Origin: Fructilactobacillus sanfranciscensis DSM 20451
GTDB taxonomy: Bacteria; Bacillota; Bacilli; Lactobacillales; Lactobacillaceae
Reading direction: 5' to 3'
Assembly (NCBI RefSeq): GCF_001436035.1
Contig: NZ_AYYM01000002.1
Span: 62,001 to 126,000, forward strand
Length of the DNA: 64,000 nt
This document shows, in pieces, positions 1 to 64,000 of this stretch; within the stretch, counting starts at the first letter, position 1; every line of letters starts with the position of its first letter. The notes beneath the pieces were generated by a model. That model worked only from the letters and a program-made list of their open reading frames with translations. It made no database searches and was not told where the DNA came from. The position numbers and the translations under genes were made by a program.

Positions 1-250
1 TCGAGGTGAATTCAAAAAATTCCATCTTACCTTTTGCAAAAGTTTTTGGAATTAGGATTTGTTTCTTTTCAGCTAACCCTCGTTCGATAATTGGCATTGT
101 ATTTAGTTCATCATCAGTACTCATTGTCAAGGCCACTGTTTTTGCATCGTTCCATAAACTTGATTCAAACAATTTTTTATATAACGATTCTTCATTAATT
201 GGAATTTTTTTCATTAAATTTAAAATGCTTTTTCTGATTTTTCTTTTCAT
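1..250 (-). CDS. 5-formyltetrahydrofolate cyclo-ligase (N-terminal part, cut by window edge)
   Basis: Converts 5-formyl-THF to 5,10-methenyl-THF with ATP in the cytoplasm. About 83 residues are visible, beginning MKRKIRKSILNLMKK; they include the family pattern LWNDAKTVALTMSTDDE, then MPIIERGLAEKK and LIPKTF with the conserved lysines used for ATP and substrate binding. The reading frame runs off base 1, so the C-terminal half is missing. The start at 250 is chosen because an in-frame stop lies just upstream of it. Location next to rpmG is the usual order in lactobacilli. The family call rests on the motif pattern, not on a search. Confidence 0.8.
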   Translation of the reverse strand, partial: MKRKIRKSILNLMKKIPINEESLYKKLFESSLWNDAKTVALTMSTDDELNTMPIIERGLAEKKQILIPKTFAKGKMEFFEFTS

Positions 251-261
251 TTTTTCACCAT

Positions 262-298
262 AATAAAAAAGATTTTGAGCTCTAGGCTCAAAATCTTT
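262..298 (-). terminator. Hairpin terminator after rpmG
   Basis: A 13-bp stem (GATTTTGAGC and its complement) with a 5-base loop is followed on the minus strand by a T-rich run. It begins at the rpmG stop codon, so rpmG transcripts would mostly end here, before the folate gene. Confidence 0.75.
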
Positions 299-446
299 AT
301 TTTGTTTCGCGATGTAAAGTTGCTTTTCTTTCACGAGGGCAGTACTTTGTTAATTCTAAACGATCGGGATTGTTACGACGATTTTTAGAAGTTAAGTAAT
401 TGCGTTCGTGGCATTCAGTACATTCTAATGTAATGTGTACACGCAT
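297..446 (-). CDS. rpmG: 50S ribosomal protein L33
   Basis: A 49-residue ribosomal protein of the large subunit. The translation starts [17 protein letters not shown] and ends KATLHRETK. Only the N-terminal CxxC pair is kept; the second pair of the zinc-binding form is reduced to a single Cys (KYCPRER), so it looks like a C-minus or degenerate form. A strong GGAGG site lies 8-9 bases before ATG 446. It sits between the class B PBP and the folate cyclo-ligase. Confidence 0.93.
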
Positions 447-568
447 GGTAAATACCTCCAAACAGATGCTTTTTTAATTTATCAATAGTAACATAATTAA
501 TCATAACATTTTTTCAAAATAATTTCTAGCAATTATTCAAAATAATGTTAAGTAATTATACTTGACGC

Positions 569-2629
569 TTATTTTGGAGCATTTTCAACATCTTTCCAAT
601 AAGCATTTAAAATATCAGTTGCTAATTGACCGTTATTTCTACCAGACTCAGCAGGCATATTTGGCATTGCTAATGCAACAACCACTTTCGGATTTTTCGC
701 TGGTGCCATTGCAATTAAACTAAGCGTAGTCGTTTGGTTACCATCGTAAAATGTTTGCGCAGTACCAGTCTTAGCCGCAATCTCTGGTTTTACAGTATTA
801 AGAAGTTCTCCAGTTCGATATGGACTGGTTCCATGAACAACTTTATACATTCCTTGGAGAATAACATTTCTTTGAGATTGTGTCATTGGAATTTGATTTA
901 AAATTTTAGGTCTGATTGTATCTTTAATAGCACCTAACTTTTTATTTTCTTTATTAATTCCTCGAATATTTTGTACTAGTTGTGGTTTCAAACGATAGCC
1001 ACCATTAGCAATTGTCGCAACATATTGGGCCAATTGAATTGTAGTATAGCCATCATAGTTCCCATATGATTCATCAAGTGCTTTACCAATATTAGCAAAA
1101 CCTGTTGGTCCTTCAATTCCAGCTGATTCTCCTGGCAAATCGATTCCAGTTTTAACACCTAAACCAAATTGTTTAAAATTGTTTCTTAAGGTTTCAAAAA
1201 TTGAAGGATTCATATCTAAGTCTGCACCTGGTACATATTTAAAACCTGCTTCTTTCATTGCTAACTGCATCATATATGAGTTTGAAGAAACTTCCAAAGC
1301 ATCTTGGGCTGTTAATTGAATATTATGACTACCATTAGTGTTAAACCAAGATGATTTGACCCCGCCACCATTTTTGATTGGTTGATCAGTTTGCGTACTG
1401 TTTTCAGGGGTTATAATTCCTTTCATCAAAGCTCCAGATTCCATAGCCGGTTTTACCACTGATCCCATTGTAATGGGACGATTAATGACACCCACATCGT
1501 TTTGTGTAACTTTATTTGTTTTAGGATCACGATCTACACCAGCCATACCAATTACTCCGCCAGTGTAAGGATTCATTACGACAGCATAAGTACCAGTTGA
1601 ATATCCACCAGCTTGGTCTTTTCTAACAATTTTTTGTAAATCATTTTGAAATTTTGAATTAATCGTAAGTTGCAAATTATCTCCATTTTGACCTGGATAT
1701 TTAACAACCTGTGAAATAATTTGATTACTACTGTTAACTTTGAATTGAGTTTGCGATTTAGAACCTTTTAGAACTGGTTCATATTGTGATTCAAGATCAC
1801 TAATACCAACTGATTCATTTTGTGAATATCCCTGAGCCAATAAGCTATTAACACGATCCTCTGGAAGACCAGATTTATTTGATGAAACCGATCCAGTCAC
1901 AGTTCGAACTTCTTTTCCTTGAGGATAATTTCTCACCCAATTACTACCAACTTCAACTCCAGGCAAATCAGATTGATGTTCTCCAACTAACGACATTTCT
2001 CTATCAGATACGTGATTATATTTTATATAAGTAGTTGATAAAGTATATGCACCACTCATAGAATTAAAAATTGCAGCTGCATTTTTCATGTCATTAGTAA
2101 CTGGAGTAATTTTGCCGGCTATAAATTTATTAATTTCTGCCTTTTGTTGTTGATTGGGACTCATTGAAGCAGCGCCACTAATTTTCTTTTTAGCGCTTGC
2201 TTGATTTTCAGGATTTGCTAGATAATATTCTGCAATTTGTTTTTTAGTAAGTCGATTGGTAGGAACTGTAATATAGTCTCCTAATTTCGTTGCTGTTTGA
2301 TACATGTCTTTTGATGATACGCTTGGCAATCTAGTATAAGTGATTGCCCTTTGGTTCTCATTTCCAACCATTAATTTTCCAGTTGCATCATAAATTTTTC
2401 CACGAGCTACATTACCATATTTAACATAATTACTGGTTTGATTCACGGTTGATTTGAAATAATTGCCTTGAATAATTTGTAAATCAGCTAATTTCCAAAT
2501 TAACACAATAAATAATAATCCAACTACTAAGAAAATCAAATTCAAACGAAACGGAATTGTATTAGACTCATTTGTTTGTCTTGTTGAACGTGTCCGCTTT
2601 TTGAAAAATTTTCCAAAAAAGTTACCCAC
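569..2629 (-). CDS. pbp2B: Class B penicillin-binding protein (PBP2b-type transpeptidase)
   Basis: A 686-residue peptidoglycan D,D-transpeptidase, probably acting in elongation or septal wall synthesis. A short basic cytoplasmic tail is followed by one membrane segment at about residues 29-50 (NLIFLVVGLLFIVLIW), a PBP dimerisation region, and the transpeptidase domain. All three active-site motifs are visible: S390-V-V-K, S448-S-N and K620-T-G-T. No PASTA repeats are present at the C-terminus, which ends soon after the catalytic domain. The gene lies directly upstream of rpmG. Exact paralogue naming (pbp2B versus PBP2 of the rod system) cannot be settled from sequence alone. Confidence 0.92.
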   Translation of the reverse strand: MGNFFGKFFKKRTRSTRQTNESNTIPFRLNLIFLVVGLLFIVLIWKLADLQIIQGNYFKSTVNQTSNYVKYGNVARGKIYDATGKLMVGNENQRAITYTRLPSVSSKDMYQTATKLGDYITVPTNRLTKKQIAEYYLANPENQASAKKKISGAASMSPNQQQKAEINKFIAGKITPVTNDMKNAAAIFNSMSGAYTLSTTYIKYNHVSDREMSLVGEHQSDLPGVEVGSNWVRNYPQGKEVRTVTGSVSSNKSGLPEDRVNSLLAQGYSQNESVGISDLESQYEPVLKGSKSQTQFKVNSSNQIISQVVKYPGQNGDNLQLTINSKFQNDLQKIVRKDQAGGYSTGTYAVVMNPYTGGVIGMAGVDRDPKTNKVTQNDVGVINRPITMGSVVKPAMESGALMKGIITPENSTQTDQPIKNGGGVKSSWFNTNGSHNIQLTAQDALEVSSNSYMMQLAMKEAGFKYVPGADLDMNPSIFETLRNNFKQFGLGVKTGIDLPGESAGIEGPTGFANIGKALDESYGNYDGYTTIQLAQYVATIANGGYRLKPQLVQNIRGINKENKKLGAIKDTIRPKILNQIPMTQSQRNVILQGMYKVVHGTSPYRTGELLNTVKPEIAAKTGTAQTFYDGNQTTTLSLIAMAPAKNPKVVVALAMPNMPAESGRNNGQLATDILNAYWKDVENAPK

Positions 2630-2748
2630 AGCAGTTACCCCTTTTTATCATATAATTTTAAATTAAATTCATTTCATAATTTAAACAATTAGCTTAATTA
2701 TCGCATTATAAAAGCGGTTCCGCAACAAACATAAATTAAAATTAAGTA

Positions 2749-2786
2749 AAAAGATGCTAGGCAAATTGCCTAACATCTTTTTTTAT
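2749..2786 (-). terminator. Terminator after greA
   Basis: A 15-bp stem with one G-U pair (AAGATGTTAGGCAA arm) followed by a run of T on the minus strand, 3 bases past the greA stop. A-run symmetry means it could also act on the other strand. Confidence 0.85.
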
Positions 2787-2788
2787 AT

Positions 2789-3262
2789 TTAATCGACACC
2801 TAAAATTTCAACATGCATTGTTCCATCTGGAATTTCAATATCAATTTTTTCTCCAACCTTGTGTCCCAAAAGGCCACGAGCAATTGGTGAATCATTTGAT
2901 ACTTTCCCAGCAAGTTGATCAGCCTCAGCTGCTCCTACAATTTGATATTCTTCTGGTTCTTCGTCAGGTAATTCTTTAAATGTTACAGTTTTACCAACAC
3001 TCACTTCATCAGAAGCAGTTTTAATATCATCAACAATTTGAGCGAACTGCAACATATGTTCAACCGTATTAATACGGCTTTCTAATAGTGCTTGCTCATT
3101 TTTTGCTGATTTATATTCTGAATTTTCTGATAAATCACCATAACTTCTTGCAATCTTAATTTGTTCAATTACATGTGGACGTTGATTAGTTTTTAAATCT
3201 TCAAGTTCTTTTTCTAGCTTAATTTGACCATACTTGGTCATTGGATATACATCTTCAGCCAT
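2789..3262 (-). CDS. greA: Transcription elongation factor GreA
   Basis: A 157-residue RNA polymerase secondary-channel factor that rescues backtracked complexes by stimulating transcript cleavage. The N-terminal coiled coil carries the acidic tip DLSENSEY at about residues 43-50, the residues that hold the catalytic magnesium. The C-terminal FKBP-like domain follows. Full family length. It is the last gene of a likely pheS-pheT-udk-greA run and is followed by a strong terminator. Confidence 0.97.
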   Translation of the reverse strand: MAEDVYPMTKYGQIKLEKELEDLKTNQRPHVIEQIKIARSYGDLSENSEYKSAKNEQALLESRINTVEHMLQFAQIVDDIKTASDEVSVGKTVTFKELPDEEPEEYQIVGAAEADQLAGKVSNDSPIARGLLGHKVGEKIDIEIPDGTMHVEILGVD

Positions 3263-3329
3263 TTAAACACCTCATTATTTTATTCAACTTAAAATTAACA
3301 TTAATCTCAAACTTTTTCAAACAAAATTA

Positions 3330-3986
3330 TTAATAATCAATCAAAGAATTGGGATTATCATTACCAAAGATTGCCTGAACCTTTGTAACAAGCAAATCGA
3401 TTGCCACAACATTCTTACCACCGCGGGGAATAACTATATCAGCATATCGTTTACTAGGCTCAACAAATTGATGGTACATGGGCCGAACGGTCGCTAAATA
3501 TTGTTGAATAACTGAATCCAATGAACGACCTCTATCAGCAATATCACGCTTAATCCGACGAATTAAACGGATATCATCATCGGTATCTACGAAAACTTTA
3601 ATATCCATTAAATCGCGAAGTCGTTTATCATTTAAAATCAAGATTCCTTCTAAAATAATGACATCAGTTGGTTCTTGGATTTTAGTTTCTTTACTTCTCG
3701 TGAATTTTGTATAATCATAAACTGGCTTTTCAATTGATTTGTAATTCAATAAATCATTCAAATGCTTAACTAATAAATCATCATCAAAAGCATCAGGATG
3801 ATCATAATTAACTTTTTTACGTTCTTCAATAGTCATATCAGATTGATCATTATAATATGAATCTTGTTGAATGATACTAATCGAGTGCCCAAGCAAACGT
3901 TGCAAAATTGATTTACTAACGGTGGTTTTTCCACTACTAGAACCACCTGTTACACCAATAATAATAGGTCTTTTTTTGGTTGCCAT
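3330..3986 (-). CDS. udk: Uridine kinase
   Basis: A 218-residue pyrimidine salvage kinase phosphorylating uridine and cytidine. The P-loop [12 protein letters not shown] is at residues 11-22, and the family segments [20 protein letters not shown] and RRIKRDI follow in order. Lies 26 bases after pheT, so probably cotranscribed. It provides the salvage route next to the de novo pyr genes found at 54-57 kb. Confidence 0.96.
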
Positions 3987-4012
3987 TTGTCAGTTTCCCT
4001 TCTAAATTGAAA

Positions 4013-6424
4013 CTATCTAATTTCAACATCAAGTTCATCTTGAAGATGTTTAGTAATTTTAGCAACTGCTTTGTTTACAACTTCATCTTTAAGAGTTTCT
4101 TTAGGATTTTCAAAAGTCAAAGAATAAGCTAATGACTTTTTGCCTGCTGGAACGTGTTCACCATCATAAACATCAAACAAAGTAACTTTCTTCAAGAAGG
4201 CTCCACCACGACGTTTAATAATAGCATAAACTTGTGCATTAGTAATGTCATCATTAACTAACATTGCCATATCACGACTAATCTTTGGAAATGGACTAAC
4301 TTGTTGGTATTGTTGTTCACTTTTCTTAGCTGTAACTAATTTATCTAAGTCAAGTTCAAAAACAAACGTTGGCTTAATTTTGAAAGCTTTAGCTGTTGAT
4401 GGGTGAACTTGACCAACAAATCCAATCACTTCATCACCAAGTTTTATTAAAGCTGTTTGTCCTGGATGCATTTCTGAAATTGAATCAGTTGCTTCATATG
4501 AAATTTCATCAGCTAATGATAACGTTTCAAGATATTTAGTCACAATTCCTTTCATTCCAAAGAAGTCCATTGGGGTAGCTTTTTGATTCCAAGTTGATTG
4601 AGCTAATGAACCAGAAATTGCTCCTGCAATGTGTTCAACTTCAGTTGGACGAACTTGATCAGCTTCGCGGAAAAATACCCGTCCTTGTTCAAAGAAAGGA
4701 ACATCTTCAACGCCACGAGCTTGGTTATAGGCAATATCATCTAATAATCCCGAAAGTAAATTCATACGTAACACAGCATGATCATTAGTCATTGGCCATT
4801 GCAAATTGGTTTCATTACTATCATTTAGTAAAAACATCTTTGCCTTGGCTTCTGTAGTTAGCGAATAAGAAATTGCATGAGTAAGTCCTTCTCCAAGCAA
4901 AATTTTACGAGAATTTTTGATTAATTGTTGTTTAGGTGTAAAACTTCCTTCAGTAGTAACGGTAACTGGTAGTGTTACAGGAATATTATCATACCCATAA
5001 ATCCGAGCCACTTCTTCAATTAAATCAGCATCAATTTTAATATCCCAACATCTAGTTGGAACGGTAACCAACATCTCATGATCTTTATTTTCAACTGTAA
5101 AGCCTAGACGATGGAAAATATCAGTAATTTCTTTCTCACTTAACGAGGTTCCTAAAACGTGATTAATGCGTTCAGCAGAAATTGAAATAGTAACTGGTTT
5201 AACAACTTCGTCACTTCCAATAACCACTCCTTGGCTAGCACGTCCATTAGCAAGGTCTTGAATTAATCCAGCTGCATAGTTTAATGCATTTTCTACATTG
5301 CCTTTGTCGATTCCACGTTCAAAGCGTTGAGATGCATCAGTATGAAGTAATTCTTTTTGAGCCATCTTACGAGTCGCAACTGGAGCAAAAACGCCAGCTT
5401 CAATTACGATATCAGTAGTATCTTTAGTAACTTTAGCATCATTTCCACCCATCAAACCTGCTAACCCGACTGGCTTTTCAGAATCTGCAATAACAACATC
5501 TAGTGCCGATAATTCACGTTCTTCTTCGTCTAAAGTTGTAATCTTTTCACCTGGTTTAGCTCGACGAACTCTTAAATCACCATCAGCAATCTTACTTAAA
5601 TCATAAGCATGTAAAGGTTGTCCCAATTTCATCATTACTAAGTTAGTAATATCTACTACATTATTAATTGGTTTAATACCTAAATTCCATAATTTAATTT
5701 GGAGCCATAGTGGACTTGGCTTTACTTCTACATCCTTAACTACCTTAAGCTTATAGATAGGAGCAAGATCTTCATCCGCATGAGCCTTAATATCGGTCTT
5801 GGATTCTGTTTGCCCTAATTCCTTACCCGCTTTTTCATCAAAGTTAACTTTTTGATCAAAAACAGCTGCTAAGTCATAAACAGCACCACGTAAACTTAAC
5901 ATATCACCACGATTAGGGGTAACGTCTAAATCAATTAATGGGTCGTTCATACCAAGATAATCAAAAACCGAATTACCTAATTTAGCATCATCTGGTAAAA
6001 AGTAAATTCCATCTTTCCATTCATCAGGCACAACATCTTTAGAAAAGCCAATTTCATCTAATCCACAAAGCATTCCGTTTGATTGTACACCACGCATCTT
6101 GGCTTTTTTAATTTTGATGTTTCCACCAACCCGAGCTCCGGATAAAGCAACAATTACTTTTTTACCTACTTCAACATTGGGTGCACCACAAACAATTTGA
6201 AGCGGTTCATCTTCACCAACATCAATTTGGCAAATGTTTAAATGTCCAGCATCGGGATGTTTTTCAAAAGAAATGATTTTACCAACAACAATTTTTTTAA
6301 GCCCGTCACTTCTTTTAGAAACAGAATCTACTTCAACGGAAGTTCTTTCAATTTTTTCACCCAGATCTTCTGGAGAAAGATTAATGTCTAAATAATCTTT
6401 AAGCCAATCATATGATAATAACAT
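4013..6424 (-). CDS. pheT: Phenylalanine-tRNA ligase beta subunit
   Basis: An 803-residue subunit of the (alpha-beta)2 PheRS. In order: an EMAP-type tRNA-binding domain at about 40-155, the B3/B4 editing domain that removes mischarged tyrosine, B5, the catalytic-like core, and an FDX-ACB anticodon-binding domain from about residue 710 (SPFPKISRDMAMLV). Length matches the family. The gap to pheS is only 15 bases, so the two subunits are cotranscribed and governed by the T-box upstream of pheS. Confidence 0.97.
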   Translation of the reverse strand: MLLSYDWLKDYLDINLSPEDLGEKIERTSVEVDSVSKRSDGLKKIVVGKIISFEKHPDAGHLNICQIDVGEDEPLQIVCGAPNVEVGKKVIVALSGARVGGNIKIKKAKMRGVQSNGMLCGLDEIGFSKDVVPDEWKDGIYFLPDDAKLGNSVFDYLGMNDPLIDLDVTPNRGDMLSLRGAVYDLAAVFDQKVNFDEKAGKELGQTESKTDIKAHADEDLAPIYKLKVVKDVEVKPSPLWLQIKLWNLGIKPINNVVDITNLVMMKLGQPLHAYDLSKIADGDLRVRRAKPGEKITTLDEEERELSALDVVIADSEKPVGLAGLMGGNDAKVTKDTTDIVIEAGVFAPVATRKMAQKELLHTDASQRFERGIDKGNVENALNYAAGLIQDLANGRASQGVVIGSDEVVKPVTISISAERINHVLGTSLSEKEITDIFHRLGFTVENKDHEMLVTVPTRCWDIKIDADLIEEVARIYGYDNIPVTLPVTVTTEGSFTPKQQLIKNSRKILLGEGLTHAISYSLTTEAKAKMFLLNDSNETNLQWPMTNDHAVLRMNLLSGLLDDIAYNQARGVEDVPFFEQGRVFFREADQVRPTEVEHIAGAISGSLAQSTWNQKATPMDFFGMKGIVTKYLETLSLADEISYEATDSISEMHPGQTALIKLGDEVIGFVGQVHPSTAKAFKIKPTFVFELDLDKLVTAKKSEQQYQQVSPFPKISRDMAMLVNDDITNAQVYAIIKRRGGAFLKKVTLFDVYDGEHVPAGKKSLAYSLTFENPKETLKDEVVNKAVAKITKHLQDELDVEIR

Positions 6425-6439
6425 TTCAATTCCTCCTAA

Positions 6440-7477
6440 TTAATCAAATTGTGATAAAAATCTTAAGTCGTCAAGATAGAAATCACGAATATCATTTACA
6501 CCGTATTTCAACATGGCAAAACGGTCAGGACCGACTCCAAAGGCAAATCCACCATATTCTTTTGGATCAACGCCAGCCATTTTAAGCACATTGGGATGAA
6601 CCATTCCAGCCCCTAGAACTTCAATCCAGCCAGATCCTTTACAAACGTCGCAACCTTTACCACCACAATTCATGCAAGTAATATCTGCTTCCACTGATGG
6701 TTCGGTAAAAGGAAAGTAACTAGGACGAAGACGAACTTTAAACTTATCACCAAATAACTTATGCGTCATCGTTTCTAAAGTTCCCTTTAAATCAGCCATT
6801 GTAATATGTTTATCAATCATAATTCCTTCTACTTGATGGAATTGGTGGGAATGAGTTGGATCGTCGGTATCACGTCTGAAAACCACCCCTGGTGAAATCA
6901 TCTTTAATGGACCTTTACTAAAATCATGTTTTTCTAGAGAACGTGCTTGCATTGGTGAAGTATGAGTTCTCATTAAAATTTCTTTAGTAATATAGAAAGT
7001 ATCTTGCATATCGCGTGCAGGATGATCTTTTGGTAAGTTCATCATTTCGAAATTATAATGATCTTCTTCAACTTCAGGACCATTTAACACTTGATATCCC
7101 ATCCCAATGAAAATATCTTCAATTTCATCAATAATTTGTTGAATCACATGTGGATGACCTAAAGCAACCTGGTTACCTGGTAAAGTAACATCCAATTTTT
7201 CTTCAGCTAATTTAGCATTTAATTTAGCGTTTTCTAATTCTGTTTGTTTCGTGGTAATCGCGGTTGCTAACTCATCACGAATTATATTTGCAAAACTACC
7301 AACTACTGGGCGCTCTTCAACTGGAAGTTTAGAAATTCCACGTAGTGCTTGAGTAATTGGACCTTTCTTACCTAACAATTGAACACGAATTTCATTTAAA
7401 CTTTTTACATCGGTTGACGCGTCAATTTCTTTCAAACCATTTTGTTTAATTGTTTCTAAATCTTCTTTTAAACTCAC
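6440..7477 (-). CDS. pheS: Phenylalanine-tRNA ligase alpha subunit
   Basis: The 345-residue catalytic subunit of PheRS, a class II synthetase. Motif 2 region [19 protein letters not shown] and the motif 3 stretch [17 protein letters not shown] are clear. The chosen start is GTG at 7477 (V-S-L-K-E-D), preceded by AGGGGGAT at good spacing. The same frame is open to 7519, but the extra 14 codons would be read from the T-box terminator hairpin and do not resemble the family. Controlled by the Phe T-box directly upstream. Confidence 0.96.
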
Positions 7478-7494
7478 AACAAAATCCCCCTTTT

Positions 7495-7730
7495 CAAATA
7501 AAAAAAGCCTCTCCCACAATCAAGGGACGAAGCTTCGCGTTACCACCCAAATTCATACAATTAGTATGCACTCTTAGATGGATAACGAACATCAATCGGA
7601 CATTTTTTAATTAGCTTATGTCTACTTCTTCAAAAGCGAATTCAGTTACTATGATTTTTTTCAGCAATCAAAATCTCTCTGTTAAAACGTAACTTACTAA
7701 TTCTTTCTTCACAGTAGTTAATGAAATTAT
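7495..7730 (-). promoter_or_regulatory. T-box leader of pheST (Phe)
   Basis: The T-box core GGGTGGTAACGCG is at 7536-7548 on the minus strand and is followed by a terminator hairpin ending in a T-run at about 7500-7533. Upstream, a stem I region carries the AGAGAG element. The probable specifier triplet is UUC, lying in a GAA-UUC-G-CUUUU context near 7635. Uncharged tRNA-Phe would stabilise the antiterminator and allow pheS transcription. No other gene lies between the HxlR stop and pheS. Confidence 0.9.
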
Positions 7731-7756
7731 AAATCAAATCTTAATAATGGTCAAAC

Positions 7757-8104
7757 TTACTTATTACCATCACACCATTTATCTGCCCAAACATGAACTG
7801 ATTTCATAATTGGTTGTAAATCTCTTCCCTTTTCTGTTAATTCGTACTTAATAAGTGAGGATTCATCAAAGGTTTTACGTGAGACGATATCACAATCACG
7901 TAGTTCTTTTAACCTAGCAGTTAAGATTCGATCACTACAGCCATCAATCTTATTAGCAATTTCTCCAAAACGAAGTGAATCACCAATCAATAGAGCTTCA
8001 ATAATTACTCCATTCCATTTTTTACCTAAAATGGAAAAAACTTCTTCAAACCTAGAACAAAGACAATCTCCATTCTCTTTATCTATTTTTTTTCTGTTTG
8101 TCAT
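7757..8104 (-). CDS. HxlR-family transcriptional regulator
   Basis: A 115-residue winged-helix DNA-binding protein. The pattern CLCSRFEEVFSILGKKWNGVIIEALL, followed by LRFGEIANKIDGCSDRILTARLKEL and the wing YELTEKGRDLQPIM, is typical of HxlR/DUF24 proteins, which often respond to redox or reactive electrophiles through the N-terminal cysteine (two Cys here, C-L-C). ATG 8104 is preferred over GTG 8113 because the GTG is too close to the AGG of the ribosome site. Its target is not evident; no oxidoreductase lies next to it. Confidence 0.88.
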   Translation of the reverse strand: MTNRKKIDKENGDCLCSRFEEVFSILGKKWNGVIIEALLIGDSLRFGEIANKIDGCSDRILTARLKELRDCDIVSRKTFDESSLIKYELTEKGRDLQPIMKSVHVWADKWCDGNK

Positions 8105-8112
8105 CAAAATCA

Positions 8113-8619
8113 CTACCTATTCTTTTTATGATTACCTTTGTTATTTAATAGTCTCTTAAACCTGTTTTCAACTGGCGACATAAATTCATTAACAGCAGCA
8201 TAATCATCAACTAAGGAAACAATCACACTCTCCATATACTTAGGTCTAGCTAAAGTTAAACCCCACATATGTTTTAAAATAATATCTTCCTCTTTGGGTG
8301 TTAACTCCGTAATGTTTTTAGCATTTCGTAAAGCAACTCGAGGATGCATATATGCATGCGTCCCTATATCAAATTTAGTGGTTCTCCAATCATAATAAAA
8401 TAAATCATGAAGCAATCCACCGCGAGCTGCAGCTCGATAATCTAGATTCATTTTTTTTGCAATCAAGTAACTAACATAAGAAACATAAATACAATGTTTT
8501 AACCTAGTTGAATGATGATGTTGTGTATAACCAGCTAATTGCTTAACTTCATTGGAAGCTAATAAATCAGAAATACAGTTCATAAATTCTGGGTCAGATT
8601 TCCATTCATTTGCCTTCAT
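8113..8619 (-). CDS. HD-domain phosphohydrolase of unknown substrate
   Basis: A 168-residue protein with the HD superfamily metal ligands: H in TRLKHC, then LLHDLF (the HD pair), further His in THAYMHPRVAL, and a C-terminal D in VDDYAAV. This family member usually sits next to a TrmH-type RNA methyltransferase in lactobacilli, as here (15-base gap). The substrate is not known. Eight bases separate it from the downstream HxlR start, suggesting one transcript. Confidence 0.82.
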   Translation of the reverse strand: MKANEWKSDPEFMNCISDLLASNEVKQLAGYTQHHHSTRLKHCIYVSYVSYLIAKKMNLDYRAAARGGLLHDLFYYDWRTTKFDIGTHAYMHPRVALRNAKNITELTPKEEDIILKHMWGLTLARPKYMESVIVSLVDDYAAVNEFMSPVENRFKRLLNNKGNHKKNR

Positions 8620-8634
8620 AATCTGTTCTCCAAA

Positions 8635-9402
8635 TTACTTAATAATTTGAAACATAATCACTGCTGCCGCAATTGCAACATTTAGTGATTCTGCTTTTCC
8701 TTTAATCGGAATATATAAATTATTAGTAGTCTCTTTTAATAAACTCTTATTCATTCCATTACCTTCATTTCCCATAATCAAAGCAAAATCAGATAATGGA
8801 GTAATTTCTTTATAATTTACTGCATCTGGATTTAATTCAGTACCATAAATGGGAGTTTTTTGTAATTTTAATTTTTCAACCGCAGATGATAATGGGGCTT
8901 TGACTAATTTAATATGGAATTGGCTACCCTGCATTGATCGCTGTACTTTACTATTATATTGGCTAGCAGTACCATCACCAAATATAACCCCCGCAAATCC
9001 AGCTGCATCTGCAGTTCTAACCATCGTCCCAATATTTCCTGGATCTTGAATATCATCAAGTAAGAGCCATGCTCCATCTAATTTAACATCTAACAAGGAT
9101 TGATTGTTAATTTTGCATAACGCAAAAATTCCTTGGGTGGTAGAAGTAGATGCAATTTCGCTAGCAATTTCGTCAGAAATAGAAATTACGTTTAAATCCT
9201 TTAAATCTGAGCCATGCTCAAGATATTGATCATCAGTGACAAAAATTGAAATTACATCTTTCTTTGGTAAATTATTAATCGCTTCTTGGACTAAATGCCA
9301 GCTCTCAATTAAATACTGGTCCGATTTTTTACGGCCTTTAGCAGTTGCTAATTTTTTTAATTCTTTTACTTTTTTATTTTGTTTTGATGCAATTCGTTCC
9401 AT
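8635..9402 (-). CDS. TrmH/SpoU-family RNA 2'-O-methyltransferase
   Basis: A 255-residue SPOUT enzyme that methylates a ribose 2'-OH in rRNA or tRNA using SAM. The N-terminal substrate-binding domain is followed by the knotted SPOUT fold: LLLDDIQDPGNIGTMVRTADAAGF (motif 1), ALIMGNEGNGM (motif 2) and IPIKGKAESLNVAIAAAV (motif 3). ATG 9402 is chosen with GAGGAAG at 8 bases; the TTG start at 9420 would overlap that site. The exact RNA target cannot be assigned. Confidence 0.9.
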   Translation of the reverse strand: MERIASKQNKKVKELKKLATAKGRKKSDQYLIESWHLVQEAINNLPKKDVISIFVTDDQYLEHGSDLKDLNVISISDEIASEIASTSTTQGIFALCKINNQSLLDVKLDGAWLLLDDIQDPGNIGTMVRTADAAGFAGVIFGDGTASQYNSKVQRSMQGSQFHIKLVKAPLSSAVEKLKLQKTPIYGTELNPDAVNYKEITPLSDFALIMGNEGNGMNKSLLKETTNNLYIPIKGKAESLNVAIAAAVIMFQIIK

Positions 9403-9649
9403 ATATGAATTCTTCCTCAAATTAATTTATTCTAATCATTATACTAACACATCAATCAAACAAATAAACTTGAAACAATTTTAAAATTGATAGACGATTA
9501 TTAAATTATTTTCAAGTTTATTACAAAGATTCAAATATATAAATTCTTTTATTAATATATTTTTGATTTAATTTAAATTCATTCAATTGCAGTAACAACT
9601 GCATTAGTTTAATATTATAATTATGATTTAATAGATGGGAGTATCATAA

Positions 9650-10570
9650 ATGAAAAATAGAAAAAAACTGAGTTTAATTGGAATAATTGGATTCGCAGCA
9701 CTGACCCTATCGGGTTGTGTACGTCAAGATTCTCATGGGCATCCATATGGAATGGTTTACGATTATTTAGCAGTTCCAGGACAACATGTAATGGATTGGT
9801 TAGCTAAATATGTTGGGGGTTATGGTTGGTCTTTAATTGCAATCACTGTAATTGTTAGATGTCTATTGTTACCTGTCATGATTAGTCAATTAAAAAAATC
9901 AACCATTATGCAAGAAAAAATGGCTTTAGTTAAACCTCAAATGACTAAAATTCAATCATTGTTGAAAAATGCCAAAACTCAAGAAGAGCAAGTTGCTTTA
10001 AATCAACAAATGATGAAACTTTACAAAGATAATGGTATTAGTATGACAGGTGGAATTGGTTGTTTACCACTTCTAATTCAAATGCCTATATTTGCTGCTT
10101 TATATGCTGCAATTCGTTATTCTCCAGAATTGTCTCATACAGTTTTTATGGGAATTCAATTAGGACAAAAAAGTATTTTACTAGCTGTTCTCTCACTGAT
10201 TGTTTACGCAATTCAGGGTTATCTTTCTATTTTAGGAATGCCAAAAACTCAACGTAAACAAATGGGAGCTATGATGATTATAAGTCCAGTAATGATTTTC
10301 TTTGTCTCATTGTCATCTCCTGCTGGATTAGGAATCTATTTCTTCATTGGTGGATTATTTGCAATTATTCAACAATTAATTGTTAATGAAATTCGTCCTA
10401 GAATTATCAAGCAAATTCAAACAGAAGCTAAAAAAAATCCGCCTAAAATAATTGTTCCAGATACCCTTGAAGAAACCGAAGAAAAAGTTTCTGCTGAAGA
10501 AAGCAATGACAATCAAATAAATCACAATAATAATCGAAATGCTAACAAACAGCGTCATCATCACGAATAA
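9650..10570 (+). CDS. yidC: Membrane protein insertase YidC2/Oxa1 family
   Basis: A 306-residue lipoprotein insertase. The N-terminal signal ends in a lipobox (LTLSGC at about residues 18-23), then about five membrane helices with the Oxa1 pattern GGIGCLPLLIQMPIFAALY and the positively charged cytoplasmic loop (KPQMTKIQ). The C-terminus is a charged tail with Asn/His-rich end (RNANKQRHHHE), as in Gram-positive YidC2 proteins that dock the ribosome. Ribosome site GGGAG at 9635-9639. Divergent from the TrmH gene; no acylphosphatase gene lies between. Confidence 0.94.
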   Translation: MKNRKKLSLIGIIGFAALTLSGCVRQDSHGHPYGMVYDYLAVPGQHVMDWLAKYVGGYGWSLIAITVIVRCLLLPVMISQLKKSTIMQEKMALVKPQMTKIQSLLKNAKTQEEQVALNQQMMKLYKDNGISMTGGIGCLPLLIQMPIFAALYAAIRYSPELSHTVFMGIQLGQKSILLAVLSLIVYAIQGYLSILGMPKTQRKQMGAMMIISPVMIFFVSLSSPAGLGIYFFIGGLFAIIQQLIVNEIRPRIIKQIQTEAKKNPPKIIVPDTLEETEEKVSAEESNDNQINHNNNRNANKQRHHHE

Positions 10571-10573
10571 TTT

Positions 10574-10606
10574 AAAAAAGCTAGGAATTTATTTCCTAGC
10601 TTTTTT
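10574..10606 (+). terminator. Terminator after yidC
   Basis: Fourteen-bp perfect stem (AAAGCTAGGAA arm) with a 5-base loop, ending in TTTTTT, 4 bases after the yidC stop. Confidence 0.88.
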
Positions 10607-10608
10607 GT

Positions 10609-10641
10609 AAACAAAAACACCTTAACCAAAGTTAAAGTGTT
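10609..10641 (-). terminator. Terminator after the BAX inhibitor-like gene
   Basis: Minus-strand stem AACACTTTAAC with loop TTTG, followed by TTTTTGTTT, 7 bases after the stop. It stands tail-to-tail with the yidC terminator. Confidence 0.75.
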
Positions 10642-10648
10642 AATGTAA

Positions 10649-11347
10649 TTAATCTCTATTATCACCCATTCCAATAAGTTCCAAAAGAATTTGGAAGATG
10701 TTAAGAATATCAAGATAAATACTTAAAGCACCAATAGTACTGTATTTTTGAAGTTGTTCTTCACTTTGGACTGAATCAGCAAAACGCTTTACGCTTTGAG
10801 TATCAAAAATGATGAATACCGCAAAAATTACCAACATTACTACATCTACAAGAACGTATAATAAAGCAATGTGGAAAATCATTGAAACTAAACTTAACAC
10901 AATAGCGGCTAAGAGTCCCCAAGTTAAGTATGCACCAAATCCAATAAAATCTCGTTTAGTAGTATTTGCATAAAAAGTTAACCCACCAAACATCACTGCT
11001 GTTCCTAACATTGCTAATCCAATTGTCTTTACATCATAATAAATAAGTACGGGACTTAACGAAACCCCAAACAATATGGTCATTAAGTAGTAAATTGTAT
11101 TAGTTGTTGAGGCACTAGTATTATCATTGGTAACTGAACGACTTAGAGCAAACATTAACCCAAGAGCAACTACCAAAATTAATAATGAAGTCGTGATTCC
11201 CATTGACATAACCCATTTAGTCATAAAGACAGCCATGAGTGTCATAATTACTCCAGTAATAGCAAGACCAGTACAAACTTTTTGATAAGTTTTTGCGACT
11301 AATCTATTTGCTATTTCAGCAGTATTTCCATAAATTTCACCATTCAT
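10649..11347 (-). CDS. BAX inhibitor-1/YetJ-family membrane protein
   Basis: A 232-residue polytopic protein with about seven membrane helices. The C-terminal signature FIIFDTQSVKRFA and the ending YLDILNIFQILLELIGMGD fit the LFG/BI-1 family, in which paired aspartates control a pH-sensitive calcium leak (B. subtilis YetJ). Role in lactobacilli is not established. Single gene with its own terminator; 211 bases of AT-rich sequence without a recognised feature apart from the L32 terminator lie upstream. Confidence 0.9.
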   Translation of the reverse strand: MNGEIYGNTAEIANRLVAKTYQKVCTGLAITGVIMTLMAVFMTKWVMSMGITTSLLILVVALGLMFALSRSVTNDNTSASTTNTIYYLMTILFGVSLSPVLIYYDVKTIGLAMLGTAVMFGGLTFYANTTKRDFIGFGAYLTWGLLAAIVLSLVSMIFHIALLYVLVDVVMLVIFAVFIIFDTQSVKRFADSVQSEEQLQKYSTIGALSIYLDILNIFQILLELIGMGDNRD

Positions 11348-11504
11348 AAAAATATCTTCCTTTCAAATTCTATAATAGACAAGATAAATTCTAACACGAT
11401 TAAAATATAAATCCTAGAATCAATCTTCATAAGTTTAAACTTTAGCTAAAACTTTATTTGTTTTAATAAAAAACAAATTAAATGCATTATTTCACAATTA
11501 ATTC

Positions 11505-11549
11505 TATAAAAAAAGAACATCGAAAACCCATGGTGTTTTCAACGTTCTT
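11505..11549 (-). terminator. Terminator after rpmF
   Basis: Fifteen-bp stem (AAGAACGTTGAAAAC arm, one G-U pair) with a 7-base loop and a minus-strand T-run; 9 bases beyond the rpmF stop. Confidence 0.85.
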
Positions 11550-11558
11550 CATTATCTA

Positions 11559-11741
11559 TTAGTTGTTCTTTTTAGCAACTACTTCTTTTCCATCGTAGAA
11601 ACCACAGCTTGGACATACGTAATGTGACTTACGTAATTCTCCACAGTTAGGACATGGACTCATGCCAGGAACACTCAATTTGATGTGTCCACGACGCATA
11701 TCTCTTCTAGATTTTGAAGTTTTTCTCTTTGGTACAGCCAT
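11559..11741 (-). CDS. rpmF: 50S ribosomal protein L32
   Basis: A 60-residue large-subunit protein beginning [17 protein letters not shown]. It keeps both CxxC pairs (CPNC and CPSC), so it is the zinc-binding form, in contrast to the L33 in this window. Follows yceD by 43 bases, the conserved yceD-rpmF pairing. Confidence 0.97.
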
Positions 11742-11784
11742 TAATAATAACCTCCCTTATTAATTAATTTCCACTAGTGAATTT

Positions 11785-12342
11785 TTAAGCCTTGTCATCA
11801 TTTTTAGAATGAAAATTCTTTAAACTTGCAAGACGTGGATCAACTTTCGTTGTTTCCTCCTCTTGATGATTAAAATCATCTTCAGAAATAACTTCCCAGT
11901 CATTTCCAGATGGCATTGACTTACCATCTTGTTCCTCAGGAGAAAGAACCTGCATAGGAATATTAATAATAATATTATCCGCTACAGCTTTATCAAAATC
12001 AATTGCATCATCATCTTCGTCAATTTTTAATACCACAACATCTTCATCATAGCGATTCAATGCTGCTTTAGTATTAACATAAACTTCATTAATATCAAAG
12101 TCTAAATCAAGTTCAACTGGATCCAATGATCTTGAAGAAGGAACAGTTACACTTCCTTTAACATGGGCATCAATAATCACATCTCCATTATCAGAAATCG
12201 CTGATACTTTCACGTCAAAAGGTGTTGCATCTAAAATATTATCAGGATATCGTTCTTTTAAATCCGCTCTTAAATCTAATTTACCGCTGTCTTCAAAAGA
12301 ATTATTTTTATATTCCTGAAGTTTTTCAAAAGACCATTTCAT
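11785..12342 (-). CDS. yceD: YceD/DUF177-family protein
   Basis: A 185-residue acidic protein of the YceD family, linked in bacteria to 23S rRNA metabolism and always found near rpmF; the biochemical role is not defined. Start set at ATG 12342 (MKWSFEKLQEYK) because GGAGG lies 8 bases before it and homologues start here; the 22 codons upstream in frame lack family character. Family features are the LDLRADLKERYP region, the motif VKGSVTVPSSRSLDPVELDL and an acidic C-terminal half ending SPEEQDGKSMPSGNDWEVI. Confidence 0.88.
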   Translation of the reverse strand: MKWSFEKLQEYKNNSFEDSGKLDLRADLKERYPDNILDATPFDVKVSAISDNGDVIIDAHVKGSVTVPSSRSLDPVELDLDFDINEVYVNTKAALNRYDEDVVVLKIDEDDDAIDFDKAVADNIIINIPMQVLSPEEQDGKSMPSGNDWEVISEDDFNHQEEETTKVDPRLASLKNFHSKNDDKA

Positions 12343-12421
12343 AAAAACAACCTCCAATGCAACAATCCAATTATACTTATATCTAAAATCTATGTCAAGG
12401 TGTTTCACTTGATAGCAATTG

Positions 12422-13555
12422 CTATTTGTTAATTATAACAGGAAAATGATATAAATCTTGTTGATTATTTAAAATTGTTCCTGTTAATAAACCAGCTTTA
12501 CACTCTAAATAATCAGCTCTATCAAAAACAGTTTTATCTACTTTTGAAATTAAAGATAATTTAAGTTCCTTTTTGATCTGATTTAAATAATTTTGACCAT
12601 TTTTCGTCATTCCTAGTACCCTAAGATTCCGAGAACTATCATCAATCTGTTGCTGAGTAATTTTAAATAAAACGTAAACACAAAGTCTTTGTAATCTGGT
12701 ATAAGTATACCGTTTACTTTTTACTAGTTCAATAAATTCATTAAAGTTTTTAGCCTTAATTGCAGCCCTTTTGAAAAGAAATTCTAATCCGTCTGACATT
12801 TGATATACATTTCTTAAATCAAATAATGAAGTTTGATTAATTTCATATTTTAAATATGGCCAATAGTCATCCCAAAAAAGTGGTTGTAATTTTTCAATCT
12901 GAACCGACGATTCTGGAATGAAATTAATAAATCTCGAATTACGATTCTTAATAGCTTTTCTTATCGCTTTACCGCTTGAAATTTGATGTAATAATTTATC
13001 ATCACCGTGATTGCTTTCATTTCTGGCAATCGGAACTAATTTTAAATTGGCATTAAGTTTTTGCACAGCTTGAGCATACCAAAAGCCTAAGGTATCGTTT
13101 GGTAACTCTAGATTAAATCCATAATTTTCTAGCATAAACTTGCGGAAATTTTCTGGATAGCTTTCCTGATAATTTTTGAATTCATTAGAACTGGTATTAA
13201 CTTCAAATGTTTTAAACTTATTAAAATCAAATTCTGGACTTTCACTACCAAATGAAAGAGATTGACATTTTAAAGCAACAATTAATTCAACAGCATTGTA
13301 TGCAAAAATACTTGCAGGTTGAACTGCAGATTGAATTGGCAATTCAATTACCAAATCAACTTCATTTTCTAAGGCCATTTTAGTCCTTGTCCACTTGTCA
13401 AAAATAGCTGGTTCTCCGCGTTGAGTCCAATTACTACTCATAACTACAACTGTCACATCCGCATTAGTTAACCGTTGTGCCTGTCGTAATTGAAATAAAT
13501 GGCCATTATGAAATGGATCATATTCTGCTATTATTCCAACTGCTTTTAAAGTCAT
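12422..13555 (-). CDS. tmcAL: tRNA(Met) cytidine acetate ligase TmcAL (YlbM)
   Basis: A 377-residue nucleotidyltransferase-fold enzyme that activates acetate with ATP and acetylates C34 of elongator tRNA-Met. The start VGIIAEYDPFHNGHLFQL contains the HxGH-type ATP site, followed by VVMSSNWTQRGEPAIFDKWTR and DLVIELP. It begins 2 bases after the YqeM stop, so it closes a tightly packed operon. Confidence 0.93.
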   Translation of the reverse strand: MTLKAVGIIAEYDPFHNGHLFQLRQAQRLTNADVTVVVMSSNWTQRGEPAIFDKWTRTKMALENEVDLVIELPIQSAVQPASIFAYNAVELIVALKCQSLSFGSESPEFDFNKFKTFEVNTSSNEFKNYQESYPENFRKFMLENYGFNLELPNDTLGFWYAQAVQKLNANLKLVPIARNESNHGDDKLLHQISSGKAIRKAIKNRNSRFINFIPESSVQIEKLQPLFWDDYWPYLKYEINQTSLFDLRNVYQMSDGLEFLFKRAAIKAKNFNEFIELVKSKRYTYTRLQRLCVYVLFKITQQQIDDSSRNLRVLGMTKNGQNYLNQIKKELKLSLISKVDKTVFDRADYLECKAGLLTGTILNNQQDLYHFPVIINK

Positions 13556-13557
13556 TT

Positions 13558-14295
13558 TTAATCCTTTTCACACACAAAAAACCATCTAGTCGTTTGATCA
13601 TCAACTTCTTTTTCACCAAATTCAGAACTAATTTTAATGTTCTTAAAACCAACTTTATACAATACCGATTGATATTCTTTCGCCAAATAAGTACGTTCAT
13701 AATGAGTTTCTGAATATTCATCATAACCTTTAATTTCATTATTATAGTTAAAAAAGGTTAAATCATGTTCAACTGAATGGGGAAATTCACCGATATAAGT
13801 CGTCCACATAAATGCATGATCTTCATCATGAAAATTATACATATATCCTGGATACTTAACGTCAGTTTGATATGGGGTGATAACGTCAAACAAAAATTTT
13901 CCATGACGATTTAGATGGCCATAAACTTCTTTAAACATTACCTTAACTTCATTTAAATTATTAAGATAACAAATTGAATCATCAAAACAAGTAATGACGT
14001 CAAAATTACCTAATTCACTTAAATCAAGCATATTTTCGTTTAATAATGAAGGTTCAGTAAAACCTGCTTCAATTAGGTGCTCGTTTGCAATTGCTAACAT
14101 ATCTTCTGAAAAATCTGCACCAATTGCATCGTACCCTTTCTTTTTCATTAAAACTAGTAATCGACCAGTTCCACACGCTAAATCTAAGATCTTATCATTT
14201 TTATTAACATTATTACTTACAAAATTAACCCATTTGTTATACAAAGCATTATCAAATAATTGATCATAAAAAGTGGCAAATTCAGTGTAAATCAT
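13558..14295 (-). CDS. yqeM: Class I SAM-dependent methyltransferase (YqeM)
   Basis: A 245-residue Rossmann methyltransferase; motif I is ILDLACGTGRLLVLMKKKG at about residues 36-54 and motif IV-like FDVITCFDDS follows. Substrate unknown. Two bases from rsfS and two from tmcAL, inside the conserved yqeG-tmcAL cluster, which points to a role near translation, but that is inference. Confidence 0.88.
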   Translation of the reverse strand: MIYTEFATFYDQLFDNALYNKWVNFVSNNVNKNDKILDLACGTGRLLVLMKKKGYDAIGADFSEDMLAIANEHLIEAGFTEPSLLNENMLDLSELGNFDVITCFDDSICYLNNLNEVKVMFKEVYGHLNRHGKFLFDVITPYQTDVKYPGYMYNFHDEDHAFMWTTYIGEFPHSVEHDLTFFNYNNEIKGYDEYSETHYERTYLAKEYQSVLYKVGFKNIKISSEFGEKEVDDQTTRWFFVCEKD

Positions 14296-14297
14296 AA

Positions 14298-14657
14298 TTA
14301 ATCCTCAGTAATCCAGTTTGACACGTCAACTGCCTTAGCATCTGCCCATAATTTTTCTAGATTGTAAAATTCACGAGTTTCAGTCTTAAAGACATGCACA
14401 ATTACATCACCTAAATCCATTAAAATCCAGTTTGATTTATCTTTACCTTCAAAATGAATAATTTTAACTCCATCCTCTTCAAGATGATCTTCAATATTAT
14501 TAGCAATCGCTTTGACTTGACGTTCTGAACTTGCGTCCATCACAACAAAGTAGCGACCCATTACACTTAAATCTTCAATATTTAATACTACAATATCATT
14601 TGCACGACGTTCGTCAGCAGCCTTAACTACCGTCTCTAAAACTTTTTGGTTGTTCAT
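14298..14657 (-). CDS. rsfS: Ribosomal silencing factor RsfS
   Basis: A 119-residue Iojap/RsfS protein that binds L14 and blocks subunit joining when growth slows. Diagnostic run VVLNIEDLSVMGRYFVVMDASSERQVKAIANNIED, with WILMDLGDVIVHVF near the end. Eight bases after yqeK. Confidence 0.96.
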   Translation of the reverse strand: MNNQKVLETVVKAADERRANDIVVLNIEDLSVMGRYFVVMDASSERQVKAIANNIEDHLEEDGVKIIHFEGKDKSNWILMDLGDVIVHVFKTETREFYNLEKLWADAKAVDVSNWITED

Positions 14658-14665
14658 ATTTTCTC

Positions 14666-15268
14666 CTATTTAAGTCCGGCAACAATTGAATTGTAAGCTA
14701 CAATTGCAGCTGGATAAATTGCTTTATTTTTACCAACTAATAATTGCATGGTTTTTTCGTTTTGAAAAATAACCCCATCCCATAAATTTTTATGAGTGAT
14801 TTTTCGTGCTTCGTCAGCTTCAGAGAAATCACGATCAGGTTCAATGAAGTCAGCCATATAAGTGATTTGAGCGTACTTATCCATGTCAGGGGCACCAATT
14901 GTGTGATACTTAACAGCATTTAATATTCTAGCATCGTTAATTCCTAATTCGGCTTGCACTAAAAGATAGCCAACATAACCATGCCAAATTGCTTTACCAT
15001 AGTTTAGCAAATCAGGGTCAAGATGATGTTCTTTAATTACTTTAATAAAGTCCTCATTAGGTCGTTGTTTAGCATAATCATGAACAAGCCCAGCTAATCC
15101 AGCAATTTCTGGGTTTACTCCATTTTCATTTGCTAAATCAATTGCAGTCTGTTCAACTCTTAAACAATGCTGAAATCTTTTATCATTAAGATGCTTTTTC
15201 ATTTCTTCAAGAATTTCAGTACGATTCATTTTGGCGTAATTAGTATAATCATATTTAACTTCATTCAT
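14666..15268 (-). CDS. yqeK: HD-domain bis(5'-nucleosyl)-tetraphosphatase YqeK
   Basis: A 200-residue HD hydrolase; homologues cleave Ap4A symmetrically to ADP. Metal ligands: H in RFQHCLRVE, HD in GLVHDYAKQ, H in HLDPDLLNYGKAIWHG, H in KYHTIG and D in YMADFIEPDR. ATG 15268 is used rather than the ATG at 15277, which touches the AAGGAGA site. Start overlaps the nadD stop, so the pair is translationally coupled. Confidence 0.92.
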   Translation of the reverse strand: MNEVKYDYTNYAKMNRTEILEEMKKHLNDKRFQHCLRVEQTAIDLANENGVNPEIAGLAGLVHDYAKQRPNEDFIKVIKEHHLDPDLLNYGKAIWHGYVGYLLVQAELGINDARILNAVKYHTIGAPDMDKYAQITYMADFIEPDRDFSEADEARKITHKNLWDGVIFQNEKTMQLLVGKNKAIYPAAIVAYNSIVAGLK

Positions 15269-15833
15269 AAAGACCATTCTCCTTAATGTAATTTAGTACT
15301 TGATTGGGAACAAGATATCTCAAATCTCGATGATGCAAAATTGAATTTCTAACGTAAGTTGAAGAAATATCTATTAATGGAGAAGAAATCCATTTTACAG
15401 GATATTCTGTCTCTACTTTATTTCCCAGTCTCTTAACCCCCACAAATGTTACCATTTTTAATAAATCATTAATTCGATACCATTTTGGTAAATATTCAAC
15501 CATATCACCACCAATAATAAAATAATAATCATTATTTGGATGACTTTTAGTTAACTGTACCATTGTATCAAAAGAATAACTTTTTCCACCTCGATCAACT
15601 TCAATTGTTTCTAATTTAAAATTAGAATTGTTAGCAATCGCTAACTTAATCATATTTATTCGATCAAAAGCATCAATCGTATCCTTATGGTCAATATGAG
15701 GGGGTAAATAATCTGGCATAAATAGTACTTTATCTAGTTTTAACTGAGATAGAGCTTGCTCTGCCATAATTAAATGCCCTAAATGGATGGGATTAAATGT
15801 ACCACCTAAGATACCAATCTTTTTTTTTTCCAT
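15261..15833 (-). CDS. nadD: Nicotinate-nucleotide adenylyltransferase NadD
   Basis: A 190-residue NAD biosynthesis enzyme joining NaMN and ATP. The start region KIGILGGTFNPIHLGHL holds the HxGH nucleotide site, with SPLIDISSTYVR near the C-terminus as the ISSTxIR motif. ATG 15833 begins 4 bases after the yhbY stop; the frame is open upstream to 15917 but that part lies wholly inside yhbY and has no family character. Confidence 0.95.
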   Translation of the reverse strand: MEKKKIGILGGTFNPIHLGHLIMAEQALSQLKLDKVLFMPDYLPPHIDHKDTIDAFDRINMIKLAIANNSNFKLETIEVDRGGKSYSFDTMVQLTKSHPNNDYYFIIGGDMVEYLPKWYRINDLLKMVTFVGVKRLGNKVETEYPVKWISSPLIDISSTYVRNSILHHRDLRYLVPNQVLNYIKENGLYE

Positions 15834-15837
15834 TCTT

Positions 15838-16149
15838 TTATAGACTAAAGACGCCGTTGGAAATATCACGGTGTTTAGGATTTGATGACTGATTAAATAA
15901 TAAAACTGTTTTGCCAATGGTTTGAACTACACTGATATCACTGTTATTTTCAATAAATTCTTTTACATCATCAGTATCAACATCTGCACTTTGTTGAATA
16001 CTAATTTTTACTAATTCACGACTATCGACAGCTTGATTAACCTCGTTTAACCAAAGTTCGTTTAATCCGTTTTTACCAACTGAAAAAATGGGCCGTAAAT
16101 GATTAGCATTGGCACGTAAGAATCTTTTTTGTTTGCCTGTTAATTTCAT
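15838..16149 (-). CDS. yhbY: YhbY-type CRM-domain RNA-binding protein
   Basis: A 103-residue CRM-domain protein associated with pre-50S subunits. Begins MKLTGKQKRFLRANANHLRPIFSVGKNGLNE, where GKNG is the RNA-binding GxxG loop. Sits between yqeH and nadD, spacing 9 and 4 bases. Confidence 0.95.
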   Translation of the reverse strand: MKLTGKQKRFLRANANHLRPIFSVGKNGLNELWLNEVNQAVDSRELVKISIQQSADVDTDDVKEFIENNSDISVVQTIGKTVLLFNQSSNPKHRDISNGVFSL

Positions 16150-16158
16150 AATTTCTCC

Positions 16159-17292
16159 TTAAAACATTGCTTTTCTAATTAAAACAGAAACACCTTTGGG
16201 AGCCCAACCAGCAATGATTGAACCTTTTGGTACGGTAACCCAACCTAAACCTTCAATTACTAAATCAGAAGTATCTTCGACTTTAAATTCATGCCTCTGA
16301 AGTGGAACAACATTTTCCTTACCCAATGGTGGATTCAATAATTCACCGGCATGTTTATCAAAAAATTCATCAGCATTTTCTGTCTTCGTACGGTGGATCA
16401 TTAAATTATTATCAACGTAAACTGTAAAACCAGTCTTTGGACCTTTAACATAATCAAAACGACCAATTGCCCCCAAAAATAAAGTTTGACCATCATTTAA
16501 TTGGTAAACTTTTGGCTTAATTCGCTTTTGTGGAGAGACATATTTCAAATCCTTTGGCGATAAATAATGTGCCATTTGACTTGCATGAATAACTCCTGGA
16601 GTATCAATTAAATCGTGTCCATCATCCAATGGAATTTTAATCATATCTAAAGTAGTACCTGGAAATTTTGAAGTTGTAATCACTTGTTCTTGTCCAGAAG
16701 CTTGATGGATAATTTGGTTAATCAACGTTGATTTACCGACGTTAGTTACCCCAACTACATAAACATCCCGGTTCTTTTGATATTTTTTTATAACTTCCAA
16801 TAAGTCATCAACGGAACGATTAGTTTTTGCTGAAACTAATTCAATGTCAATTGGTTTAATGCCAGCTTTATTCATCATTTGACGAAGCCAATCTTTAATT
16901 TTTGATTCTTTAAATGATGATGGAAGTAAATCAACCTTATTACCTACTACTAAAATTGGATTATTTCCGACAAAGCGTTGGATTCCTGGAATAATACTTC
17001 CGTTAACATCAAAAATATCGACAACATATACGACTAAAGAGTCAGTATCTCCAATTTTACCTAATAAATGAAGGAATTCGTCATCTGAAACATCAACTGG
17101 TTGAATTTCATTGTAATGCCGTAATCTAAAACAACGTTGACAATATAATTCTCCTGATTCAAGTCCTTTTTCAATGGCTGACTTAGGTGTATAACCAGCT
17201 TTGTCTTTATCAGTATCTTGAATTAAAGCACCGCAACCAATACAATAAAGTTTTTCTTCCAGAATTTTGTTAATATCGTTATTTTCTACCAT
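16159..17292 (-). CDS. yqeH: Ribosome biogenesis GTPase YqeH
   Basis: A 377-residue circularly permuted GTPase needed for 30S assembly. An N-terminal zinc ribbon (CIGCGALIQ, CQRCFRLRHY) is followed by G4 (VGNKVDLLP), then G1 (VGVTNVGKSTLIN) and G3 (DTPG), the permuted order. Start at ATG 17292: the A of the TAATG junction is shared with the yqeG stop. A longer frame from 17313 lies inside yqeG. Confidence 0.96.
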   Translation of the reverse strand: MVENNDINKILEEKLYCIGCGALIQDTDKDKAGYTPKSAIEKGLESGELYCQRCFRLRHYNEIQPVDVSDDEFLHLLGKIGDTDSLVVYVVDIFDVNGSIIPGIQRFVGNNPILVVGNKVDLLPSSFKESKIKDWLRQMMNKAGIKPIDIELVSAKTNRSVDDLLEVIKKYQKNRDVYVVGVTNVGKSTLINQIIHQASGQEQVITTSKFPGTTLDMIKIPLDDGHDLIDTPGVIHASQMAHYLSPKDLKYVSPQKRIKPKVYQLNDGQTLFLGAIGRFDYVKGPKTGFTVYVDNNLMIHRTKTENADEFFDKHAGELLNPPLGKENVVPLQRHEFKVEDTSDLVIEGLGWVTVPKGSIIAGWAPKGVSVLIRKAMF

Positions 17293-17819
17293 TAATAAAT
17301 GTCTTCTTTCCAATTCAAGTTCGGATACTTTTTCTTGAGTTTTTTATAAACTACTGACTCAAGAAACCGATTTATTTTAGTTGGAAACATGTCAGTTTCA
17401 ACCAATGGTTTAACCCAGATACTTTTAATATGGCAATTATTAGCAGCCCAAATATCTGTCATTAATTGGTCTCCAACCATTACAACCTGTTTCGGAGTTA
17501 GTTTAAAACGTTTTAAAGTTTGCTTAATCCCACGATTAAGTGGTTTTAAGGCATGTGCAACAAAAGGAATATCTAATTTTTCGACTGCAATTCCAACTCG
17601 TTTAGGATTGTTGTTAGAAACTACAATTACATTAATTCCATTTTCTTTCATAAATCTAATCCATTCATTAATTTTATTCGTGCCAATGGAATTATTCCAA
17701 GGAATTAACGTATTGTCCAAATCGGTTAAAATTGTATCAATTCCATTTTCCTTTAATTTTTCCGGTGAAATGTGATATAAACTTTCAACCATCCATGTAG
17801 GTTTAAAAGCATCTAACAT
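17292..17819 (-). CDS. yqeG: YqeG-family HAD IIIA phosphatase
   Basis: A 175-residue HAD-fold protein. Motif I DLDNTLIPWNN, motif II VVSNNNPKR, and motif III/IV VMVGDQLMTDIWAANN are all present. Members include PGP-type phosphatases; the substrate here is not known. First gene of the yqeG-yqeH-yhbY-nadD-yqeK-rsfS-yqeM-tmcAL operon and overlapping yqeH by one base. Confidence 0.93.
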   Translation of the reverse strand: MLDAFKPTWMVESLYHISPEKLKENGIDTILTDLDNTLIPWNNSIGTNKINEWIRFMKENGINVIVVSNNNPKRVGIAVEKLDIPFVAHALKPLNRGIKQTLKRFKLTPKQVVMVGDQLMTDIWAANNCHIKSIWVKPLVETDMFPTKINRFLESVVYKKLKKKYPNLNWKEDIY

Positions 17820-17892
17820 AACAACCCTTCTTTCTCTTCTAATTACTTACTATTATTTTAAATCATTTAACACATAATTGGGAAGATATTGA

Positions 17893-17932
17893 AGAAAAAA
17901 ACTTCCACCAAAGAAATTGATGGAAGTTTTTA
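17893..17932 (-). terminator. Terminator after rplT
   Basis: Fourteen-bp stem (AAAACTTCCATCAA arm) with a G-U pair and a T-rich end on the minus strand, 11 bases past the rplT stop. Confidence 0.85.
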
Positions 17933-17942
17933 ATGTTTAAAA

Positions 17943-18296
17943 TTAAAGAGCTTTTTTAGCTTGTTCTACTAAAGTAGCAAATGCTTCTGCATCATTAACA
18001 GCTAAGTCAGCTAACATTTTACGATTCATATCAATGTTAGCTGATTTCAAACCATGCATTAATTTACTGTAACTAATATCATTGATTCTAGCAGCAGCAT
18101 TAATTCTAGTGATCCAAATCTTTCTGAAATTGCCTTTGTTGTTACGACGATCACGGAAAGCATAAGTACGTGACTTCATTACTTGATCTTTAGCAGTTTT
18201 GAAAAGACGATGCTTAGCACCGCGATATCCTTTAGCTAATTTAAGAACACGTTTACGACGGTTACGTGTGGTAGCTCCACCTTTTACTCGTGGCAT
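17943..18296 (-). CDS. rplT: 50S ribosomal protein L20
   Basis: A 117-residue L20 starting [16 protein letters not shown] with the long basic N-terminal extension that threads 23S rRNA; the C-terminal part includes [15 protein letters not shown]. In Bacilli, L20 can repress its own operon by binding the infC leader, and a leader with attenuator folding is present here (19073-19238). Confidence 0.98.
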
Positions 18297-18319
18297 ATTA
18301 AAATCCCCCTATAGTTAAA

Positions 18320-18514
18320 TTATTTTCTTAAAAGTTCAGTATAAGTTTTTACCCAAAGACTACTAATCATGTGTGTTCCACGTAAATGTCTACGTTGTTT
18401 CTTAGTTTTACCATGGAAACGGTGACTAGTATATGCATGAGCACTCTTAAGTCCACCTTTAGCGGTTTTCTTAAATCTCTTAGCAACTGCACGATTTGAT
18501 TTCATTTTTGGCAT
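18320..18514 (-). CDS. rpmI: 50S ribosomal protein L35
   Basis: A 64-residue basic protein, [23 protein letters not shown] at the start, in the invariant infC-rpmI-rplT order. Confidence 0.97.
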
Positions 18515-18547
18515 AACAATATCCTCCTCTTTAATTAAAGAAATTAA

Positions 18548-19072
18548 TTATTTCTTTCTATTAGTACTTGGTGCAAGCATTAAGAACATGCTACGTCCAT
18601 CCATTTTTGCTCGTTGGGTAACGGTAGCAATATCAGAAAGTGCATCAGCCATTTTGTTAAGAACAGTCCGACCGATTTCCTTATGGGTAATGGCACGTCC
18701 TTTAAATCTGATGGATACTCTAACTTTTTCACCTTTGTCTAAGAATTTTTGAGCATTCTTAAGTTTAGTATTAAAGTCATTTGTATCAATAGTAGGACTT
18801 AATCTAATTTCCTTAACACTAACAATCTTTTGTTTCTTACGAGCTTCACGATCTTTCTTTTGTTGATTAAAGCGATATTTCCCGTAATCAAGAATTTTAG
18901 CAACTGCTGGTTTAGCGTTAGGAGCGACAAGAACCAAGTCAAGATTTGCATCTTCAGCAATTTTCATTGCTTCTTGTTTTGTCTTTAAACCAAGTTTATT
19001 TCCATTATCATCAATGATCATCATTTCGTGGGCACGAATACCATCATTAACCATTTGATCTCTCTTTGCTAT
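18548..19072 (-). CDS. infC: Translation initiation factor IF-3, read from an ATA start
   Basis: IF-3 keeps subunits apart and proofreads the start codon. The conserved body starts [17 protein letters not shown] and contains the linker lysines and the C-terminal domain ending APSTNRKK. The first ATG (19054) has no ribosome site, whereas GGAGGTG at 19080-19086 lies 9 bases before ATA at 19070-19072, and the ATA frame adds IAKRDQM, matching the usual infC N-terminus. Use of a rare start codon such as AUU is the known self-repression device of infC. About 174 residues. The ATA call is inference from spacing and homology. Confidence 0.93.
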
Positions 19073-19238
19073 AGTGGTTCACCTCCAAGTAATTTTAAAG
19101 CAGAAAAATAGCGGATACCCACAATGGATACCCGCTATCCCTATCGAAATAGGTCTTTCATTCGTAAAGCCCAGCGATTAAAATCACTTAGGCGAGAAGC
19201 GGGAAGCCTCTGCTTTTAACTATTTAATCATATCAACA
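19073..19238 (-). promoter_or_regulatory. infC-rpmI-rplT leader with attenuator
   Basis: The 5' leader folds a UUCG-capped hairpin (CCTAT-TTCG-ATAGG near 19138-19153) and then a 13-bp GC-rich terminator stem (19108-19120 with 19126-19138) followed by T residues. The element CCCGCU at 19198-19203 is perfectly complementary to AGCGGG (19131-19136) in the terminator's 5' arm, so an antiterminator could form instead. This is the design expected of an L20/IF3-type leader; assignment to a specific RNA family was not tested. Confidence 0.7.
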
Positions 19239-21212
19239 TTATCTAACTTTGTCAACTGATTCTTTTTCTTTGTTTGCATCTCTTGAGTAACTTGAGATAT
19301 CTTTTAAAATTTCCATGACAAATTCATCAATTGACATATCACGACTATTATCTTCACCATATTTACGTACGGAAACTGTATTATTCTTAACTTCGTTTTC
19401 TCCAACCACAATGGTGTATGGAACCTTATGGGTTTGAGCATCACGAATTAAGTAACCCATCTTTTCACTACGATCATCAACATGAGAACGAATCTTAATT
19501 GCAGAAAGTTTTTCATTTAACTTACGAGCATAATCTCCGTATTTTTCATCACTAACCGGAATGATTTCAACTTGTTTAGGTGCTAACCAAGTTGGAAAAG
19601 CTCCTTTGTACATTTCAATCAAGTAAGCTGTAAATCTTTCCATAGTTGAAACAATTCCACGATGAATCATAACTGGACGATGTTCTTTACCATCTTCACC
19701 AACGTAATGTAAATCAAAGCGTTCTGGAAGCATAAAATCAAGTTGAATAGTTGATAACGTTTCTTCGTTACCAAGAGCTGTCTTAGTTTGAACATCAAGT
19801 TTTGGACCGTAGAAAGCAGCTTCACCTTCCGCTTCAACGTAATCTAAACCAAGTTCATCCATGGCACCTTTAAGCATTGATTGTGCTTTGTTCCACATTT
19901 CATCATCGTCAAAGTATTTTTCCGTATTCTTAGGATCACGATAACTAAGTCTGAATGTGTAGTTATCAATATCAAAGTCATCGTAAACATCCATCATTAA
20001 TTTAAGAATCTTTTTAAATTCATCTTGAATTTGATCTGGAGCAACAAAAGTATGACCATCATTAAGTGTCATCTCACGAACCCGTTGTAATCCACTTAAG
20101 GCACCAGATTTTTCATAACGGTGCATCATTCCTAATTCAGCAATTCGAAGTGGAAGTTCACGGTATGAACGAATGTGATGTTTGTAAATTTGGATATGTG
20201 AAGGACAATTCATTGGACGTAATTCAAGCATTTCGTCATCATCCATTTCCATTGGAGGAAACATGTCTTCACGATAGTGATCCCAATGACCAGATTGTTT
20301 GTATAAATCAAGGTTAGCTAAAACGGGAGTATAAACGTGTTGATAACCATTAGCTAATTCTTTATCTGTAATGTAGCGTTCAATAGTACGACGAATGGTA
20401 GCACCATTTGGCATCCAGTAAGGCAGACCAGCACCAACTTTAGGATCTACAAAGAATAAATCTAAGTTATTCCCAATGACACGGTGGTCACGTTCTTTAG
20501 CTTCTTGACGAGCTTTTAAATCAGCTTCAAGCTCTGCTTCTTTATAAAAAGCAGTACCATAAATTCTTTGTAACATTGGGTTAGATGATTTACCTTCCCA
20601 ATATGCACCAGCAACTGAAAGTAATTTGAAATGTTTAATATTTTTAAGACTAGGTGCAACTACTCCTTGAGCTAAGGTTAATACGCCGGCAATGTCATAG
20701 AATAAAATATTATCTGAATCAATTTCAGAAATGATTTTAGCTTGGTATGGATCACCATCGACTTCTTTAAGTGCCTCATCTTTGCTCAAATAAACTCGCT
20801 TTACAGAAGCGTCATTTTTAATGATTCTTTTCATTTGATTTGCTAATTCATCAAGCTCATCAGCACTAACTTGGCGTTCAGCTTTATCAGTGTCAACATA
20901 AAAACCATCTTCATCAGCAGAAATTTCACCAATTTTAATGTCATGGAATTGTTTTTTTGCAACTGTTTCTAATAATTGAGCTGCACTTTGACGAAGAACT
21001 TGTAAGCCTTCTTCTGATTCAGAAGTAATGATTTCAATTTTTCCGCCCTTTTGTAAGGGTGCAAATACATCAACTAATTCACCATCTACTTTACCAGCAA
21101 CGGCCTTTTTGGCTAAACTAACTGAAATTGATTTGGCAATATCCTCAACAGAAACGCCGGCATCAAATTCTTTTTGATTTCCATCTGGAAATTCAAAAGA
21201 TAACTTTGACAT
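19239..21212 (-). CDS. thrS: Threonine-tRNA ligase
   Basis: A 657-residue class II synthetase: N-terminal TGS domain, the editing domain with second additional domain, catalytic core ([12 protein letters not shown] with the zinc Cys, motif 2 [19 protein letters not shown]) and a HGTP anticodon-binding domain ([15 protein letters not shown]). Length is normal for Firmicutes with a short variable tail ([18 protein letters not shown]). It lies behind its own T-box. Confidence 0.98.
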
Positions 21213-21224
21213 GATTTTTCCTCC

Positions 21225-21440
21225 TATAAAAAAAGTCCCTAGTATTATTCAATACCAGGGACGTCGTTAGACGCGGTTCCACCCAAATTCGTTCAGTAAA
21301 CTGAACATCTCATTTGTAACCACATTATTAATTTTAATTTTAATCAAGGTGGTAAATTAACTAATCCAACGAATAACTTCCAGAAAATGTTATTCTCTCT
21401 GTGAATTCATAGCTAACTCATATCCTTGTTAATACTGTAC
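21225..21440 (-). promoter_or_regulatory. T-box leader of thrS (Thr)
   Basis: The T-box core GGGTGGAACCGCG lies at 21271-21283 (minus strand) and the terminator stem, with arm GTCCCTGGTATTG and a T7 tail, at 21229-21263. Stem I contains AGAGAG. The likely specifier is ACC (Thr) in UUU-ACC-A-CCUUG near 21350, where CCUUG closes stem I with CAAGG near 21425. Confidence 0.92.
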
Positions 21441-21471
21441 TAACACCAACAACAAATGTCAAGAGTGATGC

Positions 21472-22410
21472 TTAATCATTTCTTAAATTCTTTCCGTTAA
21501 CTTCAATCGGAGTAGCCAAGAATTTAATTCTCTCCATGAGCCGCTTAGCTTTTAGTGGCTCAAAATCTCCCTTAGCTGTAATTGCTAAATGTTCTTTTTC
21601 TAATTGCTCCATCGAAAAATTAGAACTAAAGAAGGTTGATAATTGATTTTGCATCCGATATTCCAAAATCACTCCCAAAATATCATCGCGAATCCAAGCT
21701 GACATCGAATCAGCTCCAATATCATCAATCATTAAAACAGGTACTTTTTTAACACAATCAACCTGATTACCTACAGAATCAGTTTTGGAATTAATCAAAG
21801 CCTTCATATCCATTGCAAATGATGGAAAGTGTAAGAATGTAGTTTTAATGTTGTCATTAGCCAGACGATGGGCAATTGCACTCAACAAGTATGACTTTCC
21901 AACTCCAAAACTTCCATAGATATAGAACCCCTTGTGATATTTCTGCGGGTTATTTTCATATGCATCAATAAAGTCAAGAGCATGAACTAAAGCATTTTCG
22001 CGAGCTGGATTTCCTTCATGATAATAATCATTAATGTTAGCATTTTGTAGCGCTTTGGACATACCTAAATCTTGAATATTATCACGAATTTGGCGTTCCC
22101 AAACCTTAGTTAGGTAGGCTTGGGTTGGTTGATAAGAAACTTCAATCGCATGATTGTTAACAACTAACTTTGGTTCATACCCATGTGCATAAGTGTCTTT
22201 TCCATTTAGCATGGCATCACGTTTATTCACAAACTCATATAAACTTGAAGCAGACTTTTTAATTGATTCATCCGTCAATGCATCACGATTAGACTCAATA
22301 AAATTTTCAACCTCTGGATCTGCATATACTTCATCCATTAATTTACGATAATTTTCTGCGTAGTTTCCGGTTGCCATAATTGCTTTAAATTTTTTTCCAA
22401 CATTATCCAT
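21472..22410 (-). CDS. dnaI: Primosomal protein DnaI (helicase loader)
   Basis: A 312-residue AAA+ ATPase that loads the DnaC-type replicative helicase with DnaB and DnaD. The N-terminal helicase-binding domain is followed by Walker A GSFGVGKSYLL and Walker B VLMIDDIGAD. ATG 22410 is chosen 7 bases after GAGGTG; TTG 22416 lies inside the site. Gap to dnaB is 11 bases. Confidence 0.95.
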   Translation of the reverse strand: MDNVGKKFKAIMATGNYAENYRKLMDEVYADPEVENFIESNRDALTDESIKKSASSLYEFVNKRDAMLNGKDTYAHGYEPKLVVNNHAIEVSYQPTQAYLTKVWERQIRDNIQDLGMSKALQNANINDYYHEGNPARENALVHALDFIDAYENNPQKYHKGFYIYGSFGVGKSYLLSAIAHRLANDNIKTTFLHFPSFAMDMKALINSKTDSVGNQVDCVKKVPVLMIDDIGADSMSAWIRDDILGVILEYRMQNQLSTFFSSNFSMEQLEKEHLAITAKGDFEPLKAKRLMERIKFLATPIEVNGKNLRND

Positions 22411-22421
22411 TATCAATCACC

Positions 22422-23750
22422 TCACTTCTTTTCGTTAAATTTTTTAAGCTTTTCTGCAATTAATTTTTTTTCTTTAATATTATTTGAAACTGAAGTCTGG
22501 GGGGTATGTGGTTGATCTTTTGCCCAATCAGGCAGAGTTTCTCTGACATTTAATTTAACATTTTGTTTTGATTTTTGTCTTCTTTTAGATTTTTCTGCAT
22601 TAATCTTACTATCACGTGTTTTGATTTGTTTAAGTGCCTGTTCAGCAGTTTGAATATGATTTTGTGACCAATCGTTAGCAATGGTATCAACTAAATTTTT
22701 ATTTAAAGTTGGATAATTATAATCAACTAGCAATAAATAAATTAACATGTTAATTACATCCGTTTTCAATACCATTCTTTCGACCAATTGTGAAATAACT
22801 CTTTCTTCAGAGCTTGTTGCATATCCATTTTTTTCTTTTTTTAAAGCATTTAAAAAAACAAGCGGTGCATAATTTTTAGCAGTCTTAATTAGTTGTTGTT
22901 CTTCATTATCGAATTGATATTCATTTGTTGTAGTATTTTTAACTGGATTAGTTTTTGCTGTTTTAAAATCAGTTTGATTATTTCTCGAAACTAAAAGTTT
23001 AAACTTTTGCATATCAAAATGATTATTAGTTAAATTCGTAGCTTGTTCAACTAATTTTGTCATCGTCATTTCATCAATACCATACAATAACTTAGTGGAA
23101 ACAAATAAATCATGATTCTTTTTAATATCATCGATATTTACAAATGAACTACTCAAAATATCTAACATTAATTTGAAATCTAAATTATCATCTTTCAAGC
23201 TTTGTACCTGCTTTTCATCAGGAATTCCCGTTTGAACTTGTTTAATAATGTCTTGCTGGTTAGTAATATTTTGTTGGTTAATTGAATAAACTTCTAAGAA
23301 GTCGTGAGTAGTATCAGTTAATAGGGAAAAATCATAATCACTGGGAAGTAGTTCTTTAGATAGTTCTAAATACTTGGTTTCCCCCACCATTTCTAACAAA
23401 ATTTCACTCATTAAACCATTACTAAAAAATGATGTAGCTGATAACGGCTTTGTTAATAAATACGTAACTATTTCTTTTTCATTTTGAAAAGTCTGAACTA
23501 ATCCAACACCCTCAAGTTTTAAGCGCGCTTGATAAAGTTCACCACCATCAATTCCAATCCCATTCATCAATGCGAAATGTTCACGCTTATTAGAATCTTC
23601 ATTCCATAATGAACTGATTAAAGCAAAAGCATTTGCCCCGATAATTGGCAAATACAGCTTGGTTAAAATTTGAAAGTCTGTCGCATTTAATTCTCCATTA
23701 CGATAAACTCGATATTCTGTTTTAGGTTCAATAATTTGATTATTATTCAT
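22422..23750 (-). CDS. dnaB: Replication initiation/membrane attachment protein DnaB
   Basis: A 442-residue DnaB/DnaD-family primosome protein (not the helicase). N-terminal winged-helix part (YRVYRNGELNATDFQILTKLYLPIIGANAFAL), a C-terminal YxxxIxxxW-type region (DTIANDWSQNHIQTAEQALKQI) and a basic, Lys/Gln-rich tail. ATG 23750 overlaps the end of nrdR (ATGAATAA), implying coupling; an upstream GTG at 23783 lies inside nrdR. Confidence 0.9.
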   Translation of the reverse strand: MNNNQIIEPKTEYRVYRNGELNATDFQILTKLYLPIIGANAFALISSLWNEDSNKREHFALMNGIGIDGGELYQARLKLEGVGLVQTFQNEKEIVTYLLTKPLSATSFFSNGLMSEILLEMVGETKYLELSKELLPSDYDFSLLTDTTHDFLEVYSINQQNITNQQDIIKQVQTGIPDEKQVQSLKDDNLDFKLMLDILSSSFVNIDDIKKNHDLFVSTKLLYGIDEMTMTKLVEQATNLTNNHFDMQKFKLLVSRNNQTDFKTAKTNPVKNTTTNEYQFDNEEQQLIKTAKNYAPLVFLNALKKEKNGYATSSEERVISQLVERMVLKTDVINMLIYLLLVDYNYPTLNKNLVDTIANDWSQNHIQTAEQALKQIKTRDSKINAEKSKRRQKSKQNVKLNVRETLPDWAKDQPHTPQTSVSNNIKEKKLIAEKLKKFNEKK

Positions 23751-24234
23751 CTTTTTTGTTTTTCTCTTTTGATGCGTCGTCACCCATCAATTCCTTCATC
23801 TTACTATAAAATTCATTCATGTCTTTAAACTGGCGATAAACGCTTGCAAATCTAATATAGGCAATTTCATCGACATCTTTCAGCCCCGCCATAACGCCTT
23901 TGCCAATTAATTCACTGGAAACTTCATGACTACCATCATCATTATTTTCCAAATTACGTTTTGTTTCGTTAACAATTCTATTCATTTGCTCAAGTGAAAC
24001 TGGTCTTTTTTCACACGACCGAATAATTCCACGTAAAACTTTTTCGGAACTAAATTCTTCTCGATTACCATCTTTTTTAACAACTAGTAATGGTGAAGCT
24101 TCAATTCTTTCAAAAGTAGTAAAACGATGACCACAATTATTACATTCTCGGCGGCGTCTAATTTCGTTACCCACTTGAATAGGACGACTTTCTAAAACTT
24201 TTGAAGATGTGTGTTGGCATTTTGGACATTTCAT
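23743..24234 (-). CDS. nrdR: Transcriptional repressor NrdR
   Basis: A 163-residue ATP-cone repressor of ribonucleotide reductase genes. Zinc ribbon CPKCQHTSSKVLESRP with second pair CNNC, then the ATP-cone (VVKKDGNREEFSSEKVLRGI). Its target nrd genes are outside the window. The C-terminal tail KEKNKKDE is slightly extended. Confidence 0.97.
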   Translation of the reverse strand: MKCPKCQHTSSKVLESRPIQVGNEIRRRRECNNCGHRFTTFERIEASPLLVVKKDGNREEFSSEKVLRGIIRSCEKRPVSLEQMNRIVNETKRNLENNDDGSHEVSSELIGKGVMAGLKDVDEIAYIRFASVYRQFKDMNEFYSKMKELMGDDASKEKNKKDE

Positions 24235-24238
24235 TTTC

Positions 24239-24811
24239 TTACCTCAAATCATCAAGCAAGCATAAAACTTGTTTTTTTAACTCATCAATTCCATTTGTAG
24301 AATCAATTACTACATCTGATAATTCTTTTTTTACTGATTGTGGCCACTGACTTTTCATTAGTAAGTTAGCTTTACTAATTGAGATGGTGTTTCTTTTTAT
24401 CAATCGCTGCATTTGAATGACCGGATCACAAGCTATCATAATAATTTTATCAACATAAACTTGTAAGCCATTTTCAAAAAGCGTGGGTGCTTCAATAAAA
24501 ATAACATCCTCATCTGTATGACTATTAATTTCTTTAATCAAAAATGGATTCAATATTCTAACTAATCTCTTTAAAGCGTTTTTATCATTAAACACAATTT
24601 CGGCAAGCTGAGAGCGATTGATTTTTCCGTTATTAGTAGTCTTTACTCCGAACAACTTAACAATTTTATTAATGACATCTTTGTTTTCATTTTCTAAATC
24701 ATGAACAGTCTTATCTAAATCAATCACATCAAAATTTTTATCTTTAAGCAGTTTCCCCACGGTTGATTTACCAGACGCAATCCCACCTGTCAATGCAATC
24801 ACTTTAGTCAC
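24239..24811 (-). CDS. coaE: Dephospho-CoA kinase
   Basis: A 190-residue enzyme for the last step of CoA synthesis. P-loop ALTGGIASGKSTVGK at residues 6-20; the LID-type region IQMQRLIKRN is present. Overlaps the mutM stop by 8 bases and lies 4 bases before nrdR. Confidence 0.95.
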   Translation of the reverse strand: MTKVIALTGGIASGKSTVGKLLKDKNFDVIDLDKTVHDLENENKDVINKIVKLFGVKTTNNGKINRSQLAEIVFNDKNALKRLVRILNPFLIKEINSHTDEDVIFIEAPTLFENGLQVYVDKIIMIACDPVIQMQRLIKRNTISISKANLLMKSQWPQSVKKELSDVVIDSTNGIDELKKQVLCLLDDLR

Positions 24812-25646
24812 TTAGATCACCATGTAGTTTTTGACATTTAGGACAGAAAGTCGTTCCCCTTTGTGCCACTTTAATTTTTTCCATTGTAGTTCCACAACGC
24901 TCACATTTTTCATCTTTACGCCCATAAGCATGAAGTTGATTTTGGAATTGGCCTGCTTCACCATATGCATTTGAATATGAGTGAACAGTGGTTCCGTGAC
25001 CCTTGATTGCTGCAGCAATTTCTTTAACAATATTTGCTCGTAATCTTCTAATCTCATCATCACTTAATTCATTAGTAAGTTGTTCTGGATTTATTTTGGA
25101 TAGCCAAAGAACTTCATCACAATAAATATTTCCTAATCCCGCAATTTTTGATTGATCTAATAAGAATCCTTTGATTTTACGATGAGATTTGTGCATGATT
25201 TCTTTCATGTAATCAAACTTCAAATCTTGCTCAGTAGGTTCAGGGCCAATTTTATTTAACCCTGATAATTTATAAACATCTTCATTTTTAACTAAAGCCA
25301 TTTTTCCAAACATTCGAGTATCTTTATAGCGTAATTCACGACCATCAGTTAAATGAAAAACGACATTTGTATGCTTAGGTCTTTCAGTTTCTTCAGGTTG
25401 AACTTCATACTTTCCTTCCATTCTCAAATGGGAAACCAGTGTCAAATCATCACTCAATCTAAATAAAAGATATTTGCCTCGACGGTCAATTTGAATGATT
25501 TCTTTTCCTGCTAATTTTTTTTCAAAATCTTCAGCTGGAATATTAATCATCTTAGGGTATAAAACTTCTACAGATTTAATCTTCGATCCCTTAACTAATT
25601 TATTTAATCCTTGACGAACCGTTTGAACTTCTGGTAATTCTGGCAT
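24804..25646 (-). CDS. mutM: Formamidopyrimidine-DNA glycosylase
   Basis: A 280-residue base-excision glycosylase/AP lyase removing 8-oxoguanine. After Met removal Pro2 is the catalytic amine (MPELPEVQTVRQGL), Glu3 assists, Lys in the GKYLLF region contacts DNA and the C-terminal zinc finger is CERCGTTM...CPKC. ATG 25646 is used so that PELPE is N-terminal. Eighteen bases after polA, suggesting a joint repair transcript. Confidence 0.97.
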   Translation of the reverse strand: MPELPEVQTVRQGLNKLVKGSKIKSVEVLYPKMINIPAEDFEKKLAGKEIIQIDRRGKYLLFRLSDDLTLVSHLRMEGKYEVQPEETERPKHTNVVFHLTDGRELRYKDTRMFGKMALVKNEDVYKLSGLNKIGPEPTEQDLKFDYMKEIMHKSHRKIKGFLLDQSKIAGLGNIYCDEVLWLSKINPEQLTNELSDDEIRRLRANIVKEIAAAIKGHGTTVHSYSNAYGEAGQFQNQLHAYGRKDEKCERCGTTMEKIKVAQRGTTFCPKCQKLHGDLSD

Positions 25647-25664
25647 GAAAGCCACCTCTTTACT

Positions 25665-28364
25665 TTATTTTTTTATATTATACCAATCTGATCCAGAATG
25701 GCTTTCAACTTTTAATGGAACATTAAAATCAACAGTTGAATTACTGAGTAATTTGTCTGTCTTCATAATTGAGTCCATCACTTGTGGTACTAACTTTTCT
25801 AAAACTGGAATTTCTGTTTCTGGTGCTTCAAAAATTAACTCATCATGAATTTGTAAAAGCATCTTAGCTTGTAATCCTTTTTCTTTTAAAACAGATTGCA
25901 TTTTAATCATTGCCGCCTTAATTATGTCAGCTGCACTTCCTTGGATGGGAGAATTCATCGCAATTCGTTCGGCAAATTGACGTTGCTGAAAACGTTTGGA
26001 CTGAATTTCTGGAATGTAGCGTCGGCGATGGGAAATAGTTTCAACATATCCATGTTCTTTGGCAAATTTAACTGAATCTTCCATATATTGCTTAACACCA
26101 GGGTATTCATTAAAATATTTGTCAATGAACCGTTTAGCGTCACCATTTGAAATCCCGGTATTATGCGCTAATCCAAACGAACTAATTCCATACACAATTC
26201 CAAAGTTAACCGCTTTGGCTTGTCGTCTTAAAGTTGGTGTGATTACAGCATCTTTATCCAATTCAAATATTCTACGAGCGGTAGCTGCATGAATATCTTC
26301 TCCACTTTCGAAAGCCTCTCGCATATTTTTATCGCCAGAAATCGCAGCTAAAACACGTAATTCAATTTGAGAATAATCAGAAGAAAACAATTTCCACCCT
26401 TTATGACTAGGAACAAAAGCTTCACGAACCTTACGGCCTTCTTCAGTTCGAACGGGAATGTTTTGTAAATTAGGGTCAACGGATGATAATCGACCAGTTT
26501 GCGTTAAGGTTTGCAAGTATCGTGTGTGCACCTTACCATCATCCGTAATATCAGCTTTAATTCCGTCCAAATACGTAGAAATTAATTTAGTTAATTGACG
26601 ATAATTAAGAATATTTTCAATAATTGGATGATCTGGGGCTAATTGTTCTAAAACATCAACTGCGGTTGAGTAACCAGTCTTAGTTTTTTTAATAACTGGA
26701 AGCCCCATTTTTTCGAATAACACAATTCCTAATTGTTTGGGTGAGCCGATATTAAACTCTTCACCGGCCTCTTGATAGATTTTTTGTTTGTATTCACTAA
26801 CTCGTTCAGTAAATTTACTTTTTAATTCTTCTAATTTATCTTGATTAACACTAATTCCTTGAATCTCCATTGCACTCAAAACGCAAGCTAATGGAAGTTC
26901 CAAATCACGATATAAATCAGCCTGCTGATGTTCTTTTAGTTTTTCAAGCATTTGTTTTTTTAATGTTGAAATAGCTAATGCTTTTCGCACCATATGCTCG
27001 AATAATTCATGATTATCTGGAATTTGAAGGCTCTTTCCCTTGCCATAAACCTCTTCATCAGATAAAACACTGAAATAACCATGGCGATTAGCAACTTCTC
27101 CGATATCATCTTCATTATTGAGTGTATTAATTAAATATGAGACCAAAAGCATGTCAAAATCAACGCCTTGAAATCCAATCTCATTACGATGTAATCCAAC
27201 AATTTGTGCTTTGGTATCAAAAATATTTTTATTAATTTCACTATTTTCTAAAATTTGTTTAATTCGTTTATCAGATAATAAGCTCATATCGCGACTAACA
27301 AACCACTTTTTTCCATTGCCAATTACGAAACCTAATTGTTCAGCCGTATGGTAGTTAGGATTAATTGTTTCAAGATTAAAAGTTATTTCATTACCTAAAC
27401 TATTAACTTCATCGAGATTTTCTTTACTTAACTCAGTAAATTCAACTTCTGGTAGTTCAATTTTAGAGGTTCCAAGTTGATTATCGGCATTATTTGAACT
27501 ATTCAAAAATGATTTAAATCCCATTTTTTTATAAAAATCAGATAATTCTGGTTCTTGTGGACCCTTGTAAATTAAATCAGCAAGTTTAATATCAATTGGT
27601 GCGTTAGTATCAATTGTAGCTAATTTCTTTGAAAGAAATGCTTGCTTCTCATCGTTTACCAAATGTTCTTTTAATTTTTTAGCCGTAATTTCATCAATAT
27701 GGTCATAAAGACCCTGAACCGTACCATACTGTTTAATTAATTTAATTGCTGTTTTCGGACCAACTTTTTCTACACCTGGATAATTATCAGAAGTATCACC
27801 TTGAAGTCCCTTAATATCAATAATTTGTTCAGGATTTATACCCATATTCTTTTTTACATAAGTCGGTGTATAATCTTCAAGATCACTGACCCCTTTTTTG
27901 GAAACTTTAACGGTTGTTTTCTCAGAACAAAGTTGAGTTAAATCGCGGTCTCCAGTAATAATATCAACGTGATAACCCTCTTTTTCAGCCATCTTAGCCG
28001 TTGTACCGATAATATCATCAGCTTCATAATCTTTTAATTCATAAGTTTTGATTCCTCGAGCTTTTAGCAAATCCATCACATAAGGAAATTGTTCCCTCAA
28101 CTCGTCAGGAATTTTTGCTCGGCCTGCTTTATAATCAGAATACATTTTTGTTCGAAAGGTCTTTTTACCAGCATCAAATGCTGCTAAAACAGTTGTTGGT
28201 TTGATATCAGCTAAGATATCATTTAACATCCGATTAAATCCATAAACTGCACTTGTATGTAATCCGTCTGGACTAGTGAATCTATCCATTGAGGTATATA
28301 AAGCAAAAAATGCCTTATAAGTTAATGAATTCCCATCAATTAATAAAAGTTTTTTTTCGGTCAT
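25665..28364 (-). CDS. polA: DNA polymerase I
   Basis: An 899-residue repair polymerase. The N-terminal 5'-nuclease domain has the acidic metal sites (LLIDGNSL, YEADDIIGT, DRDLTQL) and the H2TH region. In the middle domain the expected 3'-5' exonuclease DxE is replaced (FNLETINP), so proofreading is probably lost, as in B. subtilis. The polymerase domain shows motif A (SSDYSQIELRVLA), motif B (RRQAKAVNFGIVYG) and motif C (QIHDELIFE). Lies 86 bases from murC with a terminator between. Confidence 0.97.
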   Translation of the reverse strand: MTEKKLLLIDGNSLTYKAFFALYTSMDRFTSPDGLHTSAVYGFNRMLNDILADIKPTTVLAAFDAGKKTFRTKMYSDYKAGRAKIPDELREQFPYVMDLLKARGIKTYELKDYEADDIIGTTAKMAEKEGYHVDIITGDRDLTQLCSEKTTVKVSKKGVSDLEDYTPTYVKKNMGINPEQIIDIKGLQGDTSDNYPGVEKVGPKTAIKLIKQYGTVQGLYDHIDEITAKKLKEHLVNDEKQAFLSKKLATIDTNAPIDIKLADLIYKGPQEPELSDFYKKMGFKSFLNSSNNADNQLGTSKIELPEVEFTELSKENLDEVNSLGNEITFNLETINPNYHTAEQLGFVIGNGKKWFVSRDMSLLSDKRIKQILENSEINKNIFDTKAQIVGLHRNEIGFQGVDFDMLLVSYLINTLNNEDDIGEVANRHGYFSVLSDEEVYGKGKSLQIPDNHELFEHMVRKALAISTLKKQMLEKLKEHQQADLYRDLELPLACVLSAMEIQGISVNQDKLEELKSKFTERVSEYKQKIYQEAGEEFNIGSPKQLGIVLFEKMGLPVIKKTKTGYSTAVDVLEQLAPDHPIIENILNYRQLTKLISTYLDGIKADITDDGKVHTRYLQTLTQTGRLSSVDPNLQNIPVRTEEGRKVREAFVPSHKGWKLFSSDYSQIELRVLAAISGDKNMREAFESGEDIHAATARRIFELDKDAVITPTLRRQAKAVNFGIVYGISSFGLAHNTGISNGDAKRFIDKYFNEYPGVKQYMEDSVKFAKEHGYVETISHRRRYIPEIQSKRFQQRQFAERIAMNSPIQGSAADIIKAAMIKMQSVLKEKGLQAKMLLQIHDELIFEAPETEIPVLEKLVPQVMDSIMKTDKLLSNSTVDFNVPLKVESHSGSDWYNIKK

Positions 28365-28414
28365 CTGGAAATTCCTCCAAATTTATTTCTTATATTTTAA
28401 CACTACTTTTTTAG

Positions 28415-28445
28415 CAAAAAAAAGCATGACTTATCGTCATACTTT
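28415..28445 (-). terminator. Terminator after murC
   Basis: Ten-bp stem AAAGTATGAC with a 5-base loop, then eight T on the minus strand. Confidence 0.83.
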
Positions 28446-28449
28446 ATTT

Positions 28450-29799
28450 TTAGTTATTTTTTTTACTTAAATGACTAAGTAAGTCTTCATAACTTCTTTC
28501 GTATTTTTGGATATCCCCAGCTCCCATAAAAATGACAACTGCATCGTGATAATTTAATAATGGTGAAACATTGTCTTCTTTAATCAAGGATGCACCAGGA
28601 ATTTTATTAACTAAATCTTGACTACTAATGTTACCTGATTTTTCCCGAGGGGAACCGTAAATTTTAGTAATATAAACTTGATCAGCTTTTGAAAGAGTTT
28701 TCGCAAAATCATCAAGATATGCAATCGTTCTACTAAAAGTATGTGGTTGAAAAACAGCAATAATCTCTTTGTTAGGAAATTCTTGCCGAGCAGCATCTAA
28801 AGTTGCTTTAATTTCAGATGGGTGATGAGCATAATCATCAATAATTGTCATATCTCCAACTTTGATTTTTGAGAATCGACGTTTAACCCCCTGAAAAGTT
28901 AGTAATTCACGTTGAATTTCATCTAAATCAACTTCTTCAAAATATGAAACAGCTATTACTGCAAGCGAATTAAGAACGTTATGTTCACCAAACAAAGGAA
29001 TTTCAAAACGTCCTAAATCTTCACCTCTAAAAATTACATTGAACGTTGAGCCAGAAGTAGTTCGCTTAATATCAACTGCTCTAAAGTCATCCTTTTCGCC
29101 CGTTCCATAGTAGTAAACAGGAACATCTGCTTTAATCTTACGAAGATATGGATCATCTCCCCAAGCAAAAATTCCCTTTTGAACATGCGTAGCAAAAGTT
29201 TGAAATGCATCAAAAACATCTTCAATTCCAGTATAGTAATCAGGATGATCAAAATCGATGTTTGTCATAATTGCATAATCAGGATAAGTTGGCATAAAGT
29301 GACGACGATATTCATCAGCTTCATAGACAAAGAATCGAGCATCAGGAAGGGCATTTCCAGTACCATCACCAACTAAATAATCGGTAGGTGCAATTCCACT
29401 AAGAACATGAGCTAATAAACCCGTTGTACTAGTTTTACCGTGAGCCCCGCATACCGCGATACTGGTAAAACCTTTAATTAATTCTCCCAAAAATTCTGGA
29501 TATCTAAAAATTGGTAATCCTAATTCTTTTGCTCGAACCACTTCAGGTTGGCTATCTTCAAAAGCATTTCCAACGATTAATGTCATACCTTTTTTAATAT
29601 TATTTGGATTAAATGTAAATACTTTAATTCCAGCATCTTCTAATCCCTTTTGGGTAAAGGTGTATTTTTCAATGTCGGAACCTTCCACAGTACAACCCAT
29701 GTCTTTAACAACAAGTGCCATGGCACTCATACCGGTTCCTTTAATTCCAACAAAATAATAAGTCGTATTTTTATCAATTTTTAATTCTGGTTTAGTCAT
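28450..29799 (-). CDS. murC: UDP-N-acetylmuramate-L-alanine ligase
   Basis: A 449-residue Mur ligase adding L-Ala to UDP-MurNAc. N-terminal Rossmann region [19 protein letters not shown] site [14 protein letters not shown], and C-terminal [14 protein letters not shown]. Its position after sftA-ytpR-ytpP matches B. subtilis. Confidence 0.97.
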
Positions 29800-29864
29800 T
29801 ATTTATGAAAACTCCTTTTATTTTCTTTACTAGTAAATATCATACCATTTATTGCTTTTGGTAA

Positions 29865-32156
29865 TTAGATATTTAATTTATGAAAATCATCTTCCGTTAA
29901 ATAAACATCACGTGGCTTTGAACCATGTTGTCCTGAAATGAAATTATTTTTTTCCAAATCATCAATAATGGTTGCCGCTCGATTGTATCCAATGGAAAAT
30001 ACTCGTTGTAACTTAGAAGTAGAAACATTATCTTCTTCAGCAATATATTCTAACACTCTTTTCCAAATTTCATCATGTTTTGCCGCCTGATCAACACTCT
30101 TTAAAAGTGACTTGGGATCAAAATCATAATGAACTGTTCCTTGGTTTCGAACAAAATTAGTTACTTTTTCAACTTCTTTATTGGTAACAAATGCCCCTTG
30201 AAGACGTTCGGGTTTATTAGCGCCATTGGCTTGATAAAGCATGTCACCCTTCCCTAACAAACGTTCGGCACCAGCTTGATCAATAATTGTTCTTGAATCT
30301 ATTTGACTAGAAACCATAAAAGCAATTCGTGTAGGAATATTATTCTTAATTGTTCCAGTTACAATATCAACACTTGGACGTTGAGTAGCAACAATTAAAT
30401 GAATTCCAGCAGCACGTGCTTTTTGAGTAATTCGAACAATATAATCTTGTACTTCACTAGAAGCAACCATCATCAAATCAGCTAATTCATCAATGACAAC
30501 TAAAATATATGGTAATTTATCTTGGTCTCTATCAGTTTCATGAGCCTTTTTATTATATTGTTCAATATTACGAACTCCCGCCGCTGCTAATCTATCATAG
30601 CGATTATCCATTTCATTTGTTACCCACTTCAATGCTGCAGAAGCTTCCTTTGGATCGGAAATAACCGGTGAAATAAGGTGAGGAATTTCATTGTACGGCG
30701 CTAATTCTACAGCCTTTGGATCAATTAAAATCATCCGCAAATCACTTGGAGAAGCGTGATAAAGCAATGACAACAACAAACTATTGATAAAAACACTTTT
30801 CCCAGAACCAGTTGCCCCAGCAATTAAGGCATGTGGCATTTTATTTAGGTCAGCCACAACTGGGTTTCCTTCAATATCGACCCCCATCGCAACCTCAGTA
30901 ACAGAATCATTATTTTTGAATTTAGGTTCTTCAAGTATTTCTGACAACATAACTGGACGAGGATGGCGATTAGGAATTTCAATTCCAACTGTTGATTTCC
31001 CAGGAATTGGGGCTTCAATTCGAATATCTTTGGCTGCTAAAGCCATTTTTAAATCATCTGTTAAATTGGTAACTTTACTGACTTTTACACCTAAGTCCAA
31101 CTTAACTTGAAATTGTGTAACCGTGGGACCATTAGTCCAATCAACTACATGTCCCTTAACATGAAAAGCTTGTAAAGTATTGTCTAATGTAATTGCTTGT
31201 TCTGTAATCCAATCATCCATATCAGAATCAACATCGTCAACTGGGGAAACTAATAAATTATCATTAGGGTACAAATAATTAATATTATTAAATTTTGTTG
31301 ATTTTGATTGAGTAATAAAATAACCATTACCATCACTCGTCTGTAAATTTTTTGCTGGATCTTGAATATTTTCATTTTTCGTTAATTCGCGATTATCTAT
31401 TTTTGAATTATTTGTATTAGAATTATTGGATTTTTTATTATCAGTTGAATCAACTACTTTTTGTTCACTATTATTAAACAAAGGTAATTTGTCAGCCAAT
31501 CCTGATTCATCTTTCAATATATCACTAAGAGAATGACCCAATCCCCTATTGTTATTATGTTTTTGCTTATGTTGTAGTGAGTTATCCACAGTGTTTTCAT
31601 TTTTGTTTTCATAATTTTCTTCCAGCTGTTTTTGTTCATTTTTAGAAGACAAATCATATTTTCTGGATAATTCATTATTTTCATTTTCTTCAATTAAATC
31701 AGTATTAGAGGAATTAGAAACTTCTTGAGAAGTTATTACCTTTTTTTGACTTAAAAGATCATTGTTTTTATTTAAATCGATTTTAGGTATTAAAACTGAT
31801 TTATCATCATCTTTCGCAAGCAAAATTAAATCTTGCATATTTTCTAAATTTTCAATCGCCCGTCTATAGCGATCAGTAAACTTATTAGTCCATCGATTAA
31901 AAACTTTTTCTGTCGAAAAATGGTTCTCAGGCTGAAAAGACTTAGTCTGTTCAACTAAGCTAGATCTCGATTCAGCATTCTTTGATTTAATGAAATATTG
32001 CTTTGCTTGGTTCGATTTTATTTTAATTTTATTTTCGTTATCTCTACCTTTATAGTTAATTGACTTAGGAGTAACTTGACCAGCTTTGTTGTTTTTAAAG
32101 AGATTTTCACCTTTAAAATATTTTCTGAAAAAAGCTGGCCCATCATAACGATCCAT
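29865..32156 (-). CDS. sftA: Soluble FtsK/SpoIIIE-type DNA translocase (SftA-like)
   Basis: A 763-residue translocase. Unlike FtsK or SpoIIIE it has no N-terminal membrane helices; residues 1-300 are charged and Asn/Gln/Lys-rich, ending in low-complexity sequence (KKSNNSNTNNSK). The motor carries the Walker A motif GATGSGKSVFINSL, Walker B LVVIDELADLMM, and a C-terminal winged-helix gamma domain (LQRVFSIGYNRAATIIDDLE). Context with murC, ytpR and ytpP matches B. subtilis SftA, which clears DNA from the septum. ATG 32156 is used; the GTG at 32165 lies in the AAGGTG site. Confidence 0.9.
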   Translation of the reverse strand: MDRYDGPAFFRKYFKGENLFKNNKAGQVTPKSINYKGRDNENKIKIKSNQAKQYFIKSKNAESRSSLVEQTKSFQPENHFSTEKVFNRWTNKFTDRYRRAIENLENMQDLILLAKDDDKSVLIPKIDLNKNNDLLSQKKVITSQEVSNSSNTDLIEENENNELSRKYDLSSKNEQKQLEENYENKNENTVDNSLQHKQKHNNNRGLGHSLSDILKDESGLADKLPLFNNSEQKVVDSTDNKKSNNSNTNNSKIDNRELTKNENIQDPAKNLQTSDGNGYFITQSKSTKFNNINYLYPNDNLLVSPVDDVDSDMDDWITEQAITLDNTLQAFHVKGHVVDWTNGPTVTQFQVKLDLGVKVSKVTNLTDDLKMALAAKDIRIEAPIPGKSTVGIEIPNRHPRPVMLSEILEEPKFKNNDSVTEVAMGVDIEGNPVVADLNKMPHALIAGATGSGKSVFINSLLLSLLYHASPSDLRMILIDPKAVELAPYNEIPHLISPVISDPKEASAALKWVTNEMDNRYDRLAAAGVRNIEQYNKKAHETDRDQDKLPYILVVIDELADLMMVASSEVQDYIVRITQKARAAGIHLIVATQRPSVDIVTGTIKNNIPTRIAFMVSSQIDSRTIIDQAGAERLLGKGDMLYQANGANKPERLQGAFVTNKEVEKVTNFVRNQGTVHYDFDPKSLLKSVDQAAKHDEIWKRVLEYIAEEDNVSTSKLQRVFSIGYNRAATIIDDLEKNNFISGQHGSKPRDVYLTEDDFHKLNI

Positions 32157-32201
32157 ATTTTTCACCTTAACTTTATTTATGTATAAAAAAACGAATAGAT
32201 T

Positions 32202-32840
32202 CTATTCGTCGAAAAGTGTTTTTGCTTTATCAAAATCAAAGGGTTCACCGATTTTATATGAATCAGGTAAAATTAGTGCCCCAGGACGATCAGGAGCATT
32301 AGGAATTTTAAGTTCTCTACCAGAACAAATCATTCCATCACTTTCTACATCTTTTAATTCACTTGGCCAAATAATCAAACCATTTGGCATCATGGCACCA
32401 ACTTCAGCAACAACCACTTTGATGCCTTCTTGCATATTAGGTGAGCTACTTACAATTTGAAGGGTCTTTCCATCTTCAACTTCTGTTTCAGTGATGTACA
32501 AATGGCTTGATTTAGGATGTTCTTTCATTGATTTAACGAATCCAACCACAAATTTAGGTGAGACTTTACTAGGTAATTTAGTGTCAAATCCGGCTGAAAC
32601 AATTGCTTCATTTAATTTATCGATTTGATTATCAGATAAAATAACCTGTCCATTTTGATTTTTAATTTCTGGAGTAATTGAACTAACATTAAAAATGTTA
32701 TACCCAATTATTTTTCCATCTTCGTTTTTAAGCGCAACAATATTACCATTTTTTTTGCTAGTTTGAATCCCTTTATCTTGTCCTAAGACAACGATTAAAA
32801 CATCACCAATTTGTTTGAAATTGTAACTTGCAATCATCAT
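32202..32840 (-). CDS. ytpR: YtpR-family tRNA-binding domain protein
   Basis: A 212-residue protein with a C-terminal EMAP/tRNA-binding OB fold (FVVGFVKSMKEHPKSSHLYITETEVEDGKTLQIVSSSPNM, then MICSGRELKIPN) like that of PheT and MetRS. The N-terminal part is the DUF4479-type domain. Function undefined; conserved neighbour of ytpP and sftA. Confidence 0.92.
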   Translation of the reverse strand: MMIASYNFKQIGDVLIVVLGQDKGIQTSKKNGNIVALKNEDGKIIGYNIFNVSSITPEIKNQNGQVILSDNQIDKLNEAIVSAGFDTKLPSKVSPKFVVGFVKSMKEHPKSSHLYITETEVEDGKTLQIVSSSPNMQEGIKVVVAEVGAMMPNGLIIWPSELKDVESDGMICSGRELKIPNAPDRPGALILPDSYKIGEPFDFDKAKTLFDE

Positions 32841-32857
32841 ATTAAAAGCTCCTATTT

Positions 32858-33184
32858 TTATTCTGTTGGTAAAGATTTAATAAAATTTTCTACTTCTTCT
32901 TTACTCTTACGATCTTTGTTAACTAAACGTCCAATTTCTTTTCCATTACTAAACGCAACAAAACTTGGAATTCCAAAAACGTCTAAATCTTTACATAAAT
33001 CAATATTATCATCTCTATCAACCTTAATGAAGGTAAATTCAGGGAATTCTTTAATAATTTCTGGCATTGCCGGCTTGATAAAATTACAATCAGGACACCA
33101 ATCAGCAGTGAAAAACAAAATGTATCTGCCTTTTGCTAACTTATTTTTAAGCTCTTTTTCATTGATTACAGCTAATTCTTCCAT
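32858..33184 (-). CDS. ytpP: Thioredoxin-family protein YtpP
   Basis: A 108-residue thioredoxin-fold protein with active site WCPDC (FFTADWCPDCNFIKP) and cis-Pro loop GIPSF. The CPDC variant differs from the usual CGPC of TrxA, which suggests a different redox partner. First gene of the ytpP-ytpR-sftA-murC group. Confidence 0.92.
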   Translation of the reverse strand: MEELAVINEKELKNKLAKGRYILFFTADWCPDCNFIKPAMPEIIKEFPEFTFIKVDRDDNIDLCKDLDVFGIPSFVAFSNGKEIGRLVNKDRKSKEEVENFIKSLPTE

Positions 33185-33276
33185 AGTTACATCTCTTCTT
33201 TCTAATTTTATCGTTCATAAAAATTAAATTGTTATATAATAAATCTAATTAATCAAACTGAAAGGAAATCAGTTCA

Positions 33277-33591
33277 ATGCCAAAGAAAAAATTATTTATC
33301 CCTGCAATTTTATCATTAGTTGGAACGTCAGCTTATCTAATCACAAAAAAGCGAAAAGAAACAAAACAAGATAATATTCGCCAAGCGTTAACTAAATCTT
33401 TAAGTCAACGCTTTGGAAAAGAAAATATCAAGGGATACTGGATTGACTTCAATAATGATCAAGGATTGGAATATGCTTGCGGGGTAAACATCGAAAATGA
33501 CGATGCCGTAGTGGATTCTTACACATTTATTTTCAACCCCGAAAATAATGAAACTTATAGTTTCAAAATTATCAATTCTTCATTTAAATAA
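33277..33591 (+). CDS. Unknown protein with N-terminal membrane anchor
   Basis: Not recognised. 104 residues: a short basic start and hydrophobic segment (LFIPAILSLVGTSAYLI, residues 6-22), a Lys/Arg-rich stretch, then a small alpha-beta domain ending in NPENNETYSFKIINSSFK, probably outside or along the membrane. Good ribosome site (AAAGGAA) and a TATAAT box at 33235-33240. Divergent from ytpP, a position where lactobacilli often keep a small conserved gene. Confidence 0.75.
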   Translation: MPKKKLFIPAILSLVGTSAYLITKKRKETKQDNIRQALTKSLSQRFGKENIKGYWIDFNNDQGLEYACGVNIENDDAVVDSYTFIFNPENNETYSFKIINSSFK

Positions 33592-33603
33592 TTAAATTTA
33601 TTT

Positions 33604-34245
33604 TTAAAATTTGGCTACAATCTTATAGATTGGGCCTTTTTGTTTGAATTTTTCTTCGTATTCTGTTTCAACGTTTTCTGCAATTGTTTCTTCATCACTA
33701 TGATGAAGATCAAGACTTACCATTTCAAATTTCATCCCATAATTGTTTAAACTAACTAATGAATATTCAAACAATCCGCGATTATCAGTTTTAAATTCTA
33801 GTTCAGAATTATCAGGTAGAATATTCTCATAACTTTTAAGGAATGTCTTATAAGTTAAACGACGTTTTTCATGTCGACTTTTTGGCCATGGATCAGAAAA
33901 ATTAAGATAAACTTTTGAAACTTCTCCCTTTTCAAAAAAGGTGTCAACATTTGCTCCATCCGTTAAAATTAATTGAACATTATCTAATTCACCTTCGACT
34001 GCTTTTTGCACAGCCATAGCTAACACAGAATCTTGTAAATCAATTCCAATATAATTAATTTCGGGATGCTTTTTTGCCATACCAATAATAAATTGACCTT
34101 TACCAGAACCAACTTCAACATGAATGGGTTGTGATTTTTTAAATCTTGATTCCCACTTACCAATCAATTTTTCTGGTTCCGTGATCAAGTACTCTGGGTG
34201 TGCTTCCATGTATGGAACAGCCCACTTCTTTTTTCTAACTCTCAT
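33604..34245 (-). CDS. trmB: tRNA (guanine-N7-)-methyltransferase
   Basis: A 213-residue enzyme making m7G46 in tRNA. SAM site VEVGSGKGQFIIGMA, catalytic region LNFSDPWPKSRHEKRRLT, and TDNRGLFEYSL all match TrmB. Confidence 0.97.
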   Translation of the reverse strand: MRVRKKKWAVPYMEAHPEYLITEPEKLIGKWESRFKKSQPIHVEVGSGKGQFIIGMAKKHPEINYIGIDLQDSVLAMAVQKAVEGELDNVQLILTDGANVDTFFEKGEVSKVYLNFSDPWPKSRHEKRRLTYKTFLKSYENILPDNSELEFKTDNRGLFEYSLVSLNNYGMKFEMVSLDLHHSDEETIAENVETEYEEKFKQKGPIYKIVAKF

Positions 34246-34266
34246 TATAAAAACTCCATTTCATTT

Positions 34267-35469
34267 TTAATTTTCAAATTTACTTTTAAGGTAAGGACCA
34301 GTTAAACAGTAAATCTCGAATAAACCAACAATTAGGGCAAAACCAATAAATTGAATTGATGTTCCACTGATTAACATTCCGATTGTTAATACTAAAATCT
34401 CGATTGATAACATAGTTCTAACTACGATTCTAAAATTATACATTCGCGTTTTTTCACTTATTGGATAAATATGCACAAAAACATTATCGTCAAATATCTT
34501 ATAAAAAGGAATTAACTGGAATCCAACTAAGTAAATAAACAAATCATAAATACATAAACTTAATACATTATTTTTCACAAAAACAATCACCAAAAATCCA
34601 ATGATTATCAATCTAAAGTACAAGGAACTAATCTCCCCGTCGCGAATAAACGTTAATAGATATAGCTTAGTAAAGGTATTGTTGTGAATAGTTTTTACTG
34701 ATTTAAGCAGTGGACTTGCCCACCTTCTCCGTTTAACTTTCGGTTTAACTTCTGGAACATCTTGAAATAGACTGAAAAAACGATAAATATTTGCCATCCG
34801 TCGCTCTTCATTGTCAATTAAATATTTCCAATCAAGTAAATTAGCTAATCGATTAAGTGCTAATTGTAACAAGATTGAAAAAAACAGTGCAAGTGCAATC
34901 CCAACAGACAGATTAACGTATAATGTCACGATTAAAACGATAGCGGGGATAATTAAATTAACAATTACTTTTTCAAAAATTGATTTAGGAAAATCTAAAT
35001 AAAAATTTGCCCAATTATTTTTAAGAATTAACCATTTTAAAATTAAAATTAAACAAAACAACTCAATTATTTGAATTCCATTCCAATGCAAACTAATACT
35101 TACAAAGGGCATCAAAATAAAAACAACTAAAGCTTCAAATAAAAATGCCAAAGTTAAACTATAGTAAAACGAAGACTTTAAATATGATCCAAACTCATAT
35201 TCTTTTGGTGCAATAAAAACTTTATCAGGCTGTTTTATTAAGGCAGCCATACCACAAATTTGTAAAGCAATTACTAAAACTAAGATTATAACAACTTTTT
35301 CCCACCAAAGTCCCCCAACGACTTCTTTTAAAAAGTTAGAATAAACTAATCCTAGTGCCCCAATGAAAAACATTAAAGCAATTACAAAAAAATCATTAAA
35401 AACATATTTTAAATACCGTGTCATTTCTTTAAAATGTAAACCTAATCGATGTTTAAAGAAATTATTCAT
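34267..35469 (-). CDS. ecsB: ABC transporter permease EcsB
   Basis: A 400-residue membrane protein with about eight to ten hydrophobic segments and a cytoplasmic RRRRWASPL-type loop (VKPKVKRRRWASPLLKS). With EcsA it forms the Ecs exporter-like complex, which in B. subtilis affects the membrane protease RasP and protein secretion. ATG 35469 overlaps the ecsA stop (ATGAATAA). Confidence 0.92.
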   Translation of the reverse strand: MNNFFKHRLGLHFKEMTRYLKYVFNDFFVIALMFFIGALGLVYSNFLKEVVGGLWWEKVVIILVLVIALQICGMAALIKQPDKVFIAPKEYEFGSYLKSSFYYSLTLAFLFEALVVFILMPFVSISLHWNGIQIIELFCLILILKWLILKNNWANFYLDFPKSIFEKVIVNLIIPAIVLIVTLYVNLSVGIALALFFSILLQLALNRLANLLDWKYLIDNEERRMANIYRFFSLFQDVPEVKPKVKRRRWASPLLKSVKTIHNNTFTKLYLLTFIRDGEISSLYFRLIIIGFLVIVFVKNNVLSLCIYDLFIYLVGFQLIPFYKIFDDNVFVHIYPISEKTRMYNFRIVVRTMLSIEILVLTIGMLISGTSIQFIGFALIVGLFEIYCLTGPYLKSKFEN

Positions 35470-36202
35470 GATTATCATCCTTTTTTGCCAAAGCAAGATA
35501 AATTTCATTTAAAGAATGGCCCAAATCGTTAAAATGTTGTTTAATTTCATTCATGCTACCTTCATAACTAATGCTTCCATCATTAATCAAAACAAAGCGA
35601 TCACAGTATTTTTCAGCCGTATCAAGTACATGCGTTGACATCAAAATACTAGCACCTTCGTGTTTCTTTTCATTAATTAGTTGTAGTAAATCATTAACTG
35701 CTAGCGGGTCTAATCCAAGAAATGGTTCGTCGATCACAAATAATTTGGCATCTGTGATAAAAGCACAAACAATCATTACTTTTTGCCGCATTCCTTTGGA
35801 AAAGTTAGAAGGAAACCAGTCAAGTTTATTATCCAATCGAAAAATCTTTAATAATTTTTGTGCACGTTTCCAGGCATCGTCTGAATCAAGATTATATGCC
35901 ATAATAGTTGTCTCAATATGTTCCCGCAAAGTTAATTCATTGTATAGAATTGGCATTTCAGGTATATAAGCAATCTGTTGTTTATATTTTTCAATATTAT
36001 CCGTAATTTGTATTCCATTAACTGTAATTGTTCCAGAAAAAGGTGTCATTAAACCCATAATATGATTAATGGTTGTTGACTTCCCTGATCCGTTAAGTCC
36101 AATTAATGAAACAAGTTCGCCATCTTTAACATCAAAAGTCTCATTCTTTAAAACTGGAATACTTGAATATCCCCCAGTTAATTTATTAACTTTTAAACTC
36201 AT
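35462..36202 (-). CDS. ecsA: ABC transporter ATP-binding protein EcsA
   Basis: A 246-residue ATPase: Walker A GLNGSGKSTT, signature FSKGMRQK, Walker B LFVIDEPFLGLD, H-loop STH. Divergent from hit, a standard arrangement in Bacilli. Confidence 0.96.
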   Translation of the reverse strand: MSLKVNKLTGGYSSIPVLKNETFDVKDGELVSLIGLNGSGKSTTINHIMGLMTPFSGTITVNGIQITDNIEKYKQQIAYIPEMPILYNELTLREHIETTIMAYNLDSDDAWKRAQKLLKIFRLDNKLDWFPSNFSKGMRQKVMIVCAFITDAKLFVIDEPFLGLDPLAVNDLLQLINEKKHEGASILMSTHVLDTAEKYCDRFVLINDGSISYEGSMNEIKQHFNDLGHSLNEIYLALAKKDDNHE

Positions 36203-36281
36203 TTAAACTCTCTTTTCTGAATGGAATGTTTTCTTAATTATATCACAAGATTAACTTTTCTAATTACGCCATATTATAGTG

Positions 36282-36287
36282 TATAAT
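36282..36287 (+). promoter_or_regulatory. -10 box of the hit promoter
   Basis: TATAAT 20 bases before the start codon of hit, with AAAGGAG at 36294-36300. No clear -35 hexamer is seen at 16-18 bases. Confidence 0.55.
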
Positions 36288-36307
36288 CGACAAAAAGGAG
36301 AATTATA

Positions 36308-36739
36308 ATGACTGATAAAGATTGTATTTTTTGTAAAATTGTAGCTGGAGAAATTCCAAACTATAAAGTATATGAAGATGATGTTGTTCTTGCTTTTTTA
36401 GATATTTCACAAACTACACCAGGACACACCTTAGTAATTCCTAAGAAACACATTCAAGATATTTATCATTTCACGGCTGAAGAAGCTGGAGATGTTTTTT
36501 CTAGAATTCCAATGATTGCAAAAGCAATCAAAGCATCCAACCCAGAAATTAAAGGTATGAATATCATTAATGATAATGGGAAACTTGCTTATCAATCAGT
36601 TTTTCACGCACACTTCCACTTAATTCCTCGTTATTCTGAAAATGATGATTTTTCTATTCATTTTGGAAATCATGAAAATGACTATGATAATGCTAAGTAC
36701 ACTGCAATACAAGACGCCATTAAAGACCAAATTAAGTAG
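36308..36739 (+). CDS. hit: HIT-family nucleotide hydrolase
   Basis: A 143-residue histidine-triad protein; the triad HAHFHLIPR (HxHxH) is at about residues 100-108 and the N-terminal DCIFCKIVAGEIPNYKVYEDD is typical of Hint-type enzymes that hydrolyse nucleoside phosphoramidates. An N-terminal C-x-x-C pair may bind zinc. Lies between ecsA and prsA. Confidence 0.95.
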   Translation: MTDKDCIFCKIVAGEIPNYKVYEDDVVLAFLDISQTTPGHTLVIPKKHIQDIYHFTAEEAGDVFSRIPMIAKAIKASNPEIKGMNIINDNGKLAYQSVFHAHFHLIPRYSENDDFSIHFGNHENDYDNAKYTAIQDAIKDQIK

Positions 36740-36863
36740 ATTAAAATATGATTAAATTTTTTAATCAATATAAGCATGAATATTTACTTGTGTTATATTA
36801 GGGTTATTGACTAGTTTATTAACTACAAGATAAATAATTTATTTAAGGAATGGACGTGTATTA

Positions 36864-37751
36864 ATGAATAAGAAAAAATGGGCAGTTGGTGCTGCTGGAA
36901 TTTTAATGAGTTTATCACTTGTTGCTTGCGGTCAAAACGATAAAACTGTTGTTACTACAAATGGTGGTAAAATCACGCAAGAACAATACTACAACAAGAT
37001 GAAACAAACCCAGCAAGGTAAACAAGAACTTCAACAAATGATTTTAAACAAGGTTCTAGAACATAAATATGGAGACAAAGTTAAAAAATCTGAAGTTAAT
37101 AATCAATTAAAACAATACAAGAGTCAATATGGATCCGAATTTAGTGCTATGTTACAACAACAAGGCATGACTGAGAGCCAACTAAAGGGTTCAATCAGAG
37201 ATAACCTATTATTGAAACAAGCAGTATTAGCTAAGACTAGTTTTACTGATAAAGATTTACAAAAACAATTCAAGAGCTACGAACCTAAAGTTACTGTTAA
37301 AGCAATCACTGTTAAAGACAAAGATACTGCTCAAACTGTAATTTCAGAATTACAAAATGGTAAGAAGTTTGATACTTTAGCTAAAAAGTATTCTACTGAC
37401 GATACTACGAAAAATAAAGGTGGTCTACTTCCTCCTTTTGATAATACAAGTACTAGTGTTGATTCAAAAGTTAAGAAAGCTGCCTTTTCACTTAAAAATG
37501 GTCAATATACAACTGAACCAGTTAAAACTGACGCTGGTTATGAAGTCATTAAAATGGTTAAACACCCTTCTAAAGGTAGTTGGAAAGATCACAAATCTGA
37601 ACTTAAAGACCAACTTGCTACTTCAAGAATGAATAACAGCACTACTCTTCACAATGTTGTTTCTAAAGTCTTAAAAGATGGCGATGTTCACATTGAAGAT
37701 AAGAGTCTAAGTAACATTCTTTTAGGATATGTTGATGCTCCAAAAAGCTAA
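36864..37751 (+). CDS. prsA: Foldase lipoprotein PrsA
   Basis: A 295-residue extracytoplasmic peptidyl-prolyl isomerase. Lipobox LVAC at about residues 19-22, a helical N-domain rich in Gln, the parvulin domain (VKAITVKDKDTAQTVISEL, FDTLAKKYSTDDTTKNKGGLLPPFDN, AGYEVIKMVKH) and a C-domain. Assists folding of secreted proteins such as PBPs and the nuclease and P60 protein in this window. Alone, with a perfect hairpin after it. Confidence 0.95.
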   Translation: MNKKKWAVGAAGILMSLSLVACGQNDKTVVTTNGGKITQEQYYNKMKQTQQGKQELQQMILNKVLEHKYGDKVKKSEVNNQLKQYKSQYGSEFSAMLQQQGMTESQLKGSIRDNLLLKQAVLAKTSFTDKDLQKQFKSYEPKVTVKAITVKDKDTAQTVISELQNGKKFDTLAKKYSTDDTTKNKGGLLPPFDNTSTSVDSKVKKAAFSLKNGQYTTEPVKTDAGYEVIKMVKHPSKGSWKDHKSELKDQLATSRMNNSTTLHNVVSKVLKDGDVHIEDKSLSNILLGYVDAPKS

Positions 37752-37761
37752 TTAAAAACTA

Positions 37762-37797
37762 AAATAGACGATTACAATTGTAATCGTCTATTTTTTT
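37762..37797. terminator. Bidirectional terminator between prsA and yhaN
   Basis: A perfect 16-bp inverted repeat (AAATAGACGATTACAA and complement) with T-run on the plus side; prsA and yhaN meet tail to tail here. The yhaN stop lies at its edge. Confidence 0.88.
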
Positions 37798-40327
37798 AGC
37801 TTAATTTAAGTAAATCTTCTGATTTTACTTGTTTTTCAATTCGATCATCTGCTGTAAAGTAAATAACCTGAGTTGTATTAGATATTTCTTTCATTAATTC
37901 AATTGCAGCATTGGTTCGAACATGATCAAAATCAACAAATCCATCATCAATGATAATTGGCATTGGATACTCATCACTAAACGACATTGTTAATGCAAAA
38001 ATAAGTGCAAGATAAAGTTGTTGCATGGTTCCCTTAGATAATTCTTTCACGTCAAACTTAGTTCCTGTTTCAGTCTTTACTTTAATTTTTTTACCATACT
38101 CTACGGAAACGTAGTGATGATTAGTGAGCATATTAAAGTATTTTTGTGCCAAAGCTTGAACTTGTGGGAATCGACCATGACTGGCTAAATTCAATACCTT
38201 TTCAATCCACTCATCTGTTAACTTCAAAGTTAGCCATTTTGAAACCAAATCATTAATTTCTGTCTTTTGAATAGCAAGATCTTGACGTAATTCATCATAA
38301 GTTCCATCTTTAGCTAAACTATCAATTGTAATTTTTACCGAACTTATTTTTTCCGAAAGATTAGTTAAACTTTCGGAATTTTCTCGATCAACACGCTCTA
38401 ACTTATTTAGTTTTTGTTTCAAATCATCAAAATTTTTATATTGTTGGAGCCGTTCAATCATTTGACTACTTATTGAATTTTGTAAATTTTGAATCTGTTC
38501 TTTCCGTTTTTGTCCCACTTGTTGAATTTGATATTGTTGATCAAACTCTGTAAAACTTGAAACATTTCGTTTCTTTAAGAAATCTTGTTGAGCTTGTTCA
38601 ATTTTTTCAATTTGTTTTTGATAATCAGAAATTTCGTTTAATTTTTCAGTTCGTTTTTCTTGTTGAATTTTGATTTTATTTTTCATTTCATGAATATTAA
38701 GCATGAATTGATTGATTTGATTTAAGGACTGACTAAACGCTTGATTATTTAAGTTTGGCAAACTCCAACTATTAAGATAACTAACAATTTTTTCATGGTC
38801 ATTGTGTAAATCTTGCTTCAGTGATTCCACCTGTTGTCGATGTTGATTTCTTTTTTTCATTGAAGTTTGTAGCACCGTCGTCCAAGTCTCTGGATGATCA
38901 TTTTTAATTTGATGATCCTCGGCAATTTGGGATAGTTGTTGATTAATTTTATTGATTTGATCATCATAGTCTACGGTTTGCTCCTGACTAACCATTGATT
39001 TTGGTTGCGATTTAAGGTAAAACCCAAATCCTACTAGAACAAGACCAACTAATAATAAAGTAAATAATCCAATTCCCCCGACTACAAATCCAAGCACCAC
39101 TAGTCCTAATCCGATTGTCATTAATAATTTCCAAGTATGATTTGGTTTATCATCAGCAATTGGAGTTTTGGAAAATGTCTTTTTCGTTTTCAAAGCTTGT
39201 TTTTCTTCGAGTAACTGGTTAATTTTGGTTTGATCATCATCATTAAACTCAAGACTATCATTTCCGCCCGCAGCTTCATTATCTAATTCCAAATCTTGTT
39301 CTTGTCTTCGTAAATCACGTTTCAGATTTTCATAATCGCGTTCATTCTTCATTTGAGTATCTAGTTGCAGATACAAATCATCAAATTTGGATTGATTTGC
39401 TAAATACAAATTGTACTCTGCTGAAGGTTTTAAACTTTTTTCTTGCTGTTGTTCAATTAATCCTTGTAAATCTCTAATTTTTGCTTTTAAAAAGTCAATC
39501 TGATTAATTAATTCCTTAAATTCACTCAAATCACTAGTGGTGAATCCCGGTAATAATTCAATTTGTTCCTTTTTATTTTTATCTAATGCAACGTAATTAT
39601 TCCAATTCTGTTCATCTGCTTGAACGGTTCGAAGTTGTTCAAAAGTATGTTCTCTTTGTATTTTAAGTTCTTGCTTTTTTTGCAGAAGTTCTTGATATTG
39701 ATGATTTAAATTTAAATATTCATCATAGGATTGCTGAGCCTCACTTAATTTTTCTTTGCTTTCTTGATATTCAATCAATGCTTTATTTAATTTTGGTTTT
39801 TTACCACGCTGCTTATATAATTCATCGGCAGCTTTTTCAATGGATTTTTTCAATTCCAACCATTGTTCAATCCCAATTACCCCAACTTGACGAATCCTTG
39901 TTTCTAAATCATCTTTACTGAGTTTTCCAACTTCTGCTAAATTAGGCGAACCAAAATAAAATAAATTATCAAAAGTCTCACGATTAATTGGTCCTAATAA
40001 TCGTTTTAATAGCTCTGGTGGCATCTCTGTTTCATTCAGGTCAGTTATTTTTAGATTACCACCATTTTTTCCTTCGACACGTTCAATTATGTACGCAGTA
40101 TCATCAACAGTAATATGAAGGCGTCCCCCCATTTCACTCTTATCTTTAGGTACATAGGGATGTGTGGCTTTACGTTTAGTAAATCCAAATAACACATCTT
40201 TGATAAAATTAATTATCGTCGTTTTACCGGCCTCATTGGCACCTAAAATTGCTTGAAATTGATTAAATTCAAAAACTTGATGACTTAGTTTTCCATACCC
40301 AAAAATTTCAATTTTATTAATCTGCAT
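37796..40327 (-). CDS. yhaN: YhaN-type SMC-like AAA ATPase
   Basis: An 843-residue RecN/SbcC-like ATPase. N-terminal Walker A ILGANEAGKTTIINFI, long coiled coils, a small hydrophobic hairpin at about residues 405-445 (TIGLGLVVLGFVVGGIGLFTLLLVGLVLVGFGFYL) and a C-terminal Walker B region (MPIIIDDGFVDFDHVR) with signature-like LSKGTMQQLYLA. Partner of the nuclease YhaO, whose stop it overlaps. ATG 40327 used; the membrane hairpin suggests the complex is held at the membrane. Confidence 0.9.
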   Translation of the reverse strand: MQINKIEIFGYGKLSHQVFEFNQFQAILGANEAGKTTIINFIKDVLFGFTKRKATHPYVPKDKSEMGGRLHITVDDTAYIIERVEGKNGGNLKITDLNETEMPPELLKRLLGPINRETFDNLFYFGSPNLAEVGKLSKDDLETRIRQVGVIGIEQWLELKKSIEKAADELYKQRGKKPKLNKALIEYQESKEKLSEAQQSYDEYLNLNHQYQELLQKKQELKIQREHTFEQLRTVQADEQNWNNYVALDKNKKEQIELLPGFTTSDLSEFKELINQIDFLKAKIRDLQGLIEQQQEKSLKPSAEYNLYLANQSKFDDLYLQLDTQMKNERDYENLKRDLRRQEQDLELDNEAAGGNDSLEFNDDDQTKINQLLEEKQALKTKKTFSKTPIADDKPNHTWKLLMTIGLGLVVLGFVVGGIGLFTLLLVGLVLVGFGFYLKSQPKSMVSQEQTVDYDDQINKINQQLSQIAEDHQIKNDHPETWTTVLQTSMKKRNQHRQQVESLKQDLHNDHEKIVSYLNSWSLPNLNNQAFSQSLNQINQFMLNIHEMKNKIKIQQEKRTEKLNEISDYQKQIEKIEQAQQDFLKKRNVSSFTEFDQQYQIQQVGQKRKEQIQNLQNSISSQMIERLQQYKNFDDLKQKLNKLERVDRENSESLTNLSEKISSVKITIDSLAKDGTYDELRQDLAIQKTEINDLVSKWLTLKLTDEWIEKVLNLASHGRFPQVQALAQKYFNMLTNHHYVSVEYGKKIKVKTETGTKFDVKELSKGTMQQLYLALIFALTMSFSDEYPMPIIIDDGFVDFDHVRTNAAIELMKEISNTTQVIYFTADDRIEKQVKSEDLLKLS

Positions 40328-41549
40328 GATCAGTATCAACTCCTTTCATTTCAGATTTAATCAGCTCTTCACTTTTTTGCATTAAACCATTAGCTGATTC
40401 ATCGCTATTAAATTCATTTCTGATAAAATCATCAACAAATAATTTCCCAGCTAAATCAGCAATATTTTCTTTAGAAAAAACTTCTACTTTGGCTTGATTC
40501 CAAAAGACTTGATCTAAATTGCTAAATTCTTTTTTGCTGTTTGACTTTAACTTTATTTCATAAATCCAAGCATTTAAAATTTCGTATTGAGAAGATAATT
40601 CGCGTTGCAAATTACTAATCAAGAAATCATGACCATTCCTTTGACTAACATCCTCAGAAAATTCACCAGTTTGGGATTCTAAAGTTAAATTAATCAAATG
40701 TAATTCAGTAAAGTCTTGATCTTTAAGGGTTATTAAAATTTTATTAACAACCATGGTAATATCCATGTTTTCATCAACTTTAATTGTCATTGGACTAAAG
40801 ATAATGGTAGAAGTAGGTACAAATGTTTTATTTAAATGACCATTTTGATCATCAACGAGCAGATAACCTTTTTCGCCAACTTCATTTTTATGACGACCTT
40901 GAATATCACCTGGATATTCAATCATTGGAACCTGATTCAATTCACTTCGTTTATGAATATGTCCAAGGGCCCAATAATCATAACCTTTACTCTTCATTTC
41001 TGAAATCGTAAATGGTGCATAATTATCCTTACCATCTTTTCCAATTTCGCCATGAACCATTCCAATCTGGTAGTCAGCATTCCCCTTTAAAGGAAAATCT
41101 TGAACTAAATCGGTTGTTACAGCTTGGCTTGGGTAACTAAAACTAGTAACTGCCACCCGCTTTCCATCATGTAAAGTTAATTCATGGGTTGTAACTTCTT
41201 TGGGAAAAATAAAAACATTAGCGGGGAAATCAAAGTGTTTCCCTTGATCAGGTTGAAAGTCATGATTCCCAAATGAAAGTAAAACTGGAATTTGTGCATC
41301 ATTCAATCGATTAATTTGTTCAATAAAAAAACTAAGTGCTTTAACGCTTTGATTTTTACTATCAAATACATCCCCAGCAATTAACATAAAATCAATTTTT
41401 TGATTGATTGCTTGATCAATAATCTTTTGAAAAGACTTATAAGGTGCATTTTTTAGAGTTTGCCAAAGAGAAGTTGGCGTTTCAAGATCATTTTTGATTC
41501 CATCAAATGGTGTATCTAAATGTAAATCAGCTGTATGAATAAATTTCAT
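40317..41549 (-). CDS. yhaO: YhaO-type DNA repair metallophosphoesterase
   Basis: A 410-residue SbcD/Mre11-like nuclease. Metal-site motifs in order: FIHTADLHLDTPFDG, LIAGDVFDSKN, SFGNHDFQ, MVHGEIGK and WALGHIHK. With YhaN it would form an SbcCD-like exonuclease. It lies 60 bases after yheA, with a terminator between its start side and yheA tail absent, so its promoter probably sits in 41550-41609. Confidence 0.93.
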   Translation of the reverse strand: MKFIHTADLHLDTPFDGIKNDLETPTSLWQTLKNAPYKSFQKIIDQAINQKIDFMLIAGDVFDSKNQSVKALSFFIEQINRLNDAQIPVLLSFGNHDFQPDQGKHFDFPANVFIFPKEVTTHELTLHDGKRVAVTSFSYPSQAVTTDLVQDFPLKGNADYQIGMVHGEIGKDGKDNYAPFTISEMKSKGYDYWALGHIHKRSELNQVPMIEYPGDIQGRHKNEVGEKGYLLVDDQNGHLNKTFVPTSTIIFSPMTIKVDENMDITMVVNKILITLKDQDFTELHLINLTLESQTGEFSEDVSQRNGHDFLISNLQRELSSQYEILNAWIYEIKLKSNSKKEFSNLDQVFWNQAKVEVFSKENIADLAGKLFVDDFIRNEFNSDESANGLMQKSEELIKSEMKGVDTDHAD

Positions 41550-41567
41550 TTTTCTTCCCCTAAGTAT

Positions 41568-41596
41568 AAAAAAAGAAGCACTAAAAAGTGCTTCTC
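41568..41596 (-). terminator. Terminator after yheA
   Basis: Eight-bp stem GAAGCACT with an A/T loop and seven T on the minus strand. It separates yheA from yhaO. Confidence 0.82.
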
Positions 41597-41609
41597 TAAT
41601 TACAAAAAA

Positions 41610-41957
41610 TTAAGCTTGGTATAATTTACGTAATGGTTCAGTAATAACCATGTTAGCATCGTCAATTAACTTACCCATAGCTTTTTCACGTTCCATTAAT
41701 AATTTGATTGCAGGAAGCTTGTTCATTTTATCAGCAAGTTCACGAGCATATTTCATATCATCTGGTGTAATTTCTTGACCAGACATTTGTTTTTGTCTTA
41801 AATCATTTTGGCTTGCTTGGAAATCAGTAAATACTTTGTAAGAATCTTTTTCAGCCTTTAAAGCATCCATAGCATTCTTTAAATTAGTGAATTCTTCTGA
41901 TTCTAAAACAGTTTCTTGCATTTTCTTTGCTTGTTCCAAAATTTTGTTATCTGACAT
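41610..41957 (-). CDS. yheA: YlbF/YmcA-family protein YheA
   Basis: A 115-residue helical protein of the YlbF family (LEQAKKMQETVLESEEFTNLKNAMDALKAEKDSYKVFTDFQ). Relatives YlbF and YmcA join YaaT in the Y-complex affecting RNase Y; YheA's own job is unclear. ATG 41957 has AGGAG at good spacing; the frame extends to 42002 without a ribosome site. Confidence 0.9.
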   Translation of the reverse strand: MSDNKILEQAKKMQETVLESEEFTNLKNAMDALKAEKDSYKVFTDFQASQNDLRQKQMSGQEITPDDMKYARELADKMNKLPAIKLLMEREKAMGKLIDDANMVITEPLRKLYQA

Positions 41958-42010
41958 AATTAAAAATCTCCTATTAGTTAATATACTTATAGCATAACAC
42001 AATTATAGAA

Positions 42011-44167
42011 TTATTGACCTAAAAAGCTCTTAACTCCATCAACTAAATTATGAGCAACTTCAGATGCCTTTTGTGATACTTGACCAAGTTTATCTTTAAT
42101 TCCATCAACAGTATTATTACTAGAATCATCATCTCCTAAATATGATTCATCTTGTTGCTGTTGCTTTTGCGCATATCTTGTTGCCGCATCTTTGACTTTA
42201 AATTGATTTTGCTCAGTATAAGGTAAGATATCTTCCATTTGATTCTTAAATAATGTGTTAATACTATTACTTCCACTAGAAATCTCTAAATGATTATCTG
42301 AATTGGCATTGTCAAAACCTTCCCAACTAGCAACTACTACATCAGGAGTATATCCAATTACCCACCAATCTCTTACAGCACGATTATCACCACTAGAATC
42401 ATCTTCCGTAGTCCCTGTCTTACCAGCAACCTCATAACCACTTGGCTTTCCACTAGCACTTGTTCCACCTGGTTTAAAGACATCAATTAACATACTTGTC
42501 ATTTCACGAGCCGTGTCTGCTGAAATAATTTGTGAAGTATTTGTATCATGACTAGCAATCGTTTTACCAGTTGAATCAACGATTTTTGTAATGTAGAAAG
42601 GGTGGGATAATTTACCTTGATTAGCAAACGCTGTATAAGCACCGGCCATCTGTTGAGGCGAAACACCTGTTGTTAAACCACCTAAAGCTAACGAAAGATT
42701 TTTGTCCTTCTTAGTCACGGGTAGTCCAAAACTTTGTACAGAATCATAACCCTTATCTACTCCAATTTTATTCAAAGTCCAAACTGCAGGAGCATTTAAG
42801 CTTTGTGCAACAGCCTTAAACATTGGAACTTTGCCTGAATACGTTTGAGAAAAGTTTTGCGGAGTATAGTTATTTTTACCATATGATTGTAGTTTATTAT
42901 TGAGCATTGAATCGTATGAAAATCCATTTTCCAATGCTGGTGTATAAACCGAAATTGGTTTTAATGCCGATCCAGGCTGACGACGCATATATGTAGCACG
43001 ATTATATCCCCGAAAAACTGTATCCCCACGTCCACCAACAACAGCTTGAACACCACCATTTTTGGGATTGACTGCAATTGAAGCGGCTTGTACTTTCTGA
43101 CCATCCGCACCATTACCCGGAAACAATGATGAATCTTTAAATTCACTTTGAAAACTTTGTTGTTGCTGCTGATTCAAAGTTGTATAAATCTTATAGCCAT
43201 CATTCATAATTTGTTTTTCTGATAAGCCGTATTGATTAATGGCTTCATCAATAACAGCATCAAAATAGTATGGATATTTATATCCATTTTGATCATCTAA
43301 ATCATCACGGACTTCCATTGGCTTGCTTTGATAAAGTTTAACTTGATTTTCTGGAATCTTGCCAGTTTCTCCCATTAACGCCAAAACAACATTTCTTCGT
43401 GCTTTCGCTGCCTCTGGATGATCGATTGGATTATTACTTGGATTTTGTAACATTCCTGCCAAAGTTGCCGCATCTTGAACTGGTAAATCTTTTGCATCCA
43501 TCCCAAAATATTTACGAGATGCATCTTGCACACCATAAACCCCATTACCGAAGTAAGAATTATTCATATACATCGTAATAATTTGTTTTTTAGAATAAAT
43601 ATTTTCAATTTCAATTGAAATAAATAACTCTTTAAACTTTCTAGATAAAGTTTGTTGTTGTGATAAGAAAGTATTTTTAGCTAGTTGTTGGGAAATCGTA
43701 CTACCACCACTACTTATTTGATTATCATGCAAAATCCTGTTTTTAAGGGCTAATAAAATTGCTCGTGCATAACCCTTAACTGAAAATCCATGTTCATGAT
43801 AAAAATTACGATCTTCGGTAGCAATAATAGCATTCCTAATATTAGGTGAAATATTATTACTGGAGACGTATGTCCCTTTCTGTGCGTATAATTTCCCTGC
43901 TTTTTTTCCACTTTGGTCATAAATCACTGTCGATCTAGATAAGTTAGATTGTAAATTTTTAACATGTGAAGTTTTCGCAATAATCGTTAAGTAAATTGAA
44001 GAAATTAGCATAATGAATAAGACAATTGCAATTATCCATTTTGTAATTTGATACCTTTTCCAATATCTTTTTAAAACTCTCCAAAAAATTAAAAAGTATT
44101 TTCTAACAAAATTCCATAAAATACTCATTCCTTGTTTTAAGGAACTTATGATTTTTTCTTTATCCAT
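42011..44167 (-). CDS. pbp1A: Bifunctional penicillin-binding protein 1A
   Basis: A 718-residue class A PBP making and crosslinking glycan strands. Cytoplasmic basic tail, one membrane helix at about 43-64, GT51 domain with EDRNFYHEHG (catalytic Glu) and GGSTISQQLAKN, then the transpeptidase with SALK (PGSALKPIS), SLN (AQSLNAPAV) and KTGT (AGKTGTTEDD). C-terminal tail is Gln/Asp/Ser-rich. Its upstream region is the left border of the IS mosaic, so its native promoter may have been altered. Confidence 0.95.
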   Translation of the reverse strand: MDKEKIISSLKQGMSILWNFVRKYFLIFWRVLKRYWKRYQITKWIIAIVLFIMLISSIYLTIIAKTSHVKNLQSNLSRSTVIYDQSGKKAGKLYAQKGTYVSSNNISPNIRNAIIATEDRNFYHEHGFSVKGYARAILLALKNRILHDNQISSGGSTISQQLAKNTFLSQQQTLSRKFKELFISIEIENIYSKKQIITMYMNNSYFGNGVYGVQDASRKYFGMDAKDLPVQDAATLAGMLQNPSNNPIDHPEAAKARRNVVLALMGETGKIPENQVKLYQSKPMEVRDDLDDQNGYKYPYYFDAVIDEAINQYGLSEKQIMNDGYKIYTTLNQQQQQSFQSEFKDSSLFPGNGADGQKVQAASIAVNPKNGGVQAVVGGRGDTVFRGYNRATYMRRQPGSALKPISVYTPALENGFSYDSMLNNKLQSYGKNNYTPQNFSQTYSGKVPMFKAVAQSLNAPAVWTLNKIGVDKGYDSVQSFGLPVTKKDKNLSLALGGLTTGVSPQQMAGAYTAFANQGKLSHPFYITKIVDSTGKTIASHDTNTSQIISADTAREMTSMLIDVFKPGGTSASGKPSGYEVAGKTGTTEDDSSGDNRAVRDWWVIGYTPDVVVASWEGFDNANSDNHLEISSGSNSINTLFKNQMEDILPYTEQNQFKVKDAATRYAQKQQQQDESYLGDDDSSNNTVDGIKDKLGQVSQKASEVAHNLVDGVKSFLGQ

Positions 44168-44417
44168 TAATTATTTCTCCTAGGAATAAACTTATTTTAA
44201 TTTTATCATAAAGAATAAAAATAACATGAATAACAAAAAACGGAAGTTTGTCAAATGGTGTTGAAGGATAGTTTCTATCCTTTGGAGATCTCCTCGTGTG
44301 GGAGATCTTTTTTGTTGTTTTATTAGTTGCGGCGTTTAATCTGGTGTGTTGTCTGAATATCGTACTTGAAGGCATAACAAATAAGCCTACCATCGTGACG
44401 TTATTGTGGTAGATAAT

Positions 44418-44721
44418 CTAGGCAATCAGCTGGTAGACGCGTGTGAACATATTGGCCTGATTGGAGAAGCCATAACAAGCACGTTTGAACTCCTTGATCT
44501 TACGGTTGATGCCCTCTATCGGTCCGTTAGAGTAGGACGATTTGTCGGCGTTAATTACTCCATTAAGATTCTTTCGTAGGGTATGCATGGCCGTATCTAG
44601 GGGCGTGCCGTTAGGCTGATAGTTAGTGATGATATTCTTGAGTTCATCAGCGTGATGCCCCATCAAAGCATCGTGGAGATCGATGTAGGTTTCATAAGCT
44701 GTTTTGAAGGCCGGAAACGTA
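44418..44721 (-). pseudogene. ISL3 transposase, C-terminal fragment
   Basis: About 100 residues from TFPAFKTAYETYIDLH to the stop after FTRVYQLIA. YSNGPIEGINRKIKEFKRACYGFSN is the ISL3 C-terminal signature with the catalytic Glu of the DDE triad. The frame continues upstream to a TTG at 44762, but those residues (MEWKYFPTPKILDP) come from the 58-bp terminal repeat, not transposase. It points opposite to the N-terminal fragment. Confidence 0.85.
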
Positions 44722-44779
44722 GGGTCTAGAATTTTTGGTGTTGGAAAGTATTTCCATTCCAAAAGTACTAGGCCCTTTT
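44722..44779. repeat. 58-bp inverted repeat, left copy
   Basis: Starts GGGTCTAGAATTTTTGGTG on the plus strand and ends CTAGGCCCTTTT. It is the exact reverse complement of 46159-46216. Outer bases differ between the copies (A versus G before; T versus C after), fixing the borders. Best read as an IS terminus present twice. Confidence 0.95.
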
Positions 44780-44858
44780 TGATAACAAAAAAGGCATCTA
44801 AGCCTCCCTAGTGCTATGCTTTAAGCGACGAAACTTAAGATAAGCGGGGTAGGAATAG

Positions 44859-45697
44859 ATGTCTCAACTAGATAATACACTTAAATTACTGGGAATTACA
44901 GACACAAACATTCAGGTGTTCGGTACTCGTGAGGAATTTCATGGTCGGGGCTCGGGTCGCAAAAAGTATTTGGTCATCCAGGCAGAGCTTACCTACACAC
45001 TCAGGCGCTGTCCCAGCTGTGGATACAATACGTTGCACCCTAACGGATACAAGCTCACTCATGTCCACATTTGCAGGACCCATGGACCGGCCCGTAATTC
45101 TAGAGCTAAACAAGCAACGCTGGCGTTGTAGTAACTGCCATAGCACTTGTACGGCCACCACTCCAGTGGTATCAACCAACCCACGCCATCGGTCACGGAC
45201 TGGCGACTCATGTGCTGAAGCTAGCTAGTAAATCACTCCCGGCTAAGACTATCGCCAGTCTCACCGGTATTTCGACAAACTCAGTTCAGCGTATTTTGAC
45301 GGCTAATATTCATCCACACGCGAGCCGCCGGTTACCGATTAATCTATGCTTTGATGAATTCCGTTCCACGCACGGCTCCATGTCGTTTATTTGCATTAAC
45401 GCCGACACTCACAAATCAGTTAAAGTACTTAGCGACCGCCTTAATAGAACCATCAAACAGTTCTTTCTTAGTCAGTACAGCACCGCAGAACGGGCCGCGG
45501 TTCAACGCGTCATCATGGACATGAACGCCTCCTATCAGGCATTCGTGCACGAACTATTCCCTAACGCCGAACTCATTATTGATCGGTTCCACATTATTCA
45601 ATTAATGGGCCAGACGATTGAAGAGTTTGAGATGTTACAAAATTTGCCGCCGGAAGAATTATTAGCCAGACGTCAAGCTCGCTTCCGCAAGTTTTAA
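44859..45697 (+). pseudogene. ISL3 transposase, N-terminal part with two frameshifts and truncated end
   Basis: Begins [17 protein letters not shown] after a GGGGTAGGA site. First frame carries the zinc ribbon half [15 protein letters not shown]; near 45080 the frame shifts to the one reading [22 protein letters not shown]; near 45180 it shifts again to THVLKLASKSLPAKTIASLTGIS, which runs on through FDEFRST, MDMNASY and IIDRFHIIQ (first two catalytic Asp and context). It stops at QARFRKF, where the rest of the enzyme is missing. Not functional as read. Confidence 0.88.
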
Positions 45698-45767
45698 AAG
45701 CCCCATATGGGCGCAAGCTTACTTTGGGTTAGTGTAATATCGTATCACAAATGGACTATTCCGTGAT

Positions 45768-46142
45768 TTAATTCACAAACAAGAGAAAGCCAAGCGCAAA
45801 AAGTGCGGGCCCTCCTTGCGTGAAAATAATCTTTTTGTTTGCTGTTACAGAACCGAACAGCGCAGCAATTACAACAAAACCTATAAATAGAACTTGGACG
45901 TGAAGCGAAGCCATACCAGTGAGACCATATCGGGCGTATACGATACCGACGCCAACAAAGCCATTGTATAGGCCTTGGTTGGCCATTGACATGCGTGCTT
46001 CTTTAATTGCTAAGTATTTCTTCGACAAGTCGAAAGCGTTGCGTGCTATTTTAGTTTGCGTGCCAAACATTTCAAGCAACATAATGAGCAACGCCTCTAC
46101 TGCGACAAATATAACAAAAATATCTTTCAAAATAATCATCAT
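45768..46142 (-). CDS. DUF1304-family membrane protein (cargo in IS)
   Basis: A 124-residue protein with four hydrophobic segments: DIFVIFVAVEALLIMLLEMF, a central ARMSMANQGLYNGFVGVGIVYA (the family's conserved N-Q-G-x-Y-N), HVQVLFIGFVVIAALFG and a C-terminal ALFALGFLLFV. DUF1304 proteins are of unknown function. AGGAGG precedes the ATG, but only 16 bases separate the start from the 58-bp repeat, so no native promoter remains; expression would depend on read-through. Base composition is closer to the IS than to the chromosome. Confidence 0.82.
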   Translation of the reverse strand: MMIILKDIFVIFVAVEALLIMLLEMFGTQTKIARNAFDLSKKYLAIKEARMSMANQGLYNGFVGVGIVYARYGLTGMASLHVQVLFIGFVVIAALFGSVTANKKIIFTQGGPALFALGFLLFVN

Positions 46143-46158
46143 GATCCTCCTAGTATAG

Positions 46159-46216
46159 AAAAGGGCCTAGTACTTTTGGAATGGAAATACTTTCCAACAC
46201 CAAAAATTCTAGACCC
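46159..46216. repeat. 58-bp inverted repeat, right copy (IS end)
   Basis: Exact reverse complement of 44722-44779. The outer end (CTAGACCC) abuts the argS terminator, so this copy is the true right end of the element. Confidence 0.95.
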
Positions 46217-46217
46217 C

Positions 46218-46260
46218 CAAAAACTTATAAACACAGTTATCATTAACCTGCTGTTATAAG
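46218..46260 (-). terminator. Terminator after argS
   Basis: Minus-strand stem AACTTATAACAG with a mispaired partner CTGTGTTTATAAG, then TTTTT. Its last bases are the IS insertion point, so the element landed in the tail of the terminator. Confidence 0.75.
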
Positions 46261-46275
46261 TTTTTTAAACGATTA

Positions 46276-47967
46276 TTACATTTCGTTAGGAGCCTTAACA
46301 CCTAATAATCTCAATGATTCTTTTAGAATAATTGAGACACTTTTTACTAATGCTAAACGAGCATTTAATTCATCATCTTCAACCAAAATTTTAGTGTGTG
46401 CGTAATATTTGTTGAAGGCTTTTGCTAATTTTAAAGAATACTTAGCAACCACAGAAGGTTCAAATTCTGCATTAGCTCGCTTTACAATTTCAGGGAATGC
46501 TTGAATTAATTTAATTACTTCCCAAGCGTCTTCATTAGTTAAAGCATAATTATCTGAATTAATATAGTCTGATTTAGCTTTTCGAAGAATACTTTGTGCT
46601 CTAGCATGAGCGTATTGAACATAAGGACCTGTTTCTCCTTCAAATTTCAACTGTTCTTGTAGATTGAAGTCAATACTATCAATTCTAGAATTCTTCAAAT
46701 CACCAAAGACAATTGCACCAACCCCAACTTCTTCAGCAACTCTATCTTTATCTTTAAGGTCTGGATTTTTTTCAACAATTTGTTGCTTTGCCATCTTAAC
46801 GGATTCATCTAAAACTTCGTTAAGTAATACAATATTACCATGACGGGTTGATAATTTTTTACCGTTAACTGTAATTAACCCAAATGGAATATGATGCAAT
46901 CCAGCTGCGGAGTCTAACCCCATTTTCTTTAAAACTGCTTTGAGTTGTTTAAAGTAATAAGTTTGTTCAGAACCAACTACATAAAGATTCATTACAGGAT
47001 GATAAGTTTCATCACGATAAATTGCTGTGGCAATATCACGAGTTACATATAATGAAGCACCATCAGTTTTTAGGATTAAAGCAGGATTAAGATTTTCATC
47101 GCTCAAATCAACTACTGATGCACCCTGTGATTTTTCAAGTAATTCATCTTTTTTTAAAGTGTCTACAACATCTTGTAACTTTTCATTGTAAAATGATTCC
47201 CCATTGTAAGTATCAAATTCTACTCCAAGTTTTTTATACGTTTGGTTGAATGCTTCTAAAGAAACTTCACGGAACCATTTCCATAAATGAACCGCCTCTG
47301 GATCACCATCTTCGAGTTTCTTAAACCATTCTCGTGCTTCTTCATCATACTCTGGATGGATTTCATCTTCTTTATGAAAACGAATGTAATATTGAACTAA
47401 GTAGTGAATAGGATCACGTTTAACATCTTCTTCACTTCCCCATTTAAGATAAGCTGTAATTAATTTACCAAACTGAGTTCCCCAATCACCTAAATGATTA
47501 TCTTTAATTGGTTTATAGCCATTTTTTGTAAGGATTTTAGCAATTGAATTTCCAATAACAGTTGAACGTAAATGACCCATTGACATTGGTTTAGCAATGT
47601 TAGGAGAAGACATATCAATAGTAACTACTCGATCTTCACCTTGATGGTTATCACCAAAATGTTCTTCTTCAGTCAAAACTGTTTCAATTACCTGATGGCT
47701 TACTTTACCCTTATCAAGGAAGAAGTTAACATATGGTCCTGCTGCAACGACTTTTTCAAAAGATTCACCATTGATATTATCAACGATTTCTTGTGCAATT
47801 ACTTGAGGTGATTTGTGTAATTCCTTTGACAAAATAAATGCTGGGAAAGAAATGTCACCATTTGCTGATGTTTTAGGTTTTTCAATTTTTGCATAAATAT
47901 CATTAGTAGATACTTTACCATCTACCACACTTGATACAGCATCCGCTACAATTTGTTTGTAATCCAT
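46276..47967 (-). CDS. argS: Arginine-tRNA ligase
   Basis: A 563-residue class I synthetase. HIGH-type motif SPNIAKPMSMGHLRSTVIGN at about residue 120, class I core (DNHLGDWGTQFGKLI), KLSTRHGN in place of KMSKS, and the DALR anticodon-binding domain (YVQYAHARAQSILRK). ATG 47967 is used with AAGGAG 8 bases away; the GTG at 47976 overlaps that site. Preceded by an Arg T-box. Confidence 0.97.
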   Translation of the reverse strand: MDYKQIVADAVSSVVDGKVSTNDIYAKIEKPKTSANGDISFPAFILSKELHKSPQVIAQEIVDNINGESFEKVVAAGPYVNFFLDKGKVSHQVIETVLTEEEHFGDNHQGEDRVVTIDMSSPNIAKPMSMGHLRSTVIGNSIAKILTKNGYKPIKDNHLGDWGTQFGKLITAYLKWGSEEDVKRDPIHYLVQYYIRFHKEDEIHPEYDEEAREWFKKLEDGDPEAVHLWKWFREVSLEAFNQTYKKLGVEFDTYNGESFYNEKLQDVVDTLKKDELLEKSQGASVVDLSDENLNPALILKTDGASLYVTRDIATAIYRDETYHPVMNLYVVGSEQTYYFKQLKAVLKKMGLDSAAGLHHIPFGLITVNGKKLSTRHGNIVLLNEVLDESVKMAKQQIVEKNPDLKDKDRVAEEVGVGAIVFGDLKNSRIDSIDFNLQEQLKFEGETGPYVQYAHARAQSILRKAKSDYINSDNYALTNEDAWEVIKLIQAFPEIVKRANAEFEPSVVAKYSLKLAKAFNKYYAHTKILVEDDELNARLALVKSVSIILKESLRLLGVKAPNEM

Positions 47968-47989
47968 GTAATTCACTCCTTCTAAATAA

Positions 47990-48182
47990 AAAGACCCCTA
48001 CATTAAAAAATGTAAGAGACGAGATTAACCCGCGGTACCACTCTATTTGGATAATACCCACTTTAATTATTAATTTAAATTGCCTAAAAAGTACGAATTC
48101 ACTTAAGGACTTTATCTAGCTCACATCATCCTAGACTCGCTGTAAAATTCACTTAAATTACTATTCTTTCATCTTTGGCAAA
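47990..48182 (-). promoter_or_regulatory. T-box leader of argS (Arg)
   Basis: T-box core AGTGGTACCGCGGG at 48028-48041 (minus strand) followed by a terminator hairpin at 47992-48020 with T-run. Stem I has AGCGAG in place of AGAGAG. Likely specifier CGU (Arg) in GAAUU-CGU-A-CUUU near 48095. The leader begins within about 10 bases of the tRNA-Gly 3' end. Confidence 0.9.
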
Positions 48183-48189
48183 TCACAAA

Positions 48190-48260
48190 AGCGGGCGACG
48201 GGAATCGAACCCGCGACGTAAGCTTGGGAAGCTTAAATTTTACCACTAAACTACGCCCGC
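48190..48260 (-). tRNA. tRNA-Gly (anticodon CCC)
   Basis: A complete cloverleaf: acceptor GCGGGCG/CGCCCGC, D arm TAGTTTAGTGGTA, anticodon stem TAAGC/GCTTA with loop TTCCCAA, so positions 34-36 are CCC, and T arm GCGGGTTCGATTCCCGT. Discriminator T. CCA is not encoded. CCC reads GGG codons. Confidence 0.92.
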
Positions 48261-48272
48261 AATACGTTATAG

Positions 48273-48301
48273 ATTATACCATCTTTGATAATCATTGTCA
48301 T
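48273..48301 (-). promoter_or_regulatory. Promoter of tRNA-Gly
   Basis: ATGACA (48296-48301) and TATAAT (48273-48278) with exactly 17 bases between, 12 bases before the tRNA 5' end. May also feed argS. Confidence 0.75.
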
Positions 48302-48318
48302 TAAAATTAAGAATGAGA

Positions 48319-48327
48319 TGTTATAAT
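48319..48327 (+). promoter_or_regulatory. Extended -10 promoter of yisL
   Basis: TGTTATAAT, an extended -10 box, 22 bases before ATG 48350; GGAGG follows at 48339-48343. Confidence 0.6.
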
Positions 48328-48349
48328 AAATTAATAACGGAGGTTTGTT

Positions 48350-48682
48350 ATGTTAGTTAATATTATGATGTTTCTTTGGGCATTACTAATCATCCCATTT
48401 TTGGTTGGAATGTACGTCAAGCAAGATAAAACAATCATTAAAATTATGATTTATACCAGAATTATATATTTAATCGTTTTAGTTGGAGATATTATGCTAA
48501 TCCTCCGAAACTTTAAAACTAATCCAGTAATTGATACTTTGAGTTTTTTCGCAACAGTTATCGCAATTTCTTTCATTGATATTTCTTATCAACGTAAGAT
48601 TCAAGGTAATTTTAAGTCTTATCTGATTTGGATTACAATTATTAGTATTATAATCTCTATTTTTTGCTTATTTTTAATTTAA
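48350..48682 (+). CDS. yisL: YisL/DUF1516-family membrane protein
   Basis: A 110-residue protein with four membrane segments (FLWALLIIPFLVGM, YTRIIYLIVLVGDIML, FFATVIAISFIDISY, YLIWITIISIIISIFCLFLI). The short KQDK loop and topology fit the UPF0344/YisL family of unknown function. Strong GGAGG site and a bidirectional terminator after it. Confidence 0.75.
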   Translation: MLVNIMMFLWALLIIPFLVGMYVKQDKTIIKIMIYTRIIYLIVLVGDIMLILRNFKTNPVIDTLSFFATVIAISFIDISYQRKIQGNFKSYLIWITIISIIISIFCLFLI

Positions 48683-48683
48683 C

Positions 48684-48715
48684 AAAAACACGTCATTTAA
48701 TTGACGTGTTTTTTT
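48684..48715. terminator. Bidirectional terminator between yisL and murE
   Basis: Perfect 12-bp stem (AAAAACACGTCA) with a 6-base loop and T-runs on both sides; both genes converge here. Confidence 0.88.
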
Positions 48716-48720
48716 GTTTG

Positions 48721-50247
48721 CTATAAAGTTTCCAACAAATCGCGAACAACTTTTGAGTCGGTTGGATATGGTGTATCTACCCCATTAATTTTTTGATAAG
48801 GATCTTGCCCTTTACCAAGGATTACACTTATATCTTCAGGGCTACTATTTAAAATAGCATCTTTAATTGCCTTTTCTCGATCCATTTCGAAAATCACTTT
48901 CACATTGTCATGATTAATATGTGCATCTATTTCACTCGCAATTTTCATCGGATCTTCAAATGCTGGGTCATCCATTGTTAAATAAGCAACGTTTGCCTCT
49001 TCACTTAAAGCCTTACCAAATCCTTCACGACGATCAATTCCTTTGTTACCAGGACTACCAACTACAACAGAAACCTTTCCGTGATGACTTTGACGTTTCA
49101 AAAAATTTAATAAAGCTTTAGTACTAGCATAATTATGTGCATAGTCCACATATACAACTCCATGATTATGGCTACGATACATTTCCATTCGCCCTGGAAT
49201 TCTTGTATTTTTAATGCCTTCAAATAATTGATCTCGTTTGAATCCCACTAAACCTGCTGAAATAATTGCATCAGTTGCATTTGATTCATTATAATCACCA
49301 GGAATCCCAATTGTATAATCACCTTCAACTCCAAGTGATTTAGCTTTTTCACTAAGTGCGATTAAAGAGATTTTACTATCATTTAAAGTATCTTCATGAC
49401 TTTCAAAAACAAAATCTAAATCAACTGGCAAAGAAACGTCCCCACCATTTCTAGCAAATAAATAAATATCTTCTGGATTGGTAGTGGCTTTAGCAGCATA
49501 ATAAACATCTTCAAAATCTGCAGTCTCAGCATTTAAAATAACTTTATTTGAATTTACCAATAATTGCTCTTTACAATGAAGATAATTAGCAAAAGTTGGA
49601 TGTTCATTCTCACCAACATGATCTGGTGAAATGTTAAGAAAAGATCCCACGTCAAATTTCAAACCGTAAACTCGATTTTTCAAATATGCTTGCGAAGATA
49701 CTTCCATAACTAAATTCTTCATTCCATTATCAACGGCTTTTCGCATATTTTTAAATAAATCTAATGATTCAGGTGTTGTTAAATGAGATTTAAAAATTTC
49801 GTTTGGACCTAAAACAGTATTAACCGTTGAAAAAAGTGCTGTTTTTTGATTAGTTGCTTGCTTAATTCCATCATAAATGAAATATGCAGTCGTTGTCTTG
49901 CCTTTCGTTCCAGTAATTGCTATTGTATTCATTTCATCTTGCGGAAATGCAAAAAACGCAGCTGATAATATTGACATTGCTTTTTGAATGTCAGAAACTA
50001 TGAACTCTGTCATTCCTTCGCTTTGTGTTAAATGTTTTTCAGCAACAACACCAGTAGCACCTGCATTTTTAGCATTCGTAACAAATTCTGGCTTATAGTT
50101 TCCTTTACAAAAAAACAAAGTATTACTTTTAATATCACGAGAATTATAACTTACGTAATCAAAACTAGTACTTTTTGTAATATGCTGGTTTTTTAGCAAA
50201 TTATGTTCCAGTAAAATAGTCTTAATTTCATCAATATTTAAGGACAA
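48721..50247 (-). CDS. murE: UDP-MurNAc-tripeptide synthetase MurE, lysine type
   Basis: A 508-residue Mur ligase adding the third stem-peptide residue. ATP site ITGTKGKTTTAYFI and the substrate loop DDPAFEDP, the form associated with L-Lys rather than meso-diaminopimelate (DNPR) enzymes. Predicts A-type Lys peptidoglycan. Stands alone rather than in the dcw cluster, as in many lactobacilli. Confidence 0.94.
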   Translation of the reverse strand: MSLNIDEIKTILLEHNLLKNQHITKSTSFDYVSYNSRDIKSNTLFFCKGNYKPEFVTNAKNAGATGVVAEKHLTQSEGMTEFIVSDIQKAMSILSAAFFAFPQDEMNTIAITGTKGKTTTAYFIYDGIKQATNQKTALFSTVNTVLGPNEIFKSHLTTPESLDLFKNMRKAVDNGMKNLVMEVSSQAYLKNRVYGLKFDVGSFLNISPDHVGENEHPTFANYLHCKEQLLVNSNKVILNAETADFEDVYYAAKATTNPEDIYLFARNGGDVSLPVDLDFVFESHEDTLNDSKISLIALSEKAKSLGVEGDYTIGIPGDYNESNATDAIISAGLVGFKRDQLFEGIKNTRIPGRMEMYRSHNHGVVYVDYAHNYASTKALLNFLKRQSHHGKVSVVVGSPGNKGIDRREGFGKALSEEANVAYLTMDDPAFEDPMKIASEIDAHINHDNVKVIFEMDREKAIKDAILNSSPEDISVILGKGQDPYQKINGVDTPYPTDSKVVRDLLETL

Positions 50248-50315
50248 TTCTTTTACCTCATTTTTAATTATTTATTTATTTATTAGCAGTTTAATTCTAG
50301 CAAAACTTATTTTTG

Positions 50316-50774
50316 TTAATCAACTGAAGTTATTTTATGAATGTCGACATTATCAAGTTGATCACTTACAACGTTGATAACTTCTAGAGCTTCATCAATT
50401 TGACTTCTAGTCAAACCCAAAATATCAAAACACTGATTAACATGTGCATAAATTTCTTGTTCCATTTTTTTGGCATAATCAGTGATATTAATATTAACTA
50501 CACGCTCATCTTTGGTTGAACGTGATTTAATTACCCACCCATTTTTTTGAAGTCTTTTTAATAGCGGAGTAAGTGTCCCACTATCAAGATCTACGTAAGA
50601 TCCTAATTCACGGACTGTAATTGGCGTATGTTTCCAAAGAACGAGCATAAACGCATACTGAGGATACGTTAGCCCATAATTTTCCAAAACATGTTGATAA
50701 AATCGATTAAATTTTTTATTTGCATTATAGATGCCAAAACATAATTCTCCATCTATTTGTCTAATTTCTGCCAT
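50316..50774 (-). CDS. ohrR: MarR-family regulator, OhrR-like
   Basis: A 152-residue winged-helix regulator. LCFGIYNANKKFNRFYQHVLENYGLTYPQYAFMLVLW followed by ELGSYVDLDSGTLTPLLKRLQKNGWV and KDERVVNINIT follows the OhrR pattern; the N-terminal Cys in LCF is at the place of the peroxide-sensing Cys. OhrR represses the organic hydroperoxide reductase Ohr, which is not in this window. Only N-terminal Cys present, so one-Cys type. Confidence 0.85.
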   Translation of the reverse strand: MAEIRQIDGELCFGIYNANKKFNRFYQHVLENYGLTYPQYAFMLVLWKHTPITVRELGSYVDLDSGTLTPLLKRLQKNGWVIKSRSTKDERVVNINITDYAKKMEQEIYAHVNQCFDILGLTRSQIDEALEVINVVSDQLDNVDIHKITSVD

Positions 50775-50878
50775 AATACATTACTCCAATCAATAGTTAG
50801 TTATGTACAACTTAGTTATTTATATACTAAACTATGATTTAACAACTGTCTATAGCAATAAAACGATTGTTGAAATTT

Positions 50879-50911
50879 AAAAAGTCCTGTCTTGAGAGAC
50901 AGGACTTCTTT
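50879..50911 (-). terminator. Terminator after the 81-residue gene
   Basis: Eleven-bp stem AAGTCCTGTCT with loop CTCA and a T-rich tail, 5 bases after the stop. Confidence 0.82.
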
Positions 50912-50915
50912 ATTA

Positions 50916-51161
50916 TTATTCAAAAAATACTCGACTGTGTGCAGTTTCGTTGTAAATATCAAAACGACCTTGTTTTAATTCTACTTTATACATGTCAGTT
51001 TTTTTAGTTTCATTTTTTGCAAAATTCATCAATTCGTGTTCCACACTACTGTTATCTTTGTGACCTTCAGAATTTAATAATTCTTCTTGGACACGGGGAT
51101 ACTTTAAAACTTCTTCTAATTTCTTTTCAAGTTTTGCACCATCAGTTGTAAATTCTTTCAT
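50916..51161 (-). CDS. Unknown small charged protein below the double T-box
   Basis: Not recognised. 81 residues, no membrane segment, no Cys, predominantly helical N-terminal half (GAKLEKKLEEVLKYPRVQEELL) and a beta-rich C-terminus (YKVELKQGRFDIYNETAHSRVFFE). Weak AGGA site. An extended -10 box (51195-51203) lies between the T-boxes and this gene, so it may not depend on them. Its own terminator follows, making it monocistronic. Confidence 0.7.
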   Translation of the reverse strand: MKEFTTDGAKLEKKLEEVLKYPRVQEELLNSEGHKDNSSVEHELMNFAKNETKKTDMYKVELKQGRFDIYNETAHSRVFFE

Positions 51162-51194
51162 AGTAAATAATTCCTACATAATTGTATTTCCCCC

Positions 51195-51203
51195 ATTATA
51201 GCA
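51195..51203 (-). promoter_or_regulatory. Extended -10 promoter before the 81-residue gene
   Basis: TGCTATAAT on the minus strand, 34 bases before the start codon and downstream of the second T-box terminator. No clear -35 hexamer. Confidence 0.6.
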
Positions 51204-51208
51204 TTTAA

Positions 51209-51322
51209 AAATAAAACATCCTTAGCTAATCTAGCTAAGGACGCCTGCGCGCGGTACCACCTTTATTTTTAGTATTCTCACAAATACTAACTCACTAAGT
51301 CTAAAATTACTTTTTAGCTGAT
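51209..51322 (-). promoter_or_regulatory. Second T-box module lacking stem I
   Basis: Core AAGGTGGTACCGCG at 51249-51262, with terminator stem arm CATCCTTAGCTA at 51218-51243 and a T-rich tail. Upstream there is a stem-III-like hairpin (TTAGTATT/AATACTAA) but no AGAGAG or GGTG stem I elements before the first module's terminator. This 51162-51617 stretch has no other gene. Confidence 0.82.
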
Positions 51323-51590
51323 ACAAAAAAACGTCCTTGGTTAATTAACCAAGGACGTTTTACACGTGTTACCACCTATTTTCCCAATTACTTCTAATCG
51401 GCTCAAAAAGTATAATTTTTATACTTAAATGCGGTAATGGGCACGGCCAGCAAAAACTCAAATTCGCCTTTGCAACTTGTAGACTACTTTCATTAAAAAA
51501 TTGTTATCTCTTTTCACCACCAGAGACTCTCTGAAACAAAATTAAAAACTACTTTTCTACGCTTCGCTTTTTTTATTAATTTGTACTATA
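51323..51590 (-). promoter_or_regulatory. First T-box leader, full length, target unknown
   Basis: Stem I starts near 51560 with GTAGA pairing TCTAC (51480-51484) and contains AGAGAG and GGTGGTGA. Core AGGTGGTAACACG at 51365-51377; terminator arm AACGTCCTTGGTTAA at 51328-51360 with seven T. By alignment with the Phe, Thr and Arg leaders in this window (specifier, purine, stem I closing strand) the specifier would be GUA (Val); this reading is uncertain, AGU (Ser) is the alternative. Confidence 0.85.
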
Positions 51591-51617
51591 AATGATAAGT
51601 TAAATGGTGTCAATCGT

Positions 51618-53072
51618 TTATTTAATTAAAATTAGCAGTCCTACAATTGCAATTAAAACAATTAGGATTGCAAAAACTTTTTCCCAAGCATTAAAGATTT
51701 GCTGATTAGGATTATATTCCTTTCGGGCATACATAAAAACCGGGATTCCAATTGCATAAATTACAAAAGCAATTGTTAAGTACTTAATTCCAGCAGTATA
51801 TCCCATAAACAAAGTTCCAATGATTGCTAAAATTGCAATAAATAATGCTGCATACCTTGATACATTAATTGCATTTTTATCTGGGTTAAAGGTCTCTTCT
51901 TTCATACTAATTTTAGCTAAATAAAGCATTGAAATTAAATATGGTGGAATAGTCATTGTTGCAACAATAGTTAAAGTTGTATCAAAAGCACGCCCTGCAA
52001 AATGAGTCATAATAATTATGATTTGAATTACGATAACCGTCATAATTAATGATGATTTTGGAACATTATGTTTACCAATTTTTTGAAAAAACATAGGAAA
52101 AGTTCTATCTTCTGATGCTGCCCTAGGCATTTCAGATAACAATAAAATCCAACTTAGCCAACTTGCCAAAACAGCTACAATTACTCCAAAAGTAATAATT
52201 AATCGGCCAATTGGTCCTAATACGTATTCCAGCAAAATAGCAGTTGAAGGACTGGGGATATGCGATAGCTGACCATAACTAGCTATTCCTAATGGTAAAA
52301 TTGAAACTAAAGCATATAAAACTAAGCACAGAATAAATCCATCACGAGTGGCCCTTCGCACTGATTTTTGACTTTTGGCACTTCCAGAAAGGACAACGGC
52401 ACTTTCTACTCCGGAAAAAACCCAGAGAGTGGTAAGCATTGAGCTTTTTATTTGATGGAATAATCCACCCAAATCACGATCATGAATTTTGGGTGGATTA
52501 TTTGATGCCATTGGATTAGTGACAAAGACATGCCAATTGAATGCTACAATCATTGTAATTATAAAGGTTGCAATGATTAATAACATACAAAAAGTGCCGA
52601 TTAGATCAACTTTACTTGTCGTTCTGATACCTTTTAAAATCAAAAATGTCATAGTCCAGAGAACTATCGTTCCACCCAAGATTGCTAGCCAATTATTACC
52701 GCCTTTGAACATTCCTGGCCAAAAAGCATCAAGTGTAGACATTAATAGAACCGAATATGCTGCAATCGCAAATGATTGGCATATCCAATATCCCCAACTA
52801 ACAAAGAAAGCGGCAAATTTGCCAAATCCTGCCTGAGCATAATGATAAAGACCCGTCGTATACTGCGGTCTAAGTTGTGAAAGAATCATAAATGATCTAA
52901 CGATTGTCCAAATGATAATTCCAGTAATAATCCAAGCTAATACTTGTGCTACTAAACCAGCGTGCAATGCCATATTTTGTGGAAGATCATAAATTCCCCC
53001 ACCTACCATAGCTGATAAAACGAAAGCAGTTAAACCTAATCTTCCAATTTTTTCATTTGTTTTATTTTCCAA
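51618..53072 (-). CDS. APA-family amino acid antiporter (ArcD-like)
   Basis: A 484-residue polytopic permease with about 12-13 membrane helices. The opening LTAFVLSAMVGGGIYDLPQNMA is the APC substrate-binding helix 1 in the form seen in arginine/ornithine and other basic amino acid antiporters; SMLTTLWVFSGVESAVVLSGSA is helix 6. Substrate is inferred, not proven. It lies upstream of the double T-box, so it is not controlled by it; no arginine deiminase genes are in the window. Confidence 0.85.
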   Translation of the reverse strand: MENKTNEKIGRLGLTAFVLSAMVGGGIYDLPQNMALHAGLVAQVLAWIITGIIIWTIVRSFMILSQLRPQYTTGLYHYAQAGFGKFAAFFVSWGYWICQSFAIAAYSVLLMSTLDAFWPGMFKGGNNWLAILGGTIVLWTMTFLILKGIRTTSKVDLIGTFCMLLIIATFIITMIVAFNWHVFVTNPMASNNPPKIHDRDLGGLFHQIKSSMLTTLWVFSGVESAVVLSGSAKSQKSVRRATRDGFILCLVLYALVSILPLGIASYGQLSHIPSPSTAILLEYVLGPIGRLIITFGVIVAVLASWLSWILLLSEMPRAASEDRTFPMFFQKIGKHNVPKSSLIMTVIVIQIIIIMTHFAGRAFDTTLTIVATMTIPPYLISMLYLAKISMKEETFNPDKNAINVSRYAALFIAILAIIGTLFMGYTAGIKYLTIAFVIYAIGIPVFMYARKEYNPNQQIFNAWEKVFAILIVLIAIVGLLILIK

Positions 53073-53166
53073 ACTGCACCTCTTATAATTTTCAACATCT
53101 ATTAATTATAGTTGAATTATTCAACTATCGCAATGTTATAAGAATTAGAAATTTTGTATATTACAA

Positions 53167-54021
53167 CTAATTAAATTTGAAATGCTTTTTTACATGATAG
53201 TGTTTATGAGAATAAGTTGTATGCCATTTTTTATATTTTTTTACATGATATTTTGAATAATTAGCTGGAGAAGGAACTGTCATAGATGTATCAACCGTAG
53301 AACGTCCAGTTTCATAATCGAAAACAACACCCGGTTGAACATTATATAAATAACGATTAAAATGCATTGTTCCATCTGTACTTGTGGCTTCAACCCATAC
53401 CCCTTTCGCCATCAAATCCAATCCCTGATAAACTGGTGTAACTTGATAAACAACTTTTTTATTCTCTTCTAAGGCATCACGAACCTTTTCTTCTGTAATT
53501 TGCATTACTTTTTGGTTGGAAAACGCAGATTGAGTAATTAAATTCTTTGGATTATCAATTGATCCCTTAGCACCTTTTTTGTAATTACCATCGCTATTTA
53601 AATTAAATGTACATGTATAAGCAATCAAATGTCCCCGATTAACTGGAAAAACACGTTCACCGTTTATTTTTTTGGCCTGATTATTCCAACCAGTTGGTTT
53701 GAATATTTGTGATGCTCGCCCACTTGATTTACCTAAATTATTTTTTGTTAAATAAGCGGTTGCAGTTCCCGCACGGTTTAAATTATCTAAATTTGAGTAA
53801 TCAATTTTATTATCATGATAATCACTTGCTGAAATTGTTTCAGGATCATCACTATTCAAAATATCATAAGCTTGTGATCCCGACTGATAATTTTCATTAG
53901 CTAACTCTGTATAGGTTCCAGTTTGATTTGGTTCCAATGAAGCGTTGATAGTTGGGGTTAAAATTACCAAAGCAATTGTTGTAACTAACACCGAAGTTAT
54001 AATTCGTTTCTTAATTTTCAT
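53167..54021 (-). CDS. Secreted DNA/RNA non-specific endonuclease
   Basis: A 284-residue exported nuclease of the beta-beta-alpha metal family. Signal peptide MKIKKRIITSVLVTTIALV..TINA, then the catalytic segment NRGHLIAYTCTFN at about residues 128-140 (His as general base; the family's usual DRGH has Asn here) and NPKNLITQSAFSNQ with the metal-binding Asn. The last 27 residues are Lys/His/Tyr-rich (KKYKKWHTTYSHKHYHVKK) and may bind the wall or DNA. Likely nucleotide scavenging. Confidence 0.88.
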   Translation of the reverse strand: MKIKKRIITSVLVTTIALVILTPTINASLEPNQTGTYTELANENYQSGSQAYDILNSDDPETISASDYHDNKIDYSNLDNLNRAGTATAYLTKNNLGKSSGRASQIFKPTGWNNQAKKINGERVFPVNRGHLIAYTCTFNLNSDGNYKKGAKGSIDNPKNLITQSAFSNQKVMQITEEKVRDALEENKKVVYQVTPVYQGLDLMAKGVWVEATSTDGTMHFNRYLYNVQPGVVFDYETGRSTVDTSMTVPSPANYSKYHVKKYKKWHTTYSHKHYHVKKHFKFN

Positions 54022-54082
54022 AAAATACTCTCTCCTAACATGTACGAACGTATGTTTCTATTTTAGCAATAAAAAACAAAAT

Positions 54083-54106
54083 AAAAAAGCCTGTTTCCAG
54101 ACTTTT
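54083..54106 (-). terminator. Terminator after pyrC
   Basis: Nine-bp stem AAAAGTCTG with a 4-base loop and six T on the minus strand. Confidence 0.78.
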
Positions 54107-54110
54107 ATGA

Positions 54111-55382
54111 TTAAGCTTCAAAAACAATTTTACCTTTGCAAAATGTCATTTCATTTTCTGCATTTACTTTAGCACCAATAAATGGGGTATTATTACCCTT
54201 TGAACGCATTTCAGCTTCATTAATTTGTCGCGAACTAGCTAAATCCCAAATCGCAAAGTTGGCAATATTACCAATTTTAATTTGATTATCATCATTGAGT
54301 TTGAAAATTTTCGTTGGATTATAACTCATCCATTTAATTAGTTGCATTAAAGTAATTTTTCCAGTTTTAACCAACTTGGTATATAACAAAGGAAATGAAG
54401 TTTCAATTCCAGTAATTCCAAAAGCTGAATGGATAAATGATTCACCTTTGTCTTCATCAGTATGTGGAGCGTGATCAGTTGCAATCATATCAATTGTTCC
54501 ATCCAAAAGCCCTTCTAATAAAGCCACACAATCACTTTTATCTCGTAAAGGTGGATTCATTTTAAACATTGGATTATCAGCTTTAATCATTGAATCGTCG
54601 AGTAGTAAATGATGAGGTGAAACTTCTGCAGTCACATTAACTCCATCTGCTTTTGCTCGCCTAATCAATTCTACACTACGCGCTTTAGAAACGTGACAAA
54701 CATGGTAATGAACCCCAGTAACACGTGCTAATTCTAGATCACGAGCCAATTGACTTGTTTCAGCAACATCTAGCGAACCTTTCATTCCAAGACGGTCAGC
54801 CGCTCTACCAGCGTTCATTACTCCACCATTCATTAAAGCATGGTCTTCAACATGTGCTGCCAAAGGTAATCCCGTTTTTTCGATTGCAACCATTGCATCA
54901 TACATAGTTTTTGCAGTTTGGATACCAAACCCATCATTGCTAAATCCAATCGCACCTGCTGCTTGCATAGCTGCAAAATCAACTAGTTGTTCTGTTTTTT
55001 CATCATAGGTAACAGGAGAATATTGCTCAACTTTAATAACTCCTTTTTTCTGATTATCTGCAATCATTTTTTTTAGAAGCTGAGGCGTATTGGGAACTGG
55101 CGTAACGTTGGGCATTGCACAAACAGTTGTGTAGCCACCATGAGCTGATGCTTCACTTCCAGTTTCAATAGTTTCTTTTTGCGTTTGTCCTGGATCTCTA
55201 AAGTGAACATGCACATCAACTAGTCCTGGTAAAATCGTTTTACCTTTCGCCTCAATCACTCGATCAACATTTAAATCAAGATCTGTTTCAATTTTAACGA
55301 TTTTACCATCTTCAATTAAAACATCACGTTGTAAAAGTTTTCCACTTTGAAAAATATCTGCATTTTTAATTAAAATTTTCAT
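54111..55382 (-). CDS. pyrC: Dihydroorotase
   Basis: A 423-residue zinc amidohydrolase closing carbamoyl-aspartate to dihydroorotate. Metal ligands DVHVHFRDPG, HVEDH, CHVSKARS and ATDHAPHT are in order. Two bases after pyrB; both are controlled by the PyrR attenuator upstream. Confidence 0.97.
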   Translation of the reverse strand: MKILIKNADIFQSGKLLQRDVLIEDGKIVKIETDLDLNVDRVIEAKGKTILPGLVDVHVHFRDPGQTQKETIETGSEASAHGGYTTVCAMPNVTPVPNTPQLLKKMIADNQKKGVIKVEQYSPVTYDEKTEQLVDFAAMQAAGAIGFSNDGFGIQTAKTMYDAMVAIEKTGLPLAAHVEDHALMNGGVMNAGRAADRLGMKGSLDVAETSQLARDLELARVTGVHYHVCHVSKARSVELIRRAKADGVNVTAEVSPHHLLLDDSMIKADNPMFKMNPPLRDKSDCVALLEGLLDGTIDMIATDHAPHTDEDKGESFIHSAFGITGIETSFPLLYTKLVKTGKITLMQLIKWMSYNPTKIFKLNDDNQIKIGNIANFAIWDLASSRQINEAEMRSKGNNTPFIGAKVNAENEMTFCKGKIVFEA

Positions 55383-55384
55383 TT

Positions 55385-56329
55385 TTAATCAACTCCTAAA
55401 AGATCCGTTTTATTGATAATTCCCTTTGCAACCATAACATCTGTTAGAATCACCATTCTCATATACATTCCATTTTCCATTTGTTTGAAAATTCGTGATT
55501 TATCACTTTCAACTAAGTTAGAATCGATTTCTACCCCACGATTTACCGGTGCAGGATGCATAATAATCGAATTTTCTTTCATTGTGGCATAACGCTCTTT
55601 TGTTAATCCATATTTTTGATGGTATTTACCTTCATCAAAATCATTTAATTCATCACCTAATCGTTCTTTTTGAACTCTAAGTAGCATGACCACGTCTGAA
55701 TCTTGTACAACTTCATCAACCGTCAAATGTGCCCCATATTTTGCAAATTTATCATCGTACCATTGATTAGGACCGGCAAAAGCAACTTTAGCGCCTAATC
55801 GAGTCAAAAGTTCCATATTGGAACGAGCAACTCGTGAATGATTTAAATCACCAATAATCGAAACTTTAATATCTTTAAAAGTTCCAAATTCTTCATAAAT
55901 AGTCATCATATCTAATAGTGATTGAGAGGGATGTTGACCACTTCCATCACCTGCATTTACAATACTAATATCTAAATTTTGTTTTAATAAGTCATTATAA
56001 TATTCATTTTCAGAGTGACGAATCACAGCTAAATCAACTCCGATAGCTTGGATGGTTTTAACTGTATCTTCTAAAGTTTCACCTTTGGTTACAGAACTAG
56101 CATTTGCATCAAACTGTAAAACTTGCATCCCCAAACGTCGTTCTGCCATATCAAAACTAGTATGTGTTCTAGTACTATTTTCAAAAAATAGATTCATCGC
56201 ATAAACCGGACGATTAAGAGTTATCCTTTTTCCCGCTTTAAATAGCTGAGCAAGCTTAATTTTATGTAAAACTTCCATTTCGCTCATATCTGCAACTGTA
56301 ACTAAATCATGTTGATATTTAAAAGCCAT
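55385..56329 (-). CDS. pyrB: Aspartate carbamoyltransferase
   Basis: A 314-residue enzyme for the committed pyrimidine step. Carbamoyl-phosphate site [14 protein letters not shown]-type [10 protein letters not shown], and [10 protein letters not shown] at the aspartate site. First gene of pyrBC; other pyr genes (carAB, pyrE, pyrF, pyrR) are not in the window. Confidence 0.97.
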
Positions 56330-56344
56330 GTTGTCCCCCTAAAA

Positions 56345-56515
56345 TATTATCTATTAAAGAAAATTACATAAATAAAAGACATGCTACCATTAACGTAGCA
56401 TGTCTCAATTAAATTCAACATTACCAAGTTAACTTATCGACCTCTCTGGATCAAATTAAAGCACCTTTATTTATTGCTACTAACTTTATCCAATCTAATA
56501 AAAAAAGTCAAATAT
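56345..56515 (-). promoter_or_regulatory. PyrR attenuator of pyrBC
   Basis: A canonical PyrR-binding element, GATCCAGAGAGGTCGATAAG on the minus strand (56433-56452), is followed by a terminator stem GACATGCTACG/CGTAGCATGTC-type (56378-56404) with TTTTATTT. When UMP is high, PyrR should stabilise the binding hairpin and favour termination. A candidate promoter TTGACT-17-TAAAGT lies at about 56489-56517. Confidence 0.88.
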
Positions 56516-56574
56516 ATCTTTTGATTGACTTTTCAAAATAACTTACTTATTATTAAGAAAATTAATCTTAATTT

Positions 56575-56677
56575 GGTTCAGAGAAACCAGAAGATGTTCC
56601 TGATAATTTCAAAAATAAAATGCACAATTTTGACTATTGATTTTCTCTGAACTTCGTCAAATTTGTGCATTTTTTTC
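56575..56677 (+). promoter_or_regulatory. Variant PyrR-type attenuator of pyrD
   Basis: Hairpin GGTTCAGAGAAACC (56575-56588) keeps the CAGAGA loop of PyrR sites while both stem strands differ from the consensus in a compensating way. A terminator with 17-bp stem (56617-56634 with 56656-56673) and T-run follows. Bases 56576-56586 are perfectly complementary to 56642-56652 in the terminator loop (11 bp). Together this looks like a switch for pyrD. Confidence 0.7.
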
Positions 56678-56692
56678 TAAAAGGAGTTTACT

Positions 56693-57634
56693 ATGACAGA
56701 TATTTCTATTGCAGCAACGATTGGAAACGAAAAATATGAGCACCCTTTTATTAATGCTGCTGGGGTCTATGATGAAACTGCTGCACAAATGAACGAAATC
56801 TTAGATTCTCAAGCAGGTGGAGTAACTACTAAAAGTGCAACCTTAGTTTCTCGTCCTGGCAATCCACTTCCTAGATATTTTAATACAGAATTAGGAAGTA
56901 TTAACTCAATGGGCCTTCCAAATCAAGGATTAGACTACTACCTTAATTATATTGAGGAAACTAATACTGATAAGCCAATCGACTTATCAATTTCAGGAAC
57001 TTCAATGGCTGATAATTTAAAGGCTTTAAAAAAAGTACAATCGAGTAATTTCAATGGTTTGACTGAATTAAATCTTTCTTGCCCAAATGTAATTGGTAAA
57101 CCACAAGTTAGTTATGACTATGATGCAATTGAGGATACATTAGCTGCTGTGTTTGAATTTTTTACTAAGCCACTTGGTTTAAAACTTCCGCCCTACTTCG
57201 ATTTACAGCAATATGATGCTGTTGCATCAATCCTAAACAAGTATCCTTTAACTTATATTAATGCAATTAACAGCGTTGGAAACGGTCTTGTAGTTGATGC
57301 TGAAACAGAATCAGTCGTCATTAAACCTAAAGGCGGTTTTGGTGGAATTGGTGGTACTTATATTAAACCGGTTGCTTTGGCTAACGTACGTGCTTTTCGG
57401 CAACGTTTGAATCCAGAAATTAAAATCATCGGAACTGGTGGGGTAAGTACTGGAAAAGATGCCTTTGAATTAATCCTTTGTGGTGCTGATATCGTTGAAG
57501 TTGGTACAATTCTTGCAAAGGAGGGTCCTGCAGTCTTTGAAAGATTAGATACAGAATTAAAAGCAATTATGGAAGCAAAAGGTTATCAAAAGCTAAGTGA
57601 TTTTCGTGGTAAATTAAAAGAATATCAAGAATAA
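56693..57634 (+). CDS. pyrD: Dihydroorotate dehydrogenase A, fumarate type
   Basis: A 313-residue class 1A DHODH (PyrDA), a soluble FMN enzyme using fumarate as acceptor. Catalytic Cys in ELNLSCPNVIGKPQ at about residue 130, FMN/phosphate region GTGGVSTGKDAFELILCGADIVEVGT. AAAGGAG precedes the ATG at 56693. Divergent from pyrBC; the class 1A type suits an anaerobic or non-respiring fermenter. Confidence 0.95.
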   Translation: MTDISIAATIGNEKYEHPFINAAGVYDETAAQMNEILDSQAGGVTTKSATLVSRPGNPLPRYFNTELGSINSMGLPNQGLDYYLNYIEETNTDKPIDLSISGTSMADNLKALKKVQSSNFNGLTELNLSCPNVIGKPQVSYDYDAIEDTLAAVFEFFTKPLGLKLPPYFDLQQYDAVASILNKYPLTYINAINSVGNGLVVDAETESVVIKPKGGFGGIGGTYIKPVALANVRAFRQRLNPEIKIIGTGGVSTGKDAFELILCGADIVEVGTILAKEGPAVFERLDTELKAIMEAKGYQKLSDFRGKLKEYQE

Positions 57635-57646
57635 TTAATTTAAATT

Positions 57647-57671
57647 AAGAACCTATTTAGGTTCTTTTTAT
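57647..57671 (+). terminator. Terminator after pyrD
   Basis: Nine-bp stem AAGAACCTA with a 2-base loop and TTTTTATTT. Confidence 0.7.
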
Positions 57672-57686
57672 TTAGGAGGAATATCA

Positions 57687-58016
57687 ATGACAAAATCATT
57701 AGATGAACATCAAAAATGGCTTGTAAACTTTTACAAGAATCGCGATTGGTACAACTACTCTTCTTTAATTCGCTTAAACTTTCTTTCTGAAGAAGTTGGC
57801 GAATTGAATCGTGCAGTTCGTAGTATTGAATTAGGACGAGATCATCCAGGTGAATCCCAAAAAACTGAAGCAGAATTACAATACAACCTACGCGAAGAAT
57901 TAGCAGACTGCTTAGATCAAATCTTAATTATTGCCGATAAATACGGAATAGACCCTCAAACTTTAATTAATCAAAGTGAAACTAAAATTAAAGCTAGATT
58001 TAATTTACCTGACTAA
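57687..58016 (+). CDS. MazG-like nucleotide pyrophosphohydrolase
   Basis: A 109-residue all-alpha NTP pyrophosphatase-like protein. The metal-binding set FLSEEVGELNRAV (ExxE) and REELADCLDQILIIAD (ExxD) is clear. It may cleave abnormal or excess NTPs; substrate unknown. Good AGGAGG site. Confidence 0.85.
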   Translation: MTKSLDEHQKWLVNFYKNRDWYNYSSLIRLNFLSEEVGELNRAVRSIELGRDHPGESQKTEAELQYNLREELADCLDQILIIADKYGIDPQTLINQSETKIKARFNLPD

Positions 58017-58033
58017 TTTAATTTTACATAACC

Positions 58034-58062
58034 AAAAAGACGAGTAATTACTCGTCTTTTTG
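58034..58062. terminator. Bidirectional terminator
   Basis: Perfect 14-bp inverted repeat (AAAAAGACGAGTAA) ending in T5; the MazG-like gene and the P60 gene converge on it. Confidence 0.88.
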
Positions 58063-58073
58063 TGTATAAATAT

Positions 58074-59267
58074 TTAGTTATTTTTACGAATTTTAAATCC
58101 TAATAATGTAACAAAACTAATCAAACCTAACCCGATAACTGTCAATAATGAATTTTTTGTTTCTCCAGTTGCTGGTAAAGTATCTTTTTGATTTGTTGGA
58201 GTAACTACTTTTACAACTTGATTATCAACGGGTTTCACATCTGTTTTTTCTGGTTCAACACTAGTAATGTTGTTATTTCGATTATTATTAACATCTGCAG
58301 GTTGTGCAGTTTCTTTTTGAACTGGTGCTGCAGGTTGTGCAGTTTCTTTTTGAACTGGTGCTGCAGGCTGTGCAGTTTCTTTTTGAACTGGTGCTGCAGG
58401 CTGTGCAGTTTCTTTTTGAACTGGTGCTGCAGGCTGTGCAGTTTCTTTTTGAACTGGTGCTGCAGGCTGTGCAGTTTCTTTTTGAACTGGTGCTGCAGGC
58501 TGTGCAGTTTCTTTTTGAACTGGTGCTGCAGGCTGTGCAGTTTCTTTTTGAACTGGTGCTGCAGGCTGTGCAGTTTCTTTTTGAACTGGTGCTGCAGGCT
58601 GTGCAGTTTCTTTTTGAACTGGTGCTGCAGGCTGTGCAGTTTCTTTTTGAACTGGTGCTGCAGGCTGTGCAGTTTCTTTTTGAACTGGTGCTGCAGGTTG
58701 TGCAGTTTCTTTTTGAACTGGTGCTGCAGGTTGTGCAGTTTCTTTTTGAACTGGTGCTGCAGGTTGTGCAGTTTCTTGGGCTTCTGCTGCAGCTTGTGTA
58801 GCACCGTTAACTCGTCTATATGAAGCAGTTCCTAAAATATTTTCCATTACTGAAATTCGACGTGATGTTACACCATCAACAGTTTCTGCATTAATCATAT
58901 TTCCATTGCCTGAATAAATACCAACGTGATCAGAACCATAACTACCAAAGAAAACTAAATCTCCATATTGAGCATCCGCTGCTGATTCTTGAGTAGTAAC
59001 TCTATATTGTTCACCTGATGTTCTTGGCAAATTAATTCCATCGGCAGCATAAGCATTTTGAACTAGTGCAGAACAATCAATTCCGCTACGACTGTTTCCT
59101 CCATATTGATAAGGAGTTCCTATATAGGCTGATGCATTTGAAACAACATCTGCATTTGCATCAATTGAGTTAACCATGAAAGCCCCAGTACTAATTGCAA
59201 CTGTAGTTATTCCAGCAATCATCCATTTTTTCCCAGCTTTAAACATTTTATAATGTACTTTATTCAT
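58074..59267 (-). CDS. NlpC/P60 wall protein with tandem PAAPVQKETAQ repeats and LPxTG anchor
   Basis: A 397-residue secreted peptidoglycan endopeptidase. Signal peptide (cleavage probably after DANA at about residues 36-39), then an NlpC/P60 domain at the N-terminus: catalytic Cys in GIDCSALVQNAY, His in DHVGIYSG and the third polar residue in GNMINAET. Next come 14 full 11-residue repeats rich in Pro, Ala, Gln and alternating Lys/Glu, then a stretch of Asn, and a sortase signal LPATGE, hydrophobic helix and RKNN tail. The repeats are presumably a wall-spanning stalk. GGAGG precedes ATG 59267. Confidence 0.93.
   Translation of the reverse strand: MNKVHYKMFKAGKKWMIAGITTVAISTGAFMVNSIDANADVVSNASAYIGTPYQYGGNSRSGIDCSALVQNAYAADGINLPRTSGEQYRVTTQESAADAQYGDLVFFGSYGSDHVGIYSGNGNMINAETVDGVTSRRISVMENILGTASYRRVNGATQAAAEAQETAQPAAPVQKETAQPAAPVQKETAQPAAPVQKETAQPAAPVQKETAQPAAPVQKETAQPAAPVQKETAQPAAPVQKETAQPAAPVQKETAQPAAPVQKETAQPAAPVQKETAQPAAPVQKETAQPAAPVQKETAQPAAPVQKETAQPAAPVQKETAQPADVNNNRNNNITSVEPEKTDVKPVDNQVVKVVTPTNQKDTLPATGETKNSLLTVIGLGLISFVTLLGFKIRKNN
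58297..58777. repeat. 33-bp tandem repeat array, 14 full units plus a partial one
   Basis: Exact 33-bp period from 58297 to 58758, then a partial unit to about 58777. Only one variable site was noticed: GCAGGTTGTG in units 1-2 and in the last two or three, GCAGGCTGTG in the inner units (Gln CAA versus CAG, synonymous). Because 33 is a multiple of 3 and the unit lacks stops, several frames stay open across it. Confidence 0.95.
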
Positions 59268-59462
59268 ATTTTTACCTCCATTTTTAATTTTGTATTCATT
59301 GAACTCGTAAATTTTAACATCAAAATTTACTTAAATTCAGCAAGACTTTAAATCTTAACAAGCTTGTAATCTAAATGAAATTTCACCAATCTAATCATTT
59401 GACTTTTGTTGACCAATATCAATAGAATAGGATTGAGAACTTTATTAAGAAAGGAGGAACGC

Positions 59463-59648
59463 ATGGCTAAAAAATCACTAGTTGAAAAAAGTAAACATCC
59501 AGCAAAATTTGCAGTTCAAAACTACACTCGTTGTGAACGTTGTGGTCGTCCACGTGCTGTCTATCAAAAATTTCATCTTTGCCGTATTTGTCTTCGCCAA
59601 TTAGCCCATAAAGGACAAATTCCTGGTATGAAAAAAGCTAGTTGGTAA
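59463..59648 (+). CDS. rpsN: 30S ribosomal protein S14, zinc type
   Basis: A 61-residue S14 with both CxxC pairs (CERCGRP and CRICLRQ), the zinc-binding form, ending in the hallmark GMKKASW. AAAGGAGGA precedes ATG 59463; the frame is open further upstream without a site. It is not in an spc-type ribosomal operon: its neighbours are the P60 gene and rarA. Confidence 0.94.
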
Positions 59649-59674
59649 GCTTTAATCAATGGAGGATATTATTA

Positions 59675-59796
59675 TGAAAGAAATGACATTAGCAACTGCC
59701 TACCGCATGCTTAAAAGTCCAAACAAACGGACTAAAAGCCGAGCATTGCGTGTAATTAAAAAAATAAATCTAACAAATAAAGCAAAAAACAGTTAA
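59675..59796 (+). pseudogene. Possible frameshifted small gene after rpsN
   Basis: GGAGGA (59662-59667) precedes ATG 59675, whose frame reads MKEMTLATA and then stops after 26 codons. Shifting the frame near 59699 gives a basic tail YRMLKSPNKRTKSRALRVIKK that runs to TAA 59796, just before a terminator. Either one base has been lost in a 40-codon gene or the ribosome site serves a short peptide. Not recognised. Confidence 0.35.
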
Positions 59797-59820
59797 TCAT
59801 TAAATTGATTAACTGTTTTT
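59784..59820. terminator. Bidirectional terminator between rpsN and rarA
   Basis: A 15-bp stem (AAAAACAGTTAATCA) with a 5-base loop and T-run; the rarA stop lies in its last bases. Confidence 0.87.
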
Positions 59821-61150
59821 ATTTTGGATCGTGTTCCAGATGCCATTGTTTTAAATAATTAAGTCGTTGTTTAAAAACGGTTTCTTTTCCTTGTTCTGAA
59901 GGTTCGTAATATTCGTGTCCCGTAATTTCTGGCGGATTTGTTTTCATTGCTGTTAATTTATCTTTTTCCCGTTGAGCCATTTTATATCCTTTTCCATAAT
60001 TAAGATTTTTCATCAACTTAGTTGGTGCATTTCTAATTTGTAAAGGAACAGGTAAATTACCATATTTTTTCACGTCAGCAGCTGCTTTCTGGACTGCTTT
60101 GTCAATTGCATTTGATTTCGGTGCTAAAGCTAAATATACAGTGGCTTCAATAATGGCATCGTCACAATCTGGCATACCAATTAACTTTATGGCCTCAGTT
60201 GCATTAATACAGACATTTAAAGCTTGTGGGTCAGCTAGTCCAACATCTTCACTAGCAAATCGAACCAATCTCCGCATGATAAACATCGGATCTTCTCCGC
60301 CATCTAACATCCGACTTACCCAATAAACGGCAGAGTCAACGTCACTATTTCGTAAAGACTTATGCACCGCCGAAATAATATTATAGTGTTCTTCACCTTT
60401 TTTATCGTATAGCAATGATTTACGAGTAATTAGCTGTTGTAAATCTTCAAGAGTGATATCAACTTTTTTACCATCTTGCTTACCATTTTCCACGGCCATC
60501 TCTAAAGTATTTAAAGCCGATCGAGCATCCCCATTTGCAAACTCAGCAATTGCCATTAGATTATCTTCACTAATTTTGACTTCTAAGTCGCCGTATCCTC
60601 TTGGGCTATGAATTGCTTGTTTTAATAATTGAACAATCTCAGTAGCCGTTAAACTTTTTAAAACGAAGACTTTACTTCGTGACAACAATGCTGAATTAAT
60701 TTCAAAAGACGGATTTTCAGTGGTTGCCCCAATTAAAATAATGCTTCCATTTTCAACATAAGGTAGAAAAGAATCTTGTTGGGCTTTATTAAAACGATGA
60801 ATTTCATCTACGAAAACGATGGTTTTTAACCCCATTTTTTTATTTTCGGCTGCTTCTTGCATAATTTTACGAACTTTAGTAATACTTGTTCCAACTGCAC
60901 TAACACTAATAAAATTAGCATCCGTTTCATGAGCAATAATTTGAGCTAAAGTCGTTTTCCCCGTTCCAGGTGGTCCCCACAAAATTAAAGAAGCAATTTG
61001 ATCATTTTCAATTAGATTTCTTAAAATGGTACCTTTTCCAATAATTTGCTGTTGCCCAATAAATTCATCTAAATTTACAGGACGAACCCGGCTCGCTAAT
61101 GGTATTCCTTGATTATTTTCTTGATTTTTAAATAATGATTCTTGTTCCAT
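59819..61150 (-). CDS. rarA: Replication-associated recombination protein A (RarA/MgsA)
   Basis: A 443-residue AAA+ ATPase acting at stalled forks. Walker A LWGPPGTGKTTLAQI, Walker B IVFVDEIHRFN, sensor 1 GATTENPSF, arginine finger SALLSRS, and the C-terminal tetramerisation region ending LKQWHLEHDPK. ATG 61150 is used after AGGAGGTG; GTG 61159 lies within that site. Confidence 0.95.
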   Translation of the reverse strand: MEQESLFKNQENNQGIPLASRVRPVNLDEFIGQQQIIGKGTILRNLIENDQIASLILWGPPGTGKTTLAQIIAHETDANFISVSAVGTSITKVRKIMQEAAENKKMGLKTIVFVDEIHRFNKAQQDSFLPYVENGSIILIGATTENPSFEINSALLSRSKVFVLKSLTATEIVQLLKQAIHSPRGYGDLEVKISEDNLMAIAEFANGDARSALNTLEMAVENGKQDGKKVDITLEDLQQLITRKSLLYDKKGEEHYNIISAVHKSLRNSDVDSAVYWVSRMLDGGEDPMFIMRRLVRFASEDVGLADPQALNVCINATEAIKLIGMPDCDDAIIEATVYLALAPKSNAIDKAVQKAAADVKKYGNLPVPLQIRNAPTKLMKNLNYGKGYKMAQREKDKLTAMKTNPPEITGHEYYEPSEQGKETVFKQRLNYLKQWHLEHDPK

Positions 61151-61169
61151 TATCTTCACCTCCTATATA

Positions 61170-61206
61170 AATAAGGCTGGAAACCAAATTGATTTTCCAG
61201 CCTCTT
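61170..61206 (-). terminator. Terminator after the GH13 pseudogene
   Basis: Ten-bp stem AGGCTGGAAA with a 10-base loop and TTATTTAT on the minus strand. Confidence 0.6.
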
Positions 61207-61212
61207 TTAAAT

Positions 61213-62919
<1,707 letters not shown>

Positions 62920-62936
62920 TTATCCTATTCAAACAC

Positions 62937-62975
62937 AAAAGAGCCTTTCTAGCAATACTAGAAAGACTCTTTTTA
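62937..62975 (-). terminator. Terminator after pgi
   Basis: Sixteen-bp stem (AAAAGAGTCTTTCTAG, one mismatch or G-U) with a 5-base loop and a T run on the minus strand; 8 bases beyond the pgi stop. Confidence 0.85.
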
Positions 62976-62982
62976 TTACAAC

Positions 62983-64000
62983 TTATTTTTTTAATTCTTT
63001 ATTTAACTTTTCAGCTAATTCTTCAAAGCCTGGTTTACCAAGTAAAGCAAACATATTTTTCTTGTAAGCTTCTACACCTGGTTGGTTAAATGGGTTAATT
63101 CCATTTAAGTAGCCAGAAATTCCAACTGCCACTTCAAAGAAGTAGATCAAGTAGCCTAAACTGTATTCAGATTCATCAGGAACTTCAACAGTCATAACCG
63201 GAACTCCACCATCGTTATGAGCTAACACAACTCCTTCATAAGCTTTATCGTTAACTTCATTCATTGATTGACCTTTAAGGTAATTCAAACCATCAAGATT
63301 TTCTTTATCCATAGGAATTTCAACGTTGTAAGGTGGTTGTTTAACCTTAATCACTGTTTCAAAGAGATTACGTAATCCTTCTTGAATGTATTGACCTAAT
63401 GAATGTAAATCAGTTGTAAAGTTAGCTGAAGATGGGTAAATACCTTTTTGGTCTTTACCTTCTGATTCACCCATTAATTGCTTCCACCATTCAGAAAACA
63501 TCCGAAGATTTGGTTCGTAGTTTTCACATAATTCAGTAACATATCCTTTACGATATAAAATGTTACGAATTGCAGCATAACGATAAGCATCATTTTTAGT
63601 TAAATCTGTATCAACGTAATCTTTAGATGCATCATCGGCACCCTTCATTAATTGATCAATATCAGCACCAGTTGCTGCAATTGGAAGTAATCCAACTGGA
63701 GTTAAAACAGAGAAACGTCCACCAACTCCATCAGGAATAACAAATGATTCATAACCTTCTGCTTCTACTTCAGTTCGTAAAGCACCACACTTTGCATCAG
63801 TAGTTGCATAAATTCTTTTATCTGCTTCTTCTTTACCATATTTACTGATTAATTTTTCTTTGAAAATTCTAAAAGCAATCGAAGGTTCAGTTGTCGTACC
63901 TGATTTTGAAATAATATTAACTGAAAAATCTTTATCACCGATAAAACCTTCAAGTTCGTGCAAGTAAGATGCACTTAAGGAGTTACCCGCAAAGACAACT
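62983..64000 (-). CDS. pgi: Glucose-6-phosphate isomerase (5' end outside window)
   Basis: Interconverts glucose-6-P and fructose-6-P. About 339 residues are visible, from [28 protein letters not shown] (the frame is open to base 64000) to [31 protein letters not shown] is the phosphate-binding signature, [20 protein letters not shown] and NQPGVEAYK the active-site segments. The N-terminal ~110 residues lie beyond the edge. In a heterofermenter it feeds fructose into the phosphoketolase route. Confidence 0.96.

Follow-up and report, generated by a model that had tools for sequence, protein, structure and literature searches.

The window, as we call the whole 64,000-nucleotide stretch of Fructilactobacillus sanfranciscensis DSM 20451 DNA analyzed here, carries on its minus strand a double T-box leader (51573-51207) with one stem I and two T-box/terminator modules. 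Gene order and leader comparison among sister species make it very probable that this is an orphaned valine T-box that formerly controlled brnQ, and the window copy would then be a clean example of a riboswitch outliving its gene. The leader belongs to a wider type in which a single tRNA sensor would serve two gates in the manner of a relay; taken jointly, an orphan leader of such a relay type is, in our judgment, likely to be the best explanation of this locus.

Architecture of the Double Leader

A TTGACA-17-TATAGT promoter (51585-51613, minus strand), located by direct reading and a pattern search, sits upstream of the leader. Module 1 (51348-51573, minus strand) is a complete T-box: a local search with the Rfam model RF00230 covers the full model (positions 1-219) at 95.6 bits against a gathering score of 93 (E 1.2e-21), and the alignment contains stem I, stem II, the IIA/B pseudoknot, stem III, and the antiterminator. 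All of the following elements lie on the minus strand. The alignment places stem I, with its AGAGA and GGUGAA T-loop motifs (motif at 51532), at 51479-51567 and the IIA/B pseudoknot with the F-box CCCAUUA at 51430-51448. An extra hairpin, P:P1' (AAGUAUAA-AAA-UUAUACUU), occupies 51408-51426. T-box core 1, GGUGGUAACACG, is identified by both alignment and motif at 51365-51376, and terminator 1 (T1), a 15-bp stem with a U-run, spans 51321-51361, with the hairpin itself at 51361-51328. The leader thus scores above gathering and combines a specifier-bearing stem I and AGAGA/UGxRA T-loops with a UGGN bulge for the tRNA acceptor end and an alternative terminator. The usual amino-acid gene, a nonstructural mark of the class, does not follow it; structurally, the element is a T-box, but one without a cognate target at its locus.

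Module 2 gives a separate match to the same model. Its core scores 34.4 bits when searched alone (E 1.8e-6) and 27.8 bits in a whole-genome search (E 1.4e-4, model positions 149-216); the matches are confined to model positions 88-219 or 149-216, and the second core is a genuine fragment of a T-box. With a gap of just 115 nt between the cores, module 2 is without a stem I. The module consists, on the minus strand, of a strand read directly as an imperfect complement of P (P2', AAUUUUAGACUU, 51297-51308), stem III (51269-51291), T-box core 2 (GGUGGUACCGCG, 51250-51261), and terminator 2 (T2), again a 15-bp stem with a U-run (51207-51246, hairpin itself 51246-51214). Direct reading finds the same UGGU bulge in both cores. 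A fully tandem T-box would have a second, specifier-bearing stem I, which is lacking here; what is found is the partially tandem arrangement, a single stem I with two antiterminator/terminator modules. An earlier, sequence-only reading of this DNA had described two T-box cores in series, each with a terminator, behind a single stem I, and had named an RF00230 covariance search as the check; the full match to module 1 and the separate fragment match to module 2 bear that description out.

Across the 1.23-Mb window genome, the RF00230 search returns 24 T-box matches, two of which come from the orphan leader. Further T-boxes of the window lie at 7520-7720, 21254-21441, and 48012-48184 (minus strand), before pheS, thrS, and argS, respectively, and a tRNA gene (48190-48260) is directly upstream of the argS T-box leader.

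The specifier is read as GUA (Val) at 51485-51487 (minus strand) from conservation and from comparison within the genome. On its 3' side, the specifier loop reads GAA-A-GUA-G-UCUAC; the ileS leader of the same genome reads GAA-G-AUC-A with equal spacing, and the valS leader has GUA at the equivalent position. The triplet is also kept in the brnQ2-type leaders of six Fructilactobacillus genomes (G001, G002, G004, G005, G007, and G008). Because GUA is shared with valS and with these leaders, the orphan leader is valine-specific as judged by comparison, and the valine specifier that had earlier been raised as a possibility holds. The double-core leader of the sole remaining brnQ of the window genome (contig C8, L053 6784-8680) has an AUC (Ile) specifier.

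Probable Loss of brnQ behind the Leader

The window gene order is pyrB-pyrC-nuclease-APC permease-double-core GUA leader, followed by the 81-codon gene, a MarR gene, murE, and argS. In G008 (contig C1) the same order through the double-core GUA leader ends in brnQ, which encodes a branched-chain amino-acid transporter and has been retained. Five further species have a GUA leader and brnQ at the pyr-nuclease locus, arranged as pyrB-pyrC-nuclease-leader-brnQ-leader-brnQ in G002, G005, G001, and G007 and as pyrB-pyrC-nuclease-leader-brnQ in G004. The synteny comparison that the sequence-only reading had proposed for finding a lost gene therefore has a positive outcome, with brnQ after the syntenic leader in sister species, and it agrees with the earlier suggestion that a valine-linked target had been lost. 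Module 1 of the orphan is nearest to the brnQ2-type GUA leaders by sequence, with 68-72% identity to those of five species vs 64.5% to the AUC leader of the brnQ that this genome still has. Module 1 of the syntenic G008 leader and that of the orphan share only 61% identity, so the orthology of the two leaders is judged from position, specifier, and architecture.

Fructilactobacillus lindneri (G009) supplies the other half of the comparison. There, the 81-codon gene, MarR, murE, and argS form one block without a T-box, and the nuclease and permease genes lie at another place with other genes downstream. A search for a brnQ homologue in this genome found none at E 0.001; each of the nine other Fructilactobacillus genomes has at least one. 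The simplest reading would be a rearrangement in the lineage of the window species that joined the pyrBC-nuclease-permease-leader block to the 81-codon-MarR-murE-argS block and removed brnQ, and we infer such an event as the cause of the loss, with its junction just behind terminator 2. An assembly artefact was considered and rejected, as the sequence has no Ns and the window lies deep inside a 148,852-bp contig. Since the promoter, specifier, both T-boxes, and both terminators have been kept, most transcripts should still end within the leader; under valine starvation, some may read into the 81-codon gene.

That gene (50916-51161, minus strand; function unassigned) is not the original target. 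The alternative that the leader was recruited to place it under valine-starvation control could account for the intact state of all functional elements, including the 15-bp stems of both terminators, and the ORF is indeed the next gene downstream on the same strand. We nevertheless consider recruitment improbable. As had been noted earlier, the gene is preceded by an extended -10 box of its own, TGCTATAAT (51203-51195, minus strand), which lies 3' of both terminators. Found in just two Fructilactobacillus genomes, those of the window species and F. lindneri, it is preceded in the latter by TGGTATAAT, so that an extended -10 box is present in both species, and the F. lindneri counterpart (83% identity) has no T-box leader, which speaks against the proposal that its product is a new member of the starvation response. 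A Pfam search of the protein gave no match above the cutoff, and none to a metabolism or transport family, consistent with the earlier statement that this is not a synthetase, transporter, or biosynthetic gene. Loss of brnQ from behind a valine leader remains our preferred reading of the locus.

Partially Tandem Leaders in Lactobacillales

A pattern search for paired T-box cores spaced about 90-155 nt, which leaves no room for a second stem I, was run in the family, the order, and the class, and chance matches in coding sequence were discarded on inspection. Of the 74 Lactobacillales genera sampled in the order search, 17 have such close-spaced pairs. The sequence-only reading had held stem-I-less second modules to be nonstandard; this breadth, together with the established name "partially tandem" (PMC7583486), contradicts it. 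The order-search loci that were read are all partially tandem T-box leaders except L215, which is a tyrS leader lacking a genuine second module; the second motifs of L174 and L158 were rejected as chance. Most of the leaders precede an amino-acid (his-type) ABC transporter, permease and ATPase. In the genus g4, leader DNA is matched in all 36 genomes (36 species) and module 2 in 35; in the g4 leader L121 the specifier is CAC (His). One his-type g4 leader (L214, genome G428) is without module 2 and carries an unrelated hairpin-rich insert instead, a natural deletion of the second gate.

At the gathering score, Rfam picks up a single T-box, that of module 1, in L180, L221, L242, L247, and L248 and none in L239 and L109. 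This reporting of module 1 alone may explain why second modules have been overlooked. The six GUA brnQ2-type leaders (L046-L050 and L109, from the six genomes listed above) have a module 2 that still has its T-box core but is without a clear intrinsic terminator ahead of brnQ, whereas terminator 2 of the window copy is perfect; the terminator-poor modules may act on translation or be decaying, and their output may differ.

Complementarity of P with Two Partner Strands

In partially tandem leaders, the extra hairpin P:P1' is placed between the IIA/B pseudoknot and stem III. Its 5' strand and loop (P) are located in the shared first part of the leader. Module 2 repeats just the 3' strand of the hairpin (P2') at its start and continues, as module 1 does after P1', with the short linker, stem III, and T-box. 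In nearly all g4 leaders, the core lies 39-40 nt from its strand, for P1' as for P2', the outlier of 54 (L182) being a mis-anchored P2'. In g4, P (GAAGUUAUUGUAA) and P2' (UUACAAUAACUUC) form 13 bp, and P2' pairs with both P and the loop of the P hairpin. Compensatory changes include A-U to C-G in L197 and U-A to A-U in L122, L204, L208, L211, and L212; a shifted P loop, UGUAAU, is matched by AUUACA in L203 and L209, and L205 is near-identical. Several covarying positions lie in the P:P1' loop, where P1' leaves them unpaired, and the L197 change disrupts P:P1' and preserves P:P2'.

Over 20 distinct g4 rows, standard pairs fill 93.1% of the cells of the helix vs 82.5 ± 1.4% after shuffling, with 19 double-change cells vs 5.0 ± 1.8 and a covariation score of 0.270 vs 0.093. 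Sliding the helix by 1-3 columns lowers pairing to 28-48%. Duplex energies, computed for the strands apart from whole-RNA context, were compared in 40 leaders (30 his-type and 10 Fructilactobacillus brnQ or orphan). The leaders' own P:P2' duplexes average -15.9 kcal/mol vs -8.1 ± 0.46 kcal/mol when partners are swapped, and with one leader for each of 15 genera, the values are -15.8 vs -8.0 ± 0.8 kcal/mol (p 0.0005, the floor of the test). P loop nucleotides are paired with P2' in 79% of cases vs 56 ± 5% in permutations (maximum 72%). For Fructilactobacillus alone, the swap test gives -15.5 vs -11.2 ± 0.9 kcal/mol, and a dinucleotide shuffle test, in which the P2' of the orphan was trimmed off, had a mixed outcome. 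By these sequence measures, the P:P2' complementarity is conserved, leader-specific, in the right geometry, and covarying in relatives. Strand sharing by P, clear in the relatives, is weak in the window copy, where P is AU-rich, P2' has one mismatch, and P:P2' is predicted at -6.2 kcal/mol vs -6.0 kcal/mol for P:P1'. The window copy belongs to the architecture by descent, yet it is poor evidence for a relay.

A Proposed Relay from One Sensor to Two Terminators

These observations suggest how one tRNA could gate two terminators in series, a mechanism that we think probable for the type, though less so for the window copy itself. P, which follows the pseudoknot, would first pair with P1' and position antiterminator 1. 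Once polymerase had passed terminator 1, P2' would pair with P and its loop, invading the P hairpin via the loop, and the P:P2' pairing would loop out module 1. Stem III and T-box 2 of module 2 would then stand as far from the common stem I, stem II, and pseudoknot as their module 1 counterparts, and the same uncharged tRNA, bound through its anticodon, would offer its acceptor end to T-box 2 at the second terminator. Both the strand exchange and the re-use of one tRNA are inferred from the pairing patterns. If the relay is real, one sensor would provide two serial checks of aminoacylation, with less leakage and with charging tested twice.

In the main rival reading, module 2 came about by duplication as a backup terminator whose T-box has degenerated, and P:P2' is a leftover of that event. 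P2' resembles P1', and the two probably did arise by duplication; some of the stem complementarity would then be inherited, and it is the loop positions and the swap test alone that carry the argument further; in the window, moreover, P2' is no better than P1' as a partner of P. P2' is nevertheless the better partner in 38 of the 40 leaders, the exceptions being the C8 copy of the window genome and the G007 brnQ2 leader. The P loop nucleotides, which P1' cannot pair, complement P2' and covary with it (L197, the five U-A to A-U changes, and the three co-shifted loops), and T-box 2 is itself conserved, all of which makes the backup reading unlikely. Still less credible is the proposal that the modules act independently, module 2 binding a second tRNA by its NCCA end alone: the shared UGGU bulge would allow it, and two-tRNA cooperativity is a published idea for full double T-boxes (PMC9413887), but module 2, being without a specifier, would answer any uncharged tRNA with A73, and the conserved P:P2' helix would be left without a role.

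Four close-spaced pairs from outside Lactobacillales (L245-L248) lack a P hairpin. They lie before aromatic-pathway-like genes and an NSS-type transporter, as judged from the starts of the translations. Their module 2 contains a strand able to pair with the stem III 5' strand and loop (p 0.06-0.15 each), for example AGUGGUGAAGAA with UUCUUCACAACU in L248; this re-use of the stem III 3' strand by module 2 is suggestive only, and we treat it as a lead. We lean, if slightly, toward the general statement that partially tandem T-boxes are relays with a handover from P:P1' to P:P2', the P loop serving as a toehold, and that the trick may have evolved independently outside Lactobacillales with the stem III 3' strand.

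Comparison with Known T-Box Systems

PMC9413887 credits double T-boxes to its reference 14, probably Vitreschak et al. 2008. Our search of the T-box literature, with that study outside its scope, found no P/P1'/P2' strand sharing. The P/P2' complementarity offers a concrete, mutable hypothesis for how one tRNA sensor might serve two terminators before many Lactobacillales transporters, in leaders of which standard Rfam annotation reports the first module alone.

With the transcriptional T-box of RF00230, the window leader shares stem I and its specifier, the T-loops, stem II, the pseudoknot with its F-box, stem III, the UGGN bulge, and the competing terminator; it differs in the extra stem III/T-box/terminator module without a stem I and in the P hairpin before stem III. 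Fully tandem T-boxes, such as those of Bacillota trpE and thrS (PMC12452182), likewise place two serial terminators in one operon, but there every unit comes with a stem I and a tRNA of its own, in contrast to the one stem I here. The T-box(His) leaders of hisYZ*X transporter operons (PMC9413887) are probably the class that we see in g4 and many other genera. Lactobacillales his T-boxes are described there as mostly single, with tandems only in five Enterococcus species; the stem-I-less second module scores under the Rfam threshold. A further counterpart is the partially tandem T-box, which has been named without a mechanism (PMC7583486) and whose action the review literature calls unknown. 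The leader studied here and its relatives belong to that type, with the same one stem I and two modules, and the window copy differs in having lost its gene.
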